The position numbers were made by a program, and so were the translations under genes. The notes under the pieces were generated by a model, which was not told where the DNA came from, searched no databases, and saw only the letters and a program-made list of their open reading frames with translations. Source: Aphrocallistes beatrix (Eukaryota; Porifera; Hexactinellida; Sceptrulophora; Aphrocallistidae). From it: a stretch of DNA of 64,000 nt. The stretch is taken from the NCBI GenBank assembly GCA_963281255.1, contig OY725493.1, positions 3,379,857 to 3,443,856 on the forward strand, read 5' to 3'. The first letter of the stretch is position 1. The number at the start of each line of letters is the position of its first letter. Of the stretch, positions 1-64,000 are shown in pieces.

Positions 1-500
1 TATTTGATAAATTACCATATGTGACTAATATGATAAACTATTTAATAACGAGTAAACCATTAAATTTAGACGTGTAAATTTATTTAATTGCTTAATAGGA
101 CGTAGTCTATTTGCTATTAAATAATATCAAATTTGAATGCCTAGTTATTGTCATTGTCAAGATAAGACCCCAACTGATCAAAATGCGGTTCCATAGCAAC
201 GCTGGTTTGTTGTAACATTCCATGACTAAATCCCAGTTTTTTGCATTAACCCATTCACAGCTTGGTTCTATACAAAAATTATTTTAAAATCGCTCAGAAG
301 TGTCCTTAAACCGGTCCTGAAAATCTCTAAATTCGACATAAATAAAACCTATCATGCAATCTTATGATGACAAATCAAATTGTAAAAACAAATATACGTA
401 CTTTGGAATCATATTTATATATGCTGGTAATACATTCCTAAGCTCTATTCTGCATGATTAATGGTTTTCATACATTAGTTAAACCATCTTCGGCCGCATT
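1..500 (+). mobile_element. Partial foldback element, right arm (P-like family)
   Basis: This stretch matches, in the same orientation, the right arm of the complete element at 47778-48847. Shared landmarks include the block around 'accccaactga', 'ttccatagcaac' and 'cattcctaagctctatt'. The left part lies outside the window. No coding sequence is seen. The match fades near position 500, so the terminal CTATG end is not clearly preserved. Confidence 0.65.
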
Positions 501-1134
501 CATGTTGTAATTTAAGGGCCATGACAGAGCTTGTGAAACTTAAGTCATATCCATTGTTGTACAAACTCTCTCGGAACATTAATTATAGCTAATTAGCATA
601 TGAAATTCATTAAATAATTGATCTTGGGTATTATTTTTTAGGGATCATAGTTTATCAGTGCTTGAAGTCATAGTTCATGTCTGACTTTTATATAATTGCT
701 GCAATTATAGCTCCACTTTTGCTTTGAAACTTTCTTACTTTATTTCGATTCTAATTCTATTCCTATTATCTATCATTGTTAAGTAATGTGTCAGTATATT
801 TATGCTTAATAATATTTGACTAGATTCGGTTAATTTTGTTGATTTGGGAAATTTTCATAAAATATTTTTGATACAAAGCACTAATTAAACTTTGCGATTT
901 ACTACCTAGAGGCTTTTTGAAATGCATGTGATGAGTACTTTCGGAATCCAAAGTAGGCAATATCTCAGCTGAATTATTATGAATTGATAATCTTATTTCT
1001 AAGACTTCATACAAGGAGCTAGTGTCATTTAATGCGATTTATTTTCTAATAATTTTATTTACTTTTGCTTTGTGCTATTTTTGAAATTTGAAGAAATTCG
1101 ATTTTTGATTTTTATAAAATATATATTTGTTTAG
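501..1134. other. Gene-free; probable intron of the SLK-like gene
   Basis: No convincing ORF or repeat is seen. The stretch ends in a splice acceptor (T-rich tract then TTTAG at 1130-1134) directly before the SLK-like exon, so it is probably the end of an upstream intron. Confidence 0.45.
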
Positions 1135-1620
1135 GAAAATCAAAGAGGATATACGTGAATGCATCAAATCTCCAAATGATGATATAACTTTTGAAACACA
1201 TTCTCGGGATGAAAATAGTCTAGTTAATGATATTAAATCAAATAGTATCGAACCTACGATTACTACATTAGATGAGATTTCAGAAGTTGACTACAAATCC
1301 CAACAAAAGCACCTTGTTCCAATCAATGAATTCAAATATCAAACTTTATCAAGGATGCGGACCTTTGAAGTGGATGGACAAGTAATTACAACTAGAACCA
1401 CCAGGATTATTGATATTCATAATGCAGATCCTACGACAGGTTCCTTTGAAGATTCTGAAAGCAAAAAACTCAAAGATCTCAGGAAGACACAAGCTCGTGA
1501 ACTTAAACAATTGCAACGCGCCGAGCAAAAAGACTGCTTGATACTTATTGATCACATAAGACAAGAAAGGGAAAATAAGGATATTCTTCATTCTCAAGAA
1601 AAATATGAATTGGGAAAAAG
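1135..1620 (+). CDS. SLK/STK10-like Ste20 kinase, penultimate exon (start of PKK region)
   Basis: Internal exon encoding about 162 residues. The second half carries the family signature: an 'FEVDGQ' block followed by T/I-rich residues and a basic 'LRKTQARELKQLQRAE' segment. It aligns by eye with the start of the C-terminal PKK coiled-coil domain of SLK and STK10. The first half is acidic and Ser/Thr-rich, like the poorly conserved linker after the kinase domain. The exon opens after a TTTAG acceptor and closes at an AAAAG|GTTTTA donor. It ends two bases into a codon, and the next exon at 27652 supplies the third (AG|A, Arg), so the phase fits. The catalytic domain is upstream of the window. 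Members of this family phosphorylate ERM proteins at the cell cortex and dimerise; those roles are family knowledge, not seen here. Confidence 0.85.
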
Positions 1621-1639
1621 GTTTTATTTATATTATATT

Positions 1640-2327
1640 TTATGAATTGGTCTAGCATTGGTTTAGTGCTCATGGGAGATGAGAGAGAATAGTGAGATAT
1701 TCTCCCTTACATTTCTCCACAATGAATACGAACTAAAGATGAGAAATAGCAAAAAAAGTTTGTCTCGATGAATGGCGGAAAATTCGTTGCTATCTTATCT
1801 AAGGATAAATAGGAATATACCCGGCATCCACTGTATTTCCATTTTCAGATAATTTCGAGTCATAGCGGTTAAAAATCATAGCATCTAGACAGTGCAAGCT
1901 TTTACATAAGTTTCGACTGTAGTGCAAAATCCCATGATTACATTATTATGCGTCTAAAATGCCTTTATAATACGACTACTTTAATTCTTCAAGTCAAAAG
2001 CCTCCTTGACACCTGGTATCGAGCTCCATTCCTCCTTTCAAAGGCAATCGGCCTCCGGCCTCTTCATCATATTTCCTCACCAAAAAGTACTCAATTCTTA
2101 CACATTGTGCATGCAATTTACGCAATAAAATTTCCTGCGACGAATTTTCCGTTAACGGTCTCGATTTATTTATTCAGGAGAAATGATTTCAGCCACAAAC
2201 TGGTAGTAAACGGTTTTGAGTTTTTTATTTTTCGGCTTGTGCTTACATTGAAGATATTTTGAAATTTCCAATGAAAATCATGATTGACTTTTATAAATTT
2301 TGACATACTTTTAAAGGTTAATTATTG
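1640..2327. other. Intronic, nothing recognised
   Basis: Ordinary AT-rich intron sequence. The short open frames here show no recognisable protein and no repeat boundaries were found. Confidence 0.4.
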
Positions 2328-3142
2328 CAAGCACGCTTCGCTTGCTTGCGTTGCGCGGCTGGCAGAGAAAAAGTGTTCGCCAGAGACGCCCTTGGGACAC
2401 CTAGGCTCACATTGGTAATGAGTCATCATTTTTGATGTTATGTGTATCATAGGTGTGATGTATTATTATACACATTCTATTAAAATTTCAGCCTTCTATC
2501 ACCTAAAATGTTGAGTTATAGTAAAAAACTGAAATTTCTTAATACAGTCGAACCTGCTATAACGGCCACTCTGTATAACGGTCTCCTGTCTATAGCGATC
2601 ACCATTGAACAGTCCCGTCCGAAATTTCATAATATTGACCCAATGTATAGCGGTCACCTGCTCAACGCGGCCAGCGGCCACCCATTTGCAGTCCCTTACT
2701 GACCCAAAAACTGTGTATAACGGCTTTCATCTGTCTATAATGATCACTACCTGTCTATAACGACCATCACCTTTTTATGTGTTTATGACAGGACCTGTTA
2801 CGAACGATAAACAAGTTTCATTATATTACTTCAAGTAATAGATTTCTAAAAACTCACTTTCACTACGTTGATACAAACTTTCACTACGTTGATACCTTTT
2901 GGGGATTAAGACAATCACCTGTATTTAGGCCCCTTGTGTATAACGGCCAATTTTGTCCAGTCCCTTGGGTGGCTGAAATATACAGGTTCCACTGTATTAA
3001 AAAGGTGACATGACGTCATAATTCCATGATGAGTCAACATTTTTGTCTGAGTTAAGAATATAATCGAAGCCATAGCCGAATGTCTCCAACATGCCAAAAT
3101 CACATTTCTGTGGATGGCAGTTTCTTCAATCAATTCGTTACA
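2328..3142 (-). repeat. Repeat A copy 1, split by a pogo-like element
   Basis: Minus-orientation copy of repeat A, in two pieces (2328-2544 and about 2995-3142) on either side of the element at 2545-2994. The GC-rich end (caagc..cgcttcgcttgcttgcg) is at the left. The other end (caatcaattcgttaca) is at the right and runs into a TA tract. Confidence 0.8.
2545..2994. mobile_element. Pogo-like non-autonomous element in repeat A
   Basis: Its ends are CAGTCGAACCTGCTATAACGG and the inverse of CAGTGGAACCTGTATAT, with TA on both sides (2543-2544 and 2995-2996). The interior repeats 'tataacgg' motifs many times. It is non-coding. A related copy in the opposite orientation lies at 42833-43274. Confidence 0.75.
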
Positions 3143-3168
3143 TATATATATATATATACATACTATAT

Positions 3169-3628
3169 GTAACGATTGTTTAAAGGAACTGCGAGGGACA
3201 GAAAGCTTATTTTTGCCAAGTGTGAGTCTTTTGGCTATGGCTCCGCTCAGTTATAACCTCAGACGAAAATGTCTACTCATCACAAAATTATGACGTCGTT
3301 GTCACCTTTTAATAATTTGAAATTTCAGTTTTTCGACTCTAACTCAGCCATTTTAGGTGCTTAGAAAGCTGAAATTTTAATAAAATTGTATATTAATATA
3401 TCTCAAAAATGAGACAAATCTCATTAAAAAATGAAGACTGATCACTCTGTAATGACTTCATCATTAAGCATCATAAATTCACAAATTTGTGATTTTTCGA
3501 GTGATATCGGTTATAAAAGTTATTTATAGATATCATCTACCTTATACTTAATCATTATGAGCCTAGGTGCCTCCAGCGGACACAAAGTTCCCACCAGCCG
3601 TTCAGCGCAAGCAAGCTCAGCGCGCTTA
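3169..3628 (+). repeat. Repeat A copy 2
   Basis: Plus-orientation copy, from gtaacgattg to the GC-rich tail cgcaagcaagc..cgcgctt. It is followed by a linker (ccttactattaaacctcgat) and a (TA)n tract leading to the next copy, so copies 2 and 3 are in tandem. Confidence 0.8.
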
Positions 3629-3670
3629 TATATCCTTACTATTAAACCTCGATCAATATGTATGTATGTA

Positions 3671-3674
<4 letters not shown>

Positions 3675-3768
<94 letters not shown>
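3675..3768. repeat. (TA)n microsatellite
   Basis: About 90 bp of nearly perfect TA dinucleotide in the linker between two tandem repeat A copies. The Tyr-Ile open frames here are products of the repeat and are not genes. Confidence 0.95.
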
Positions 3769-3769
<1 letters not shown>

Positions 3770-4244
3770 GTAACGAATTGATTGAAGAACTACCGGGTAC
3801 AGAAAGCTGATTTTTGGCATGTGGGAGTCTTTTGGCTATGGCTCCACTAAGTTCTGACCTCAGACCAAAATGTCGACTCATCATTGAATTATGACGTCAT
3901 TGTCACCTTTTTTAGAATTAGAAATTTCAGTTTTTCGACTATAACTCAGCCATTTTAGAGATAGAAGGCTCAAATTTTAATAGAATGTGTATATTGATAT
4001 ACCTAACATTGATGCAACTATCATCAAAAAATGATGACCCATCACTGTTATGACGTCATCATTAAACATCAAAAATTTTAAAAATTGACAAATTTGGCGA
4101 TTTTTAATGCGATAACGATTATGACAGTAAGACATACGTATTTAGAGATGTTATCTCCCTTATAATTAATCAATGTGACCCCAGGCTCCCATAAGGCGCC
4201 TCTGGCGCCTCCGCTGTTCAGCGCAAGCAAGCGAAGTTCGCTTG
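3769..4244 (+). repeat. Repeat A copy 3
   Basis: Nearly full copy, ctgtaacgaattgattgaag to gcgaagttcgcttgt. It keeps both palindromic TGACGTCA motifs. Directly after it comes a TA tract in which a Tc1-type palindrome is inserted. Confidence 0.85.
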
Positions 4245-4275
4245 TATATATATACACATATTATATATATATATA

Positions 4276-4748
4276 CACTACCCGGACAAAAGTATTCGAC
4301 CACCACGAAAACCTCCATACAAATAGTATTAAAGTGGATCTATTCATAATGGAATATGTAATCAAACAGAAGAGGTATTCTATTTTTGATTTCAGATTCG
4401 TAAACTACACATCCGAATTACTAATTTTGAAACTCAATACAAATACTAATTCTCATGTAGAAAATTATCAACCTCTGCCACTTTGTGTCACTAATCGCCA
4501 TCATATATAATGGCTGTGACTCGGGACAAGTAGCATCAAGTATCAAAGGTAGATATTTATAATTTTGGGAGTTACTAATTGAGTTGAGGATCTCAATCAT
4601 GAGTAATTAGAATGTGTAGATTAGGAATTAGAAATCAAAAATAGAGTATTTCTAACAGTTTGAGTACATATTCCTTTATGTACAGATCCACTTTAATACT
4701 ATTTGTATGGAGGTTTCTGTGGAGGTCGAATACTTTTGTCCGGGCACT
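4276..4748. mobile_element. Palindromic Tc1-type foldback element
   Basis: Its ends, CACTACCCGGACAAAAGTAT and the inverse of AGTGCCCGGACAAAAGTAT, sit in a TA tract. The two halves are imperfect inverted copies of each other over most of the length and meet near the 'ccatcatatataatgg' centre, so the whole element can fold into one long hairpin. No transposase is present. Related copies lie at 10988, 14151, 19458, 27010 and 36829. Confidence 0.85.
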
Positions 4749-4769
4749 ATATATATATATATAGTATAT

Positions 4770-4893
4770 ATATATGCTCAGAAGCAATGTAATTGAGAAC
4801 AAAATCCAAATGAATAGGGCGAAGTTAGGACCCGTTACCTAAGCCTTGGTATTCAAATACCCTAACCACTGCACCACCCAAGCAGATGCGTCG
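4770..4893 (-). repeat. tRNA-derived SINE, 5'-end fragment
   Basis: Inverted relative of the tRNA-like head at 25594. The reverse strand carries the A-box-like 'gtggtgcagtggttagggt' segment, 'aataccaaggcttaggtaac' and a degenerate B-box. It is truncated. Confidence 0.6.
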
Positions 4894-5056
4894 CTCGTTT
4901 AGGTCTTATTCCTACTTCAACTTTAGGTCTTATTCTGATTTCCCATCCAGATCAGTGTTGCTTCTTCTTGTTTTATTTATCTATGATATTCGTCGAATCA
5001 TCAAGTTTATCTCCAACAAATCAAGCAAAACTACGTCCACGCTCATGTAACATCTC

Positions 5057-5310
5057 ATTTTGACTCCTGCAACAGCCTTTTATATGGCTTTCCCTCGTAG
5101 CTCCTTTCTTCAAAACAGTGCAATCAGACTTATTCACAACGTATCAAGAATCACTTATTAGTAATATGGTATATAGGTATCCTCCACTGGCTGCCTGTTA
5201 AACCTCGCATCACTTTCAAAATTCTCCTCTTCAATTATATACTTGTCCACTTTCTTGCTCCTCTATACATCATCCAGCTTATCAGACCCTGCCACAATCC
5301 ACTTGTATGA
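5057..5310 (+). pseudogene. CR1/L2-like LINE reverse transcriptase, C-terminal remnant
   Basis: The translated frames show blocks typical of the end of CR1/L2-clade reverse transcriptases: 'CNSLLYGFP', then 'QNSAIRLIHNVSRIT' in another frame, then 'LHWLPVKPRITFKILLFNY' and 'LAPLYI'. Frameshifts separate the blocks and a stop follows the proline, so this is a dead fragment. The N-terminal RT core and endonuclease are absent. Confidence 0.75.
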
Positions 5311-5640
5311 ACCGGTCGAATTCATAAATCAGTGAATTAATATATAACGATAAAATATGAATTATGCCTCTACATAGTCTTAAATTGTACCTTTTTGAAT
5401 TTTCCATACTAAATTTGGTTGATCTCCCTTAAAATATATAGATTATGTGTGATATCGGGTAACATTGACTCCCAAAGTAGGTCACGTGTATTAAAATATT
5501 GCAATATGCTTGAGGACATTATATTAGTTAAAATTTAGTTATGCCTAAATAATCAAATTTTAATAATAGCGTATGAGGCATACAATTATTAATTAGAACT
5601 TGATTCTAGAGTGTGAATTCTCTTTTTGTGACAAAATGTG
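5311..5640. other. Intronic, nothing recognised
   Basis: AT-rich, without recognisable coding or repeat structure. Confidence 0.4.
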
Positions 5641-5646
5641 GCATTT

Positions 5647-6120
5647 TCATTCATGATTCCTAGGTTGATAATACATAACCATGACTCTCTTCATATGATG
5701 TTGTTTGCATACATTTTCTGTTATTAGCTTTACTGTCTGTTCTACTGATTGGGTATTGCAAACTACCTTTGAAATCAAATGTTTCCTACCAATGACAGCC
5801 TTTTCCTTAATACTAATCGGGATACCCGAAATTAGTGGCGGAACTGTAACATTAGTTGTATTCTCAATCAATAAAATTCCAGTATGTGTCAGCTTGAAAA
5901 TTAATTAGGGGAGGTATAAATTTTCTGATAATTTCATTAGATCCTGATGAATTAATTTCCTTAGCTTCAATAACACTTTGCAGAGCAAGTTTCCGAACAG
6001 ACAAATCATCATCTACTAGAGCACTCAAAATAATATTTTCAGGATGTCCATATGTGCATTATGTTGTATAACTGCTTTGACAATTTTGAATTCTTTCACA
6101 TTCAGATTGTGACGCATAGT
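5647..6120 (-). pseudogene. Fragment of an uncharacterised, possibly element-borne protein
   Basis: Minus-strand frames encode, in order, a 'ALVDDDLSVRKLALQSVIEA' block (about 5950-6040) and, after a frame change, a block with 'VPPLISGIPI' and 'CNTQSVEQTVKLITE'. The Cys-His/Asn-Thr-Gln-Ser/Ala-Val-Glu..Val-Lys-Leu-(V/I)-Thr-Glu pattern resembles a hypothetical protein I associate with invertebrate genomes, but I cannot name a function. Frameshifts and the lack of a start suggest a decayed fragment within the intron. Confidence 0.4.
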
Positions 6121-6399
6121 TGGATAGGATAGAATAGATTACTTGCTCCATGATAACAGTAGAGCTGAAACCTTGAAATAAAACCAGGATGGTGCATATA
6201 TTTTGATTATAATAGAACTTATTCAACAGACGGATGTAGAGTAGAGACGTACAACCGTAAGATCCGGTTCACCTATGTCAACCAATGTGCAATAGACAAT
6301 GTTCCCGGGTTAAGGAATGCAAACTTCTCATCCAAATATTCACGTCCCTCGAACATTGCCCGCGACATCATGTAAAGATATTTCTGGTCACAGCTCGGC

Positions 6400-6940
6400 C
6401 ATAGCCTACTCTAATAATGCCTCACAGTAAATAACCAAGGATGTGGTAATAGCCGACTGAATTAATAGACGATTAGCGTAAAATCGTTAACCATGTAGGA
6501 TATACATTAAGAATGTATTACAAGCATATATAAACATGGCATCAAAGTATATATATCCGCTGTCAAAATTTCGATTAGTCATCATATCATTGCGCAACAT
6601 GTCATTTTAAGCACGATTTTGGCAATTTTCTAAACTGTTTTAAGCCTACTTCTAAATGTTATCAAGGTAGAATTTTTGTGTAAAGCTAATATTAGTACAA
6701 GTTCATTTGAAAAATTTAGAATTTGTCAATGGAATGTTGTTACATTCCTACGTTGCTATGGTATAGCATTTTGTTCTGTTTGAGCCATATCCTCCAAACT
6801 CTAAGAACTAGGTCTTCAAATTTGATCGTATTTGATAGGCAATTGGCTACTTCCTATTAGGTAATAATACAATTTAAACTTCTAAATTCACAGACTATAG
6901 AGTTATGCGACAATTTAGTGTTTTAGTCACATTCTTAAAA
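6400..6940 (+). mobile_element. P-like foldback element, left arm only
   Basis: It starts with CATAGCCTACT like the element at 47778 and follows its left arm (tatataaacatggcatcaaag, gattgcgcaacatg, cctattaggtaataatacaa). The right arm and second terminus are not found nearby, so one half is missing. Confidence 0.6.
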
Positions 6941-7439
6941 TCAACCCATAACTCAAAACTGGGAACGGCCCACCTTAGGAGGAGCCCCCGCGCCCCCCTC
7001 CCCAAACACCACTGATCTCTACTCATCTCATAGCATCTGTATTTCCCATTGGGTTGTGGAGGGAGGGAATGCTATATTATTGTCTGGTTACCCCACTCGT
7101 AGAATTCCAATTCGACTTCTTCCTTAGGGCTAGTCGAATTATAAATTGTTCTTCATTGCTACACCAGACAATAACATATCTTGAATAGCCCCTTTAATGG
7201 AATTTGGCTGGCGAGATCATTGTTCGCATGCGTGAAACACTTGTAGGTATTTAATGCAAAACTACTCATACCCAAGCAAGCTAAGTGATTTTTTTTGATG
7301 TGTATTTTGCCAAGTGGTGCTAAGACTAAGTGTGTAACTAAATCTCGACTTGAGCTACTATTTCGTATAGCTAGAGCGTATTCGTCCTAAGATAGAACAG
7401 CTGATTCAAAATATGCAGCTGATACAGCCCTGTGTCTCC
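6941..7439. other. Gene-free; contains a short imperfect inverted repeat
   Basis: At 7069-7173 the motif 'attattgtctggt' is followed about 80 bp later by its inverse 'accagacaataac', with arms near 'gtcgaatt' also inverted. This may be a small foldback remnant. No gene is seen. Confidence 0.35.
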
Positions 7440-9740
7440 CTAATGCTTCCTCAGATTACCTATGGTAGAACCGCTTGAAAGTTTGGGCGTTTGACCAATC
7501 CAACTTTGAGGATTATGTCTGTTGGTACTTACTCCTGAGGCTGCTGCTTTTGAGGAGGAAACATACTTTGTTGAGTGCGCTTTGAATATTTTGTGTCAAT
7601 ATCTGCGAGCTTAAGGGCATCTTTGAGCCATTGTCCAACAGTGGATGTCGACATTGGCTTGTAGGATTTAACGACATCTATAAGTAGGGCCTGATGTCAT
7701 TAAGTGCATTTATAGGACATACTTTCGGATTCTCACGGAATATATGAACATGTGTTGACTTCATTATTTTCACATTCCATGATTTCTTAGTGCCAGATAT
7801 GTGAAAGACTATTCAGTCAGGGAAGGTTTTCTTATGGGTATGGAAGGCATCCAAAGCGGCTAGTTCTGAGCATCGAGAAGCCGTAGTAAGTGCTAATAAG
7901 GTGACGGCTTTATAAGCAAGGTGTTGAGTGATGAGCACCACATGTGCTCTAAGTATGTTAGCAGAAAATTGACGTCCCAAGTTATGGTACTTGTATATCG
8001 AGGACTTTTAGTTTTGATGTTATTCATGCATTTTAGTAAACGTTACACTATTGTGTTTTTCCCTATCACTGAGCCCTGTGTCGTCTTCGGGATTTTGGAT
8101 ATGGCAGATCGGAACGTGGCCATCCAGTTGGTGGAGTTACGAGATTCAAACTATTTCATCAGGAAAGATAGTAAATCGTTTAGACCTGGGTTGGGATAGT
8201 TTGTCTTGTTTTCTGAGCACCGATACTCCCACTTACTCCAGGTTGAGTCTTAATATTTTAATGTTCTTTTACTCCAGCTACAGCATGTGAGGTTGCTGGC
8301 GTTTTTGGTATACTCCGTGCTATCAATTGGTACCTAAATGACGCATGCCAGAGTGTTTGTTTCTTGTCTGCTACTAAGGGGTGATGATTGCCTTCCGGGT
8401 CTCTGTGGAAGTCTGGTACCTGAGGCAGTTTTGTGAGTGGTTGGACTAGGATCTTCAGAAGGACCGGTCACCATGGCCTGGAGGTGCAATGAGGGACAAT
8501 CAAAATGGCTCGCAGAACCTTCTCCCTGATTTGTTTCGTCAACACCCTCCAGAACAGAATCATAGGGGAGAAGAGATATGGGCGTTCCAGTTGACTCCAA
8601 AATTGACTCCAACCATGGACAAATGCATTTACTGTTATCGCTTCTGAGTCTGGTCTCCAGCTCATGAAGTTGGGCAGCTGTGTGTTTAGCCGTGAGGCGA
8701 AGAGGTCTATTTTGGGAGGCTGGTTAATATTTGTTAAAATCTGATCGAACATTATTGGGAATATTTTCCAGTCGCTCCAATCCCGATTTGCCTTTGTGGA
8801 GAGCTTGGGCCTTATCCACTAACAAATTTAAGTTTTGCTTAACTTGAAAACTTAAGTATAACTTAAGCAAAATCTAAATATTTGCTTAACTTTAAGCAAA
8901 AACTAAGTATTGCTTAACTTAAGAAACAGCTAAGGATTTGCTTGCTTTCAAATGTCAAGAATTATCCAAATACTGTAATCACTATCAAGTTAAAATTATA
9001 TGACCAATAGTCCTATTGAGCAGTTATAAATTTCTCAAGGAATATTCTAGTTTAGTTGGATTTCATGGCTTCTGCATCTCAATCACTCTTCGAAAACGTT
9101 TGTATACTAATAATATTCTAGCAATTATTCGCCAACTTTCATTTTGAATACCACAATGATAGAATTGACAAAATACCCCTAGCGCATCAATGATTTATAC
9201 AACAGAAATAAATCAAACTAGCTACAAGATTTTATACTAATCTATATAGAGAAACACGATTTACATGCGAGATTCTTTAGAGTTAAATCAACCCCAGGCA
9301 TGACTTAAGTTAAAGCTAAATATTTTTTTAAGTTTAAGTTAAGCTAAGTAAAACTTAAGTTAAGAAGTTTAGTAAATAAGGCCCCTGGTCTGTTGCAACA
9401 TTCTCCTTACCAGGAATATGCTCTGCCGTTAGCAGAATGTTGTTCTCCATGCAGTGTTTGTGGAGATGTAGGAATAGGTAGCAAAAGACTCTGAGAGTGA
9501 GTGCCCCCGAGTTTGTTTACATATCGTTCGCAGTACTTTGGTCGGTCTGGATTAGGAAGTAGGAGTTGGGGATGCTCCAGTACGTTTATATTCATGGTTC
9601 TCTCCTCTGGTGGCCACAGGCCGGAGACTTCTCTATTCGTACACACTACTCCCCATCCTGTGAGGGTGGCATCTGTTGCCTGTTGCTATCTCTGCCCCTC
9701 TTATGAATGGGTGATGAATTCCATATTTTTTCGCTGAACA
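7440..9740 (-). pseudogene. DIRS-like retrotransposon remnant (RNase H to tyrosine recombinase)
   Basis: Minus-strand pieces lie in DIRS order. An RNase H domain at about 9740-9400 has 'TDATLTGWG', 'SGLWPPEERTMNINVLE' and 'GGTHSQS', then 'PGKENVATDQ'. The region after RNase H (8752-8468) has 'PPKIDLFASRLNTQLPNF' and 'SWRPDSEA'. A tyrosine recombinase tail (about 7690-7440) has 'STVGQWLKDALKLADIDT' and 'AHSTKYVSSSKAAASGVS'. Repeated frameshifts separate these blocks and the reverse transcriptase core is missing, so it is dead. The recombinase HxxR box reads His-Ser-Thr-Lys, so the catalytic Arg is lost. A palindromic element interrupts it at 8807-9385. DIRS elements integrate by the recombinase rather than a DDE integrase; that is family knowledge. 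Confidence 0.75.
8807..9385. mobile_element. Palindromic non-autonomous element inside the DIRS remnant
   Basis: Its ends are GGGCCTTATCCACTAAC and the inverse of GGGGCCTTATTTACTAAAC. Sub-terminal zones are dense in 'cttaacttaag'-type palindromic words. It lies between the DIRS 'ENVATDQ' and 'KLSTKANRDW' segments, which otherwise belong together. The superfamily is uncertain, because the target duplication is too short to call. Confidence 0.7.
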
Positions 9741-10223
9741 CCAACCAGTTCAGAGTGAGGACTCAGGCTTATGATTCCTACTGTGATCACTCGATATGTG
9801 CAAGCATAGAATTATATCGAGTTGTAAAGATCGGTAGTATATTGGGGCTGGTCGAATACCTATCTCGATTCTGAGCGAAAATAACCATTTAAAATTTCTT
9901 ATAGAGGCTCTATGCTGGAGACTCTACAGATTCTGATGAAAATAAGTGTTTTTGAGAAAACTACAAATTCCAAACTTTTCACTACTTTTGCATAGAAGTT
10001 AAGACAATACTCCCGTTCGATTTCATTAATTTTGAAGCATTGTATAATGATCACGTGCTCAACGCGTCCTTTTTCGGTCCATTGCGGGCCCAAAAACTGT
10101 CTATTACGGCCACTTCATGTTTAGAATTAGATTTATTTACAATCCTTATTCCGAATTTTTTCATAATATCAATAACATCCTTACTATAAAAACTTAATTA
10201 ATCTCGCTCTATATATATATATA
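9741..10223. other. Gene-free; contains a pogo-like fragment
   Basis: About 10038-10120 ('gtgctcaacgcg', 'gcccaaaaactgtctattacggcc') matches the interior of the element at 2545-2994. The rest shows nothing recognisable. Confidence 0.45.
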
Positions 10224-10713
10224 CAAGCGCGCTTCGCTTGCTTGCGCTGCGCGGCTGGCGGAAACTTTGTGTCTGCCAGAGGCTCTCTTCGGTCGCCTGG
10301 GGTCACATTAGTTAATTATAAGAGAAATAACATCTCTAAATATGTCTATCTTAGTTTTAAAACCGATATCACTCGAAAAATCACCAAATTAGTAAATTTT
10401 AAAAATTTTGATGCATAATGATGACGTCATGACAGAGTGATGAGTCATCATTTTTTGATGATAGTTGCATCATATGTGAGGTATGTTAGTATACAGATTC
10501 TATTAAATTTCAGCCTTCTATCTCTTATCATGGCTGAGTTATGCTCGAATAACTATATTGCGTAACTTAAAATGTGACAATGACGTCATAATTCCATGAT
10601 GAGTCGTTATTTTCGTCCGAGCTCAGAACTTAGTGGAGCCGTAGCCAAAAGACTCCCACATGCCAAAAATCAGCTTTCTCCGCCCTGCAGTTTCTTCAAT
10701 CAATTCGTTACAG
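10224..10713 (-). repeat. Repeat A copy 4
   Basis: Full-length copy in minus orientation, caagcgcgcttcgcttgc to caattcgttacag. It keeps the internal 'tggcgg..ccgcca' arm in part and one TGACGTCA on each side of the middle. Confidence 0.85.
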
Positions 10714-10731
10714 ATATACTATATATATATA

Positions 10732-10920
10732 CAGTCGACTCCGCTTAATAGGGTCACATCGGTCAGAGGATATTTTGGCCCGATTAAGCGGAGAACCCTG
10801 ATACCCGAAAATATTTTTGTATTAGCTTCTATGTGTGAGAGCTATTCCGGTCCTACCAAAAGTGACTCGATTAAACGACTGACCCGATTAAACAGTGACC
10901 CATTTAAGCGGAGTCGACTC
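10732..10920. mobile_element. Short pogo-like element
   Basis: Its ends are CAGTCGACTCCGCTTAA and the inverse of GAGTCGACTCCGCTTAA, flanked by TA. The interior repeats 'cgattaa(g/a)cg' words. At 189 bp it is non-coding. It sits in the linker between repeat A copies. Confidence 0.7.
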
Positions 10921-10987
10921 TATATCATATATCCTTACTATTAAAACTCGATTAATGTTTGTTTGTGTATATGTATATATATATATA

Positions 10988-11462
10988 CACTAAGCGGACA
11001 AAAGTATTTCAACACTTGATTCTTTCCCATACAAATAATACTAAAATGGGTCTATTCATGAAGAGGGTTAGTTCCAAACGGTATGGGATACAGCTAATCG
11101 GATTCCAGATTCGAATAATACGCATTCAAATTAGTCACAGGTTAATTTTTCTAATTAATCATTCATTCCTAACTTTTTGTAACTATCAATCAGTGCCACT
11201 TTATGCCACATACACCCATTTTGACCACTATACATGATGGCAATGAATTACCTATGGTGGCTCAGGCTGATAAGATTGTTCATTGAATTGGGTAATTTAT
11301 TAGTTATGTTCAACTATGACTAATTCGAATGTGTAGATTTCGAATCTGAAATCAGATTTTTAGTATCTCTTTGAATTTGAACATATTGCCCTTCATGACT
11401 CCGATTTAGTATTATTTGTATGCGAAAGAATCAAGTGTTGAAATACTTTTGTCCGCTCAGTG
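10988..11462. mobile_element. Palindromic Tc1-type foldback element
   Basis: Its ends are CACTAAGCGGACAAAAGTAT and the inverse of CACTGAGCGGACAAAAGTAT, flanked by TA. Left and right halves are inverted copies around a centre near 11230 ('actatacatgatggc'). Length 475 bp, non-coding. It is inserted in the TA-rich linker between repeat A copies. Confidence 0.85.
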
Positions 11463-11472
11463 TATATATATC

Positions 11473-11958
11473 TGTAACGAATTAATTGAAGAAACTGCCG
11501 GGCGCAGAAAGCTGATTTTTGGCATGTGGGAGTATTTTGGCTATGGCTCCAGTAAGTTCTGAGCTCAGAGCAAAATGTCGACTCATCATGGAATTATGAC
11601 GTCATTGTCACATTTTTAAAAGTTAAGCAATACAGTTATTCGAGCATAACTCAGCCATTATAGGAGATAGAAGGCTGAAATTTTAATAGAATCTGTCTAC
11701 TAACATACCTCACACATGATGTGACTATCATCAAAAAATGAATACTCATCACTTTGTTATGACGTCATCATTATTCATCAAAATTTTAAAATTTGATAAA
11801 TTTGGTGATTTTTCGTACGATATCGATTATAACAGTAGGCCAGACGTATTTAGAAATGTTATCTCCATTATATTTAACCAATGTGACCCCAGGCTACCGA
11901 AGGGAGCCTCCGGCGGACACTTTGAGCCGCGGAGCGTAAGCAAGCGAAGCGCGCTTGT
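11473..11958 (+). repeat. Repeat A copy 5
   Basis: Full-length copy, ctgtaacgaattaattgaag to cgaagcgcgcttgt, followed by the (CA)-rich linker and 'attaatcgagttttaatagt'. A maT-like element then interrupts the linker. Confidence 0.85.
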
Positions 11959-12178
11959 ACTATATGTATACACACATACACACACATTAATCGAGTTTTA
12001 ATAGTAAGGATATATATACAGGGTGCGGCATAAGTTCTGTCCAATTTTTCAAGTATTCGTAGTTCTTGATAGCTTTACAGTATAACAATATTTAACTACC
12101 CATAAGATACTCTACTGTATACTTTTCAATGTCAATTAGTGCCTAGTTCTGTAGTTAGCTCTATACTGATATATTGCA

Positions 12179-13516
12179 ATGACAGAGATACGCTCTACTA
12201 TTATTAGCCTATTCATGGCTGGAAATTCGAATGGTGAAATTTTTAGAATTCTGAAAAACCAAAATGTTGGGAGGAGGCTTATCCATCGCACTATTCAGAG
12301 GTTCAAAGATACAGGGACTGTACAAGACAGACCCAGAACTGGACGTTCACGTATCATTCGGACCAGAAATCTGAAAGAGAAATTGCGCAAGAGAATTGCC
12401 CGAAATCCTCGGCGTTCCATCAGAAAAATGGCTCAAGATTTCCAAATAAGTGATAGATCACTAAGGAGAGTGATTCACGATGATCTGGGCATTAAGGCAC
12501 TTAGAAGAAAAAAGGTGCAAATGCTTACCACAGCTATGCAGCAAAAACGGGTCGATAGAAGCAGAGCACTGTTATCGCGTGCCACACCGGTTTTGAACAA
12601 TATTTTATTCTCTGACGAAAAATTATTCACGATCGAGCAAGCTTCCAACTCCCAAAACGACAGAATCCTTTCACCCAGTGTTAAAGACACCCGAAAATCT
12701 TAGATTTGTTCCTCGATGCCAAAAGCAAGCTTCTGTGATGGCAGAGGCGGCGCCAAGACTCCGCCACTGGGGGGGCACCTTGGGGGCACAAATCATTTCC
12801 AGTGGGGCACCAACATTTTTGGGTACAGATTACCCGCCAATGAGAACTAATAGGTATATACTACATATATATATATATACACATATTATGTTATTTTCTT
12901 ACACTTACTGTTATTTTATTACACTAAAATATTGGTGTACACTATTGAATTAGAGAAACCTGTTTATCAATATAATAGAAGCCTAGTAAAATAGTGCGAA
13001 GGCATGGACAAATGAATGACGCATGTATTCCTGTCGGAATTGGACCCCTGGCCCCCCCTGGCGCCGCCACTGTGTGATGGTCTGGGCGGGAATTTCCGCT
13101 GATTCACGAACGGACCTCATTTTTGTCCCGGAAGGGATGAAAATAAATGCAAAAACTTACCGAGAACTTATTCTAGATGCGGAAGTCAAAAACGCAGGTT
13201 CGAGACTTTTTAATAATAACAATTGGACCTTCCAGCAAGATGGCGCACCGGCACACACCGCTAATATCACTCAGCAATGGTTTCGGGACCAAAAAATCGC
13301 CGCCATCAAGCCCGGACCTTAACCCCATGGACTATTGTGTGTGGTCCATTCTAGAGGAGAAGCCCTGTGCTAAATCTCATACCAATATCAGGTCTCTGAA
13401 AGCTTCACTTCAACGTGAATGGCAAAAACCCCCAGGACCTCTTGCGGCGTTCCTTTCATCAGTTTCCATCACGTCTTAAGGCTGTAATTCAAAAGAAAGG
13501 AGGGTATATTGAATAA
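12179..13516 (+). pseudogene. maT-like (Tc1/mariner) transposase, interrupted
   Basis: It starts at ATG 12179 with an N-terminal helix-turn-helix ('ISLFMAGNSNGEIFRIL'), then 'RPRTGRSR' and a second basic HTH. The catalytic region is marked by 'LFSDEKLFT' (first Asp, about 12610), 'QQDGAPAHT' (second Asp, about 13240) and 'SSPDLNPMDY' (third acidic position, Asp, about 13305). A DD..D triad with 'PDLNPMDY' suits the maT-like branch. Lesions are a frameshift near 12690, the hAT insertion at 12742-13072, and a short deletion with frameshift near 13290-13305. Beyond the insertion the protein resumes at 'VWAGISADSRTD'. The C-terminus ends 'KGGYIE' with a stop at 13514. The product would be inactive. 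Confidence 0.85.
12742..13072. mobile_element. hAT-type MITE nested in the transposase
   Basis: Its ends are CAGAGGCGGCGCCA and the inverse of CAGTGGCGGCGCCA (one mismatch in 14). An exact 8-bp target duplication, TGTGATGG, lies at 12734-12741 and 13073-13080. Removing the element and one duplication restores the local reading frame of the host transposase. The 8-bp duplication and CAG..CTG ends indicate hAT. It is 331 bp and has no coding capacity. Confidence 0.9.
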
Positions 13517-13646
13517 TTCTATTTGTATTCTTTTAAGTATAGTTATAGTAGTAAACGTGTGTAATTTAAGGCTATTAGTTGAGTTTTTGTCAAAATATAT
13601 TGAATTCCGTATTGGACAGAACTTTTGCCGCACCCTGTATATATAT

Positions 13647-14098
13647 CTGTAACGAATTGATTGAAGAAAATGCCAGGCACAGAAAGCTGATTTTTGGCAT
13701 GTGGGAGTCTTTTGGCTATGGCTCCACTAAGTTCTGAGCTCAGAGCAAAATGTCGGCTCATCATGGAATTATGACGTCATTGTCACCTTTTTTATAATTA
13801 GAAATATCAGTTTTTCGACCATAACTCAGCCATTTTAAGTGATACAGGGCTGAAATTTTAATAGAATTTGTATATTAATATACCTCATATATGATGCAAC
13901 TATCATCCAAAAATGATGACTCATCACTCTGTTATGACGTCATCATTTCTCATCAAAAAATGATTTTTCGAGTGATATCGATTTTAGCAGTAAGACAGAC
14001 GTATTTAGAAATGTTATCTCCCTTTTAATTAATCAATGTGACTCAGGCGCCAACCAATTGTCCGCCAGCCGCGCAGCGCAAGCAAGCGAAGCGCGTTG
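13647..14098 (+). repeat. Repeat A copy 6
   Basis: Copy beginning ctgtaacgaattgattgaag and ending gcaagcgaagcgcg. It is followed by the 'actattaaaactcgattaatg' linker that recurs between tandem copies. Confidence 0.85.
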
Positions 14099-14150
14099 TT
14101 TTTACTATTAAAACTCGATTAATGTGTGCGTATACTACTATATAGTAGTA

Positions 14151-14542
14151 CACTGCCCGGACAAAAGTATTCGACCACCACGAAAACTTCCGTAATCTAC
14201 ACATTCTAATTACTCATAATTGACAGTTTCAACCCAATCACTTATTCTTATGTAAAAAATTATCAACCTATGCCACTTTGTGTCACTAAACGCCATCATA
14301 TATAATGGCTGTGATTTGGGACAAGTGGCATCAAGTATCAAATGTTGATCTTTATCATCTTGGGAGTTAGTAATTAAGTTGAGGCGATCAATTATGAGTA
14401 ATTATAATGTGTAGTTTACGAATTTTTAAAAAAATGGAGTGTTCCTTACAGTTTGAGTACATATTCCTTTATAAATAGACCCACTTTAATACTATTTGTA
14501 TGGCGGTTTCTGTGGTGGTCGATTACTTTTGTCCGGGCACTG
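14151..14542. mobile_element. Palindromic Tc1-type foldback element
   Basis: Its ends are CACTGCCCGGACAAAAGTAT and the inverse of CAGTGCCCGGACAAAAGTAA, in TA. It belongs to the same family as 4276-4748 but is shorter by internal loss in the left arm. Confidence 0.85.
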
Positions 14543-14553
14543 TATTTGTATAT

Positions 14554-15042
14554 CTGTAACGAATTGATTGAAGAAACTGCCAGGCACAGAAAGCTGATTT
14601 TGGCATTTGGGAGTCTTTTGGCTATGGCTCCACTAAGTTCTGATCTCAGATCAAAATGTCGACTCATCATGGAATTATGACGTCACTGTCACCTTTTTTT
14701 TGGAAATTTCAGTTTTTCGCCCATAACTCAGTCATTTTAGGCGATAGAAGTTTGAAATTTTACTAGAATGTGTATATTAATATTTCTCACATATGATTCA
14801 ACTCATAAAAAAATGATGACTCATCACTCTGTTATGACGTCATCATTACGCATCAAAAATTTTTTAAATTGACAAATTTGGTGATTTTTCGTATGATATC
14901 GATTATAACAGTAGGACAAACGTATTTAGGGATGTTATCTCCCTTATAATTAATCAATGTGATCCCTGGCGCCCGCAGAACGCCTCAGGTGGAGACAAAG
15001 TGTCCGCTAGCCTCGCAGCGCAAGCAAGCGAAGCGCGCTTGT
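14554..15042 (+). repeat. Repeat A copy 7
   Basis: Full-length copy, ctgtaacgaattgattgaag to gcgaagcgcgcttgt. It is the last unit of the 10.2-15.0 kb array. Confidence 0.85.
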
Positions 15043-15204
15043 GAGCATTAATTAACGCACAACAGTGATATCCAGTACATGTACAAAGACTGTAGAATCG
15101 ATGATGATACAATTCAGACTACCCAAAGAATATATTATCACGGGCAGTTTGGTCGTTAAATTTGATTTGGGGACGTTTAATTGCTTTTACTCAAATCAAT
15201 ACTG

Positions 15205-15600
15205 GTAGTGAAACGTGGATATGCGATGCTGACCAGAAATATACAATTTGTCACCCTCAGGAATTTTTAAAAGAACTTTATCAACAAAACCAGGTCGGGA
15301 CTCCGTGGATTATTTTCGTACCACGATAATGCAATGACTGCAAGTGTACCTCTAGATTTTATAGTCGTTAAACTGATCAAAGTCTTTAGCCATCCGTCAT
15401 ATTTCCCCAGACCATCACCCTACGACGACTCTGTGTTTCCTAAAGTGAAGATCTCATGTGTGGGATCGCTTTGATGCTCCTGAAGCAGCTAATTAATATA
15501 ATTACTTCCTTGAGAGCTTCAGTAGGTCACAGTGGTATAATCTCTTTGAAAAGTGTTTTGAAGGATGAAACTTTGCAGACAAACTAGGTTTGAATAGTTT
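15205..15600 (+). pseudogene. Decayed mariner transposase, C-terminal part
   Basis: Scattered frames match the second half of mariner transposases: 'ETWICDADQKYTI', then 'HDNAMTA' (second catalytic Asp), then 'HPSYFPRPSPYDDSVFPK' in the position of the usual PYSPDLAPCDFWLFP block. It shows many stops, changed catalytic residues and no detectable terminal repeats, so it is an old remnant. Confidence 0.6.
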
Positions 15601-15694
15601 GGAGAGCTGTGAAATTTAAGGTTAAAAGATCAAATACTCTTTTAGGTATCTGAAACCTTTCCGCGTGCCCCTCGTATCGCATCGTTACATCACA

Positions 15695-15777
15695 AGCTTG
15701 TATAATCTGGCCATCTCTGTCTATAACGGCCATTTTCACCCATTCCCTTGGGTGGCAGTTATAAACAGGTTCGACTG
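15695..15777. mobile_element. Pogo-like element fragment
   Basis: The right terminus 'acaggttcgactg' plus TA and the interior 'cccttgggtggc' match the elements at 2545 and 42833. The left end was not found. Confidence 0.55.
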
Positions 15778-15779
15778 TA

Positions 15780-17003
15780 TAACTACTTCGTATCACTACT
15801 GTAATCATTCTAGCAAGTTAAATCTAGTGTCGTTGTTTCAAGTACTTTTCTGATACTTTTTTTAGTTCTATGTATTCAATGGCGGGCGCCTTTTTTAGTT
15901 TTTAGTTCTTTTTTAGTTTTTTAGTTCTATGTATTCAATGGCTGGAGCTGTGGCGGCTCGCCCTACCATTTATTATGAACTTCCGAGCTGAACTGTTTTA
16001 TTTTCACTAAACATGCTTGACTAAAAGTTGATAAATAACAAAATTACCAAGACCAATATGTATTATTCTGAGAGCTTAACACGCTCGTTGGCTATTTTGG
16101 GTTCTGATTACTAAATCTGTATAATAACCCACTGAGCTTTTTCAGTCTAACAAAATGCGAACAAGCGTATCATATGACTATTTATCCGCGCTAAAAATCA
16201 GGAAAGAGGGATCAATTCATAAGTCCTACCCATTAATCGTCTAACTTCGAAATATTCATCAGTTTTTGGTTGAGGTATGATTCCACATTATCGTTATTAA
16301 GGTAAGATGAATAATAGAGTATTGAAGGGTATTTAATATGTTGGTTGAAATTAAAATTGTATTGAAGGGTAATTAATTCATTAGCTGAATTTATAATTTT
16401 AAAATTAGTCGATGTAATATTTAATAATAAGTATAAATATTTAAGCTTGTAGTATCTATGAATTACATGGATACATAGTGAGCTTTTCCAAAATGATTAG
16501 TCTTGTTTCTTGGATCTTTTCAAGCGATGACTATATTATGAGAGTTAATCATAATTCTAACAGGAAGTATCACTAATGAGTTATTCCTGCCCTGTGTCTC
16601 TCACTGCCCTTTGTTGTTGCATACTTTGAGATGATATGAGATATTTTAATTTTAACCCTTGAAAGCATTTTGGATTTTTCTATTTATAGTAGTAACCCCA
16701 AACTTGTATGGCTTCCCCATCGAAAATGGCTTAACCCGGAAATGACGCAACACATTCCTATGGCAAGCGTGGGTTAACTATGAAAAGGTAAAACATCAAG
16801 ACAAATTCAATCAATAAATGGATCAAACATAATGAAGATACGTCAACAAATTGAGATTCATGATACTTAGTTAAATTAAAATATAGATAAACCCAATATA
16901 ATCTAAATATACTAGTATAAACTATATATATTTTTGCGCCCAGTAACCTGATTAAAAGTCAGTTGACCAGAAGGTTAGCTAGAAATGCGGATTCGGTTTA
17001 GGG
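15780..17003. other. Intronic, little recognised
   Basis: No gene is seen. 15862-15935 contains a short direct repeat (ttttttagttctatgtattcaatgg twice). 16685-16790 shares words with 52685-52790 in inverse orientation ('catttccgg', 'aatgac', 'gggttaac'), suggesting another dispersed repeat of undefined limits. Confidence 0.4.
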
Positions 17004-17822
17004 CAGAGGTTCTTAAACTAGGGGGCGTAATACCGGATGAAAATGTAAAATGATCAATAATAGAATTGTATCAGCTTTAGCAAAATTAAGTCTTCTTCAA
17101 AGTGTGTTTTAGATTACTAATGACGAAGCCAAAAGTGAATTTCTGATGTCTCAAACGACATCATGTTAAATTATAACAACTTTAGTAGATCAATTCATAT
17201 CTAAGTTGACTAATTCATTAAAAAATGGCAAAGAATTATGAATTATTCGAATAATTCATAATTCAAGCATGAATTAGTCAATCATAAGCTAAGTTGACTA
17301 ATTCACGAATTAATGAATAATTCAAATAATTCATGATATTTTGTTGCAAAAACTTTCTATTTTGAATAATTCTTCTCAGGCTTGATGAATTATGAATTAT
17401 TCGAATTATTCATTAATTCATGAATTAGTCAACCTAGATTCATATGTATATAGTATTATAGACAATAGTTTTAGATTCCAGTATCGATACTATACCTTCC
17501 TATACCTAATGGCTAGTTGTGCTAAAAAGAGGAAATATTTGGATGACTACATCAAATATGGGTTTACTGTCATTAGTAATGCTATCTCTGACACACCCCA
17601 AAGAATTAAGAAACTTGTGAAAAGAAACAGTTACATCCTTCACATTGATAGAGTTGTTTGATTTAAATAACTAATCTTAATTATATTAGAAAATAGATAA
17701 TAGAAATTATGTGTGTTCTCCGAGTTTGGTAGTCTGAAAAAGTGTAGGTGTAGCCGCGTAGGGGCGTGATAATTCACAGATTGGCCAAGGGGGCATGGGG
17801 TCTAAAAGTTTAAGAACCCCTG
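17004..17822 (+). mobile_element. hAT deletion derivative
   Basis: Its ends are CAGAGGTTCTTAAACTA and the inverse of CAGGGGTTCTTAAACTT. An exact 8-bp target duplication, GTTTAGGG, lies at 16996-17003 and 17823-17830. The left half contains interleaved palindromic 'aattcgaataattcat' words. Only the N-terminal tip of a transposase remains, so this is a non-autonomous internal-deletion product. Confidence 0.9.
17509..17661 (+). pseudogene. hAT transposase N-terminal remnant
   Basis: ATG at 17509 opens 'KKRKYLDDYIKYGF', the characteristic start of hAT transposases of the BED-finger/SCAND3-ZMYM type. After about 20 residues the sequence departs from the family before the expected zinc-binding Cys pair, so the rest of the gene has been deleted. 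A similar start on the opposite strand is at 51186. Confidence 0.65.
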
Positions 17823-17974
17823 GTTTAGGGGAATAATATATGTTCCAGTGCAATCTGATAAAAAATTATTTCAATTTTAAAGGGGGGTCTCAGAAACAGA
17901 AAACAAATATCTCGTGTTCCGTCGCACAAATACCAGCTTTATTCACCCCAGTATTGTTGACCTTGAATATACTA

Positions 17975-19311
17975 CTACGGGCATTCAATAAGTAGTCGTT
18001 ATCATAGTATACTTTCCCCAAAACAAGTAATATAATTAATATCAATGCTGCAATTTCTCGAACTACTCTCCTTGATGCTGTATAACTAGTATTAGCCTCT
18101 TAATCCAATCCAAAAAACTTTTTTGAAGTCTCCACGTGGTATACCTTTCATATACTGAAAAATCGCCGATCCGAGGTGAGGCCGACTTTCGAATTCCCTC
18201 CCTGAAAGGTGTTTCTTCAGCTTAGGGAAGAGCCAAAAGTCGCATGGAGCGAGGTCTGGTGATTAGGGAGGATGATCTAGCTCTACAACTCTCAGACTTT
18301 CCAACTTTTCCCTTACCAGCTTGGTCTAGTGGGGTCGGGCATTATCATGCAATAATCTCAATCCTCGAGTTCCAGTCCTTGGCCGTCGATTGTGGTAGAA
18401 TTTCTCAACCTCAGATAGGCACTCACTCATGTAAAATGATCCAGTAATAGTGGTATTCTTGGGGACACAAATCTGGCACACTGGACCATAAGAATCAAAA
18501 AATATGCAGTACATAACCTTGGGGTTCCGGAAGTCATATCGAGGGATTATTGGTGGGTCCTGGCCTTTAGCTACCCATACTTTGTTAGCTTCCTTTGACA
18601 AAGGCTCGCTATAACGCACCCAAGTCTCATCACCAGTCACGATCTCGAATAGACTCCTGGAGTCGGTTCTATCGAAGTCAGAAAGCAACTTTTGAGCACA
18701 TTGAACCCTCTTAGTTTTCTGGGCCTGTGCTAGTGCATGCGGGACTCACCGAGCGCAGATTTTCCTAAATTGAAAATTGTCATGCACAATGGTATGAGCG
18801 GTTCCCGTTGAGACCCCAACTGCATTAGCTATCTCCATCAATGAAATAGGGGGTCTTCTTCAAGTAATTCGGAAACCTCGAGGACAAATTTGTCACTGGC
18901 GCCGGAAATCGGCCTCCCTGCTCTGGGCTTATCTTCTATCGACTCTCTTCCCTCACGAAAACGTCGGGTCCTGTCAACTATCGTGGAATATGGAAGAGTT
19001 CTATCATTATAAACCTCCATCAAATCCTTGTGGATGTCGGTTGAAGAAACTTGGAGCAGTGTATGAATCTTTACATAGGCTCGCTGCTCAGTTTTGAAAT
19101 CTGCACTCTCGGAAGCCATAATAAATGCCAGTATATAAAAATGCCAAACTAATAATAGCCACAGTATAAAAACCAAAGCTCAGAATTGAAAAAGTAAAGT
19201 ATCATTTGAAAGAGCATCGGTAGGGCTACATTAGATATGTTAACCCAATTCTGAATTAAATGGAACAACCAAGATAAATTGCAATAACGACTACTTATTG
19301 AACGCCCGTAG
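17975..19311 (-). mobile_element. Mariner transposon, nearly full length
   Basis: Its ends are CTACGGGCATTCAATAAGTA and the inverse of CTACGGGCGTTCAATAAGTA, with TA at 17973-17974 and 19312-19313. Length 1337 bp, normal for mariner. It carries one transposase pseudogene on the minus strand. Confidence 0.9.
18092..19119 (-). pseudogene. Mariner (DD34D-type) transposase
   Basis: ATG at 19119 opens a paired-like HTH half ('EQRAYVKIHTLLQ', 'DRTRRFREGRESIEDKPRAG'). The catalytic core follows: 'GDETWVRY' (first Asp), 'LLHDNARPH' (second Asp) and, in the third block, 'SPDLAPCDFWLFPKLK' (third Asp). One frame change lies between 18837 and 18689, and a TAA sits just before the SPDLAPCDF block where Tyr is usual. 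The stop codon is at 18092. The gene is otherwise nearly full length, indicating fairly recent death. Confidence 0.85.
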
Positions 19312-19457
19312 TACTAGTATAATAACGTTGATCCAAACATTTAGAACTTATCTTTAATACAGTTAACATTTTCTACGATCAATGTTCTAAGCTGTTTATG
19401 GTACTTTTACTACTAGTAAGTACGAATGACCCTATTATTTTGTTGGCACATTAGGTA

Positions 19458-19937
19458 CTCTAATCGGACATAAGTATTTGAAATCATTACTATCTTCCAT
19501 CATAATTAGTGATAAAGTGAGTATATTCATGAGTGAAATGTAATCAAACTGTTACAGATATTAAAATTTCGATTTCAAATTCGTATTCTACACATTCGAA
19601 TTACTCAGATTAGATGCCTTCTATTGATTTATTCACTTCCAAGGTTAAGATTCATCAAACTATGCCACTTTGTGCCACTCCTCGTCATCATGTCTAATGG
19701 TAATGGGAATGAAAAGTGGCACAAAGTTACATGGATTGATATAAATTCAACTTATGAATGAATATAGCAATAGAAGGTTTCAAACCTGAATAATTGGTAT
19801 GTGTAGAATATGAATTTGAAATCGAAATTACAGTATCTGTTACAGTTTGATTACATATCTCTCCGCGAATAGACCCACTTTATGACTAGTTATGATGGGA
19901 AATAGTAAGGATTTCAAATACTTTTGTCCGGTTAGAG
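19458..19937. mobile_element. Palindromic Tc1-type foldback element
   Basis: Its ends are CTCTAATCGGACATAAGTAT and the inverse of CTCTAACCGGACAAAAGTAT, flanked by TA. The arms are inverted copies around 19685-19710. Length 480 bp, non-coding. Confidence 0.85.
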
Positions 19938-20152
19938 TACAATTTTGACACCTTGTAAAGTTGCAGATTTTCTCTATGACTCACCATTAATTTACAATAT
20001 TGATTTAGGTTCTTTTGTTCTGGATTTAACTTTTAGTTACCAGAAACTAGTGTGAGATTTGATATTGTGAGAGAACTTTATTTTGGTATCCTTTTTCATT
20101 GTTTCGAGTACATAACGAATAAGAACCAGTTTAGACTAGATACTATTTGTAC

Positions 20153-20461
20153 AGGGTGTTTCAGCGATTGTATCACGAAAATAGTTTGAAATTACTAGGT
20201 AAATATTTTACTAATCATCTTCCCCTTTTACGATGTTGTTTAGCACCTTCTGACATTTGTGTGACAGCAAAATGGACAAGCTAGATGACAAACAAAAGAA
20301 GATCAATTACGCATCAAAAATTGACAAATTGGGATATTTATTCGAGTGTTATCGATTACAACAGAAAGACAAACGTATTTCGATACTAAATCAATGTGAG
20401 CCTAGGCGCCCAAAAGACGCCACTGAGTGGCGCAGTGCAAGGAAGCGAAAGCGGGCTTGTA
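20153..20461 (+). repeat. Mariner-type terminus followed by a 3' fragment of repeat A
   Basis: 20153-20185 ('cagggtgtttcagcgattg') looks like one terminus of a mariner-type element with no partner. 20285-20461 is the 3' third of repeat A ('acgcatcaaaaattgacaaa' to 'gcgggcttgt'). It is diverged, with GC-rich hairpin arms changed. Confidence 0.55.
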
Positions 20462-20469
20462 GCATATAA

Positions 20470-21379
20470 CATCTCATATAAATTCTTATAGTACGTTAAG
20501 AATTCTTCATTCCAAAATTCTCAGAATTTTAGAATTCGAAATTCTAAGATTTAGACTTCAAATTGACTAAGAATAGCAATAAATTATGATTGCTTACTAT
20601 CAGTAGTTTGATGAATATACTGAAGTGGTTTATTGTTCAATAAATGTTGGTTTTATTAATTATCTAAATAATTTGTATTCTTGAATGAAAGAAACCACAT
20701 ATAGATATTCTGGGCATTTCCATAAAAAATATGCACAAAGGGGTGAAAAATAAGGAAACATTGAAAAAACAACCCAAGTAAATGGTATCACTGTGATATG
20801 CCTGCCAAAAAGTTGTTTTCTCGTTTCTTAAGTGTTTTAGCATGAATAATTATCAGCCCTATTAGATGGATGTGTAAATATACGGAATGCAGCAAAAGTA
20901 GTGCTTGCACGATGCTGAAGCTGCCAATTTTGAAATATCTTTTTCAACGTCACTTGTAGATACCAATATTATTATTGATGGAAATTGAATAATTTCGCAC
21001 ACGCAATTAGGCCCAACTTAGTGATTTTATGACAGCTGTTTGTAAACCTAAGAAAGTTATATACAGAGAAATACATAAGTTTATAATATATTCTACAAAT
21101 ATGGATCATTATTTACTATATATGTATGAGAGAAACAAAGTATTCCGAAATTACGCTTTCACATTGACCTGAAGTGCCAAAGGGATTTATTAAGGAATTT
21201 ATTAACCTATAACAAACAACGGTTCGTTAAAATACTCTGTGATTCGAAAACTTTGAGTCATAATATTAATATAATAGAATTAGAATGCTGCATTTTGGAC
21301 ATGAGATGCTGATTTAGTATAATTTCAAATGCGATGTTGTTAATTCAACTGGATGACAATAAAATATAAGTAGTAGAAG
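20470..21379. other. Intronic, nothing recognised
   Basis: Apart from a short run of 'aattctnagaatt' palindromic words at 20500-20560 nothing stands out. Confidence 0.4.
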
Positions 21380-21798
21380 GTGGCACTAACATATTTTTCC
21401 TATTCGTTTATTATTGTCGGAAATGCCACCGCAATTCTAGACAAATTTATTCAATATCAAAATTCGGATGGTTATATGATATACGCTTCTGCTTCACAAC
21501 CAAGAAAACAATCTATAAATCTCCTATATATCTCTGAGACTTATATACAAGACTATTATACAAAAAGGTTTATACAGATTAGTCTGTTCCAACGATCAAA
21601 TATTTACCTTTGATTGATGATGCATTATATCAGCGAATTCTTCGTGCACATTTGCAGGCAGTGTTGTGGAAATCTGCTGAACATGTATGTTATTACTACT
21701 TTGTTAATATTCAAGAATTTGAGTGGACAATTATAAATGGTAGCCCAGAACCTAATATTGGTATGACCCCCCCAAGGATATACAAAGGTTGTCTCTGA
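21380..21798 (+). pseudogene. Unrecognised protein fragment
   Basis: Two adjacent open frames, 21380-21613 and 21610-21798. The second ('YQRILRAHLQAVLWKSAEH' then 'FEWTIINGSPEPNIG') has the look of a real protein and recalls a segment of hypothetical proteins often linked to mobile elements in invertebrates. I cannot name the family. No start context, splice signals or terminal repeats tie the frames to a complete gene. Confidence 0.3.
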
Positions 21799-21799
21799 A

Positions 21800-22655
21800 A
21801 AATCTTTAGCAACCAGATTGTGTTTAAGTTCAATTAGAGTTGCAAGGCTTTAACCTTATCATCGACCATTTATTGTAACTATCAGGGACATAAATAATTA
21901 AAAAAAGACACCCTAATACTAAACAAAATTATATGAATGATGTAAAGTGAATTCATGTGAATTGAAGGTTTTACAGCACCGATCACAAATATGAGTCAGA
22001 TACTTATGTGTTCATACTTTTTATAGTTTCAACAATTAATTCTGACATCTAACTCATAGTGTATGCATTTCATAAAGTCACTACTTTTGAAGTGTACCCT
22101 AATAAATATAACCAATATTTCAATGTACTATTTTGATCAATTATTCCTAGACTCTATTGACTTTTTCTTAATTTGAGCTAGTTTGTTAACAAATTGCCCA
22201 CTTAATTCAAATGAAACATTTAAGATATTATTGATGCACACGGCTTGCATTCGGCATTGTACACTGATGATAACCAAGTATATATCTCAATTAATTAACC
22301 CGGGGAATACTTAGGGTCAAAGGTATACGTAAATAGAAATGACCCAGCTTTCATTTTCATTTTCAGTTTACTTTCAATTAACTTTCACTTTCACTTCAAC
22401 ATTCCTGGACGTGCACGGGTTAAGCCGTCGGATAAGGATGAGTTTCCAAAAAGATTGGAACTGTGTCTCTCCCACCTGAGGTTTACGAAATGTATGTTTA
22501 AATGTTACCCTGATAAAACTGGATTCATTTATTTTTCCTCAAAATTTAAACCCAGTTCTCAAGTTACGACATATTATTCGATGGCTACCAACTTATACCT
22601 TCTGAAACTACGTTGAGTCTAGGAGTTTCGATTGGATAAGCACATCTTATTCAGA
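21800..22655. other. Intronic, nothing recognised
   Basis: AT-rich; no ORF or repeat boundary supported. A short 'actttcatttcactttc'-like pyrimidine run lies at 22350-22400. Confidence 0.35.
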
Positions 22656-22656
22656 G

Positions 22657-23022
<366 letters not shown>

Positions 23023-23029
23023 GAGATAC

Positions 23030-23539
23030 CTATCCTATTGATTAATTTTGGAAGTAATAATGATCTTTAGTGCAGGTTTACATAAACTCTTGCTAAATTC
23101 CTCTTTAGAATTACTATGATGCTCAAAAAACCTCCTATCTTCATGCTGAACTACGATATTGGATTAATAGAAAATTATGAGTATTTAAAACACAAATTAG
23201 CATATTAGTCCATCGTATTTGAATTTTCTATGCCTGATTGAAATGTATGATAGAAAATTCTCACTTCCTAAATCCATCCCGAATCTGTTTTCTGTATATT
23301 AAAACACTCCCTAGGGCCAATTTTTTAATTACAATATTACTTAGTTTTGTTCAAAATTGCGTTATGGATTTGTAATTTTTTCAATTTTAGGAGGGATTTT
23401 TCAAAAAAGTTATCCGACGCGAAAAACATAGTTCCATTATCGACTCGTTCTGATTTTTTAGAAGCCCCTAATTGAGTTCAGAATTTCTAATAACAAACAA
23501 TTGGATTTTATTGATCTGAAATTATAGTGGTGTTTAGTA
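23030..23539. other. Intronic, nothing recognised
   Basis: No supported feature. Confidence 0.35.
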
Positions 23540-24335
23540 CAGTAGGTCCTCTCTAATTGTAACCAGTGGGCAATGGGTCCGGCGTGGGCAATTAGAGAAC
23601 CCTGGACAATTAGAGAATGCCAATAAAGAGCATACCGGTAAGTATACTAATACTAACGCAGCCAGGGTTGTTTATTATATGGAAAACGATAAGAAATATT
23701 GTTTATAGTTTGGTCCTCTCTAATTATATAGGACAATTAGAGAGGACTTCCTCTACATAGAAAAGTAGTAGTAATAGCACTGTTGCATGAAAAAATGCCC
23801 CCCCCGTGAAAAAATGCCCCCACCATGGATATTCATGTAATATGGGGGGGGAAAAATTTAATGGAGTTAGCGTGAAAAATTGCCCCCCCATGAAAAAATG
23901 CCCCCACCATGGATATTCTTGAGTTTAACACTAAATATTGCTGATACTATTTATATACGATACATTTATGAAAGTCATTGTTATTACTTCACACGACTAG
24001 TTTGTTGATTTGCAGTGCTTTAGTAAACGAATAGAAGCCAAATAGCATTCAAAATGTTTTGTATAAGCATTGGCATACTTTAGAATATCCATGGTGGGGG
24101 GCATTTTTTCACGGGGGGGCAATTTTTCACGCTAACTCCATTAAATTTTGCCCCCCCCCATATTACATGAATATCCATGGTGGGGCCATTTTTTCACGGG
24201 GGGGCATTTTTTCATGCAACAGCACTATACCATACAGTAATAGGTATTACTAGATTATATAGTAGATTTTGATATAGAAAAATATGGGTGGATAATAACA
24301 GTTCTCACAAATGGACAATTAGAGAGGACCTACTG
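23540..24335. mobile_element. Pogo-like element with a nested foldback
   Basis: Its ends are CAGTAGGTCCTCTCTAATTG and the inverse CAGTAGGTCCTCTCTAATTG, with TA on both sides (23538-23539 and 24336-24337). The interior repeats 'caattagag'. A second element with C/G-homopolymer blocks is inserted at about 23779-24226. No transposase is seen. Confidence 0.8.
23779..24226. mobile_element. Foldback with alternating C-run and AT blocks
   Basis: The ends CACTGTTGCATGAAAAAATG and the inverse of GTGCTGTTGCATGAAAAAATG enclose repeated words: 'gtgaaaaa(a/t)tgccccc', 'accatggatattcatg', 'aatggagttagcgtg'. The two halves are inverted copies. Superfamily unknown. Confidence 0.65.
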
Positions 24336-24602
24336 TAATAGTTTTTAAAAATATGCATTTCAATGTTAGAACATTTCTGAAATTTAATTTTTCATTTATT
24401 CATATAAAGTTGTTCAACATTAGGTGTCCCCCAAATTGTATTTTCCGAATTTTCTGTTGTGACAGGGTGTGTAAGTTGCCTCCACTAATCTAATTAAAGT
24501 ATTATTAATCAAAATTTAAAAGTTTCAAAATTTTTAGTTTTTATGAAAAATACTCAAAATATGCATCATTTCAAGACATGACTGGTGCGGCTAATTTGTT
24601 AA

Positions 24603-24722
24603 ATTAAAAATTGACAAATGTTGTGATCTTTCGGGCGATATAGATTATTACAGTAAGACAGACGTATTTTGAAATGTTATATAGCATATAATTAATCAAA
24701 AAGAGCTCAGGCGCCCTTACGA
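24603..24722 (+). repeat. Repeat A 3' fragment
   Basis: Diverged piece: 'aaattgacaaatg', 'cagtaagacagacgtatttt', 'ataattaatcaa' and 'caggcgccc', in the order found in repeat A. Confidence 0.6.
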
Positions 24723-25593
24723 AAATATATGAATGAAAATTTTATGTGAATCAAAAGAACGAACGGAGGCAGGTAATTGCTGGTGTTAACCTTAATGATG
24801 AGCTAGTATAAGCAAATGCATACTTGTATTTTGAAATACTCGAAATTGAAAAGTATGACAATAGAAGAGAATCGAACCTCAATCAATAAACTTCAACTCG
24901 AACATTACACAGAAATTATCATCCATAACATCCATATCCAAAGTCGCAGCCCTCATTAATGCGGCATTGTAAGATTTCAACCTCTTAACTACAATAATAC
25001 CTTGATTCATTCTAAGGTGTACCGTGAGAGGCAGCAATCAAGAAATATTGCTAAAGAAATATATTTCAAAGTCACCATAGTTTATCTTGCTTATTGTTTG
25101 ATGGTAAGTGACAAAACCAAGGTTTTGGAGCGAGAACATAGATCCAGAAAATATTCAAACATGGAAAGTACTGAGATTGTAGAACATTACACTCTTATTG
25201 AAGAAGGGAAAGGCTAGTCTTCAAACTTTGGGATGTGATTGCTGTCCTACCAACACAGGCATACATACTGGAATTATACGCACTATTGAAGTGGCTCTAG
25301 ATTGCTTATTACAGTGGCTGATGTACATGCTTCCTTTTAATTAACTCCCATTGCAAACATTTATTTGAGTTTTTAGTGGAATAACTAGTGACCTACTTCA
25401 TTCGAAGGACCAATTGGAAAGCCATTCAACGAGGCCTCTGACTCGTTGAATGGATTTCCCAATAATTATTTTGAGTGAAGAATCGAGATTTCGTTCGAAA
25501 GCTTGGAAAACTAAGTGCAATTCTGTAACTAGTCTGCTGAGTGAGAAGATTATTGAAATAAAATCATTTCAAATAGAGAGAACAATAAATTAT
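24723..25593. other. Intronic, nothing recognised
   Basis: A 71-codon frame at 25002-25217 shows no recognisable family and no splice context, and is left unannotated. Confidence 0.35.
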
Positions 25594-25980
25594 CTGCTTG
25601 GGTGGTGCAGTGGTTAGGGCGTTTGAATACCAAGACTTAGGTCACTGGTTCTAACCTCGCTCTAGTCATTTGCATTTTACTCTCAATTACATTGCTTCGG
25701 TGATGTAATTTGAGCCTACACTCTTGCAGAACCTTAGTGAGTTGAAAGCACTAAGGATGTCATCTCGTTTAAAGGTAAAGTTAAGTCAGGTGATATCGTT
25801 CTTGCCTACTGTTAGTCGAGTTTTTCTATGTAGCACTCTATCATATGCATACACACATGCCGCATACACCACAGTCAGCAACTATAGGTTTAGCACCTCA
25901 CCCAGATTGTAAACCCCCTGATAATATTAGCATGGATTCGAGGATATATAAATCTATAAACTTTAACTTTAACTTTTTAA
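25594..25980 (+). repeat. tRNA-derived SINE
   Basis: The head is tRNA-like: an A-box-type 'tgggtggtgcagtggttagg' and, about 45 bp on, a B-box-type 'ggttctaacctc', the spacing expected of an RNA polymerase III internal promoter. The body continues to a tail of repeated 'aactttaactttaactt' near 25965, typical of a SINE 3' end. A truncated inverse copy lies at 4770-4893. Confidence 0.65.
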
Positions 25981-26170
25981 TTTGGGTATTTATTAAACAA
26001 TTGTTGATTTCTCTAGAAGTTTTGCTCCTTGACCTCAAAGGGGATTATAGTTCACCAGACCCCATGCTAGATGTTGGGTGCATCAATGTGAAATCATGAC
26101 TAAGCCATTGGATATCAACCCTATAACATGGAAACGTACTCCCATCCCCTGCTTCTGTTATTTGTTTATA

Positions 26171-26513
26171 CACTCGAACCTCTCTTATCCGGGCAGTGCC
26201 GGACCGGAGGGTGCCCGGATAACAGAGGGTGCCCGGATAACAGAATTTGCCCGGATAATTCGAAAACATGTCTATGCACATGAGGTTTTTCTATAATATT
26301 TACGTACCAAGACAATATACGAGTATGCAAAACCCACAGTTTACTTATTACATATTAATGTCAAAAAATAATATTACATGATAATGATTGCTGGAATTGT
26401 GGTTAATAATTGACTTGAAAATAGGACAATGCATATTGACTAAATGTCGAAAGGGCTGCCCGGTTGAGAGAGGTGCCCGGATATCGGAGGTCCGGATAAG
26501 AGAGGTTCGAGTG
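26171..26513. mobile_element. Pogo-like short element
   Basis: Its ends are CACTCGAACCTCTCTTATCC and the same sequence inverted, flanked by TA (26169-26170 and 26514-26515). Sub-terminal 'gtgcccggataac' words are repeated. Length 343 bp, no transposase. Confidence 0.8.
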
Positions 26514-26519
26514 TATGTT

Positions 26520-27009
26520 AATGTATATATGTAAGTTACGCCAGAATTACTACATTCTACATTCGAAAATATTTTTAGTTTGCCGAATATACTATAGTAT
26601 AGTGGCTAACCTATGATAATCTACTATGATAATTTTTTCATCGGTGATTTTCAACCTGGTCAAGCCATTACAGATTAGAGTCAGAAATTATGGGAATTGG
26701 TGGTTTGAGAATATAGCGTGTGCATTTCGGTGTACGATTATTGATCCAACACGAAAGGACAAAATGAGACACCTTTGAATGGCAGACAAGGTGTGAGCTC
26801 AGAAACCATGAATGCAATCCTATTATTTTTTTAACAAATAAGGTGCCTAAGCTAATTTTAAAGTTGCAATTTTTTCTGTGACACACCATTATTCACAATC
26901 TTTATTTTAAAATTAATTATTAATTTCACAATATGTATTGTTTTTTAAATTCTATTATCTCTAGTCTAAGTTACTGTGAGATAGCTAAATGACTATTATT
27001 CATATATTC
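26520..27009. other. Intronic, nothing recognised
   Basis: 26830-26960 shares 'aaagttgcaatttttt.tgtga' and 'caccattattcacaat' with 19965-20015, a possible dispersed repeat without defined ends. Confidence 0.35.
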
Positions 27010-27390
27010 TGGATTACTTCTAAGCGGTATGGGTACAGCTAATAGGATTCCGGATTCGAATAATACACAATCGAATTAGTCAGGGATTTTCCTAATTAAA
27101 TATCAATCCCTAACTTTTAGTATTATTAATCATTGCCGCCTTATGCCACCTAGGCCCATTTTAACAACTATACATGATAGCCCTATGGTGGCTCATGCTG
27201 ATAATATCATTCGGTGATTTGAGTAATTTTTAATTATGTTAATCTATGGCTAATTCTACGAATATGTCGATTCCGAATCTGAAATCAGACTTTTAGTATC
27301 TCCTAGAATTTGAACCTATCGCCCTTCATGGTAAGCTCCAATTTAGTACTATTTGTATGGGAAAGAATCATGTGTTCAAATACCTATGGT
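27010..27390. mobile_element. Palindromic Tc1-type foldback, terminally truncated
   Basis: It follows the element at 10988-11462 ('gcggtatggg', 'attcgaataatacac', 'atttagtactatttgtatgg', 'gaaagaatcatgtgttcaaatac'). The left terminal repeat is missing and the right one is degraded. Confidence 0.75.
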
Positions 27391-27651
27391 TTCCCCGACA
27401 AAATGAATTAAACCTGAAATCAGTAAAGTACTAGTACTATAACAAAGTTTCTCCCAGGTTTAGTTTTTACTTAGTTTTTTTCAAATATTTGTTGTGGAGA
27501 AAAATGATATACTATGGTACCGAAGATGTGTCTATTGGAAGATGTTGCAGAATGGCCAACATCTTCTGCGGAAGTTGTTGATGCTAGTAAATGTATAGCT
27601 GATCTTTACAACTAATTGTTCTTAATTTTATAAACTCCTTTTTATTTTTAG

Positions 27652-28804
27652 ATATGACGTTCAGCTTGAAAGTTTGGAAAAATCTAGAGTTAAAGAATAT
27701 GAAAGAATTATCTCTAAACAGCAAACCGATTACAAAATCTTCTGTAAGAAGAGTAGAGCTGATCAAAACAAGGAAATTTCTCGTTTTAAAGATGAACTCA
27801 AAAGAGAAGAAAAGAGTATTCTTAAAGAATTGAAAATGAACAGGCTGAAAAGACCAAAAGAAATCGTTAAAGAAGAGATCAGGCTCAAAATGTTAGAAAT
27901 TATTTCAAAAAATCAAAAATCAATTGCTAACTTTGAACAAGATCAATTAGATATTTACGAGGAAGGTTCACTACAATTAATTAACAATTTTAAAACTGAT
28001 CTGCTAGATTTTCAACTCGAATATTTAAATGCAAAACATAATCTCATTCGAGCAAAGGATGCAAAACATAATCTCATTCGAGCAAAGGAAGCTGATATTT
28101 GGGAGATGGAGCAATCGCACATGCAAATTTTCCACAATATCGTCAAAAACAACCTTTCAGAGAGTTTTTTGATGCGAAGGCATCAAATGCATATTAGGCA
28201 TCAAAAAGATATCGAGCACCACCGACAATATGACGCTCAAAAGTTAGAAATTATGCGATCACGTCATTTATTGGCTAGAAGAAGACTCCCAAAACAACAA
28301 AGAATAATTCTAAGAAGATCTATACACGATTTCAAGAAGCAAAATATCAAAAATTCTTCGCGCAGAGATGATAAGGAAAAAATTCGCCAATTTGAGGCAG
28401 AACAACTGCAAATTATGCGCAATGAACGTATCTTGCTGGATAAAAAGTTGGATAGGGAGTTAACAGATTTCAAGCATGCTGCTGATTCATCAATGATAGA
28501 GTTAGTTTCGCTTCAAAATGAAAGAAAAATGCATTTGACACAGCAAGAAAATGACAAATTGAATGAAATAGATTTGAACTTCCAAGATGAGCTGAAATCC
28601 TGGAGGGATAGATTAAGTCAGCGTAAAGAAACGCTTGAGACCAAATGTAGCCAAGATAATTTCGACATTAAACTGTACTTTCAACAGACCTCTTCAACAG
28701 AATTAACAAAACTTCAGATAGCTCAAGGAACATCACGCGCATTCAATCCTAAGTTGTTCCAGATTAGTCCTACTATTCCAATATCTAATGTGGATGATTC
28801 TTAA
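27652..28804 (+). CDS. SLK/STK10-like Ste20 kinase, last exon (PKK coiled coil)
   Basis: The exon opens after TTTATTTTTAG and continues the frame of exon 1135-1620 (Arg codon AG|A, then Tyr-Asp-Val-Gln). About 384 residues of charged heptad-rich coiled coil follow to a TAA at 28802. Family landmarks appear in order: 'ADIWEMEQ', 'FLMRRHQM', 'RRRLPKQQR' (Pro-Lys in the linker), 'KEKIRQFEAEQL', 'LQNERK', 'ELKSWRDRLSQRKETLE'. This is the PKK domain that mediates dimerisation and membrane-cortex targeting in SLK/STK10 (family knowledge). A 30-bp exact tandem duplication (28031-28060 and 28061-28090, one base different) inserts ten extra residues just before the ADIWEME motif. SLK, STK10 and insect Slik share this tail, so the exact ortholog is not decided. 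Confidence 0.9.
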
Positions 28805-29065
28805 ATAATCATTAATTTATCTTGCGACACATATTTACCCGAATATATTCTTTTTTATTTTTCTTTTGATAAATGATTAAATTCCTCACTTTTATTTACT
28901 TAGTCTTTCACTTCAACCTTTAAGGCATCCTGAATTCTCAACGCAATCATCTAACTTATTCATTTTATATAAATGTTCTAAGCTGAATTTTCAATTTAGT
29001 ATCATACATCAATATTTACTATATTCTCGAAACATGATTCCATTTATTTATTATATTCAAGCGAA
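28805..29065. other. 3' untranslated/intergenic space between convergent genes
   Basis: The TTTATT at 29043-29048 reads AATAAA on the minus strand, 18 bases past the stop of the minus-strand exon. For the plus gene the nearest clear AATAAA is at 29211, so the two transcripts may overlap at their 3' ends. Confidence 0.45.
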
Positions 29066-29206
29066 TTAGTCATTGCGAGTACTTGGTATCTGAATTGGGA
29101 TGCCTGCAGAATTATTTAAAATCTTTTCAAAATTCAAAGATTTAAGAGTTCCCAGATTTGTAGATTTGGAATTGTTCTGATTGGAAGCTGCGGCATTATA
29201 GATCAG
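29066..29206 (-). CDS. Candidate terminal exon of a convergent gene
   Basis: On the minus strand a strong acceptor (TTATTTTATTTTAG) is followed by 46 codons in one frame starting 'LIYNAAASNQNNSKSTNLGT' and ending '..IPSTRND' with TAA at 29066-29068. An AATAAA lies 18 bases further on. The Asn/Ser-rich composition gives no family. Acceptor, open frame, stop and poly(A) signal together suggest a real last exon. The upstream exon was not found, and the phase relative to it is unknown. Confidence 0.45.
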   Translation of the reverse strand: MIYNAAASNQNNSKSTNLGTLKSLNFEKILNNSAGIPIQIPSTRND

Positions 29207-29760
29207 CTAAAATAAAATAATTGAGTAAGCAGTAAATTTTGTATTATAGTTTCCTTCACACATAAATTATTCTAAATGTGAAGTGAGATGACAGACTTTT
29301 TAAGTAAGTATTTCAAGGGATTAAAACAGTATGTGCAAATGTAGATACTATTAGCAATCAACTTGCCAGTACTTAATGGCAAAATATCCTTTTAAAAACA
29401 TGCTACCATCGATCTACTCACTAATTATTGAATTAGCCTTGGATACAAATAATGCTGTACCGATTGATCAATTTCGCGCATTCTTTTGATGATACAAGTA
29501 CTACAAGTAATTTGATATAATCCATAAATGTATGTCATTGTCATAATTTCACAATGACATACCATCCGTGGTGACTATATTTGATTAACGTTAATGTTGG
29601 ATTTTGAGTAATGATTTTATCGATGGGGATTTTGATCAACACATGTTGGATTTTGTTCAACATATTACAATGCATATGATTTAAATCAACAATTACAAAA
29701 AAAGTAGTATATATAAATATATATACTTTTATATAAATATTCAATTACAGATGTACAATG
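29207..29760. other. Gene-free, presumed intron of the minus-strand gene
   Basis: No supported feature. 29540-29740 contains repeated 'caacat.ttggattttg' words. Confidence 0.3.
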
Positions 29761-29789
29761 CTTAATCATTCTATTTCCATTGGGAATCG

Positions 29790-30017
29790 TTCTGCTGGTA
29801 GCTATCCATGTACTGCTGCGTTTTCTCCGATTTATTCTGATGAGGAAAACTCAAATCGTCGTAGATGCTTTTTAGGTCCTTAAAAACCCAACTATCGAAT
29901 CTCGGGGTAATACCCGTTGTTTCAGCCACCAGTATAATCGACTGCTTGGGTTGAGCCTCAAGTAGTTCACGAATCTCAGTAATATGGACACTATCAGTTG
30001 AAGAACGAGGACGTCCA
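29790..30017 (-). pseudogene. Tc1/mariner-type transposase, HTH fragment
   Basis: The minus strand reads 'RPRSSTDSVHITEIRELLEA' followed by 'KQSIILVAETTGI', the link between the two halves of the paired-like DNA-binding domain in one group of mariner-related transposases. Downstream the frame departs from the family. No inverted ends were found around it. Confidence 0.55.
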
Positions 30018-31091
30018 ATTAAAAAAGGTTATACAGAACTAGCATAACTCAGCAAGTTTTAATGCTCTCTTGCTGAATCGAGATAATGGGCAATTTTTGC
30101 GCGCTATATTAAAGTTAAAGTCTCCCTAATTTTATGTGGTTTTTAACTTCAAAACACCATAACTCGCAAAACCTTCATCTGGATTTTGCATCGATTCCCG
30201 CCAAGTGCATCAATATAGCAAGAAAACTCGATGAGTTATACTTCCGCAAAGGACTGGTACAGAGTTGGAAATTTCCTTTGCAAGTTGTTGTTCCACTTGA
30301 TAAGTTTGACACCTTAAAACCCCCCAGAGTGGACTTTGGAAGGTATTAGTTTGAGAATAAGAAAGTTTAGTTATGTTCCTTGCCCAAAACAAATTTTTTT
30401 AAATTTTCAAAATTGACCCGTTTTCCTGACTATTAACTAATTAAGTACAGGGTGTAACAAAATTGATGCCCTATGCTATTATACCTAGGGTTGCAAAATT
30501 CCCGGGAATTTTCAAATGTGGAAACTTTCCGTGAATTTATAAGACCTGGAAATTTCTGCATAGTGTTTAAATAAATCCGATTGTTTCCGAGGCATTTCTC
30601 TGAGGAAATAAATTGAATTCAATTAAAACCTTTCTTTATTTGCCTCTAAATACTCAAAAAATAAAGGAAAAATGTAAATTATACAATCAGTGCCGAACTG
30701 ATTCAAGATGGATCAATAATAAATGTAATACAAACAATCGAATACTAGTTATCCGATTCTTCTATTTACGTATAACAATCGAGAAACCTATCAAATAGTC
30801 TAACAATATGTTTCTGACTAGTTATTAAGTTAAAACTGATATGAGACAAACAGAAGCTAATAGCTTATAATAATATATTGACTACAACTCTAGTCAATAA
30901 ATATCTGACAAAATTTAACCGAGTTTTATTTAACTTCATTGAAATGAAAAGTATATTGGCTATAATTGTTCTGAATCTTGTGATTCTCGTGAATGGCATT
31001 ACCATTCTAAATATTGAATACAAAAATTGTGGCTGGTTGGAAAATCGTTTACTGAGATGCAAATTAGATGGACTTTTCATGTCTACTTGCC

Positions 31092-31296
31092 CATAGCATT
31101 CTATACACTAAGGCAATGGTGCTGATTGGTAGACTTGGACTAGTGATTGGTTAGTTTACTTTTATATCAAAATTCTAATACAACTTTAAATTTACTGTAA
31201 CTACCCATATTAAGGAAATAATTAATAACCTACTTCCCTTCAATGAAATCATGAATGTCTGGAGATAATTTTATATATAGTGTATAGAATGCTATG
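31092..31296. mobile_element. P-like MITE, 205 bp
   Basis: Its ends are CATAGCATTCTATACACTA and the inverse of the same. The exact 7-bp target duplication ACTTGCC lies at 31085-31091 and 31297-31303. The termini match those of the THAP-bearing element at 43782-46443, so it is likely a deletion derivative mobilised by that family. Confidence 0.85.
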
Positions 31297-31570
31297 ACTT
31301 GCCAAATTTAATGTTAATGGTGTAGCCAGGACAGGTCTATTGACAAATACAAACAAAATAATGCATTTCAGAACTGGGCCACTATACAATATTATAGTCG
31401 GCACAGTAAAATCTTTGAATATTTCTCATTAAAAATACTACGCACATAGTTGATAAATCCTTTCTAGTTCTTTTGTAGTTCTTAGTGAAGCTACGTTACC
31501 AACGGATAATATTCATCGACTATTTTTGCGAATAATAATGGTCAAAGAACACAAATTTCGACGAGAAATA

Positions 31571-32096
31571 TGGCAATAGGGATGCTTAAAGGTGGAATGA
31601 CACAGAATTGGGTTTCTGAAGAAGTCGGAGCAAACATTCGTACGATACGCAGGTGGTGGGACAATCATATGAAGGGAATAGCTCTTGAGAACACACCGGT
31701 CGTGGACGGAAGAAATCCCTCTCAAAAGTGGCCTAAATTATAATATCCAAGTCACTCAGCAAAAAGCAGCAATCTACACGTGAACTGTCAAAAAGGTTGA
31801 AGAGGAATGGTATAACAGCATCTCACATGACTGTCCAACTTTATTTAAAGACTACTATTCTGGGCGAAAGGTACCTGGCCTGGCAACTCCACAGATTTGA
31901 ATCCAATAAAGAATGGGCTATTGTGCAGAGCAGCGTCGATGGTATAGAGGAGGCAACCAATCTAAAAGTTCTCGAAAGACAGCTAAAATTCGCATGGTCG
32001 CAGATAACCCCCGATATTTTAGATAACCTTGTTAGCAGTATGCCTGAAAGGGTTAAAACATGTGTTAAACTTAATGGTGGATATATTGGAAAGTGA
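31571..32096 (+). pseudogene. Tc1-like transposase, N- and C-terminal remains
   Basis: The N-terminal HTH is recognisable ('MAIGMLKGGMTQNWVSEEVG' then 'IRTIRRWW'), and a second DNA-binding helix segment lies at about 31760-31855. The catalytic core is deleted: after 31857 the frame jumps to the C-terminal tail ('LKVLERQLKFAWSQITPDIL', 'KLNGGYIGK', stop at 32094). It is therefore inactive. Confidence 0.75.
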
Positions 32097-32169
32097 CTAA
32101 TGTACTAACTCTTTCCAATCGAAAATTATAATTACTTATTTAACAGGGAATCAATTTTGTTACACCCTG

Positions 32170-33348
32170 TGAATTGTGCAGAATCAGTATCCTGACCAAC
32201 ATCAACAAGATCATGATGCGTTTGTAAATTATATTTGAATTCTTAGACCAAAATGATTGCTCTCCCCGTGGAAAAAGTGGGGATCCCTAAATCGCAAGAG
32301 ATTTAGGCTCTAAAATTGAGGAGCCTCAAATCATTCTGTCCCAAACGCTGCACTGGGGGGGGGGCAAAATGCTAGTGTTTATGGGCCACCCCAGACCTCT
32401 ATCTAGAGATATTTTCGGGGGCCCCAGGCCTAAAACGCTAGCATATTTTTATGTTGGAGGAGCGCCCGAAACGCTCTTACATCCGGACATGTTCAGTAGG
32501 CACGGAAAGGCGGTTTATCATTGTCATCATTTTTAATGAGGATCGTTGGAATTACAACCGCCCTCCATCGCGGAGGAATCTCACTGCTATGGAGTAGTTC
32601 TTCATACCGTATGATTATCTGGCGCCGCTTGAGTCCTCTCTGCCTCAGACAGTGGCATACTATTTCACCTGTAAGTAGTGGATATGTTTGCCAAGATTTA
32701 ACAACTGTTTTTGAATTATACTTGCCATTTTGCGGATACTTTAAGGTCTTTTGAAATGACCTTGTCATATATAAAAAGAGGCTTTAATGGAACATCGAAA
32801 CGATTATTCTGAATTGGAAACAATTCTACGCGTCGTTGTGATTAAGAAATTTCGATATTTTGAATAATTTTTGAGTTACGATGATGACAAGGACGTTAGA
32901 TTGTCAATTTTTGGAAAATTACTCCTCAAAATTTATAAGATCAAGCGGGGCTTTAGGATTTATTAAATAAGCCCAAGAGGGTTACTAAAAGTTCCTATTT
33001 TAACCTTATAGGTTAGCCTTGAAAAATAACCTGTATATGAAAACATCCCTCAATTTAACGTTAACAATCGGGTAAATAGGTCGATTTTGAAATTTGCAGC
33101 CCCACACCTTTTTTTAGGAAGGGCGCTCCCTTCAGGTAAAATTTTCTTTGACCATCTACCTTGCGATTTTTACCCAATTTTACTCAACCACAATATAAAT
33201 AGACATCATATAACTTATATCAATAGAATCTTAAAAATTTTAGATACTCCACATTTCAATATATAATTCATACTACATATAGCTCCAATGAAGAAGAAAA
33301 GCTATTTTACTGATTATTACCGTATACAGCTTTATTTGTGCATTATAT
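32170..33348. other. Gene-free
   Basis: 32270-32400 repeats words such as 'cctaaatcgcaagagatttagg', which also occur at 34325-34400 as 'cctaaatcgttagtgattt'. No coding potential is recognised. Confidence 0.35.
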
Positions 33349-33517
33349 AGTTGAACTTGGATAAGACGTACCCCTTCGGGAAGGAATTATTAGTACGTAC
33401 TAGCTGAGTTTGTACTACAAAGAAATCTATATTATAGATGGATTTTGGTTCAGAGAAATGAGTACGTACTAAACCGAAGAACGTATTATCTGAGTACGTA
33501 TTAACCAAGTTTAACTG
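33349..33517. mobile_element. Short element with inverted ends (pogo-like?)
   Basis: The left end 'agttgaacttggataagacgtac' (partly) pairs with the right end 'gtacgtattaaccaagtttaactg'. The interior repeats 'gtacgta'. A degraded copy; the class is inferred from the CAGT-type end. Confidence 0.45.
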
Positions 33518-34943
33518 TGTTTAATCGTGCGGTTTTCCGAATTTCGCGAATAACTTTTATTATCGTACACAGCTAATTTGTCACTAGGGGGTTTGACCAT
33601 CAAAATTGGAGCGCCTCCCTAATTCTTTTTCAGAAAAAATAGGGTTGCTTTGCTAAAACAAGAAGTAGGAATGGAAGTCTGTGGGTATTCTCACATGAGA
33701 TGGGAATTACTTTAAGCCTATGGGTATTCCCACATGTGGGTAACTGTGGGATTTTGTGGGGATTTCCTGTGGTTTCTATGGAATTATGTGAGTATTCCCA
33801 TAGTAATCCTGTGAGAATGGGTATTGAAATTCCATACCCACGGCAACCATGACAAAACACCACTAGTGGTAATGAATTTATTACATTCACATCTCACATG
33901 ACATACTTGCGAACTATAAAATCAGAACATTATAATTTACGAAAGTTACAAAAGGAATGTCTTGAATTCCACGTCTTCGAGCGAAAATTCCTTAAACCTT
34001 CAACGTCGCTGTCCGAATATGGGCAAATTCCGATATTGTTCTACATTTCATTGATATTGGGTACTTAGCACGTTAAAAAGCTTCCAACTCAAATGCTCAG
34101 AAACGAAACAGGAATTGTGAGTTGTTTTCAAGATAAAAAATAAGCTGAAAATTGAAGAGTCTAACTTTAAAACACCATTTTTGCAAAAACGGTCTCCTAT
34201 CTCGATTCAGTATCAAGATAGTATGAAATCTAAGAGTTAAGCTTCCAAAAAGGATTCAAATTTGAAATTTTGCAAAAAGGTCTCTTTGCAATTTGTTTTG
34301 ATGACTTCCCTCAAATGTTTGTTGGGGGTTCCTAAATCGTTAGTGATTTCGGGATTGAAGGTTTCCTAAAATGCTAGCGTTGTAGGACTTGGAACCTCAA
34401 ACCCCAAAACGCGAATAGACCTGCATTTTTTCAAATGATTCGATGGCATTTTCTGGAATTGGTTCACCCTTTCTTTTATTTTCAATCCAAATTTGTTCCC
34501 AAACTTTAATTGTACCTTAATTTCAGAAAAATTTAATGCCAATAATGTGTGAATTTGCACTCAAAACACTAATATTTTACAATGAGTATTTGATCTCAAA
34601 AATTATCTAGGTGCGCGGGACGCGAATCGTTCCTTTTTTCATTTTGTTTTCAGTCAGAAAGTGTCTATAAGCGTGAAAATTTATAATATTACACAATATA
34701 CCCTATCTTATAATCTATAGATTTAGACTTATAAAGATTTATGGGTTTGAGATTAGAAACGTTTCTCTGAAGGACTGTATATACCCTGATTGATCTGCAT
34801 TACCTTTTATATAGATTCATAATAACCTTGTAGAATCTGATAGTATATGTCCCCTCCCCTCGCCGAATGAAATAGCTGGCTACGCCACTGATCTTAAACC
34901 AAATTATTTGCGGGAAAGGTTCGAACTCATTATATTAATAGAC
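33518..34943. other. Gene-free
   Basis: 33670-33850 is built of variants of 'tgtgggtattcccaca' in both orientations, an old palindromic simple repeat. The rest shows nothing recognised. Confidence 0.4.
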
Positions 34944-35436
34944 ACAAGCGCGCTTCGCTTGCTTGAGCTGCGCGGCTGGCGGACACTTTGTGTCCGCCAG
35001 AGGCTCCCTTCGGTTGCCTGGGGTCACATTGGTTAATTATAAGGGAGATAACATCCCTAAATACGTCTGTCATAATGCTATAATCGATAACGCACGAAAA
35101 ATCACCAAATTTGTCAAATCTAAAAATTTTGATGCGTAATGATGACGTCAACAGAGTGATGAGTCATCATTTTTTGATGATAGTTTCATTATATGTGAGA
35201 TATATTAATATACACATTCTATTAAAATTTCAGCCTTCTAACTCCTATAATGGCTGAGTTATGCTCGAATAGCTGTATTGCTTAACTTTTAAAAATATGA
35301 CAATGACGTCATAATTCCATGATGAGTCGACATTTTCGTCTGAGCTCAGAACTTAGTGGAGCCATAGCCAAAAGACTCCCACATGCCAATTATCAGCTCT
35401 CTGGGCCTGACAGTTTCTTTAATCAATTCGTTACAG
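34944..35436 (-). repeat. Repeat A copy 8
   Basis: Full-length minus-orientation copy (caagcgcgcttcgcttgc to caattcgttacag). It is followed by the (CA)n linker and 'acattaatcgagttttag', where a mariner is inserted. Confidence 0.85.
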
Positions 35437-35492
35437 ATACATACTAGTATATATATATACACACATACACACACATTAATCGAGTTTTAGTA

Positions 35493-36820
35493 CTTAGGTC
35501 ATTTCAAAAGTACTGATCACCCCCCACCAATTTGATATTAAGCAACGACTGATGTGTTATTTAATTACATATACTCGAAATAGTGTCCCTTGACGCGAAT
35601 ACACTCCTTTAGACGGTCTACCCAGCAGCGAATGTCTTTTTATACTCCGTCTGGGGATTTCAGGTACATACTTATGAATGGCGAATCCGATCTCCATTCG
35701 ACTAGTGAACTCCTTGCCAGAGAGATGACTTTTCAGCTTGGAAAACAACCAGAAGTCACAAGGACTTAGGTCAGGGGAATGGGGAGGGTGATTCAGTGTT
35801 TGTATCCCTATATCCTCGATGTGTGCGGCGACTTGTTTAGTTTTATGGCTACTGGCATTATCATGTAGAAGTTTAATTCCACGAGGACCAGTTCTCGGCC
35901 GACGCTATGTGTATTGTTTACCGACTTCTGCGAGCACATGAGTGCAATAAAAGTCTCCAGTAACATTCTGGACCATCGGAGCGCAAACTTGAGCAACTGG
36001 CCCGTAGGAGTCAAAATGCAATTGCGTACATTACCTACTTGGCAAGGAAATCTGGACGCGGTTTTTTAGGTCGGGGTTCGCCCGGATGCAGCCAACACTT
36101 AGATTTTTCCTTGGATTTAGGTTGTGAATAATAAATCCAAGTTTCATCTCTGGTTACTATCTCATAGAGTCGCCTTGCATCAAATCTTTCGTAATGTAGA
36201 ATATTTTCACAGCATTCTATCCTCTGTTTCATCTGGGCCTGACAGCAAATACGGCACCCGCCGAGCGCAAACCTTCCTTACTCCGAGATCTTCCTTCAGA
36301 ATGCGGTAAATACTTCCCGTTAAGATATTCATATACTTAGAAATCTCTTCAATAGAGCAGTAAGGGTCATTTCGAAGAAATTCACCAACTAACTCAATTG
36401 AGGGTTCACAGGTTGCAGGTTTAGGCCTACCAGTCCGAGGCTCATCTTCAATGCTGTCTCTTTCCTCTCTGAATAGTTCAGCCCATCTTCTAACCGTGGA
36501 ATAAGCAAGTACTTGATCTCCACAAACTTCCACGAGATCATTGTGGATGTTTCTGTTCGAATCTTTTAGCAGTGAACGAAACTTGATATACACCCTTTGC
36601 TCTTGCTCAATAATTGACGATTTTGAAGCCATAAATGTATGTAGCCAAAACTGACAAGATTGAAATGATGATTGTAAGAAAAATACTTATGCTATCTTAA
36701 AATTTCTTTTAGATATTAGGAGAGAATGGGTAATGCTATCTGGATTATATTAATTGGTGCATTAGATATACAATAGCTGTCAAAAATCAATAGTGATCAT
36801 TACTTTTGAAATGACCTAAG
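35493..36820 (-). mobile_element. Mariner transposon
   Basis: Its ends are CTTAGGTCATTTCAAAAGTA and the same inverted, with TA at 35491-35492 and 36821-36822. Length 1328 bp. It interrupts the linker word 'cgagttttagtaaggat' that is intact elsewhere in the window, which confirms the boundaries. Confidence 0.9.
35557..36632 (-). pseudogene. Mariner (DD34D-type) transposase
   Basis: ATG at 36632; N-terminal HTH ('IEQEQRVYIKFRSLL', 'RRWAELFREERDSIEDEPRT') and a second HTH to about 36210. The catalytic blocks are 'RDETWIYY' (first Asp), 'LLHDNASSH' (second Asp, about 35870) and 'HSPDLSPCDFWLFSK' (third Asp, about 35735). Frame changes occur near 36220, 36030 and 35880, and the sequence after SPDLSPCD shifts frame again. 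It is a relative of the 17975-19311 element, but with different terminal repeats. Confidence 0.85.
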
Positions 36821-36828
36821 TAAGGATT

Positions 36829-37453
36829 ACTCAGACAAAAGTATGGACAACCACGAAAATATATGTAAATATTAAAGTAGGTCAATTCAAAAGGGAATAT
36901 TTACTCAAAGGGACCGTATATTATATTTTGATCAGAAAACCAATGTAGAACTTTAATCAGAAATGTGGAATTTCAATAAAATTAATAAGTTCTACATTGG
37001 TTTTCTGATTAAAATTCAACATATTTGCTGATCAAAATATACAACACACTCTCGTATTCAAACGGTAAGAAATACTCTTTTGATTTCAAAGTCGTAATCT
37101 ACACATTCTAATTACCCATAATCGAGAACTTGAACCCAATTATTAACACGCAAGTTTTAAAAAATCCACTTATGATACCTGATGCTACTTGTCCCTAGTC
37201 ACGGCCATTATAGTAGTATATTCTGCAGATTAGAAACATAAAGTGGCACAGGTTAATAATTTTTCGCATGAGAATAGGTATATGTGTTGAAAGTTTAAAA
37301 AATGAATAATTCGGATGTTTAGTTGACGTATTTGAAATTGAAAAAATAGAATATTTCTTACAGTATGAGTACACATTCCTTTACGAACAGATTCACTTTA
37401 ATACTTTTGCATGGAAGTTTGCGTGGTGATCGAATAATTTTGCCCTGGTAGTG
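36829..37453. mobile_element. Palindromic Tc1-type foldback with a nested palindrome
   Basis: The ends are diverged forms of the Tc1-type termini ('ctcagacaaaagtat' and the inverse of 'cactaccagggcaaaattat'), and the body matches 4276-4748. About 36908-37050 is an extra palindromic insert whose arms share 'gatcagaaaaccaatgtagaac'. This explains the greater length. Confidence 0.7.
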
Positions 37454-37459
37454 TATAAA

Positions 37460-38541
37460 AGACGCGTACTTTACTAATGTTAAAATATATAATAAAATTT
37501 GTTGTGGTTTATAATTTCATTATGGATATCCCTACAATATTATACAAGTGACATCATCATGGCATCATGAAGTCACAGCAAATATATTAATTCCTCGTTT
37601 TACTGTAATATCATACAACTAATTAGTTGCAATAAATCCCACCATAGCATATTGACTGTTTGTTGGCTCAAATATATCAGTTCAGCACTTTTAATAAAAG
37701 TGTGACAGTGGGTCACAGTCAACTAAAAAAGTTGCCCAACAGGGGGATGGAATTGTTCTTCGACATTTCCTTACTTGGTAACGCATTATATTATTAAGTA
37801 GAAACATTATCCAAGAATATTAAAACACTTCTGCCTTTTCTGGTCCAAATTTAATATATCTACTACAGTCATATTGTTTTACAAAAAATCCGAAATGGAG
37901 AAACAAGGCTGGATTCGGTTAACCGGCTAACCCCAGTCAATCAAAGTTAACGGTTAAGAAAATCTTGGATCTGTTAGCCGATCTGCTTTATTTTGTAAAT
38001 ATTTAGACTAATTTCATTGTTGTTCGATGGAGATTCATGAATATTATTTCTAAATTTTGATATTACAATATGTATTATTTCTATTTTCTATCCAAATAGC
38101 ATACGTATTTCGAGACCATTGAAATGTGAATTTCCAATATCAGGTTAAATATTAGTCCAAAAAATCCATATTTCTACCAATTAAGATCTACATCGGTTAA
38201 CTGCCCTAAAAGAAACCAAATAACCGAGCCCTAAATCGGTTAATCAACCCCAGCCCTGAGAGAAAAATGCTAGGGAAGGATTTCAGTTTATGCAACGTGA
38301 AATCTGAAAATTAAAAAAATAGATATGTAGAAGCATAAAGAATTGAAACAAAATTTGAACCAAAATCTAATTGACTTCGTTACATTTAATCAAAATAATT
38401 ATACACAGCAATTAAACGCAGGCATATTTATTAATTAACGGAATTTTAACCAAACAAAATAATATAATGGTCTAGCATCAAATGGATTACTCTAATTACA
38501 AATAATAAGAACATAATAATTCATCATTTTGCATCGCGTTT
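37460..38541. other. Gene-free; 3' flank of the TMX3-like gene
   Basis: 37925-38250 contains several 'ggttaac/gttaacc' words in both orientations, a possible degraded element. A TTTATT at about 38426 could be the poly(A) signal (AATAAA on minus) for the gene ending at 38542. Confidence 0.35.
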
Positions 38542-39825
38542 TTACTTTTTTTTTTTCTTTTGCACATAATATTTATAATCATGATCCAGATATTTAAATA
38601 TAATGGTCTTAAACATTTTGTAACATAATACACAGAAAAATATTAGAAAAATAATACAAAATACAGCACACAATATTGGATGTGAATAATATATGCCCAT
38701 TTGTGCAGCGTATAGATCGGCATAGATGGAAGATAATACATACCAATACGAATATCCAGAGATTGGAATTATTTCCTTTTTTCTCACCATGTGTAAAAAC
38801 TGCTTCATTGTCTTAAAATTGAACGATTCATTCATTGCATCGTTATTTAAGATGAATATTTCATAGTCATAATAGGATAAGTCTGATATATTCCAAACAA
38901 CAAATTTAGGAAGTTTAGGACATATACCCATTACTTTAGAAATTATACTACAAGAATACGAATAGAAAAAAGCAAAAAGTCCATCAAAACAATCGATATT
39001 ATTATGCAACATATGGATACTTTTATTCCACTCTTGACTTATAAAAGAATCATTTTCAAAAACAAAAATACTGATGTATTTACGTTTAGAGATAGATATT
39101 ATATCTGGAAGATCTGAGAGAGTAATAGTTTGAAATTGACTATAGCTTTCTTCCTTAATCCAAAAATTTAATTGTGAAACAGAAATAATGCCATCATAAA
39201 TAATTTTAATTCCATTTTTAAACGCAACAAAATAAGGATACGATTCAACAACACTAAAAAGAGAATGATTTTTGGTGAAAAAAAATTTGCTTTTATATTT
39301 CAGTTCTATGGCTGCTTGAGTGTAAATAGAATGAATTCGAGTGTCAATAGTACGGTTATAGACACAAATATAGAATGTTTGCATTTTATACATAGTAGTA
39401 AGAGTAGTTAAATTTGCATCATCATCAATTTCATTCAATAGCGCATTGTTAAGATTATCAACAAATCGATTTATTGTTAAACGGGAAATTTCCCCTTTCA
39501 ATTGATACTCCAGACCATTATCGTAGAATATAATAGTTGGAGTAAAAAGAATACCGATAACTTTACTAGATTTTCGGAAAGTATTTACATTCAATTTTGC
39601 TATCTTCAAATCTGAAAATGAAAATTGTTCAGCTAAATCTTCCCAGAATAATAACAATTCATTACACTGAGTACACCAGGGAGTATAAAATAAAACAAGC
39701 CATTTTCCTTGATATCGGACAACCCGAAAGTCATTATTCATTTCATGCACCAAAGATGATTGAATAGAAAAAGATGAATAAACAAAAAAGAGAATAGAAC
39801 AAAATCGCAAAATTATAAGCATTCT
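38542..39825 (-). CDS. TMX3-like transmembrane thioredoxin / protein disulfide isomerase
   Basis: Single-exon gene of 427 codons. I chose the ATG at 39825 because it starts a clear signal peptide (hydrophobic residues 1-19); an upstream in-frame stretch has no ATG. Residues 30-130 form a thioredoxin domain: 'WLVLFYTPWCTQC' puts the redox pair at Cys50 and Cys53, and the cis-Pro loop is 'LFTPTI'. Two further, poorly conserved thioredoxin-like folds are expected. A membrane segment lies at about 383-405 ('AVFCIIFLIFFCVLCY'), followed by a short cytosolic tail ending in five lysines, a dilysine-type ER retrieval signal. Length and layout match TMX3 (about 450 residues), an ER-membrane dithiol oxidase. 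The active site is CTQC rather than the CGHC usual in TMX3, so redox behaviour may differ. A Tyr/Phe-rich, AT-driven composition is evident. No frameshifts are seen. Confidence 0.8.
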   Translation of the reverse strand, partial: RMLIILRFCSILFFVYSSFSIQSSLVHEMNNDFRVVRYQGKWLVLFYTPWCTQCNELLLFWEDLAEQFSFSDLKIAKLNVNTFRKSSKVIGILFTPTIIFYDNGLEYQLKGEISRLTINRFVDNLNNALLNEIDDDANLTTLTTMYKMQTFYICVYNRTIDTRIHSIYTQAAIELKYKSKFFFTKNHSLFSVVESYPYFVAFKNGIKIIYDGIISVSQLNFWIKEESYSQFQTITLSDLPDIISISKRKYISIFVFENDSFISQEWNKSIHMLHNNIDCFDGLFAFFYSYSCSIISKVMGICPKLPKFVVWNISDLSYYDYEIFILNNDAMNESFNFKTMKQFLHMVRKKEIIPISGYSYWYVLSSIYADLYAAQMGIYYSHPILCAVFCIIFLIFFCVLCYKMFKTIIFKYLDHDYKYYVQKKKKK

Positions 39826-41260
39826 AAACGACAAAAATAAATAAATCAAAATGAATGATTTAAATTCTGCACTGAAATAGGACAAATTATTCAAATCTCA
39901 AATTAATAAGGTTGACCTTTCTTATGGACATTTTGTTTTTTCATCAAAATTTTGCCAACAGTCCTTTTTAATCATTTTTAGATCCCTAGAATTTAAATGC
40001 CAATATTTCGCCACTTAGAGCCACTTGCACCACCTGGTGTCACCCAAAAAGAGACAAATTTTTGAAGCGAAATACAACCAATACTATTTTTCTCAATTAC
40101 TCTATACAATGCAATCAATGTTTCACCTTCTGATTTGTTTAAATGGAATATTAGAAAGACAATGATCGAAACATTTAAGCTCTCTTCTTACCAAATTTTG
40201 TATAATCTGTCATTATGTATGCTGAACGCCGATTATTCGCGGTTTTTTCGAAATTTCGAACATAATTCACACTAATTCGCGAAACAGAATTTAAAATAGG
40301 AAATCGGCTTCATTAGATATATAATTCATCACCTATTACATGTTTTTGGAAAGTTTTAACCCTAGATCTCAAACCTTCTCTTGTAGAAAATATTTTTTAG
40401 CAATTCATTATTGGCATCAAAAGATATTCGAGAAAACTAATGACAAATAAAAAAATATTTCCTGGTCGAAAAAAATGTTAAGAACAATGTAAATGAGCTA
40501 TTAAGGATAAATACAAGCATTCATGGGCATTTATACTGATGAATTAGATATAATCCAAACAAAATAGCAAAAGTATAATGATATTCCACAAATTTCCTTG
40601 AGGCCCCTAACTCCCGAATAATTTTAACCAAATGGGAAGAATAATTCATAGTTCTAGCACTACAGGGTATAATCCAACAGTTTAGAATGAATAAAGAGCT
40701 TCTAAAAAGTATATTAGGAAGTTAGAGCGAGAGTCTACTCTACGACTTTTAGATTCAAAGTTAGGATTTTCGGAAAATGCTACGTCATCACATGATAAAA
40801 ATCTGAAACTTAGTATCTATAGGACGTAGTACAATTATTGCCAAAGAATCATATATATATATATATACTGTTATAAAAAGTATATTAGGAATTGAGAGCT
40901 AAGAATTTGGGCATATATTTCCAAAGATAGGAAGGTATCTGTTTTTGGACCATAAATGGGGGGGGGGGGATTTTATCGAATCTGGGAGGTAAAAGGCCAG
41001 AACTTCCAAAATAATTATTAAAAGTGCTCCAATTTTCTGTACACATTATTTCCGACAATTGCATTTATTATTTAGCTTAATAGCTACTTTGGACACATAT
41101 TTCACTATTAGATTCGCCATTTTCTATTATATTCGAAGTTCTCCATAGAATTTGTATTACAATAAAATCAATGAAGTCGAAAAATATTTATTTTTTTATA
41201 AAGTGATGTTTGAGGAACCTATATATTATCATATATATCCTTTCATTTAAGATTATAATA
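39826..41260. other. Gene-free upstream region with a dispersed repeat
   Basis: 39950-40075 ('tttttaatcatttttagatccc', 'ttcgccactt.gagccacttg', 'caccacctggtgtc') recurs at 59455-59590, so it is a dispersed repeat (here 'repeat F'). A TTTCAG at about 39872 could be a 5'UTR splice acceptor for the TMX3-like gene. The rest shows nothing. Confidence 0.45.
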
Positions 41261-41361
41261 CAGTAGGACGTCAGTTATCCGAACGGGTTGGGACCGCGGG
41301 GGTTCGGATAACTGAAGTTGTTATGTGATTCTATAGAAAAGTTGGTCAGTAGTACTAAGTA

Positions 41362-42000
41362 CAGTAGACCCTCGATTATCCGACACCTCGATTATCCGAA
41401 CAGTGTGTTCGAGTACCACTCATTTTATCAAATACTTTTCAATCGAATTTGTGAAAATGATGTGTTCGGATAACTGAAATGATGTGTTCGGATAACTGAA
41501 ATGATGTGTTCGGATAACTGAAATGATGTGTTCGGATAACTGAAATGATGTGTTCGGATAACTGAAATATGTGTTCGGATAACTGAAATAATGTGTTCGG
41601 ATAACTGAAATGGTGTGTTCGGATAACTGAAATAATGTGTGCGGATAACTGAAATGATGTGTTCGGATAACTGAAATGATGTGTTCGGATAACTGAAATG
41701 ATGTGTTCGGATAACTGAAATGGTGTGTTCGGATAACTGAAATATGAGTTCGGATAACTGAAATAATGTTTAATAAATCAATTCCTTAAAAATGTATGTT
41801 CCAAAACTGTCAATTTGTTTGGCTATACATGCGTGTAAGTAGTATTCAAATCATAATACGTTCTTTAATAACATCTAAGTTGGTACATGTGCATTTAAGA
41901 GCGTAAAATACGTATTTCGCTTATCCGAACGATTTCACTTATCCGAACACCAATCTTTGAACTAACAAACGGAGGTGTTCGGATAACCGAGGGTGTACTG
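41362..42000. mobile_element. Pogo-like element nested in the 41261 element
   Basis: Its ends are CAGTAGACCCTCGATTATCC and the inverse of CAGTACACCCTCGGTTATCC, with TA at 41360-41361 and 42001-42002. The paralog at 52058 shows the unoccupied site (..actaag-TA-gtcataatg..), proving insertion at a TA. The interior is a 22-bp minisatellite. Confidence 0.9.
41458..41764. repeat. 22-bp minisatellite (14 units) of a terminal-repeat motif
   Basis: Fourteen tandem units of 'gatgtgttcggataactgaaat', with small variants (gat/aat/ggt, two units short by 2 bp). The core 'ttcggataac' is the same as the terminal-repeat core of the surrounding pogo-like elements. Confidence 0.95.
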
Positions 42001-42209
42001 TAGTCATAATGATGAATATGGATAAAATACTTATTAGCGTATGTAGGTATCATCAATAGTATATAAAATGATGGCAGTGTAATAATTTCAATTATCAACT
42101 CAGGATGCATCATTTATACATTTATTATATTTTTGTTTGGTCAACCAAGGGGTTCGGATAACTGAAGTGTTCGGATAACTAAAGTTCGGATAATTGACGT
42201 TCTACTGTA

Positions 42210-42832
42210 TATTATATATCTTCAATGGTTTTTAAGATATGATATCGGCCTCTTTTGGGACCATAGAGATGCATGATGCCCGATCTTTACCTACAATAAG
42301 CAATAACTTACCAACAAATGGTCGGATCTGAACAATCTTTTTTTAAAATGATGATAATTTTATTTTGGATACAATTATCGCTAAATAGCTGATATCACAC
42401 TAGCCATGTCCCCAACATTTTAGAAATGAACTCCCTTATAAAGATATTTTGATTTGATTTGATATGCCTTTTTACTAAATATTTGTGTTTTATGATCTCT
42501 AAAGAGGCTAAAACAATTTTGAGGTCTATATCATCAAAAAATATCAAATAAGCAAGAAACTAAGTGATGAATGCGCAGAAAAACCACCAATAATTTTTCA
42601 ATTTTTAGCAACGTTAAAAACTTTAGGAGGTTAACTTATAAAAATCAAAATAAATACCGTCCAAATGGTAAGATTAGATGGTAGACCACTCAGTGATGCA
42701 ATGAAATTGACAATAAAAAAACCATTTTTTTGCGTCAGGCAATGTTTTGCGAGGGCACTAGCGTTAACCATGCCAGATCATCATTTTAATGAATTCGTGC
42801 ACAGCACTAAATTTCCGGAAATTTGATATATA
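42210..42832. other. Gene-free; ends in a repeat E fragment
   Basis: 42764-42832 ('atgccagatcatcattttaat', 'aatttccggaaatttgatat') is an inverse fragment of repeat E (47222, 59818). The rest shows nothing. Confidence 0.4.
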
Positions 42833-43274
42833 CAGTGGAACCTGTATATAACGGCCACCCAAGGGACTGGACAAAATTGGCCGTTATACACAGGTGACCG
42901 TTATATACAGGTGATTGTCTCAATCCCCAAAAGGCATCAACGTAGTACAATAAATATAAGTTTTTAGAAATCCATTACTTGAAGTAATTACACGAAACTT
43001 GTCTATCGTTCGTAACAGGCCCCGTATTAAACACATAAAAAGGTGAAAAAGGTGATGGCTGTTATAGACAGGTAGTGGCCGTTATAGTCAAGTAGTGGCC
43101 GTTATAGACAGTTTTAGGGTTAGCAAGGGACTACAAACGGGTAGCCGCTGGCCGGGTTGAGCAGGTGACCGCTATACACAGGTTAAATATTATGGAATTT
43201 CGGACGGGACTGTTCATTGGTGACCGCTATAGACAGGTGACCGTTATATAGAGTGGCCATTATAGCAGGTTCTG
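42833..43274. mobile_element. Pogo-like non-autonomous element
   Basis: The left end CAGTGGAACCTGTATATAACGG (first 20 bases typical) and right end inverse of CAGAACCTGCTATAATGG are flanked by TA. 'gtggccgttatagac' words are repeated inside. Same family as 2545-2994. Confidence 0.8.
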
Positions 43275-43278
43275 TATA

Positions 43279-43756
43279 CAAGCGCGCTTCGTTTGCTTGC
43301 GCTACGTGGCTGGCGGACACTTTGTGTCCGCCGGAGGCGCCTAGGTGCACATTGATTAATTATAAGGGAGATAACATCACTAAACACATATGTCCTACTG
43401 TTATAATCGATATCGCACGAAAAATCACCAAATTTGTCAATTTTTGAAATTTTGATCATAATGATGACGTCAAACAGAATGATGAGTCATCATTTTTTGA
43501 TGAAAATTTCATTATATTTGAAATTTATTATTATACACATTCTATTACATGTTCAGCCTAACACCTAAAATGGCTAAGTTATGGTCGAAAAACTGAAATT
43601 TCTAATTCTAAAAAAGGTGACAATGACATCATAATCCCATGATGAGCCGACATTTTCGTCTGAGCTCAGAACTTAGTGGAGCCATAGCCAAAAGACTCCT
43701 ACATGCCAAAAATCAGCTTTCTGTGCTTGGCAGTTTCTTCAATCAATTCGTTACAG
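43279..43756 (-). repeat. Repeat A copy 9
   Basis: Full-length minus copy, caagcgcgcttcgtttgc to caattcgttacag. It directly abuts the pogo-like element on its left and the P-superfamily element on its right. Confidence 0.85.
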
Positions 43757-44084
43757 CTAAAATTCTTCAAATATGGTCAATCATAGCATTCTATATACTA
43801 ATGCAATGGCACTCTATTCAAAATCTGGACTATGGATGGCAATTACCATCGGCTTTCAAAATATCATGTATTGTTATACTGCCTTTCATTACTATTCTAA
43901 AGTACTCTAATGTAACATTTGATTGATTTTAATGATTTCGGACCACCCAACCCACTTAAAATTAACATATTATTATACACTTTAATGGTAAATCACAATC
44001 AATACACTGCTAAATATAAATAAATAATTAAATAAATAAAAGATATAGTGTGACAATTCATTTAGAACTAGACTAGATTCTTCA

Positions 44085-44087
<3 letters not shown>

Positions 44088-44122
<35 letters not shown>
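44088..44122. repeat. (CT)n microsatellite
   Basis: About 17 CT units inside the P-superfamily element. Its minus-strand Arg-Glu open frame is not a gene. Confidence 0.9.
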
Positions 44123-44147
44123 AAAACAAAAGAACATAGAAAAAATA

Positions 44148-44506
44148 CAGTCAGGACCGCTTATTGTGAACCACCAGGGGGCCAAGAATCTGTTCATAAT
44201 AGAGATACAGTCAGGTTCGCTTATTATGAACATTCGTTTATTATGAACTAACTCTCTGGTCCCAATTCAACAGGTTCCATAGGATTTGTATTAGGTCGAG
44301 TTCGCTTAATATGAAGTCCCTCTATTATGAACATACTTTATGGTCCCCAAGGTGTTCATAATAAGCGACCCTGACTGTACTTCATATTAATTAAGCGAAC
44401 TTGATTCAATACAAATCCTATCTAAAAAAGGAATTCGGACCAGGAGGTTAGTTCATAGTAAACGAATGTTCATATTAAGCGGGTTCATAGTAAGCGACCC
44501 TGACTG
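44148..44506. mobile_element. Pogo-like element pair, one nested in the other
   Basis: The outer ends are CAGTCAGGACCGCTTATTG and the inverse of CAGTCAGGGTCGCTTACTA. An inner copy at 44208-44377 has ends CAGTCAGGTTCGCTTATTA and the inverse of CAGTCAGGGTCGCTTATTA, with TA on both sides. Interiors consist of repeated 'ttcataataagcga' words. Confidence 0.8.
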
Positions 44507-44594
44507 TAGTTATAGTATATTTTTAGCCTAGTGTTATCTCTATTTCATCATTACGAATGTAGACTTCAGAAGAATGACATGACGCTCCAAATCG

Positions 44595-44786
44595 TTAAAT
44601 TAGAAGAACTTCTAGAATTTTAGTATACTCACTCTCTAAAACAATACTCTTTTTTATCTTAGCATTAGTGATATTATGAATGGCATTATTCACGTGTTGA
44701 ATCGAAGGGGTGGATGAGGAAATTACCTTCTCATTTTTAATAATTTCAAATAATTCGACTTCATTAATGATATTTTCCAATGACAT
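44595..44786 (-). pseudogene. Possible central piece of the P-type transposase
   Basis: A short helical frame ('SLENIINEVELFEIIKN') in the same orientation as the THAP segment, inside the same element. Its position suits the coiled-coil stretch after the THAP domain in P transposases, but no motif confirms it. Confidence 0.3.
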
Positions 44787-45079
44787 GGTATCGGTTAGTG
44801 AGTGGCAGGATAGTTAAATTTTGTTTGTTTCCTTATAAAAAGCGTTGTAATATAAATTTTCATTAATAATTATTGAACGTTCGATTGTAGAAATTTCATT
44901 ATGATATTGTATCTTAAGAAAAAAGATGACCGTTGAATTTGGTCAATAAATAACCCACCGATAGGGAGTTCGACTAGATGCAATTTAGAATTAATACAAT
45001 TAAGAGTAGAAATAGTAAACTTAGCTTCTGTTTCTTTGAATTCCGCAAGACTTTTCTGATATGCTTCTTATATCCTCCT

Positions 45080-45500
45080 TTACTCCTTGCCATATAGAGA
45101 TAGTCTTTGACAACTAACAGTAGCGTCCGTCAGATAACTAGGACAGTTAGGAAAGATGCTAGGGACTGCACCCTTCTTGAGACCCACTTTCTTCCTTTCC
45201 GTCTCAATCATCCTCAATCCATCTGAGAATTGAATGGTCATTTCGATGTCTTCTTCATGGAAATGGCGTATGCAGACCTTGAAATAAAAAAACAAACTAC
45301 AATAGACTATTGTGATTAAAGTGTATTATCCAACATACCCTCAATCGTTTGTTCATCTCGTAGTCTTCTCTCCGCCGAGGTATAGCTCGGAACCATTTAT
45401 CACGAGTTACATTGTCAGCAGGAAAAGAGAAAACAGGTTGGATTCATCTTATCACAATAGTTTGACTTACAACCAGCATACATGCCAACCTGAGTCATTA
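45080..45500 (-). pseudogene. P-type transposase THAP domain, two exons
   Basis: Exon a (about 45500-45339) carries 'AGCKSNYCDKMNP', then after a one-base frame change 'VFSFPADN' and 'RDKWFRAIPR', the first half of a C2CH THAP finger. A GTATGT donor and TTTCAAG acceptor bound a 61-bp intron (45278-45338). Exon b (45277-45080) starts 'VCIRHFHEEDI' (the Cys and His ligands) and ends in 'GAVPSIFPNCPSYL', matching the AVPTIF box that closes THAP domains. THAP is the sequence-specific DNA-binding domain of P transposases and THAP9. The frame change in exon a and loss of the catalytic region make it non-functional. Confidence 0.8.
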
Positions 45501-45650
45501 TAAAATCGGGACGCAGCGTTGAAAAAAAAGCGGGACATAATGGGGAAATTTCATTTAAAAGCGGGACACTCGATAAAATGAGGTCAAGAGGAGGGTGAAA
45601 AAAGCGGAACGTCCCGCCAAAAAACGGGACAATTGGCAAGTATGAACCAG
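45490..45650 (-). repeat. Dispersed 'tgtcccg/cgggaca' repeat
   Basis: Rich in 'gcgggac' words. The minus strand matches 55240-55390 in order ('catacttgccaa.tgtccc', 'tttggcgggac', 'aacgctgcgtcccg'). Two copies are in this window; class unknown. Confidence 0.6.
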
Positions 45651-46453
45651 GTACCAGACGAGCCATGTTGAAAAGTATGCTGTGAATCGAGTAATAGTGA
45701 GAATAGGGTAGAATAGAGCAGACGTGATGTGAAGATGAATGTTGAATAGACAAGCGATGTGCAGATAGGCGATTTGAGTGAGTGACAATATTTTGAGAAC
45801 ATTTTGAAATATCGTAAAAATATCGTTTTTAATTATTATGGGTGACCAAAATGTGGTTAGTCATTTTATTCAGTGACGTTTATTAGACAGAAGTTGACAC
45901 ATATTGGTAAATTCACAGGCTTTTTTCTAAGTAATTACATCAGTGCATATATTTCCTGAACCCGAGGTTAAAAAAATCAAGATGTTGTCATTGTAAGCAG
46001 GGTATTATACAGCCTTCCAGAGATACGCTCCTAATCTAAAATTTCTAAATTTTCATACTCCTAAATCGCTAAATAACATCATAATATTGACTAAATTGGG
46101 TATTTTTCTGAATTTTTACGCTCCTAAACACATTGCGGCTTAAAATCATACGCCTAAAGGAGCGTCTCGCGCTCCTAGATAATCCCTTGATTGTAAGGTG
46201 ATGTATTCTGATATTTTTCACGCATAGATAGATGATGCAAATATCCAGGAAAATGAATTATTTCAGTTTCGGAAAATTATTCCAAAATATCTTCTAAGTA
46301 AGTAGGAGTATATTAATTTATCATATTTAATCATAAAATCATAAAACTTGATAAATTAATTGTCTAGAAAGTTCGATGGTAATGGCCATCCATGGTCCAG
46401 ATTTTGAATAGAGTGCCATTGCCTTAGTATATAGAATGCTATGGGTCAATATA

Positions 46454-47217
46454 CATAGGGCATTCCAAAAGTTCTCGTCCAAAATCTGTATCTCAAATGA
46501 GAGTGAAAATAGGATATTTTCGGTTTGTCCATTGAATTCCTTAAGGGATCAGCTTCCAATTTGTATATTGGATTATTTTAAGAGGACAATTATTGTGGTT
46601 CCTATATTAGATTTTTGTGCATCGGTTTAGGGCACTGCCTTTGAACGTGATTTGGGGTTCCCTTTGATATATTTCAGTTCTGAGCAGATTTAGATTAAAA
46701 TTGATCCCGTCATCCAATTCTACGCATCAACTAACATATAGATTGAATTCTCTGAAGTATTATAGTTTGAGGCTGAGGGAATAATTGTGTTTTGAAGTGG
46801 TTTACTACCATTTTTGTCCCACTTTTTGAGCGTCGAAAATTGACAAAAAATCCACTAAAAGTGGCATGATATTTTTTCAACACGAGCAATACTATTGAAC
46901 ACCTCCCGATTACTTTTTCACATTGGTTCTTAATTATTTCACCTTTTAATGACCTTATTCTACGATTTTCACAACTTTTATTCTCCAAATTTAGTTTTAA
47001 GCCATTTTCAATGGGAAGATTCCAACTTTTCGACACTACCCTAAACCGATGCATAAAAATCTAATATAGGAACCACAATAATTGTCCTTTTAAAATAAAC
47101 CAATATATAAATTGGAAGCTGATCCTCTAAGGAATACAGTGGACAAATTGAAAATATCCTATTTTCACTCTCATTTGAAATACAGATTTGGGACGAGAAC
47201 TTTTGGAATGCCCTATG
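46454..47217. mobile_element. Mariner-type foldback element
   Basis: Its ends are CATAGGGCATTCCAAAAGTT and the same inverted, flanked by TA (46452-46453 and 47218-47219). Inverted arms run for about 185 bp ('tctcgtccaaaat', 'ggtttgtccattgaattcc', 'ggttcctatattaga'). The middle is unrelated. No transposase is recognised. Confidence 0.8.
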
Positions 47218-47221
47218 TATA

Positions 47222-47510
47222 TAACAAATTGCTGGAAATTCAATGCTGGACACGAATTCAGAATTGAAATGATGATCTGGCATGTTTGTAAGAAGTCATA
47301 GGTCTGGGATTCCGGCGGATACTATCGGATGTGGTTATTCTTTTGGTGGCCAAGCATGAATGACCAGTTTTTCACACCATTGAAAGTGAAAGTTTTTGAA
47401 ATACCATTTTTGAAATCAAGTACTGCTATAAGCTGTTGAATAAGGATATTTGCATGTTATTTAATATTACAAAGCAATAAAACTAATTGAAATTGAGTGA
47501 CATATATAGA
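47222..47510 (+). repeat. Repeat E copy
   Basis: 'caaattgctggaaattcaatgc' through 'gaattcag..ttcaaat.a' and 'ttttcacac..ttgaaagtga' recurs at 59818-60095 with about the same length, and as fragments at 42764 and 59640. It is a dispersed non-coding repeat. Confidence 0.65.
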
Positions 47511-47585
47511 TATTTTTCATATCCTATTATCGGAGACTTTTTTTCAGGACTTATAAATGTGACAACTTTTTGCAAATAAAACATA

Positions 47586-48970
47586 GAAGCCATTATAGGA
47601 GATAGAAGGCTGAAATTTTAATACAATCTGTATACTAACATACCTCACATATGATGCAACTATAATCAAAAAATGATGACTCATCACTTTGTTATGACGT
47701 CATCATTACTCAAATTTTTAAAAATTGATAAATTTGGTGATTTTTCTTGCAATATAGATTATAACAGTAGGACAGACCATAGCCTACTAGATATAAAGCC
47801 TAAGAGTAACTTAACCAGGGATGCGGTAGAAGATGGATGAAGAAATACATGAGCTGCCTTAAATCAATAACAAAGCACAATAGAGCTTAGGAATGTATTA
47901 CCAGCATATATAAATATGGTATCAAAGCACCCATATCCGTTGTTAAAATTTAGATTAGCCATCAAATGATTGCGCAACAGGTTATATTTGAGTCAAATTT
48001 GGTTGATTTTCAGAGGCCGTTTAAGGGCACTTCTAAGTGTTTTTATTATAAGGTTTTTCGCATACAACTGAGAAGTGAATGTGTTAATACGAAAAAATTG
48101 GAATTTTTTCATGGAATGTTCTTACATTCCAGTATTGCTATGGAAACGTGTTTTAATCAGTTGGGGCTATATCTTGAAAACAGCGATAGCTAGACATTCA
48201 AATATAATCCCATTTGATAGCAAATAGGCTACTTCCTAATTAGCTATAATACAATTTCTGTGTCTAAATTCAATGATTTACGAGATATTCGACAAATTAC
48301 CAAATGTGACCAATATGATAAATTGTCTAATAACTCCTAAATTATTGAATTAAGACATAGAAATTGTATTATAGCTTAATAGGCTACTTCCTATTAAGCT
48401 ATTTGCTATCAAATGGGATTAAATTTGAATGTCTAGCTATCGCTGTTTTCAAGATATGGCCCCAACTGACGAAAACACGTTTCCATAGCAACACTGGAAT
48501 GTAAGAACATTCCATGAAAAAATTTACTATTAACACATTCACTTCTCAGTTGTATGCGAAAAACTTTATAATAAAAACACTTAGAAGTGCCCTTAAACGA
48601 CCTCTGAAAATCACTAAATTTGACCCAAATATAGCCTGTTGCGGAATCATTTGATGACTAATCTAAATTTTAACAACGGATATGGGTGCTTTGACACCAT
48701 ATTTATATATGCTGGTAATACATTCCTAAGCTCTATTGTGCTTTGTTAATGATTTAAGGCAGCAAATATATTTCTTCAACCATCTTCTACTACATCCCTA
48801 GTGCCAAATTCGCAAGTTACTCTGAGCCCTTATTATAGTAGGCTATGGACAGACGTATTTAGAGATGTTATCTCCCTTATAATTAACCAATGTGACCCCA
48901 GGCAACCGAAGGGAGCCTCCGGCGAACACAAAGTGTCTGCCAGCCGCGGCGCAAGCAAGCAAGCGCGCTT
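47586..48970 (+). repeat. Repeat A copy 10, split by a P-like foldback
   Basis: Left piece 47586-47777 and right piece 48848-48970 (to gcaagcaagcgcgcttgt). Joining them across the insert gives the usual order 'cagtaggacagacgtattta'. The first third of the repeat is missing. Confidence 0.8.
47778..48847. mobile_element. P-like foldback element, complete, 1070 bp
   Basis: Its ends are CATAGCCTACTA and the inverse of CATAGCCTACTA. The exact 7-bp target duplication GACAGAC lies at 47771-47777 and 48848-48854. The arms are long inverted copies (about 500 bp each), meeting near 48315-48345, so the element folds almost end to end. It is non-coding. Partial copies lie at 1-500 and 6400-6940. Confidence 0.85.
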
Positions 48971-48974
48971 GTGA

Positions 48975-49289
48975 GCAATACAATCAATAAGTTACACGAT
49001 GTCAAAATCGAGCGGCCCTATGTTTATTGTATAATGATATGGAACGACTATTGAGATTTTAAACCCTCTATCTCAAACAAATTTTGACTTTTTTATTTTA
49101 AAGATTATCAATTTTTAAATTTTAAATTCCCGAGATATAGGGATTTTAAATTTCCTTTTCTTTTTGCAGGAAAGTTAGAAAGGAGTCATTAAGGATTTAC
49201 ACATGGTTTGGAGTTAAATTTTCATTAAAGTTAAACTAATAATGAATGAAAAGATAATTCAGATATAGAAGCGGAAAATATAATCAAGT
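48975..49289. other. Gene-free
   Basis: No supported feature; AT-rich with 'gattttaaattcc' words. Confidence 0.3.
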
Positions 49290-50520
49290 CAGTGGTTCTC
49301 AACCTTTTTTGGCTTTCCCCCCATCAGATCTAACATTCTTTCCTATCCCTCCTCCAAAGTATTATAAATTTATTTGTTATTTTATAAATTTTTATTCATA
49401 TTAATTATAATGAATCAGAATCTTGGAGCTAGTTGTGAGATGCAAATTTTTCAATTTCTCGAGTATACTTAGACACTGCTATCCTTAGGTCTGTTGCGTG
49501 AAATTCTGAGGCACTTATATAACAGGAACCATGGATGTACAACTTGCGTGAAATTCTGAGACATCCGCTTAGAAAGCTCTGATCTAATTTATGCAACTTA
49601 AAGTTCCTATTACAGAATGATTTTTCACAAAACATGATTATTTGGTTCTATTTTGATTCCAAATCCTATTCTATTTCTAGGATCACCGTATATATTATTG
49701 AGTTATTTGCTAATAGCCTTAAGCAAGAATCCTTATAACTTATAACTACAAAATAGAACCAAATAATCATGTTTTGTGAAAAATCATTCTGTAATAGGAA
49801 CTACAAGTTGCATAATATTAGATCAGAGCTTGCAAAGGCTTCTATGCGGATGTCTCAGAATTTCACGCAGCGCCTCAGGATTTCACGCAAGTTGTACATC
49901 CATGGTTCCTGTTATATAAGTGCTTCAGGATTTTACGCAAGTTGAACATTCAAGGTTCCTTTTATATGTGTCTCAGAATCTAACGCGCCTCGGAATTTCA
50001 CGCGCCTCAGAATTTCATGTACCAGGTCTTCTCTAAAATCAAAGACGCCTGCGGTGTATAGATCTAAGAAAATTTGCAGAAGAAAAGGTCTATCCTATTC
50101 ACGGAAACCAGAAGTTAGATTTGTTAGCACAGGAATATTTAGCTTTGGCCTCCTCATTTGCTTGTAAATATAACAACTCCTCAATCAGTATGTTTTCTGA
50201 GTCCATCATTCTCGCAAAATATTCATCGGATCTAGTAGGTATTTAGGGACAGATGAAACATCAGAAAAGCGATTAGAAAAGTCTGTAGCTAGATTCAGCA
50301 AATGTTCCTGGACGATTATACTTAGTAAATTTAATTTCAAGAAGTGGTAAAATAGAAAAAATGACTCTACACGTGGGAATATATTCCATTATTTGCTAAA
50401 AACGCGTAAATGAAAGAGTTGTAACTGATTTCGGAAAGCAGTCACAATTTCTATAGCCGCTTGAATGAATATTCCGTCTTCCTGTAACCAAATATTGCAA
50501 GGTTATAGTATAAGAAGATT

Positions 50521-50703
50521 TCAATAAGATAAGCTAATTTCAGCTAGAAATAGATTGATGAAAACTCTTCTGCCTTGAAAAAATTGTCCAGTGCAACGAC
50601 ATTCAAAATAATCAACGAAAAGCAATTCTTCCTTTATGCATTCGTTTTCTATGAAGCGGATACTAGCCAATAAGAGTAGAATCTGCTCCAAATGTTGACT
50701 CAT
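50521..50703 (-). pseudogene. hAT transposase, central fragment
   Basis: Contains 'LLASIRFIENECIKEELLF', in the position of the conserved '..RYI..G.IKEELLF' block of SCAND3/ZMYM-type hAT transposases. Surrounding frames are broken. Confidence 0.6.
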
Positions 50704-50988
50704 CTAACTGAATGCTAATAGGGATATCCTTTATATGCCGAACCAATTGATCTTTTAAATTCTCTGAAATTTCTCTAATCCTCCTTTTTACTGTATCATT
50801 AGATAAGGGGATTTTCTTTCTAGTTTCTCAGGCTTGATTAGAGTTTCTCCATCAGTGTGAGGTTTTTAAGCCTTGCGATATACAATGATACGTCATAGGA
50901 TGCCAAAGTAAAACTTTTCAAATCTGTAGATTGAGTGAAAAGAGAAAATGATTTCTGTCAAGTAAACTTTTTTTTTGTGAAAAGTATT

Positions 50989-51186
50989 CTACTGGTTCCC
51001 CACCTCTGTTGGCTGTTTTGACAATTGATGTGCTTTTAAATGATGAGGCCTCATGGAATCATTCGCCAAACATACATGGCAGGTCAAGCAAAAAGGTTTC
51101 AATTCGTCTGGACTATAAATGAATCCAAACTGAAGATAAGATGGATCATGATGTCGAATTCGACGTTTGGCATGTGGTTCGGACAT
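50989..51186 (-). pseudogene. hAT transposase, N-terminal BED-type finger
   Basis: ATG at 51186 starts 'MSEPHAKRRIRHHDPSYLQF' then 'CLTCHVCLANDSMRPHHLKAHQ'. It has the lysine/arginine start, Tyr-Leu-x-(F/Y)-Gly-Phe motif and C-x2-C ... H-x4-H pattern of the BED-like finger in this hAT group. It continues into frames broken after 50989. Confidence 0.7.
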
Positions 51187-51449
51187 AATATTGTGAATAT
51201 TGATTGAACTGGTACTAATAACTTTATATTCTATACTTTATATAAGTTAAGTGGAAATGCACTTAATAGGATGGTATATTAATCACACTTTCGGAGTTCT
51301 CGCATTGGCTAAATGTATTCAGTATTTAGTGTGATACAAAAACAGTCTCAATTTGGAAATTGCATGCCATCCTTTTGAATCAAGTTGTTGAAATTTGTTA
51401 TCGCCATCCCCCCCAAGGAGGGGATACCCCCCTGGTTGAGAATCACTGA

Positions 51450-52057
51450 TCTAAGTCAGTTATCCATGGTCAAATTACGAATGAAGAGAAAGTAAATACT
51501 TTCCAAGCCAATTGTTCTTATCCATGATCCAAAAATGCTTCACATGTGAGAGATCATTATTTATTTCTAACCAATTGATTGTACATTATTTGGCCTTGAG
51601 AAGGAAATGATTTATGTAGATCATTTATTTATACATCTGATATCAGCATTTTGGATAAATCGGAGCTGTTTTGACAAAAATGGACCCCTTACAATTTTGT
51701 TTTGTAATGTTAGTGAATCCATTCAAGACTTTCGTTCGTTTGAATTAATATTTTCTTATAAATACATCTACATTTTGTAGTGTAATTAGTTTATATTTAC
51801 GAGTTTGTAGTTTATATAAAAATATACATATTCAAGAAATAAAAATTTTGAGGGGAGCTCAGCTGCGGTTTTAGAGGAGATAGGGAGCATGAAATCTATT
51901 AATATGAATACTATAATTTTCACCATTTTAATAATAATTGTACTTAAAGGTATTAATGAGATATCAACGGATCTTCTATGGTATTTGGAGTTGTTCTGGA
52001 ATCTGTTTTTCGCATTTAGAAAAGTATAATATTAATATCTTTATTTGTATACTAGTA
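51450..52057. other. Gene-free
   Basis: No supported feature. Confidence 0.3.
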
Positions 52058-52363
52058 CAGTAGAACGTCAGTTATCCGAACTTCAGTTATCCGAACACTT
52101 CAGTTATCCGAACCCCTTGGTTGACCAAACTAAAATATAATAAATGTATAAATGATGCATCCTGATTTGATAATTGAAATTATTACACTGCCATCATTTT
52201 ATATACTATTGATGATACCTACATAAGCCAATAAGTATTTTAACCATATTCATCATTATGACTACTTAGTACTACTGATCAACTTTTCTATATAATTACA
52301 TAGCAACTTCAGTTATCCGAACCCCCGCGGTCCCAACCCGTTCGGATAACTGACGTCCTACTG
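52058..52363. mobile_element. Pogo-like element (empty-site paralog of 41261)
   Basis: Its ends are CAGTAGAACGTCAGTTATCC and the inverse of CAGTAGGACGTCAGTTATCC, in TA. In reverse orientation it matches the 41261-42207 element almost base for base, but lacks the 639-bp nested insert. Confidence 0.9.
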
Positions 52364-52463
52364 TATATGCATTATAAAATATTTTTATTAAGTTGAGAGG
52401 TCTAACAAAACTATAAATGGATTACAGCTATAATTGAATTATTTAAAGAAAATTAAAAAATAA

Positions 52464-52571
52464 CATAGCCTGTTGCATATAAGGCCTCACAGTAACTTGC
52501 GGTTTTTGGACTAGGGATGCGGTAGAAGATGAATGAACTTACTGTGAGGCCTAATGCAGTAGTAGGCTATG
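52464..52571. mobile_element. P-like mini-foldback, 108 bp
   Basis: Its ends are CATAGCCTGTTGCAT and the inverse of CATAGCCTACTACTGCAT. The 7-bp duplication AAAATAA lies at 52457-52463 and 52572-52578. The loop keeps 'gggatgcggtagaagatg' from the larger element at 47778, so it is a deletion derivative of that family. Confidence 0.8.
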
Positions 52572-53152
52572 AAAATAACTACTTAGTTTATTGATTAACC
52601 AAGTAAAAACTAGCAATAAATTAAGTATTGCAATTTTTAAATTAAAAAAATACATATTAATAATTATCCCTTAAATGGCGCTAGATTTTTGCTAACTCAT
52701 TTCCGGTTAAGTCATTTTGGGCGGGGAAACCTTAGAAGTGTGGGGTCTTTGCTATGAATAGAAATGACCCCAGGTAATTTAAGGGTTAACTAAACAAGGA
52801 TAATTACAGGCTGCCCTCACCGTTCGCGGTTTCGACTATTCGCGGAAAACTTTTTGAGTCTTGTTTTGCTATTCGCGACTTGTTCCCTCGACTATTTGCG
52901 GTTTTCGTTACTCTCTTCAGTAGTTTCATGGGCTACCATAAGTCTATCACCTTATAGGTATCTACTTGTACAATTTAGATTTAGTACTAAAGGCTAGACT
53001 TTACAATTTAGGTATGGTACATAGGTTTGCTACTAGGGGATCTATATCTTTCATTTATCACTTCATTTATTACTACCATTTCACTTGTGCCAGTGTTTGT
53101 ATCAGTATTACAACTCAATTATTGAATCAATAACGTATTTTGCAAACTGTAT
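52572..53152. other. Gene-free with a Tigger-like end
   Basis: 52811-52915 ('caggctgccctcaccgttcg', then repeated 'ctattcgcgg/ctatttgcgg') resembles one terminus of a Tigger/pogo element. No partner end was found. Confidence 0.45.
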
Positions 53153-54186
53153 CTAGCGTCGCAGGCCAGCATGGATCGTGAATCGGATTAGTACATATTT
53201 TAGCCCGATTTTAGTGTGTATGATGTGAATATGTTCCTCAATATTATTCATTGGAATAGAATTCGTCAAATGTTCTACCTCTAGAATAAATATAGGAGGT
53301 ATTTTGAAAAAACTTAGGGATATAGGGACAGTGTTAACATTTGGATCCCGACATTTAAGACAAGTAAAACTTGAATTAATTTGATGATCAATTGTCTTTT
53401 GACACTTCTCTTTGAATCCAACCGACGTTAAGCAGTTTTTTTCAGATTCAGTACAGCAGCTCGAACATTGAAATATGATAATGTACATGTCTGAACTGAG
53501 AGACAATCCGGTTAAGAGATGCACCATCTTCACTTCATAGCCTAAGAAGTTACACCGTGAATAAATGACTTTTATGCCAAGTTTAGGAGACCACCAGAAA
53601 CGTAACTTGTAGAAATCTTGTGATTGAATCAAAGATAACATTTAAGAGTTGGAGGTGGAAAAAAACTTGCTAATGTAAATGCTGTAAATATTCTTCGTGC
53701 ATGCAAACTTAACAAAGTAATGAAATTGTCTACTGGACAAGTTTTCGTTAATTCAATACCATCATAGTGACAGCCCCAGGATACACACATATTTTCCATT
53801 GAATAATTTGTGATTAACTCCCTCACAACTGGAGGTAGAACTTTGGTTGAATAGTTCATGCTTTCTTGAGACTATCTTATAGAAAATTCAAAATCCTCAG
53901 TAGTGTACTGATATTGAGGGATCTTGATGTTTTTGCTTTCCAAGTCTTACTATGTTAATATATTTGAGATTTCGAATGATATTTCTAATTTAAAACCTTC
54001 ATTCTCTCGTTTGAATGTAGATGGGTAATTTTCTAATCTCCAATCGATCAAATCTCGAATAGACATATCTTGCCTCAAGTGGAGTTCATTATGAAGATCA
54101 GAGAGTGGAGTATTTAGTTTGATTGAAACAATAATTCTGAATTTCATTCTGAAAAGTTGATCTAGAATAATTTTTCTAATTTGTGT
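53153..54186 (-). pseudogene. Downstream half of an ORF interrupted by the 8.8-kb element (USP-like?)
   Basis: From 54186 the minus strand continues the frame that enters the big element at 62982. It reads 'MKFRIIVSIKLNTPLSDLHN' and 'IRDLIDWRLENYPSTF' to a stop/possible donor (GTAAGA) near 53945. A segment at 53871-53629 ('TCPVDNFITLLSLH') and one at 53641-53153 follow. The last has two zinc-ribbon-like Cys pairs ('CSSC' and 'CLKC') and ends 'YVLIRFTIHAG', which recalls the C-terminal half of ubiquitin-specific proteases (ribbon finger, then the strand before the catalytic His). The stop comes three residues after Gly, before any catalytic His. The USP link is tentative. The gene may itself belong to a mobile element. 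Confidence 0.5.
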
Positions 54187-55022
54187 ACGAGTGTTAAGTT
54201 GGCTTAGTATTCGACTGAGCCCACTTGAAGTGTAAATGTGAGAACTTTCCCAATGTCCGATTTTGATAAATGGACCGACGTTTATGAAAATGTATTAAAA
54301 TTCTGTTTGTTTTTTTACCTTTTAGTTGATAAAATTTTATAGTCGAACCGAGCACAGCCTCAACCAATAATTTTAGTAGTTCCTCTCAAAATTATAATTC
54401 AAGAGCTTGCACCCATATTTCTGAATAACCGACGTTTATGCAGTTTAAATTTAATAAGAAAATTCCAAATTTCTTGGGAGTTATAGGTTGGCAAAGTTGG
54501 CATTTAGTTAAGTTCGGACGTTTACCCCTCCTGATAGTTACCAGAGTGAGCATGCTTTAAGCCTTGATTTTTAAATCTATTCAAGATGTAATTCAGCTGG
54601 ATGTATTATTATTTGATAGAATAGACACGGACTTTTTATGAGACGTGATTTGAATTGTCTAAATTCATTAGTTTCTTAGGACTACCTCATCAAAGTTCAC
54701 TAAAAATCCGAAATTTTGGATGCTGACTTCTGGAGACTTTTCCTACATTTTTATCTAGCTTTCAGGGTTGATACTCCATTAATGTATTCTTTTTTACCTT
54801 ATTTCTTATTTTTAATAATAAAAACATAGGGCTGCTAATCGATTTTTTGAAATATTCCATTTTTAATCCATCCATATTTGAGCATCTTCCCCAATAGGAA
54901 ATTGTATTACAGCAACACTATACTGTATACAGAGAAGTATTGTGTAAAGATAAGACTATTAGCTAAAGTGATACAATGACTGTCTTTCTTGCTTGAAGTT
55001 ATAGTTCCAATAATGTTACTTA
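54187..55022. repeat. Left terminal inverted repeat of the 8.8-kb element
   Basis: Reverse complement of 62127-62981, with only small differences. The largest is a stretch of about 24 bp present at 62869-62892 and absent here. High similarity between arms suggests recent insertion or gene conversion. Confidence 0.9.
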
Positions 55023-55239
55023 ACACATTTTTAAAGTCCGTGTGATTTCTAAAATTAGTTTTTATTAGATCTGTGTGCTTAATATAAATGACTTCGAAAA
55101 ATACGTGAGTACTACTCATATAAGATTAAATAAATCCATAGAGAGTATTTAATACAATTCTTGACTTAAAGCTTTAGAGATTAAGTTGTATTATTTATTC
55201 ATACATGCTATCGAAAATTACTTACTGTAATGCTCTAAT

Positions 55240-55390
55240 GACATACTTGCCAAATGTCCCTTTTTTGGCGGGACCTAGTCTTCTAATTTCCACAAGTGTA
55301 CCGCTTTTTTTAAATTATTTGTATAATATTTTCCAAATGCGTCTCGCCATGTCCCACGAAATTAAACGCTGCGTCCCGCTTTTATTATAG
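55240..55390 (+). repeat. Dispersed 'tgtcccg' repeat, second copy
   Basis: Matches 45490-45650 in inverse orientation ('catacttgccaaatgtccc', 'ttggcgggac', 'aacgctgcgtcccgc'). It lies just inside the left terminal repeat of the 8.8-kb element. Confidence 0.6.
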
Positions 55391-55399
55391 CTCATGTTT

Positions 55400-56790
55400 A
55401 CATGTACGTATGTAATGGTATTCCTAATTAATCCAAGACATGAGTACCTTCAACCAAATTTGATCAAGGTTAAATATACGTATTTTGAATCCTTAATTAA
55501 GAAATCGGAATCTTTTAAAGTATACCTAATATACTAAATATATATGATTGCATTCGACCGCGATATCTTTATAATTATGAAGGTTTCAAGCTTAAATAGG
55601 ATTTAATGTTATCATTTGTAGAAAATAATAATGTTCCCCAATCTCTTTAAGCCATTCGAGCTTTTAAGAAGGACAATGATCCCAAATACCATAATACTTC
55701 GCTTTTTGGGGTCTCGGATCACAGTTTGGGAAACATTCCAAAGGAGAATAGAATAAAGTATATAATTTTAATGTTTGTAATCTACAAAGAATATTACACA
55801 GTAATGTGGCCAGGTACGAGCTCACTTCCCACTGGAGGGTTAATTCGAAGGCAATGCAACGAGTTACTAGAACCAGTTTTTATCATTGTTTTACTAGTAG
55901 CACCTAAGGATAGTGAGACTCCTGGCTCTAACATACAGAATAGAACAAATAATACATACAAAATACATAATAAAACAATAAAAATATATTATAAAAAGAA
56001 CATAAATTTATTTTCCAAAAATGTAAAATATATAATATAAATCAGAACAAAAAATATTGAAAAGAAGCACAAAATATCTTTCAAATTAGACCAACTCCTG
56101 ATATGAAACTTCTGATGGTACTGAGGTTATATTCATTGGAATTGCTTTCAATAGAAAATTTTATTTTATAATCTTGTTTATAGTGGGCGTTGTTATGTTA
56201 GAATCCTCGACAATTTAATATAGTTATTATACTTTGTGAATTAGGATTTGAGTCAGCCAGAATCCTTTTACACGTAATAAATGTTAATGTTTACTCTTCT
56301 GCAACAAATGAATTGAGTATATATATTTTTGCCATTACTAAGCAAAGTTTATGGGGTTTATGGGGCTTAGAAAAATTATTAAACTCCCTCTAATCTTTAC
56401 TCCGATCCATAACTGTGGAAGGCTATCAGAAGTACGCCTTTTCCAATTTTGAGCCCCAAACCGGACAAATCCCATTATAAATCTGCACTTGGGGAAGCCT
56501 ACCTTGAGCAACCTATACTGGTATAAATATCGTAATGTGTAGGTGTGTTGGATGTCTACAAGTGAACACTGATATAGAGACGGTCTAGAAATTTCCATAC
56601 ACCAGTATCTGTATAGACATGCTAGAATCATTGTTCACGTATGGCAGGGTTGGGTTCAAATACGTATTTATATTTATATTTGTATTTGTATTTGTATTTA
56701 TATTTGTATTTGTTAGTATATGTGGTTAGACCGCATAAAATAAATTATTACATTTATTTTATGCAGCCTAACCAGATCAATTACTATATA
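55400..56790. other. Non-coding 3' part of the 8.8-kb element
   Basis: The open frames at 55726-56040 and 56338-56631 show no recognisable family. 56655-56720 is a (TATTTG/TATTTA)n hexamer run. Confidence 0.4.
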
Positions 56791-56792
56791 TT

Positions 56793-57495
56793 TTATTTTA
56801 AATTTAACTCTGATACAGGCTCATAGTGATCGCGTGTATGTCTTATATATAATGATCCGGCCTCATTAGCAGGTGGTAATGTCATTACCTTTTCCAAACT
56901 TGCACCATTACCTGAAAATACCATCCATTTATTTCCCATATCACTAGTGAATACCCAAATATCTGTCTTAAATAATAGTACAACAGCAAATAGTTCTAAA
57001 TCTGTAACCATATCTTATTTACCTGCATTTTAGACTTATTAATATAGTTTTTAATACACCGATAATTAATGACTGTTTTCGGAAATTTACATCCAATGAA
57101 TTTCTCACAAACGTGAGCTAACTTACCTATCATGTTATTTGTTATAAGCAATCTCATTTCATGATAATAATCAATAGTACCAGTAATTAAATAAGAGAGA
57201 GATGAAAATAGACAATTCCCATCCTTCGGTACTTGGTAAGTGGATATAGGAACTAATTCATTCAAATTAAATATTTTGTTGTTACTGTTTTCATGTGTAG
57301 TAGTTATTGATTTCACAAAGTTAAGCCCAAATTCATTGCATATATTAGTTTTACCAAGACTTGACAAAGGTTTGAATGGTGGTAATAAGAAGTCTAAATT
57401 AGCGACTGCTAAAACGTCTAAGTCAGTAAGTATTTCAATATCAGCTTGAGGAAGAACACTTGTGTCTCAAGAGATTCAGCAATTTTAGCTTTCTT
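56793..57495 (-). pseudogene. OTU-type cysteine protease domain at the transposase C-terminus
   Basis: The minus-strand frame, after a shift at about 57465, reads '..LTDLDVLAVANLDFLLPP' and then 'VPKDGNCLFSSLSYLITG', the OTU catalytic Asp-Gly-Asn-Cys box. 'EMRLLITNNM' follows. After a one-base frameshift near 57008-57014 the domain continues 'TDLELFAVVLLF' and closes with 'DHYEPV', which holds the catalytic His. Order and spacing match OTU domains, which cleave ubiquitin or ubiquitin-like chains in cellular proteins. Because the reading frame continues from the transposase through repairable single-base shifts, the domain was probably part of the same polypeptide. Confidence 0.75.
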
Positions 57496-59415
57496 AACCC
57501 CTGAATTCACTATAGATGATGCCCTCTTCTTTTTATTTGGAGCAGAAAATAAACCAACCTTAAAACTATCGAATACTCTTTCTATTTTTTTACTAGGAAC
57601 TGATTTAATGTAACTCCGCCTAAGTTTTTTTCTTTTCCCCCATTCTTCCTTACATTCCTCCTCGTTAATTACTTCATACTGCCTCTTTTTAGACTTGAAC
57701 ACTTTATGTGCCAAGGGCTGAAATGCAAATTAGAAGTTGCTAATCTATCATCAATATGAGTAAATATCGTACGAATAAAGTCTCCAGCTTTAATATTAGT
57801 TTCAGATTTGAAAATTGAATATTTTACAATTCTAAACCAATTTTCAATAATGGCGTTACTATCAGTTGTGCTATCATTAATCTTGCTTAAAATGATTCCT
57901 GTCCAAAAGGGAAGCAAAGGAAAATAATAAGTCATTAAATAGTCAAGAAATTCTGGATAATAAAATGCATTTTTATTCTTTTTAATAATATTTTTTTCAT
58001 TTTGAGGTGCTAACTTAATTATATTTAGGCATGTATTAAAAATATTATCAAAATATCTTCCAAAAGGCGATTTTTTCTTGTATGTTTCACAAATTTCCCT
58101 CGTTATCGATTCTTCATCAAGTGTTTCAGGATGGAAACTGTCTATTTTCATCTCTCCCTTTATTAACCCCTCTAAATTAACTAGACCATCTCCTACATAA
58201 GAAGAACTCACTTCGCTGTATAATAAATAACAAAGAGACTTAAAAACAAGTTTTATTTCCTCCATATTATTACTTTTAACCATTGTACCAATAGCATGTA
58301 ATATTACTTTTTTAATTTTATTTTCTATTTTAAATTTTTTATCTATATTATAACTTATACGATGCATAATATGTGCAGAACAAAGATGAAGGACTGTACT
58401 AAAGCTAAATTCAGGTTTGACATTATTTACTACTTCCCAACACTTATCAAGGTAGCTTAAAACATTTATTTTGTTAAATGAAATGCATGCACTGTGCATC
58501 ATGGCCCAACTATAATCCAATTCGATTTGATCGATCTTTATTTCTCTATTCATTATTAATTTACTATTTAACACCCATTTATTTAAAAAATGAGTAATTT
58601 CAACTGCACCATGATCGCTACTGATCATTTCAGCAATAGGTACAGGACTAGTGCGGTATTCGGGGTGCTGCAATGTTAGCGCATAGTAAAATATTCTATT
58701 CGAACAAAATGGCGGTTTAAATATTAAAGATCCAGTCGCATCCAAATTCAGAACAATTTTTTGTTTTTTTAAAAGCTTTAAAACATCTATCTGTTTTTGT
58801 GAATATAAATGACTGACATATGGTTCTTGTGCGATATATTGTATATATCCAGGGATCAAACCTTCAAGGTAGGAGTAAGCGGAAATATTTTTGGGTGGCA
58901 ATAATATCTAGCATATCATTGTTTGAAAATCTAGTTTTTGACTTAAATTCTGACTTAATTTGACGTAAACAATTTTGTGATTTTAGATTATTAAAATTAC
59001 CATTATTAAATTCTAAAAAATTATCTACACTATTAAACTGCTTATGAAAAGTATTCGTAGTAGTATTTTGCATTAAATTCTCCCCCATCTTTTGTCTTTC
59101 ACTACCAGATACATGACGAGCATAGTTCATACCATCTGAGTGTTCTGAAGAAAAAATACCTTCACACCTATAATGCACTGGTATATTGCTCGTACTATCA
59201 TAATCTAGTGATGTAACATCATCTTTAATTGTGAAATAAAAACTGTAACAATTAGAGAATTTACAAACTGCAGAGGCTTGAAAAAATGAAGATTTTACTT
59301 TTCGACTAGGATTTTTCTGAATCCAATAATTTTTAAACTTAAGTACACAAAAAGAATTTACCATGGAAAATTTATTTGCAATTAAATTAGTCCAGTTTCT
59401 GTTAAGGTTGGTGTT
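57496..59415 (-). pseudogene. MULE-like DDE transposase (decayed)
   Basis: The ORF runs from about 59415 (ATG at 'MGNTNLNRNW'). An N-terminal segment with Cys/His ('FCVLKFKNYW', 'AVCKFSNCYSF', 'HYRCEGIF') is probably a zinc-binding DNA-binding region. The catalytic region has 'IVLNLDATGSLIF' (first Asp, about 58740), 'IELDYSWAMMHS' (second Asp) and 'AIIENWFRIVK' (Glu). 'ISSDH', 'FLNKW' and 'HLCSAHIMHRIS' lie between. Frame changes at about 58885 and 57712 break it, and a basic Lys-Arg tail (57700-57480) leads into the OTU domain. The arrangement fits MULE-type transposases, but I assign the superfamily by pattern only. Confidence 0.65.
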
Positions 59416-59454
59416 TCCCATGCGAAACTTGTTTTTTATTATAAATGTGCCCAA

Positions 59455-60095
59455 ATTGCTTTTTTATCATTTTTAGATCCTTATAGGGGTTCTAAAAAAT
59501 AATCCCGATTTTTATAACTCCAGCCCCAATAATTCGCCACTTTGAGCCACTTGTATCACCTGGTGTCGCTCTAAAACGACACATTTCAAATGCGAAATGT
59601 CCCACAGCTATAACCTCTTTCAACAGTATCAGATCATCTTTTTAATGCTGAATTCATGCTCAGAACTAGATTTCCAGCAATTTGATATATATATTGGCCA
59701 TATTTGGAAACATTTTTGTTTGACCGTGCCTAGCAACGGCCAGAAATTTTTTAACATTCCTGACCGTTGCTAGGAAAAGGCAACCAAAAATATTTCCAAA
59801 TATGGTCAATATATATATCAAATTGCTGGAAATTTAGTGCTGAGTACGAATTCAGTATTCAAATAACGACCTGGCATAGTCAAATAAAGTTATAGGTATG
59901 GGATTTCGGCGGAAACTGTCGGACATGGTCATTTTTGGGCCCCCAGTGATAACTGTCAACTTTTTCACACTTTTGAAGGTGACATGATGTTAAAATATTT
60001 GATATGTCATATTTTGAAGTTAAGTATTACTATAAGTTGTTGATTTAGGATGTTTTGATGTTATTTATTATCAGAATACAGTAAAAACAAATGGA
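59455..60095. repeat. Repeat F, a palindrome and repeat E inside the big element
   Basis: 59455-59590 matches 39950-40075 (repeat F). 59640-59830 is a palindrome ('atatttggaaacatttttg' against its inverse) with 'cctagcaacggcc' in the arms. 59818-60095 matches 47222-47510 (repeat E). This stretch separates the two minus-strand coding blocks. Confidence 0.65.
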
Positions 60096-60596
60096 AATCA
60101 AGCCTTTCCGAAGAAAATTGCTTTGTAGCCAGTATTTACCACTTAAAAAAATCAATTTACAAAGGAGGAATCTCTAGTTACAAAGGTCGTAGAGTTAAAA
60201 ACTCGACGGTTTTAGAAAGATCTCGTCACGTAGAACAAAATGATAGAGACAGATTTTTGATATTCTACTTTAGAAAAAAGTTAAAATATTTTTCCTTACG
60301 AAAATCTGCCTCTAAATTTTTATAAACGAAATTTGAAAGAAAAAATTATTTGGGTTAAAATTGAAAATTCTATTCCTATTATTTTCTTTATTCAACCATT
60401 TTGTGCAAGAATAATTGAGTAAAAGAGGCATAAGGCATTAAAGTTTCCTTGAATGTCCTCTATAAATTAGGTCATTTGGGGAAAAAAAAAATTTTCTCTT
60501 ACTTCTTGGGCTCCCGAAAAGTGTATTTTTGCAGATAACTCATCGAGAATAGTTTCCACCAAAAATTTCAGGATAAAATAATGAAAACTTTTAAAG

Positions 60597-61885
60597 TTAG
60601 TTCTGGAAGGAAACACCAACCTTAAGTCGACCTCTACCTTCGACATCTGTATAGTAAATGCTGTTCCATTCTCCATTATCAAGATAAAATTCACCAGTAA
60701 ATTGGTCATGGCTGTCAATAGATCTTATTGATTCCTGCAAAGATATTGAATCGTTGCAGGAATCAATAAGATCTATTAAAAATTCTTCATTTCCCAATAA
60801 GGGGATAGGCTTATTATGAGGACAAGAAACATCTAAAAACAAATCTTTCTTCTCTAATTTTACTAAACATTCGGTATATAGAGATCTCAAAACCTCAACA
60901 CCATGATTATGAAATTCTTTTCTTAATTTTTGTATCCAAGTAACGAATTCTGAAAGCATGTCACTACTCAACAAAACGTAATTTTTATCAAACAAATTAT
61001 CTATTAATATACACCTTAACTCATTGTTTAACTGTAATGTAGATGCGATCCACATTACTACCAATGTACTTCGTTCTATCAGTTTATCACTAAATCTATT
61101 TAATATATTAGATGTGAAGTCCTCACAACAATGAACTAGATTTATATCAGTAAATTGAACAAACCCTGGAATAATATCTAGTAGTTCATTATAACCATGG
61201 AAAATACAACCATCAACCCACAGTTTAGCTTCACAATTAATAAAAACGTGGTATAATGGCTTTCCCATGCTATATTCAGAATCAAGATCAAAACCCTGAA
61301 ATTTCTCTTTTAGTTCAGTATATACATCCAATTCAGATGCAACAGAGGAGTAAACAATTAACAAATTATCATCGTATAAATCGTTCTCGATCGACTCCCA
61401 ACTAATTCACTAGAAAATAACTTAGCTGTCGAATCATTCTCTTGGATCCTAACACAAATATCCCTCAGGACGATTGAGGATATTAGGGAAGTTCTCATTT
61501 CATTAGAAAGCAAATCCATACGAATACATACCTCAAGTCTTTCATCATTTAATTCTTTGGAGATATCATTAGTCTTAGTGGGGGAGAGGTGGCGCTCCAA
61601 AATTTCCCGAATATTATGTGAGTTATTTTTCCACTTGAGATAAAGTTTATGTCTCAAACCTTGTCTGTTCCGACCATAAATTGATTTGGACAGTTCACTC
61701 CATAATGAGTCCCCACGGAAAGCAAATTTCTTTTGCAGTGCATCAAAAGTAGATGATTTCTCAGTCAAGACACTGACAAGCTTGGAAAGATCTTTAGGGA
61801 GATCTAAAACATTTTCAGATCAAAAATTATCTAAAGTCTCCAAAACAGTCCATCTTTCACTTACCTTTGTATGAATGTTCCATAA
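60597..61885 (-). pseudogene. Unrecognised two-exon protein of the 8.8-kb element
   Basis: ATG at 61885 opens a six-residue exon 1 ('MEHSYK', 61885-61867). A GTAAGT donor and TGTTTTAG acceptor bound a 63-bp intron (61804-61866), and exon 2 continues in frame ('DLPKDLSKLVSVLTEKSS'). A frame change near 61395 links it to a 255-residue stretch ending 'LKVGVSFQN', stop at 60597. There is no recognised domain. Segments such as 'RQGLRHKLYLKWKNN' are basic and could bind DNA, while 'DQFTGEFYLDNGEWNS' is acidic. Position and strand make it a companion gene of the transposase, transcribed first. Function unknown. Confidence 0.6.
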
Positions 61886-62126
61886 ATTTGTTAAGTGGTG
61901 ATGTGATAATGATAAAAAAATATCAAAAAAAGAAAAACGATTTCAGATCAGATGTTAGTAAAAGGTTAATATAATAAATAAGATAGTTCGTAAATATGAG
62001 CGATTTCTCAAAGTTTCGAAATGAGTGCATTATATACCTACGTAATTCTGCACTGTAAAACATCGATGTTGTAATCAGTAGTCAGGACCACCTGTCAAGT
62101 ATTCTAATTATAAGATTAAAAGCAAA

Positions 62127-62981
62127 GTAACATTATTGGAACTATAACTTCAAGCAAGAAAGACAGTCATTGTATCACTTTAGCTAATAGTCTTATCTTT
62201 ACACAATACTTCTCTGTATACAGTATAGTGTTGCTGTAATACAATTTCCTATTGGGGAAGATGCTCAAATATGGATGGATTAAAAATGGAATATTTCAAA
62301 AAATCGATTAGCAGCCCTATGTTTTTATTATTAAAAATAAGAAATAAGGTAAAAAAGAATACATTAATGGAGTATCAACCCTGAAAGCTAGATAAAAATG
62401 TAGGAAAAGTCTCCAGAAGTCAGCATCCAAAATTTCGGATTTTTAGTGAACTTTGATGAGGTAGTCCTAAGAAACTAATGAATTTAGACAATTCAAATCA
62501 CGTCTCATAAAAAGTCCGTGTCTATTCTATCAAATAATAATACATCCAGCTGAATTACATCTTGAATAGATTTAAAAATCAAGGCTTAAAGCATGCTCAC
62601 TCTGGTAACTATCAGGAGGGGTAAACGTCCGAACTTAACTAAATGCCAACTTTGCCAACCTATAACTCCCAAGAAATTTGGAATTTTCTTATTAAATTTA
62701 AACTGCATAAACGTCGGTTATTCAGAAATATGGGTGCAAGCTCTTGAATTATAATTTTGAGAGGAACTACTAAAATTATTGGTTGAGGCTGTGCTCGGTT
62801 CGACTATAAAATTTTATCAACTAAAAGGTAAAAAAACAAACAGAATTTTAATACATTTTCATAAACGTCGGTTCCTTCTCTTTCCAATCACACCGAATTT
62901 ATCAAAATCGGACATTAGGAAAGTTCTCAAATTTACACTTCAAGTGTGCTCAGTCGAATACTAAGCCAACTTAACACTCGT
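62127..62981. repeat. Right terminal inverted repeat of the 8.8-kb element
   Basis: Inverse of 54187-55022 from 'taacattattggaac' to 'cttaacactcgt'. It contains the probable promoter side of the minus-strand genes. Confidence 0.9.
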
Positions 62982-63649
62982 CATTTGTGTAGGGTCTATA
63001 ATCTTTTCAAATACTGTCTCTTCTGCTCCAATTGAGGCTAGAAAAGCTGATGATTTGCTAATGTAAATGCCATCGGGTCCATTAGATATTTCAGGAGTAT
63101 CCAGATGGCTGTGATTACTAGGATGAAAAGATGGCTGTGATTACTAGGATGAAAAGATGGCTCTGGAATAGAAGTACAAAGTGATTGTTTGCACAAATTT
63201 ACTTTAGTACTATTGACTAATTGCAGCTTGTTGTTACGAGATATTACAGCAGTACTAGGATTCCCTTGGCCTGAAATTTGCCACCTTCCTTTTTCTGATA
63301 AATATTCTCCATCAACACCTCATCATCTTCTTCAAGCTTTGCAAATGATTTGGGGTTAAGTTTCTTATCATACTGTTTCTTCATCGAACATTTAGAATGT
63401 GTTAAGGCGTGTCCAGCTGTTTGTTGAGCAAGTCATTTGAGTTGTTTCTATATAATCGACAAGTTCTTCTACATCGTCGTCTCTTCCCCATTCATCATTT
63501 ATTAAATCTTCTAAATCGGGATATAATGATGCTAATATTTCTGCCTCAATTGGCAAACGTGGTTTCCTGCAACTATTCATCAATTCAAATGCCGATGATT
63601 TTGTTGTAGTCCTGGGTCTAATGTTTAGAGAAAACGTGATCCCTTCCAA
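62982..63649 (-). pseudogene. Upstream half of the ORF interrupted by the 8.8-kb element
   Basis: The minus-strand frame pieces begin with 'RPRTTTKSSAFELMNSCRKP' and an acidic 'LASLYPDLEDLINDEW' region. A frame change (about 63425) gives 'HSKCSMKKQYDKKLNPK' and 'EEDDEVLMENIYQKK'. Another (about 63290) gives 'GRWQISGQGNPSTAVISR', and then 'GPDGIYISKSSAFLASIG' to the insertion point. A 26-bp tandem duplication at 63104-63129/63130-63155 adds a further shift. Downstream it joins 54186 in frame. Family not recognised. Confidence 0.55.
63104..63155. repeat. 26-bp tandem duplication in a pseudogene
   Basis: Two perfect copies of the unit starting 'gatggctgtgattactagg'. Not a multiple of three, so it shifts the reading frame of the interrupted ORF. 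Confidence 0.95.
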
Positions 63650-63774
63650 GTAATAGATCCAGTTTTCACTTTTTTCAATAGACGTGTAATCATTTAATCC
63701 TTGTCAGCGTTTCTATCTTATCTCAGAGGAGATAAATATCACCATTGTTTATGAGTTTCTGATCTGTATATACC

Positions 63775-64000
63775 GGGTGGTCCACGGATAATCTACAGAT
63801 TTAAAAATGTTATATTTCAGGAACTTCGTCTCAGATTTTTAGTAATGACCACTCGTTTTATTGCCTAAACTAATACATTTTGATTTTACTAGCAAAATCC
63901 CGTTAGATTATGTCATTGCGTTTAGGGACTGAAATGAAAGTCAACATTGTGAAATGGTACTATGAAAATGTTAAGAGTATAGTCAGAACACAAAGGATGG
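63775..64000 (+). mobile_element. Mariner-like element, cut by the window edge
   Basis: The terminus 'taccgggtggtccacggata' is typical of IS630/mariner-type elements. A start codon follows at 63910. The other end lies beyond the window. Confidence 0.6.
63910..64000 (+). CDS. Mariner-like transposase, N-terminal fragment
   Basis: Partial. ATG at 63910 opens 'MSLRLGTEMKVNIVKWYYEN' then 'SIVRTQRM'. The 'K..IV.WYYE...S.VR.QR' pattern is the first helix-turn-helix of a group of mariner-related transposases (DUF4817-like). The frame is open to the window end, so integrity cannot be judged. Confidence 0.55.
   Translation, partial: MSLRLGTEMKVNIVKWYYENVKSIVRTQRM

Follow-up and report, generated by a model that had tools for sequence, protein, structure and literature searches.

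The locus studied here raises the question of whether a transposon can encode, as one protein, both its DDE transposase and an OTU-type ubiquitin protease, and what such a protease would do for it. The window is a 64,000-nucleotide stretch of contig OY725493.1 from the glass sponge Aphrocallistes beatrix, and the element occupies positions 54187-62981. Inverted repeats of about 840 bp had been described from the letters alone, and alignment of the two ends bore this out: the left terminal inverted repeat (54187-55021, plus strand, first bases ACGAGTGT) and the right one (62125-62981, minus strand) have arms of 835 and 857 bp and are 97.1% identical over 857 columns, with three mismatches and two gap openings. 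The element is flanked by AATTTGTGT (54178-54186) on the left and CATTTGTGT (62982-62990) on the right. This target-site duplication, previously given as 8 bp, is 9 bp long with one mismatch (8/9 identical), the 8 bp being its identical portion; other copies also support a length of 9 bp. When the genome was searched with the terminus pattern, 12 exact matches were found, versus none for its reversed control. The stretch 54187-62981 is thus a cut-and-paste DNA transposon with transposase-then-OTU coding on the minus strand.

The coding region was examined by tblastn with the intact relative P0001, which matched seven collinear minus-strand pieces in three frames, from 61807 down to 56802. The N-terminal end (SLWSELSKSIYGRNR, led by a putative start codon or 5' exon) lies at 61358-61819 and is followed at 60597-61406 by the rest of the N-terminal portion, including an extra region of ~200 aa that is present only in members of 1257-1272 codons; its last codons run into a nested insertion. 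This insertion (59406-60621; 59402-60625 with the TTAA on both sides) splits the coding region and has inverted ends GGTTGGTGTTTCC; at least 12 further copies of its left end occur in the genome, at 98-100% identity. Downstream, an ORF at 58864-59463, whose upstream end also enters the insertion, carries the pre-core region with a C-x4-C ... H motif, a candidate DNA-binding zinc site. The DDE-type core (57735-58850; DATGS, DYSWA, CSAH and SNAIIENW) lies within a single open frame, 57669-58907. The transposase end and a basic linker (KVFKSKKR...) follow in another frame at 57418-57729. The OTU domain is spread over two further pieces, each in its own frame: the pre-OTU region and N-terminal portion with the DGNC box (56996-57466), and the C-terminal portion (56793-57014; TDLELF ... 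IRHTRDHYEP), in which the closing HYEP holds the catalytic-type His. When 10 window proteins were scanned, none of the seven element pieces reached a Pfam cut-off, neither OTU piece alone (the last, 56793-57014, in a separate scan) was matched, and the OTU domain was recognised by Pfam on intact relatives only. With its coding in seven pieces over three frames and a nested insertion, the window copy is dead and encodes nothing intact. The sequence-only reading was right about minus-strand coding that passes through frame changes into an OTU domain, and missed the insertion nested within it.

Intact relatives were sought in the same genome, where the family has tens of copies. An unbroken frame across the DDE core and the OTU domain was found at 19 places, in several subfamilies and on many contigs, always in the same order. 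Two intact relatives of 1272 codons share 67-68% DNA identity with the window copy; the remaining unbroken-frame relatives share 35-40% protein identity. Among the 31 rows that span the first Asp to the Glu of the core, 29, as counted by hand, had the OTU domain either within the aligned region or immediately following it on that strand. PF02338 passed its curated cut-off of 23.3 bits in both of the closest intact relatives (P0001, E 7.6e-7, 30.1 bits; P0002, E 1.8e-7, 32.2 bits), and Pfam listed an OTU domain in 11/11 aligned members (limit E 10, best E 1e-9). These frames uphold the claim that the OTU domain is fused to the transposase C-terminus, and the proposed refutation, a boundary that consistently separates the two parts, is not borne out by them. 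The architecture of intact members comprises an N-terminal C-x4-C...H region, the DDE-type core, a basic linker and the OTU cysteine-protease domain; as read from their open frames, transposase and OTU domain are one predicted protein. Capture of a host OTU gene by one copy was ruled out, the domain being common to all 11 aligned members.

Mobility was assessed from the target sites. In the 1041-codon subfamily, perfect 9-bp duplications were found at 12 of the 14 facing terminus pairs, whereas 0/182 off-pair controls reached even one mismatch. Because of these duplications, we conclude that this subfamily moved recently. Two of its 14 pairs lacked a duplication. Among the five pairs of the window subfamily, L029 had an exact 9-bp duplication, the window copy 8/9, L031 an exact 8 bp, L069 one of 8 bp displaced by two bases from one end, and L030 none. 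A search for relatives in viral contigs gave 24 pattern matches, none of which was confirmed.

The age of the fusion was judged by comparing its halves. Across six subfamilies, mean pairwise identity was 0.449 for the DDE core, 0.435 for the OTU domain and 0.207 for the linker, and four of the five supported core splits recurred in the OTU tree; the fifth, L037 with L038 (98/98 in the core), was opposed there at 65/70. In these alignments the two halves have diverged largely concordantly, and since the OTU domain is conserved like the core and most core splits recur, the fusion is old. Between the window copy and L029, dN/dS was 0.083 for the core (367 codons) and 0.162 for the OTU piece (123 codons), and three deeper OTU pairs gave 0.22-0.28, all at saturated dS (1.8-3.1 across these comparisons); deeper core pairs yielded no estimate. 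In four near-identical pairs, OTU dN/dS was 0.17-0.77 on only 4 to 14 changes, with no sign of strong constraint at this short scale. Purifying selection on both halves is thus supported, but more weakly, with synonymous sites saturated.

To which superfamily the core belongs is less clear. Its two Asp, its Glu and the Cys and His of a C-x2-H box are invariant in 11/11 aligned rows, and in the window copy the spacing is 75 aa from Asp to Asp and 224 aa from Asp to Glu, the Glu being preceded by a long insertion. We assign the core to the DDE type from this motif order, not from any profile or structural match of significance. The element had been labelled a Mutator-like element (MULE), and several traits fit that label. 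Mutator target-site duplications are 8-11 bp long, typically 9, and identical 9-mers flank the 12 terminus pairs described above; the repeats are long, both in the window and in L038 (about 1.1 kb), where they are built of 185-bp tandem units, as are both repeats of the 1041-codon subfamily (Foldback-like); and all 11 members have, at the motif level and not as a fold, the C-x2-H box past the second Asp and the insertion before the Glu. The profile search went against the label: no Pfam transposase family matched any of the 11 members, and PF10551, PF00872 and FLYWCH were absent from all 11 at E values up to 10, even though this genome has 121 places that the Pfam MULE model does recognise. 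When the whole core was compared as a profile with seven MULEs of this genome, the similarity was not significant: 14/200 shuffles scored as high, and the reversed control stood at 20.5 versus 19.7. These results would fit a separate, non-Mutator DDE superfamily that shares with MULEs only duplication length, long repeats and the C-x2-H box, and we give that possibility a little less than an even chance. Against it stand the 9-bp duplications and the long, Foldback-like repeats, which are characteristic of MULEs, and also the unconstrained profile alignments, which placed the first Asp on the first and the second on the second of the MULEs and, in half-core comparisons, the Glu on the Glu; in those exploratory comparisons 4/150 and 2/150 shuffles scored as high, the split having been chosen after the whole-core result was known. 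Other approaches were uninformative: the PDB profile search with the core alone gave seven matches with a best E of 0.38, NCBIfam gave one chance-level match for three family proteins, and a single-sequence structure prediction of the window core had a pLDDT of 44.

Ubiquitin-protease domains have been described on several kinds of transposon, namely Ginger1 (PMC2836005), Helitrons (PMC9741609) and a Hydra MULE (PMC6446971), and the novelty that had been implied for an OTU partner is weakened by Ginger1 and by the Hydra element. Ginger1, a cut-and-paste element with terminal inverted repeats, likewise encodes a single protein in which an OTU domain follows the DDE transposase at the C-terminus (PMC2836005), and the C-terminal OTU or Ulp1 domain that marks Ginger1 is present in the A. 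beatrix family. However, in Ginger1 the integrase is Gypsy-type, GPY/F is present and the duplications are CCGG/CCGT, 4 bp in length (PMC2836005); with no integrase match in 11 members and 9-bp duplications, the family is not Ginger1. MuDR-6_HM, a cnidarian element assigned to MULE group 14, has one ORF annotated 'Ovarian Tumour Gene' (PMC6446971, Table 1). That table gives neither its repeats nor its duplication; it is possibly of the same lineage. Phantom or Foldback-like Mutator elements such as Tm1 share the 9-bp duplications and Foldback-like termini, but the Tm1 protein (496 aa) matches Pfam FLYWCH and MULE, neither of which matches our family, and the word OTU is absent from the main text of that paper (PMC3169594). 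Helitrons and Helentrons with OTU or VTD deubiquitinases also pair a transposon protein with a ubiquitin-protease domain, but they are rolling-circle elements (PMC9741609). No Rep or PIF1-like helicase domain was found in the 11 members, and a Helitron was therefore ruled out. The same genome does hold a Helitron-type protein with an OTU domain and a PIF1 match (L071), whose OTU is only weakly similar to that of the family (seven proteins compared, E 0.001 to 6e-9).

The closest OTU module found, ~200 aa including the pre-OTU stretch, belongs to integrase-type elements of the same genome (E 8e-11 to 4e-28). These are L006 and L074 with L103; L003 and L072 were included by OTU similarity only. 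They differ from our family in carrying an integrase and a GPY/F-like stretch. In the L103/L074 locus the integrase scored just below the rve cut-off (E 2e-7, 31.7 against 32.6 bits), and the GPY/F-like stretch was seen by eye, Pfam giving no match. Some 2.4 kb upstream lies a piece of retroelement RNase H (E 1e-24), which may belong to another element; for these reasons we call it Ginger1- or Gypsy-like. In an OTU tree that included host proteins, branches were long and support was weak, and a grouping of transposase and integrase-type OTUs was not rejected (p-AU 0.24). Tentatively, and at somewhat less than even confidence, the family may be an undescribed DDE lineage, unrecognised by Pfam, of which the OTU domain is a standard, long-conserved half, the module having been exchanged with unrelated integrase-type elements as a portable protease swapped between transposon superfamilies. 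Another MULE lineage of this genome carries a RING finger, a part of the opposite, ubiquitin-ligase type.

The OTU domain itself has the profile match, the Asp-Gly-Asn-Cys box and the closing His of an OTU cysteine protease, and its Asp, Cys and His are invariant in 11/11 aligned rows. A PDB profile search retrieved the deubiquitinases OTUD1 (E 3e-4) and OTUD3 (E 0.0067), and we infer that the transposase-fused OTU has deubiquitinase activity. At the position two past the catalytic His, Asp or Asn is usual in OTU proteases; the family has Glu in 6/11 rows and Gln in 5/11, which may make for a weak triad in certain subfamilies. The closing His has been lost from two more open frames, of 1006 and 883 codons.

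Removal of ubiquitin from the transposase or host factors, the function suggested in the sequence-only reading, is a plausible role and resembles what the literature has proposed. In our favoured reading, which we consider fairly probable, this is a mobile lineage whose transposase and OTU domain act as one protein: an RNase-H-type core would make a staggered cut of 9 bp and join the element ends to it, while the OTU domain would deubiquitinate either its own transposase or the host proteins of the insertion complex, resulting in a longer-lived transposase or in repair steered in the element's favour. Alternatively, the OTU domain might act mainly in trans on host silencing or repair factors, the fusion serving only for nuclear delivery and not for protection in cis. 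Published suggestions for transposon proteases do concern repair factors (PMC2836005), and the Helitron-type protein and integrase-type elements of this genome also carry OTU domains; a trans-only domain need not be fused, yet the OTU follows the core in those 29 of 31 core-spanning rows, and we regard this alternative as rather unlikely. Still less likely is a non-catalytic or non-ubiquitin module, such as an arm that binds proteins or chains, or a domain that acts on another ubiquitin-like protein, kept only for structure or targeting. The Gln found in five rows would suit such a module, and transposon OTU domains had, by the account in PMC9741609, no activity test as of that publication; however, at about 35% identity all 11 rows still keep DGNC and the closing His, a pattern that an active protease would show and a scaffold would not be expected to. 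That transposase and OTU are normally separate genes, joined by chance read-through or assembly artefact, is very improbable: the frame changes between the parts of the window copy would fit it, but the 19 unbroken frames rule out read-through of two genes, and four of five 1041-codon copies occupy sites with their own 9-bp duplications.

For the favoured reading, in which a mobile transposase would carry its own deubiquitinase, no published test of the role of a ubiquitin-protease domain for a cut-and-paste transposase was found in the open-licence literature. With young copies that have perfect duplications and unbroken fusion frames, whether the transposase needs that deubiquitinase is open to experiment. 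Moreover, a recently mobile transposase lineage with tens of copies in one genome is without a Pfam model. Taken together, these data suggest that the mobile elements of this lineage carry their own tool to edit the protein-tagging system of the host.

The 100.5-Mb genome of A. beatrix (28 contigs) was searched for intact copies of the window transposon, which the sequence-only reading had described as encoding a DDE transposase joined to an OTU protease domain in one protein, and the copies found were translated. Two relatives, L029 and L030, with 67-68% DNA identity to the window copy over the searched coding stretch, each contained a single open frame of 1272 codons. Pfam searches of these proteins placed an OTU domain at residues 1129-1231, above the curated cut-off (E = 7.6e-7 and 1.8e-7, respectively), and returned no other domain. 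In the protein search of the genome (52 rows; 36 of 740 candidates scored), a stop-free single frame covered the DDE core together with the OTU region at 19 or more places. Frame lengths were 1272 (two copies), 1257 (one), 1102 (three), 1095 (two), 1044 (one), 1041 (five), and 1037, 1006, 883, 782 and 703 codons (one each); the shortest lacked the N-terminal part, and the 1006- and 883-codon frames stopped upstream of the closing His. When rows spanning the first Asp to the Glu were counted by hand, 29 of 31 had an OTU on the same strand, either inside the match or shortly downstream of it; at C1:3683669 and C12:3761136, no OTU was present among the matches listed by the OTU search (150 of 263 candidates scored). 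No stop or boundary was found that consistently parted transposase from OTU in intact copies, the frames at 19 places being unbroken. Judged from these reading frames, the predicted union of DDE core and OTU in one protein is real, as had been proposed.

The window copy (54187-62981) is the skeleton of a DNA transposon. Its long terminal inverted repeats, recognized in the initial reading, occupy 54187-55021 and 62125-62981 and are 97.1% identical over 857 columns. The flanks, AATTTGTGT and CATTTGTGT, form a 9-bp target duplication that differs at one position; the 8 bp originally reported correspond to its identical part. When an intact relative was used as the tblastn query, coding was recovered on the minus strand from 61807 to 56802 in seven pieces and three frames, bearing out the frame changes noticed earlier, but a nested insertion had been overlooked. 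This insertion (59406-60621; 59402-60625 including the flanking TTAA) sits between two copies of TTAA, has GGTTGGTGTTTCC as its inverted ends, splits the coding, and is missing from the sister copy L031. Because at least 12 further genomic copies share its left 100 bp at 98-100% identity, it represents a young, probably non-autonomous, TTAA-specific family. With its coding fragmented and further split by the insertion, the window copy is therefore dead.

Conservation was examined in an alignment of eleven members, in three of which the N-terminal part is wholly or largely missing. All eleven keep the D of DATGS/DSTGS, the D of E-x-D-Y/F-SWA, the C-x2-H (CSAH), and the E of ENW/ESW; in the window core, the spacing is 75 aa (D-D) and 224 aa (D-E). 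The OTU Asp, Cys and His are likewise invariant (11/11). An upstream C-x4-C ... H motif is kept in all eight rows reaching that region, and two rows have Lys in place of the His that follows. Mean identity among six subfamilies was 0.449 for the DDE core, 0.435 for the OTU domain and 0.207 for the linker. Between the window copy and L029, dN/dS was 0.083 for the core (367 codons) and 0.162 for the OTU piece (123 codons); three deeper pairs gave 0.22-0.28 for the OTU and yielded no core estimate, with dS (1.8-3.1) saturated in all deep comparisons. In four pairs of near-identical copies, dN/dS of the OTU was 0.17-0.77 on 4-14 changes, and thus only the deep comparisons argue for selection. Selection on both halves is supported by these estimates. 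Four of five starred core splits recurred in the OTU tree, which opposed the fifth (L037+L038, 98/98) with support of only 65/70. On these trees, the fusion most likely predates the radiation of the aligned subfamilies. Only the 1257-1272-codon members had an additional ~200 aa (residues ~125-330 of L029, L030 and L032).

The termini of L038, a 1041-codon copy, start ATGGGTGTGAAGTTAGC, similar to ACGAGTGTGAAGTTGGC in L029. Its inverted repeats are arrays of 185-bp units (5.6 copies at 815-1900 and 8.8 at 5810-7475), which is a Foldback-like arrangement. Allowing up to two mismatches, a search with this terminus gave 37 matches, compared with none for the reversed control; 28 of these formed 14 facing pairs. 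Flanks were read for all 14, and 12 had identical flanking 9-mers, whereas none of 182 off-pair comparisons agreed within one mismatch. Four of the five 1041-codon copies had their own duplication; the flanks of the copy at C6:4038108 and of the pair at C7:2749861 contained no 9-bp duplication. In the window subfamily (five terminus pairs), the duplication was 9 bp exact in L029, 8/9 in the window copy, 8 bp exact in L031 and absent in L030. The fifth, L069 (C10:3247806-3247997), is a 192-bp miniature, MITE-like derivative with termini of the window family and an exact 8-bp duplication two bases off one end. The lineage has transposed with 9-bp duplications.

The MULE label given initially was upheld in part. 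Duplication length, long inverted repeats and motif order are as in Mutator-like elements, but none of the eleven members had a hit to any Pfam transposase family, even with the limit relaxed to E = 10 (HMMER filters discard most matches above 0.1); the Pfam MULE model matched 121 places in the same genome at E ≤ 0.001. When the family core was compared with a profile of seven MULEs from this genome, both Asp motifs aligned in register, but the score of 19.7 was not significant, since 14 of 200 column shuffles scored as high and the reversed control reached 20.5. In halves, with the split picked post hoc, 4/150 and 2/150 shuffles scored as high, with motifs in register. The family thus behaves like a MULE and may belong to that superfamily, or may be an independent DDE lineage.

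The OTU module spans about 200 aa and takes in a pre-OTU stretch in which the Q and C of WQxxxC are invariant. It was compared by blastp with only seven proteins, so the E-values apply to a tiny set: 8e-11 to 4e-28, mostly over ~190 residues, for OTUs of four other elements (L003, L006, L072, L074); 0.001 to 6e-9 for a Helitron-type protein; and 1e-5 to 1.5 for two host OTUs, where most alignments covered just the OTU core. The integrase-type class of the four rests on L006 and L074, with L003 and L072 assigned through OTU similarity only. L006 and L074 show by eye a GPY/F-like stretch upstream of the OTU, with no Pfam match; upstream of L074, an rve match (E = 2e-7, 31.7 bits) fell just below the cut-off of 32.6. 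About 2.4 kb further upstream is part of a retroelement RNase H (E = 1e-24), with a weaker second integrase-like piece between. These elements may be either Ginger1 or Gypsy-like. The similarities suggest that two transposon superfamilies exchanged the module or took it from a common source, alternatives that the OTU tree did not resolve. The Helitron-type protein, L071 (C2:4502500-4506000), pairs a PIF1 helicase with a C-terminal OTU, which brings to at least three the kinds of element with OTU domains in this genome. Genome-wide, with 150 of 263 candidates scored, OTU matches at E ≤ 0.001 occurred in at least 149 places, a number much too high to be made up by host deubiquitinases. Among places inspected, two resemble host genes (L001 and L002, which we take to be OTUD5-like and OTUD7-like) and the remainder mobile elements.

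Other elements were also observed. Two MULE transposases, L053 (847-2451; C9:2278346-2279950; 535 aa) and L054 (897-2531; C1:9739902-9741506; 545 aa), are single open frames with a terminal C3HC4 RING (Pfam E = 6e-10 and 4e-14), a ubiquitin-ligase-type domain in the genome that holds the OTU fusion; L054 also has a sub-cut-off FLYWCH match. Their protein search gave 87 rows of relatives, most with stops; for a number of rows the alignment ran over the RING, at 30-54% identity. In the window, fragments at 12170-12703 (plus strand; Tc3/IS630-type model) and 36207-36686 (minus strand; Mos1-type HTH_48 model) gave helix-turn-helix hits to transposase models, with scores under the curated cut-offs, and are thus probably Tc1/mariner remains. 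A tandem-like repeat block at 41356-42002, 92-98% similar to L031 1587-2069 inside the sister copy, belongs to another repeat family.

DDE transposases with a C-terminal OTU are already known from Ginger1, reported in 2010 (PMC2836005), and Table 1 of PMC6446971 lists one cnidarian MULE group with 'Ovarian Tumour Gene'. The present lineage, compared with that group through the table entry, may be the same or a separate one; in the part of the open-licence literature covered, no further OTU-bearing cut-and-paste transposases were found. The lineage has thus transposed, leaving 9-bp duplications, and its intact copies combine a single long frame with conserved catalytic-type residues. The core would act by DDE cut-and-paste, and the OTU domain would remove ubiquitin. 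Because the OTU is fused in cis in almost all copies and would act first on its own carrier, the most likely benefit would be a longer life for the transposase or the insertion complex.
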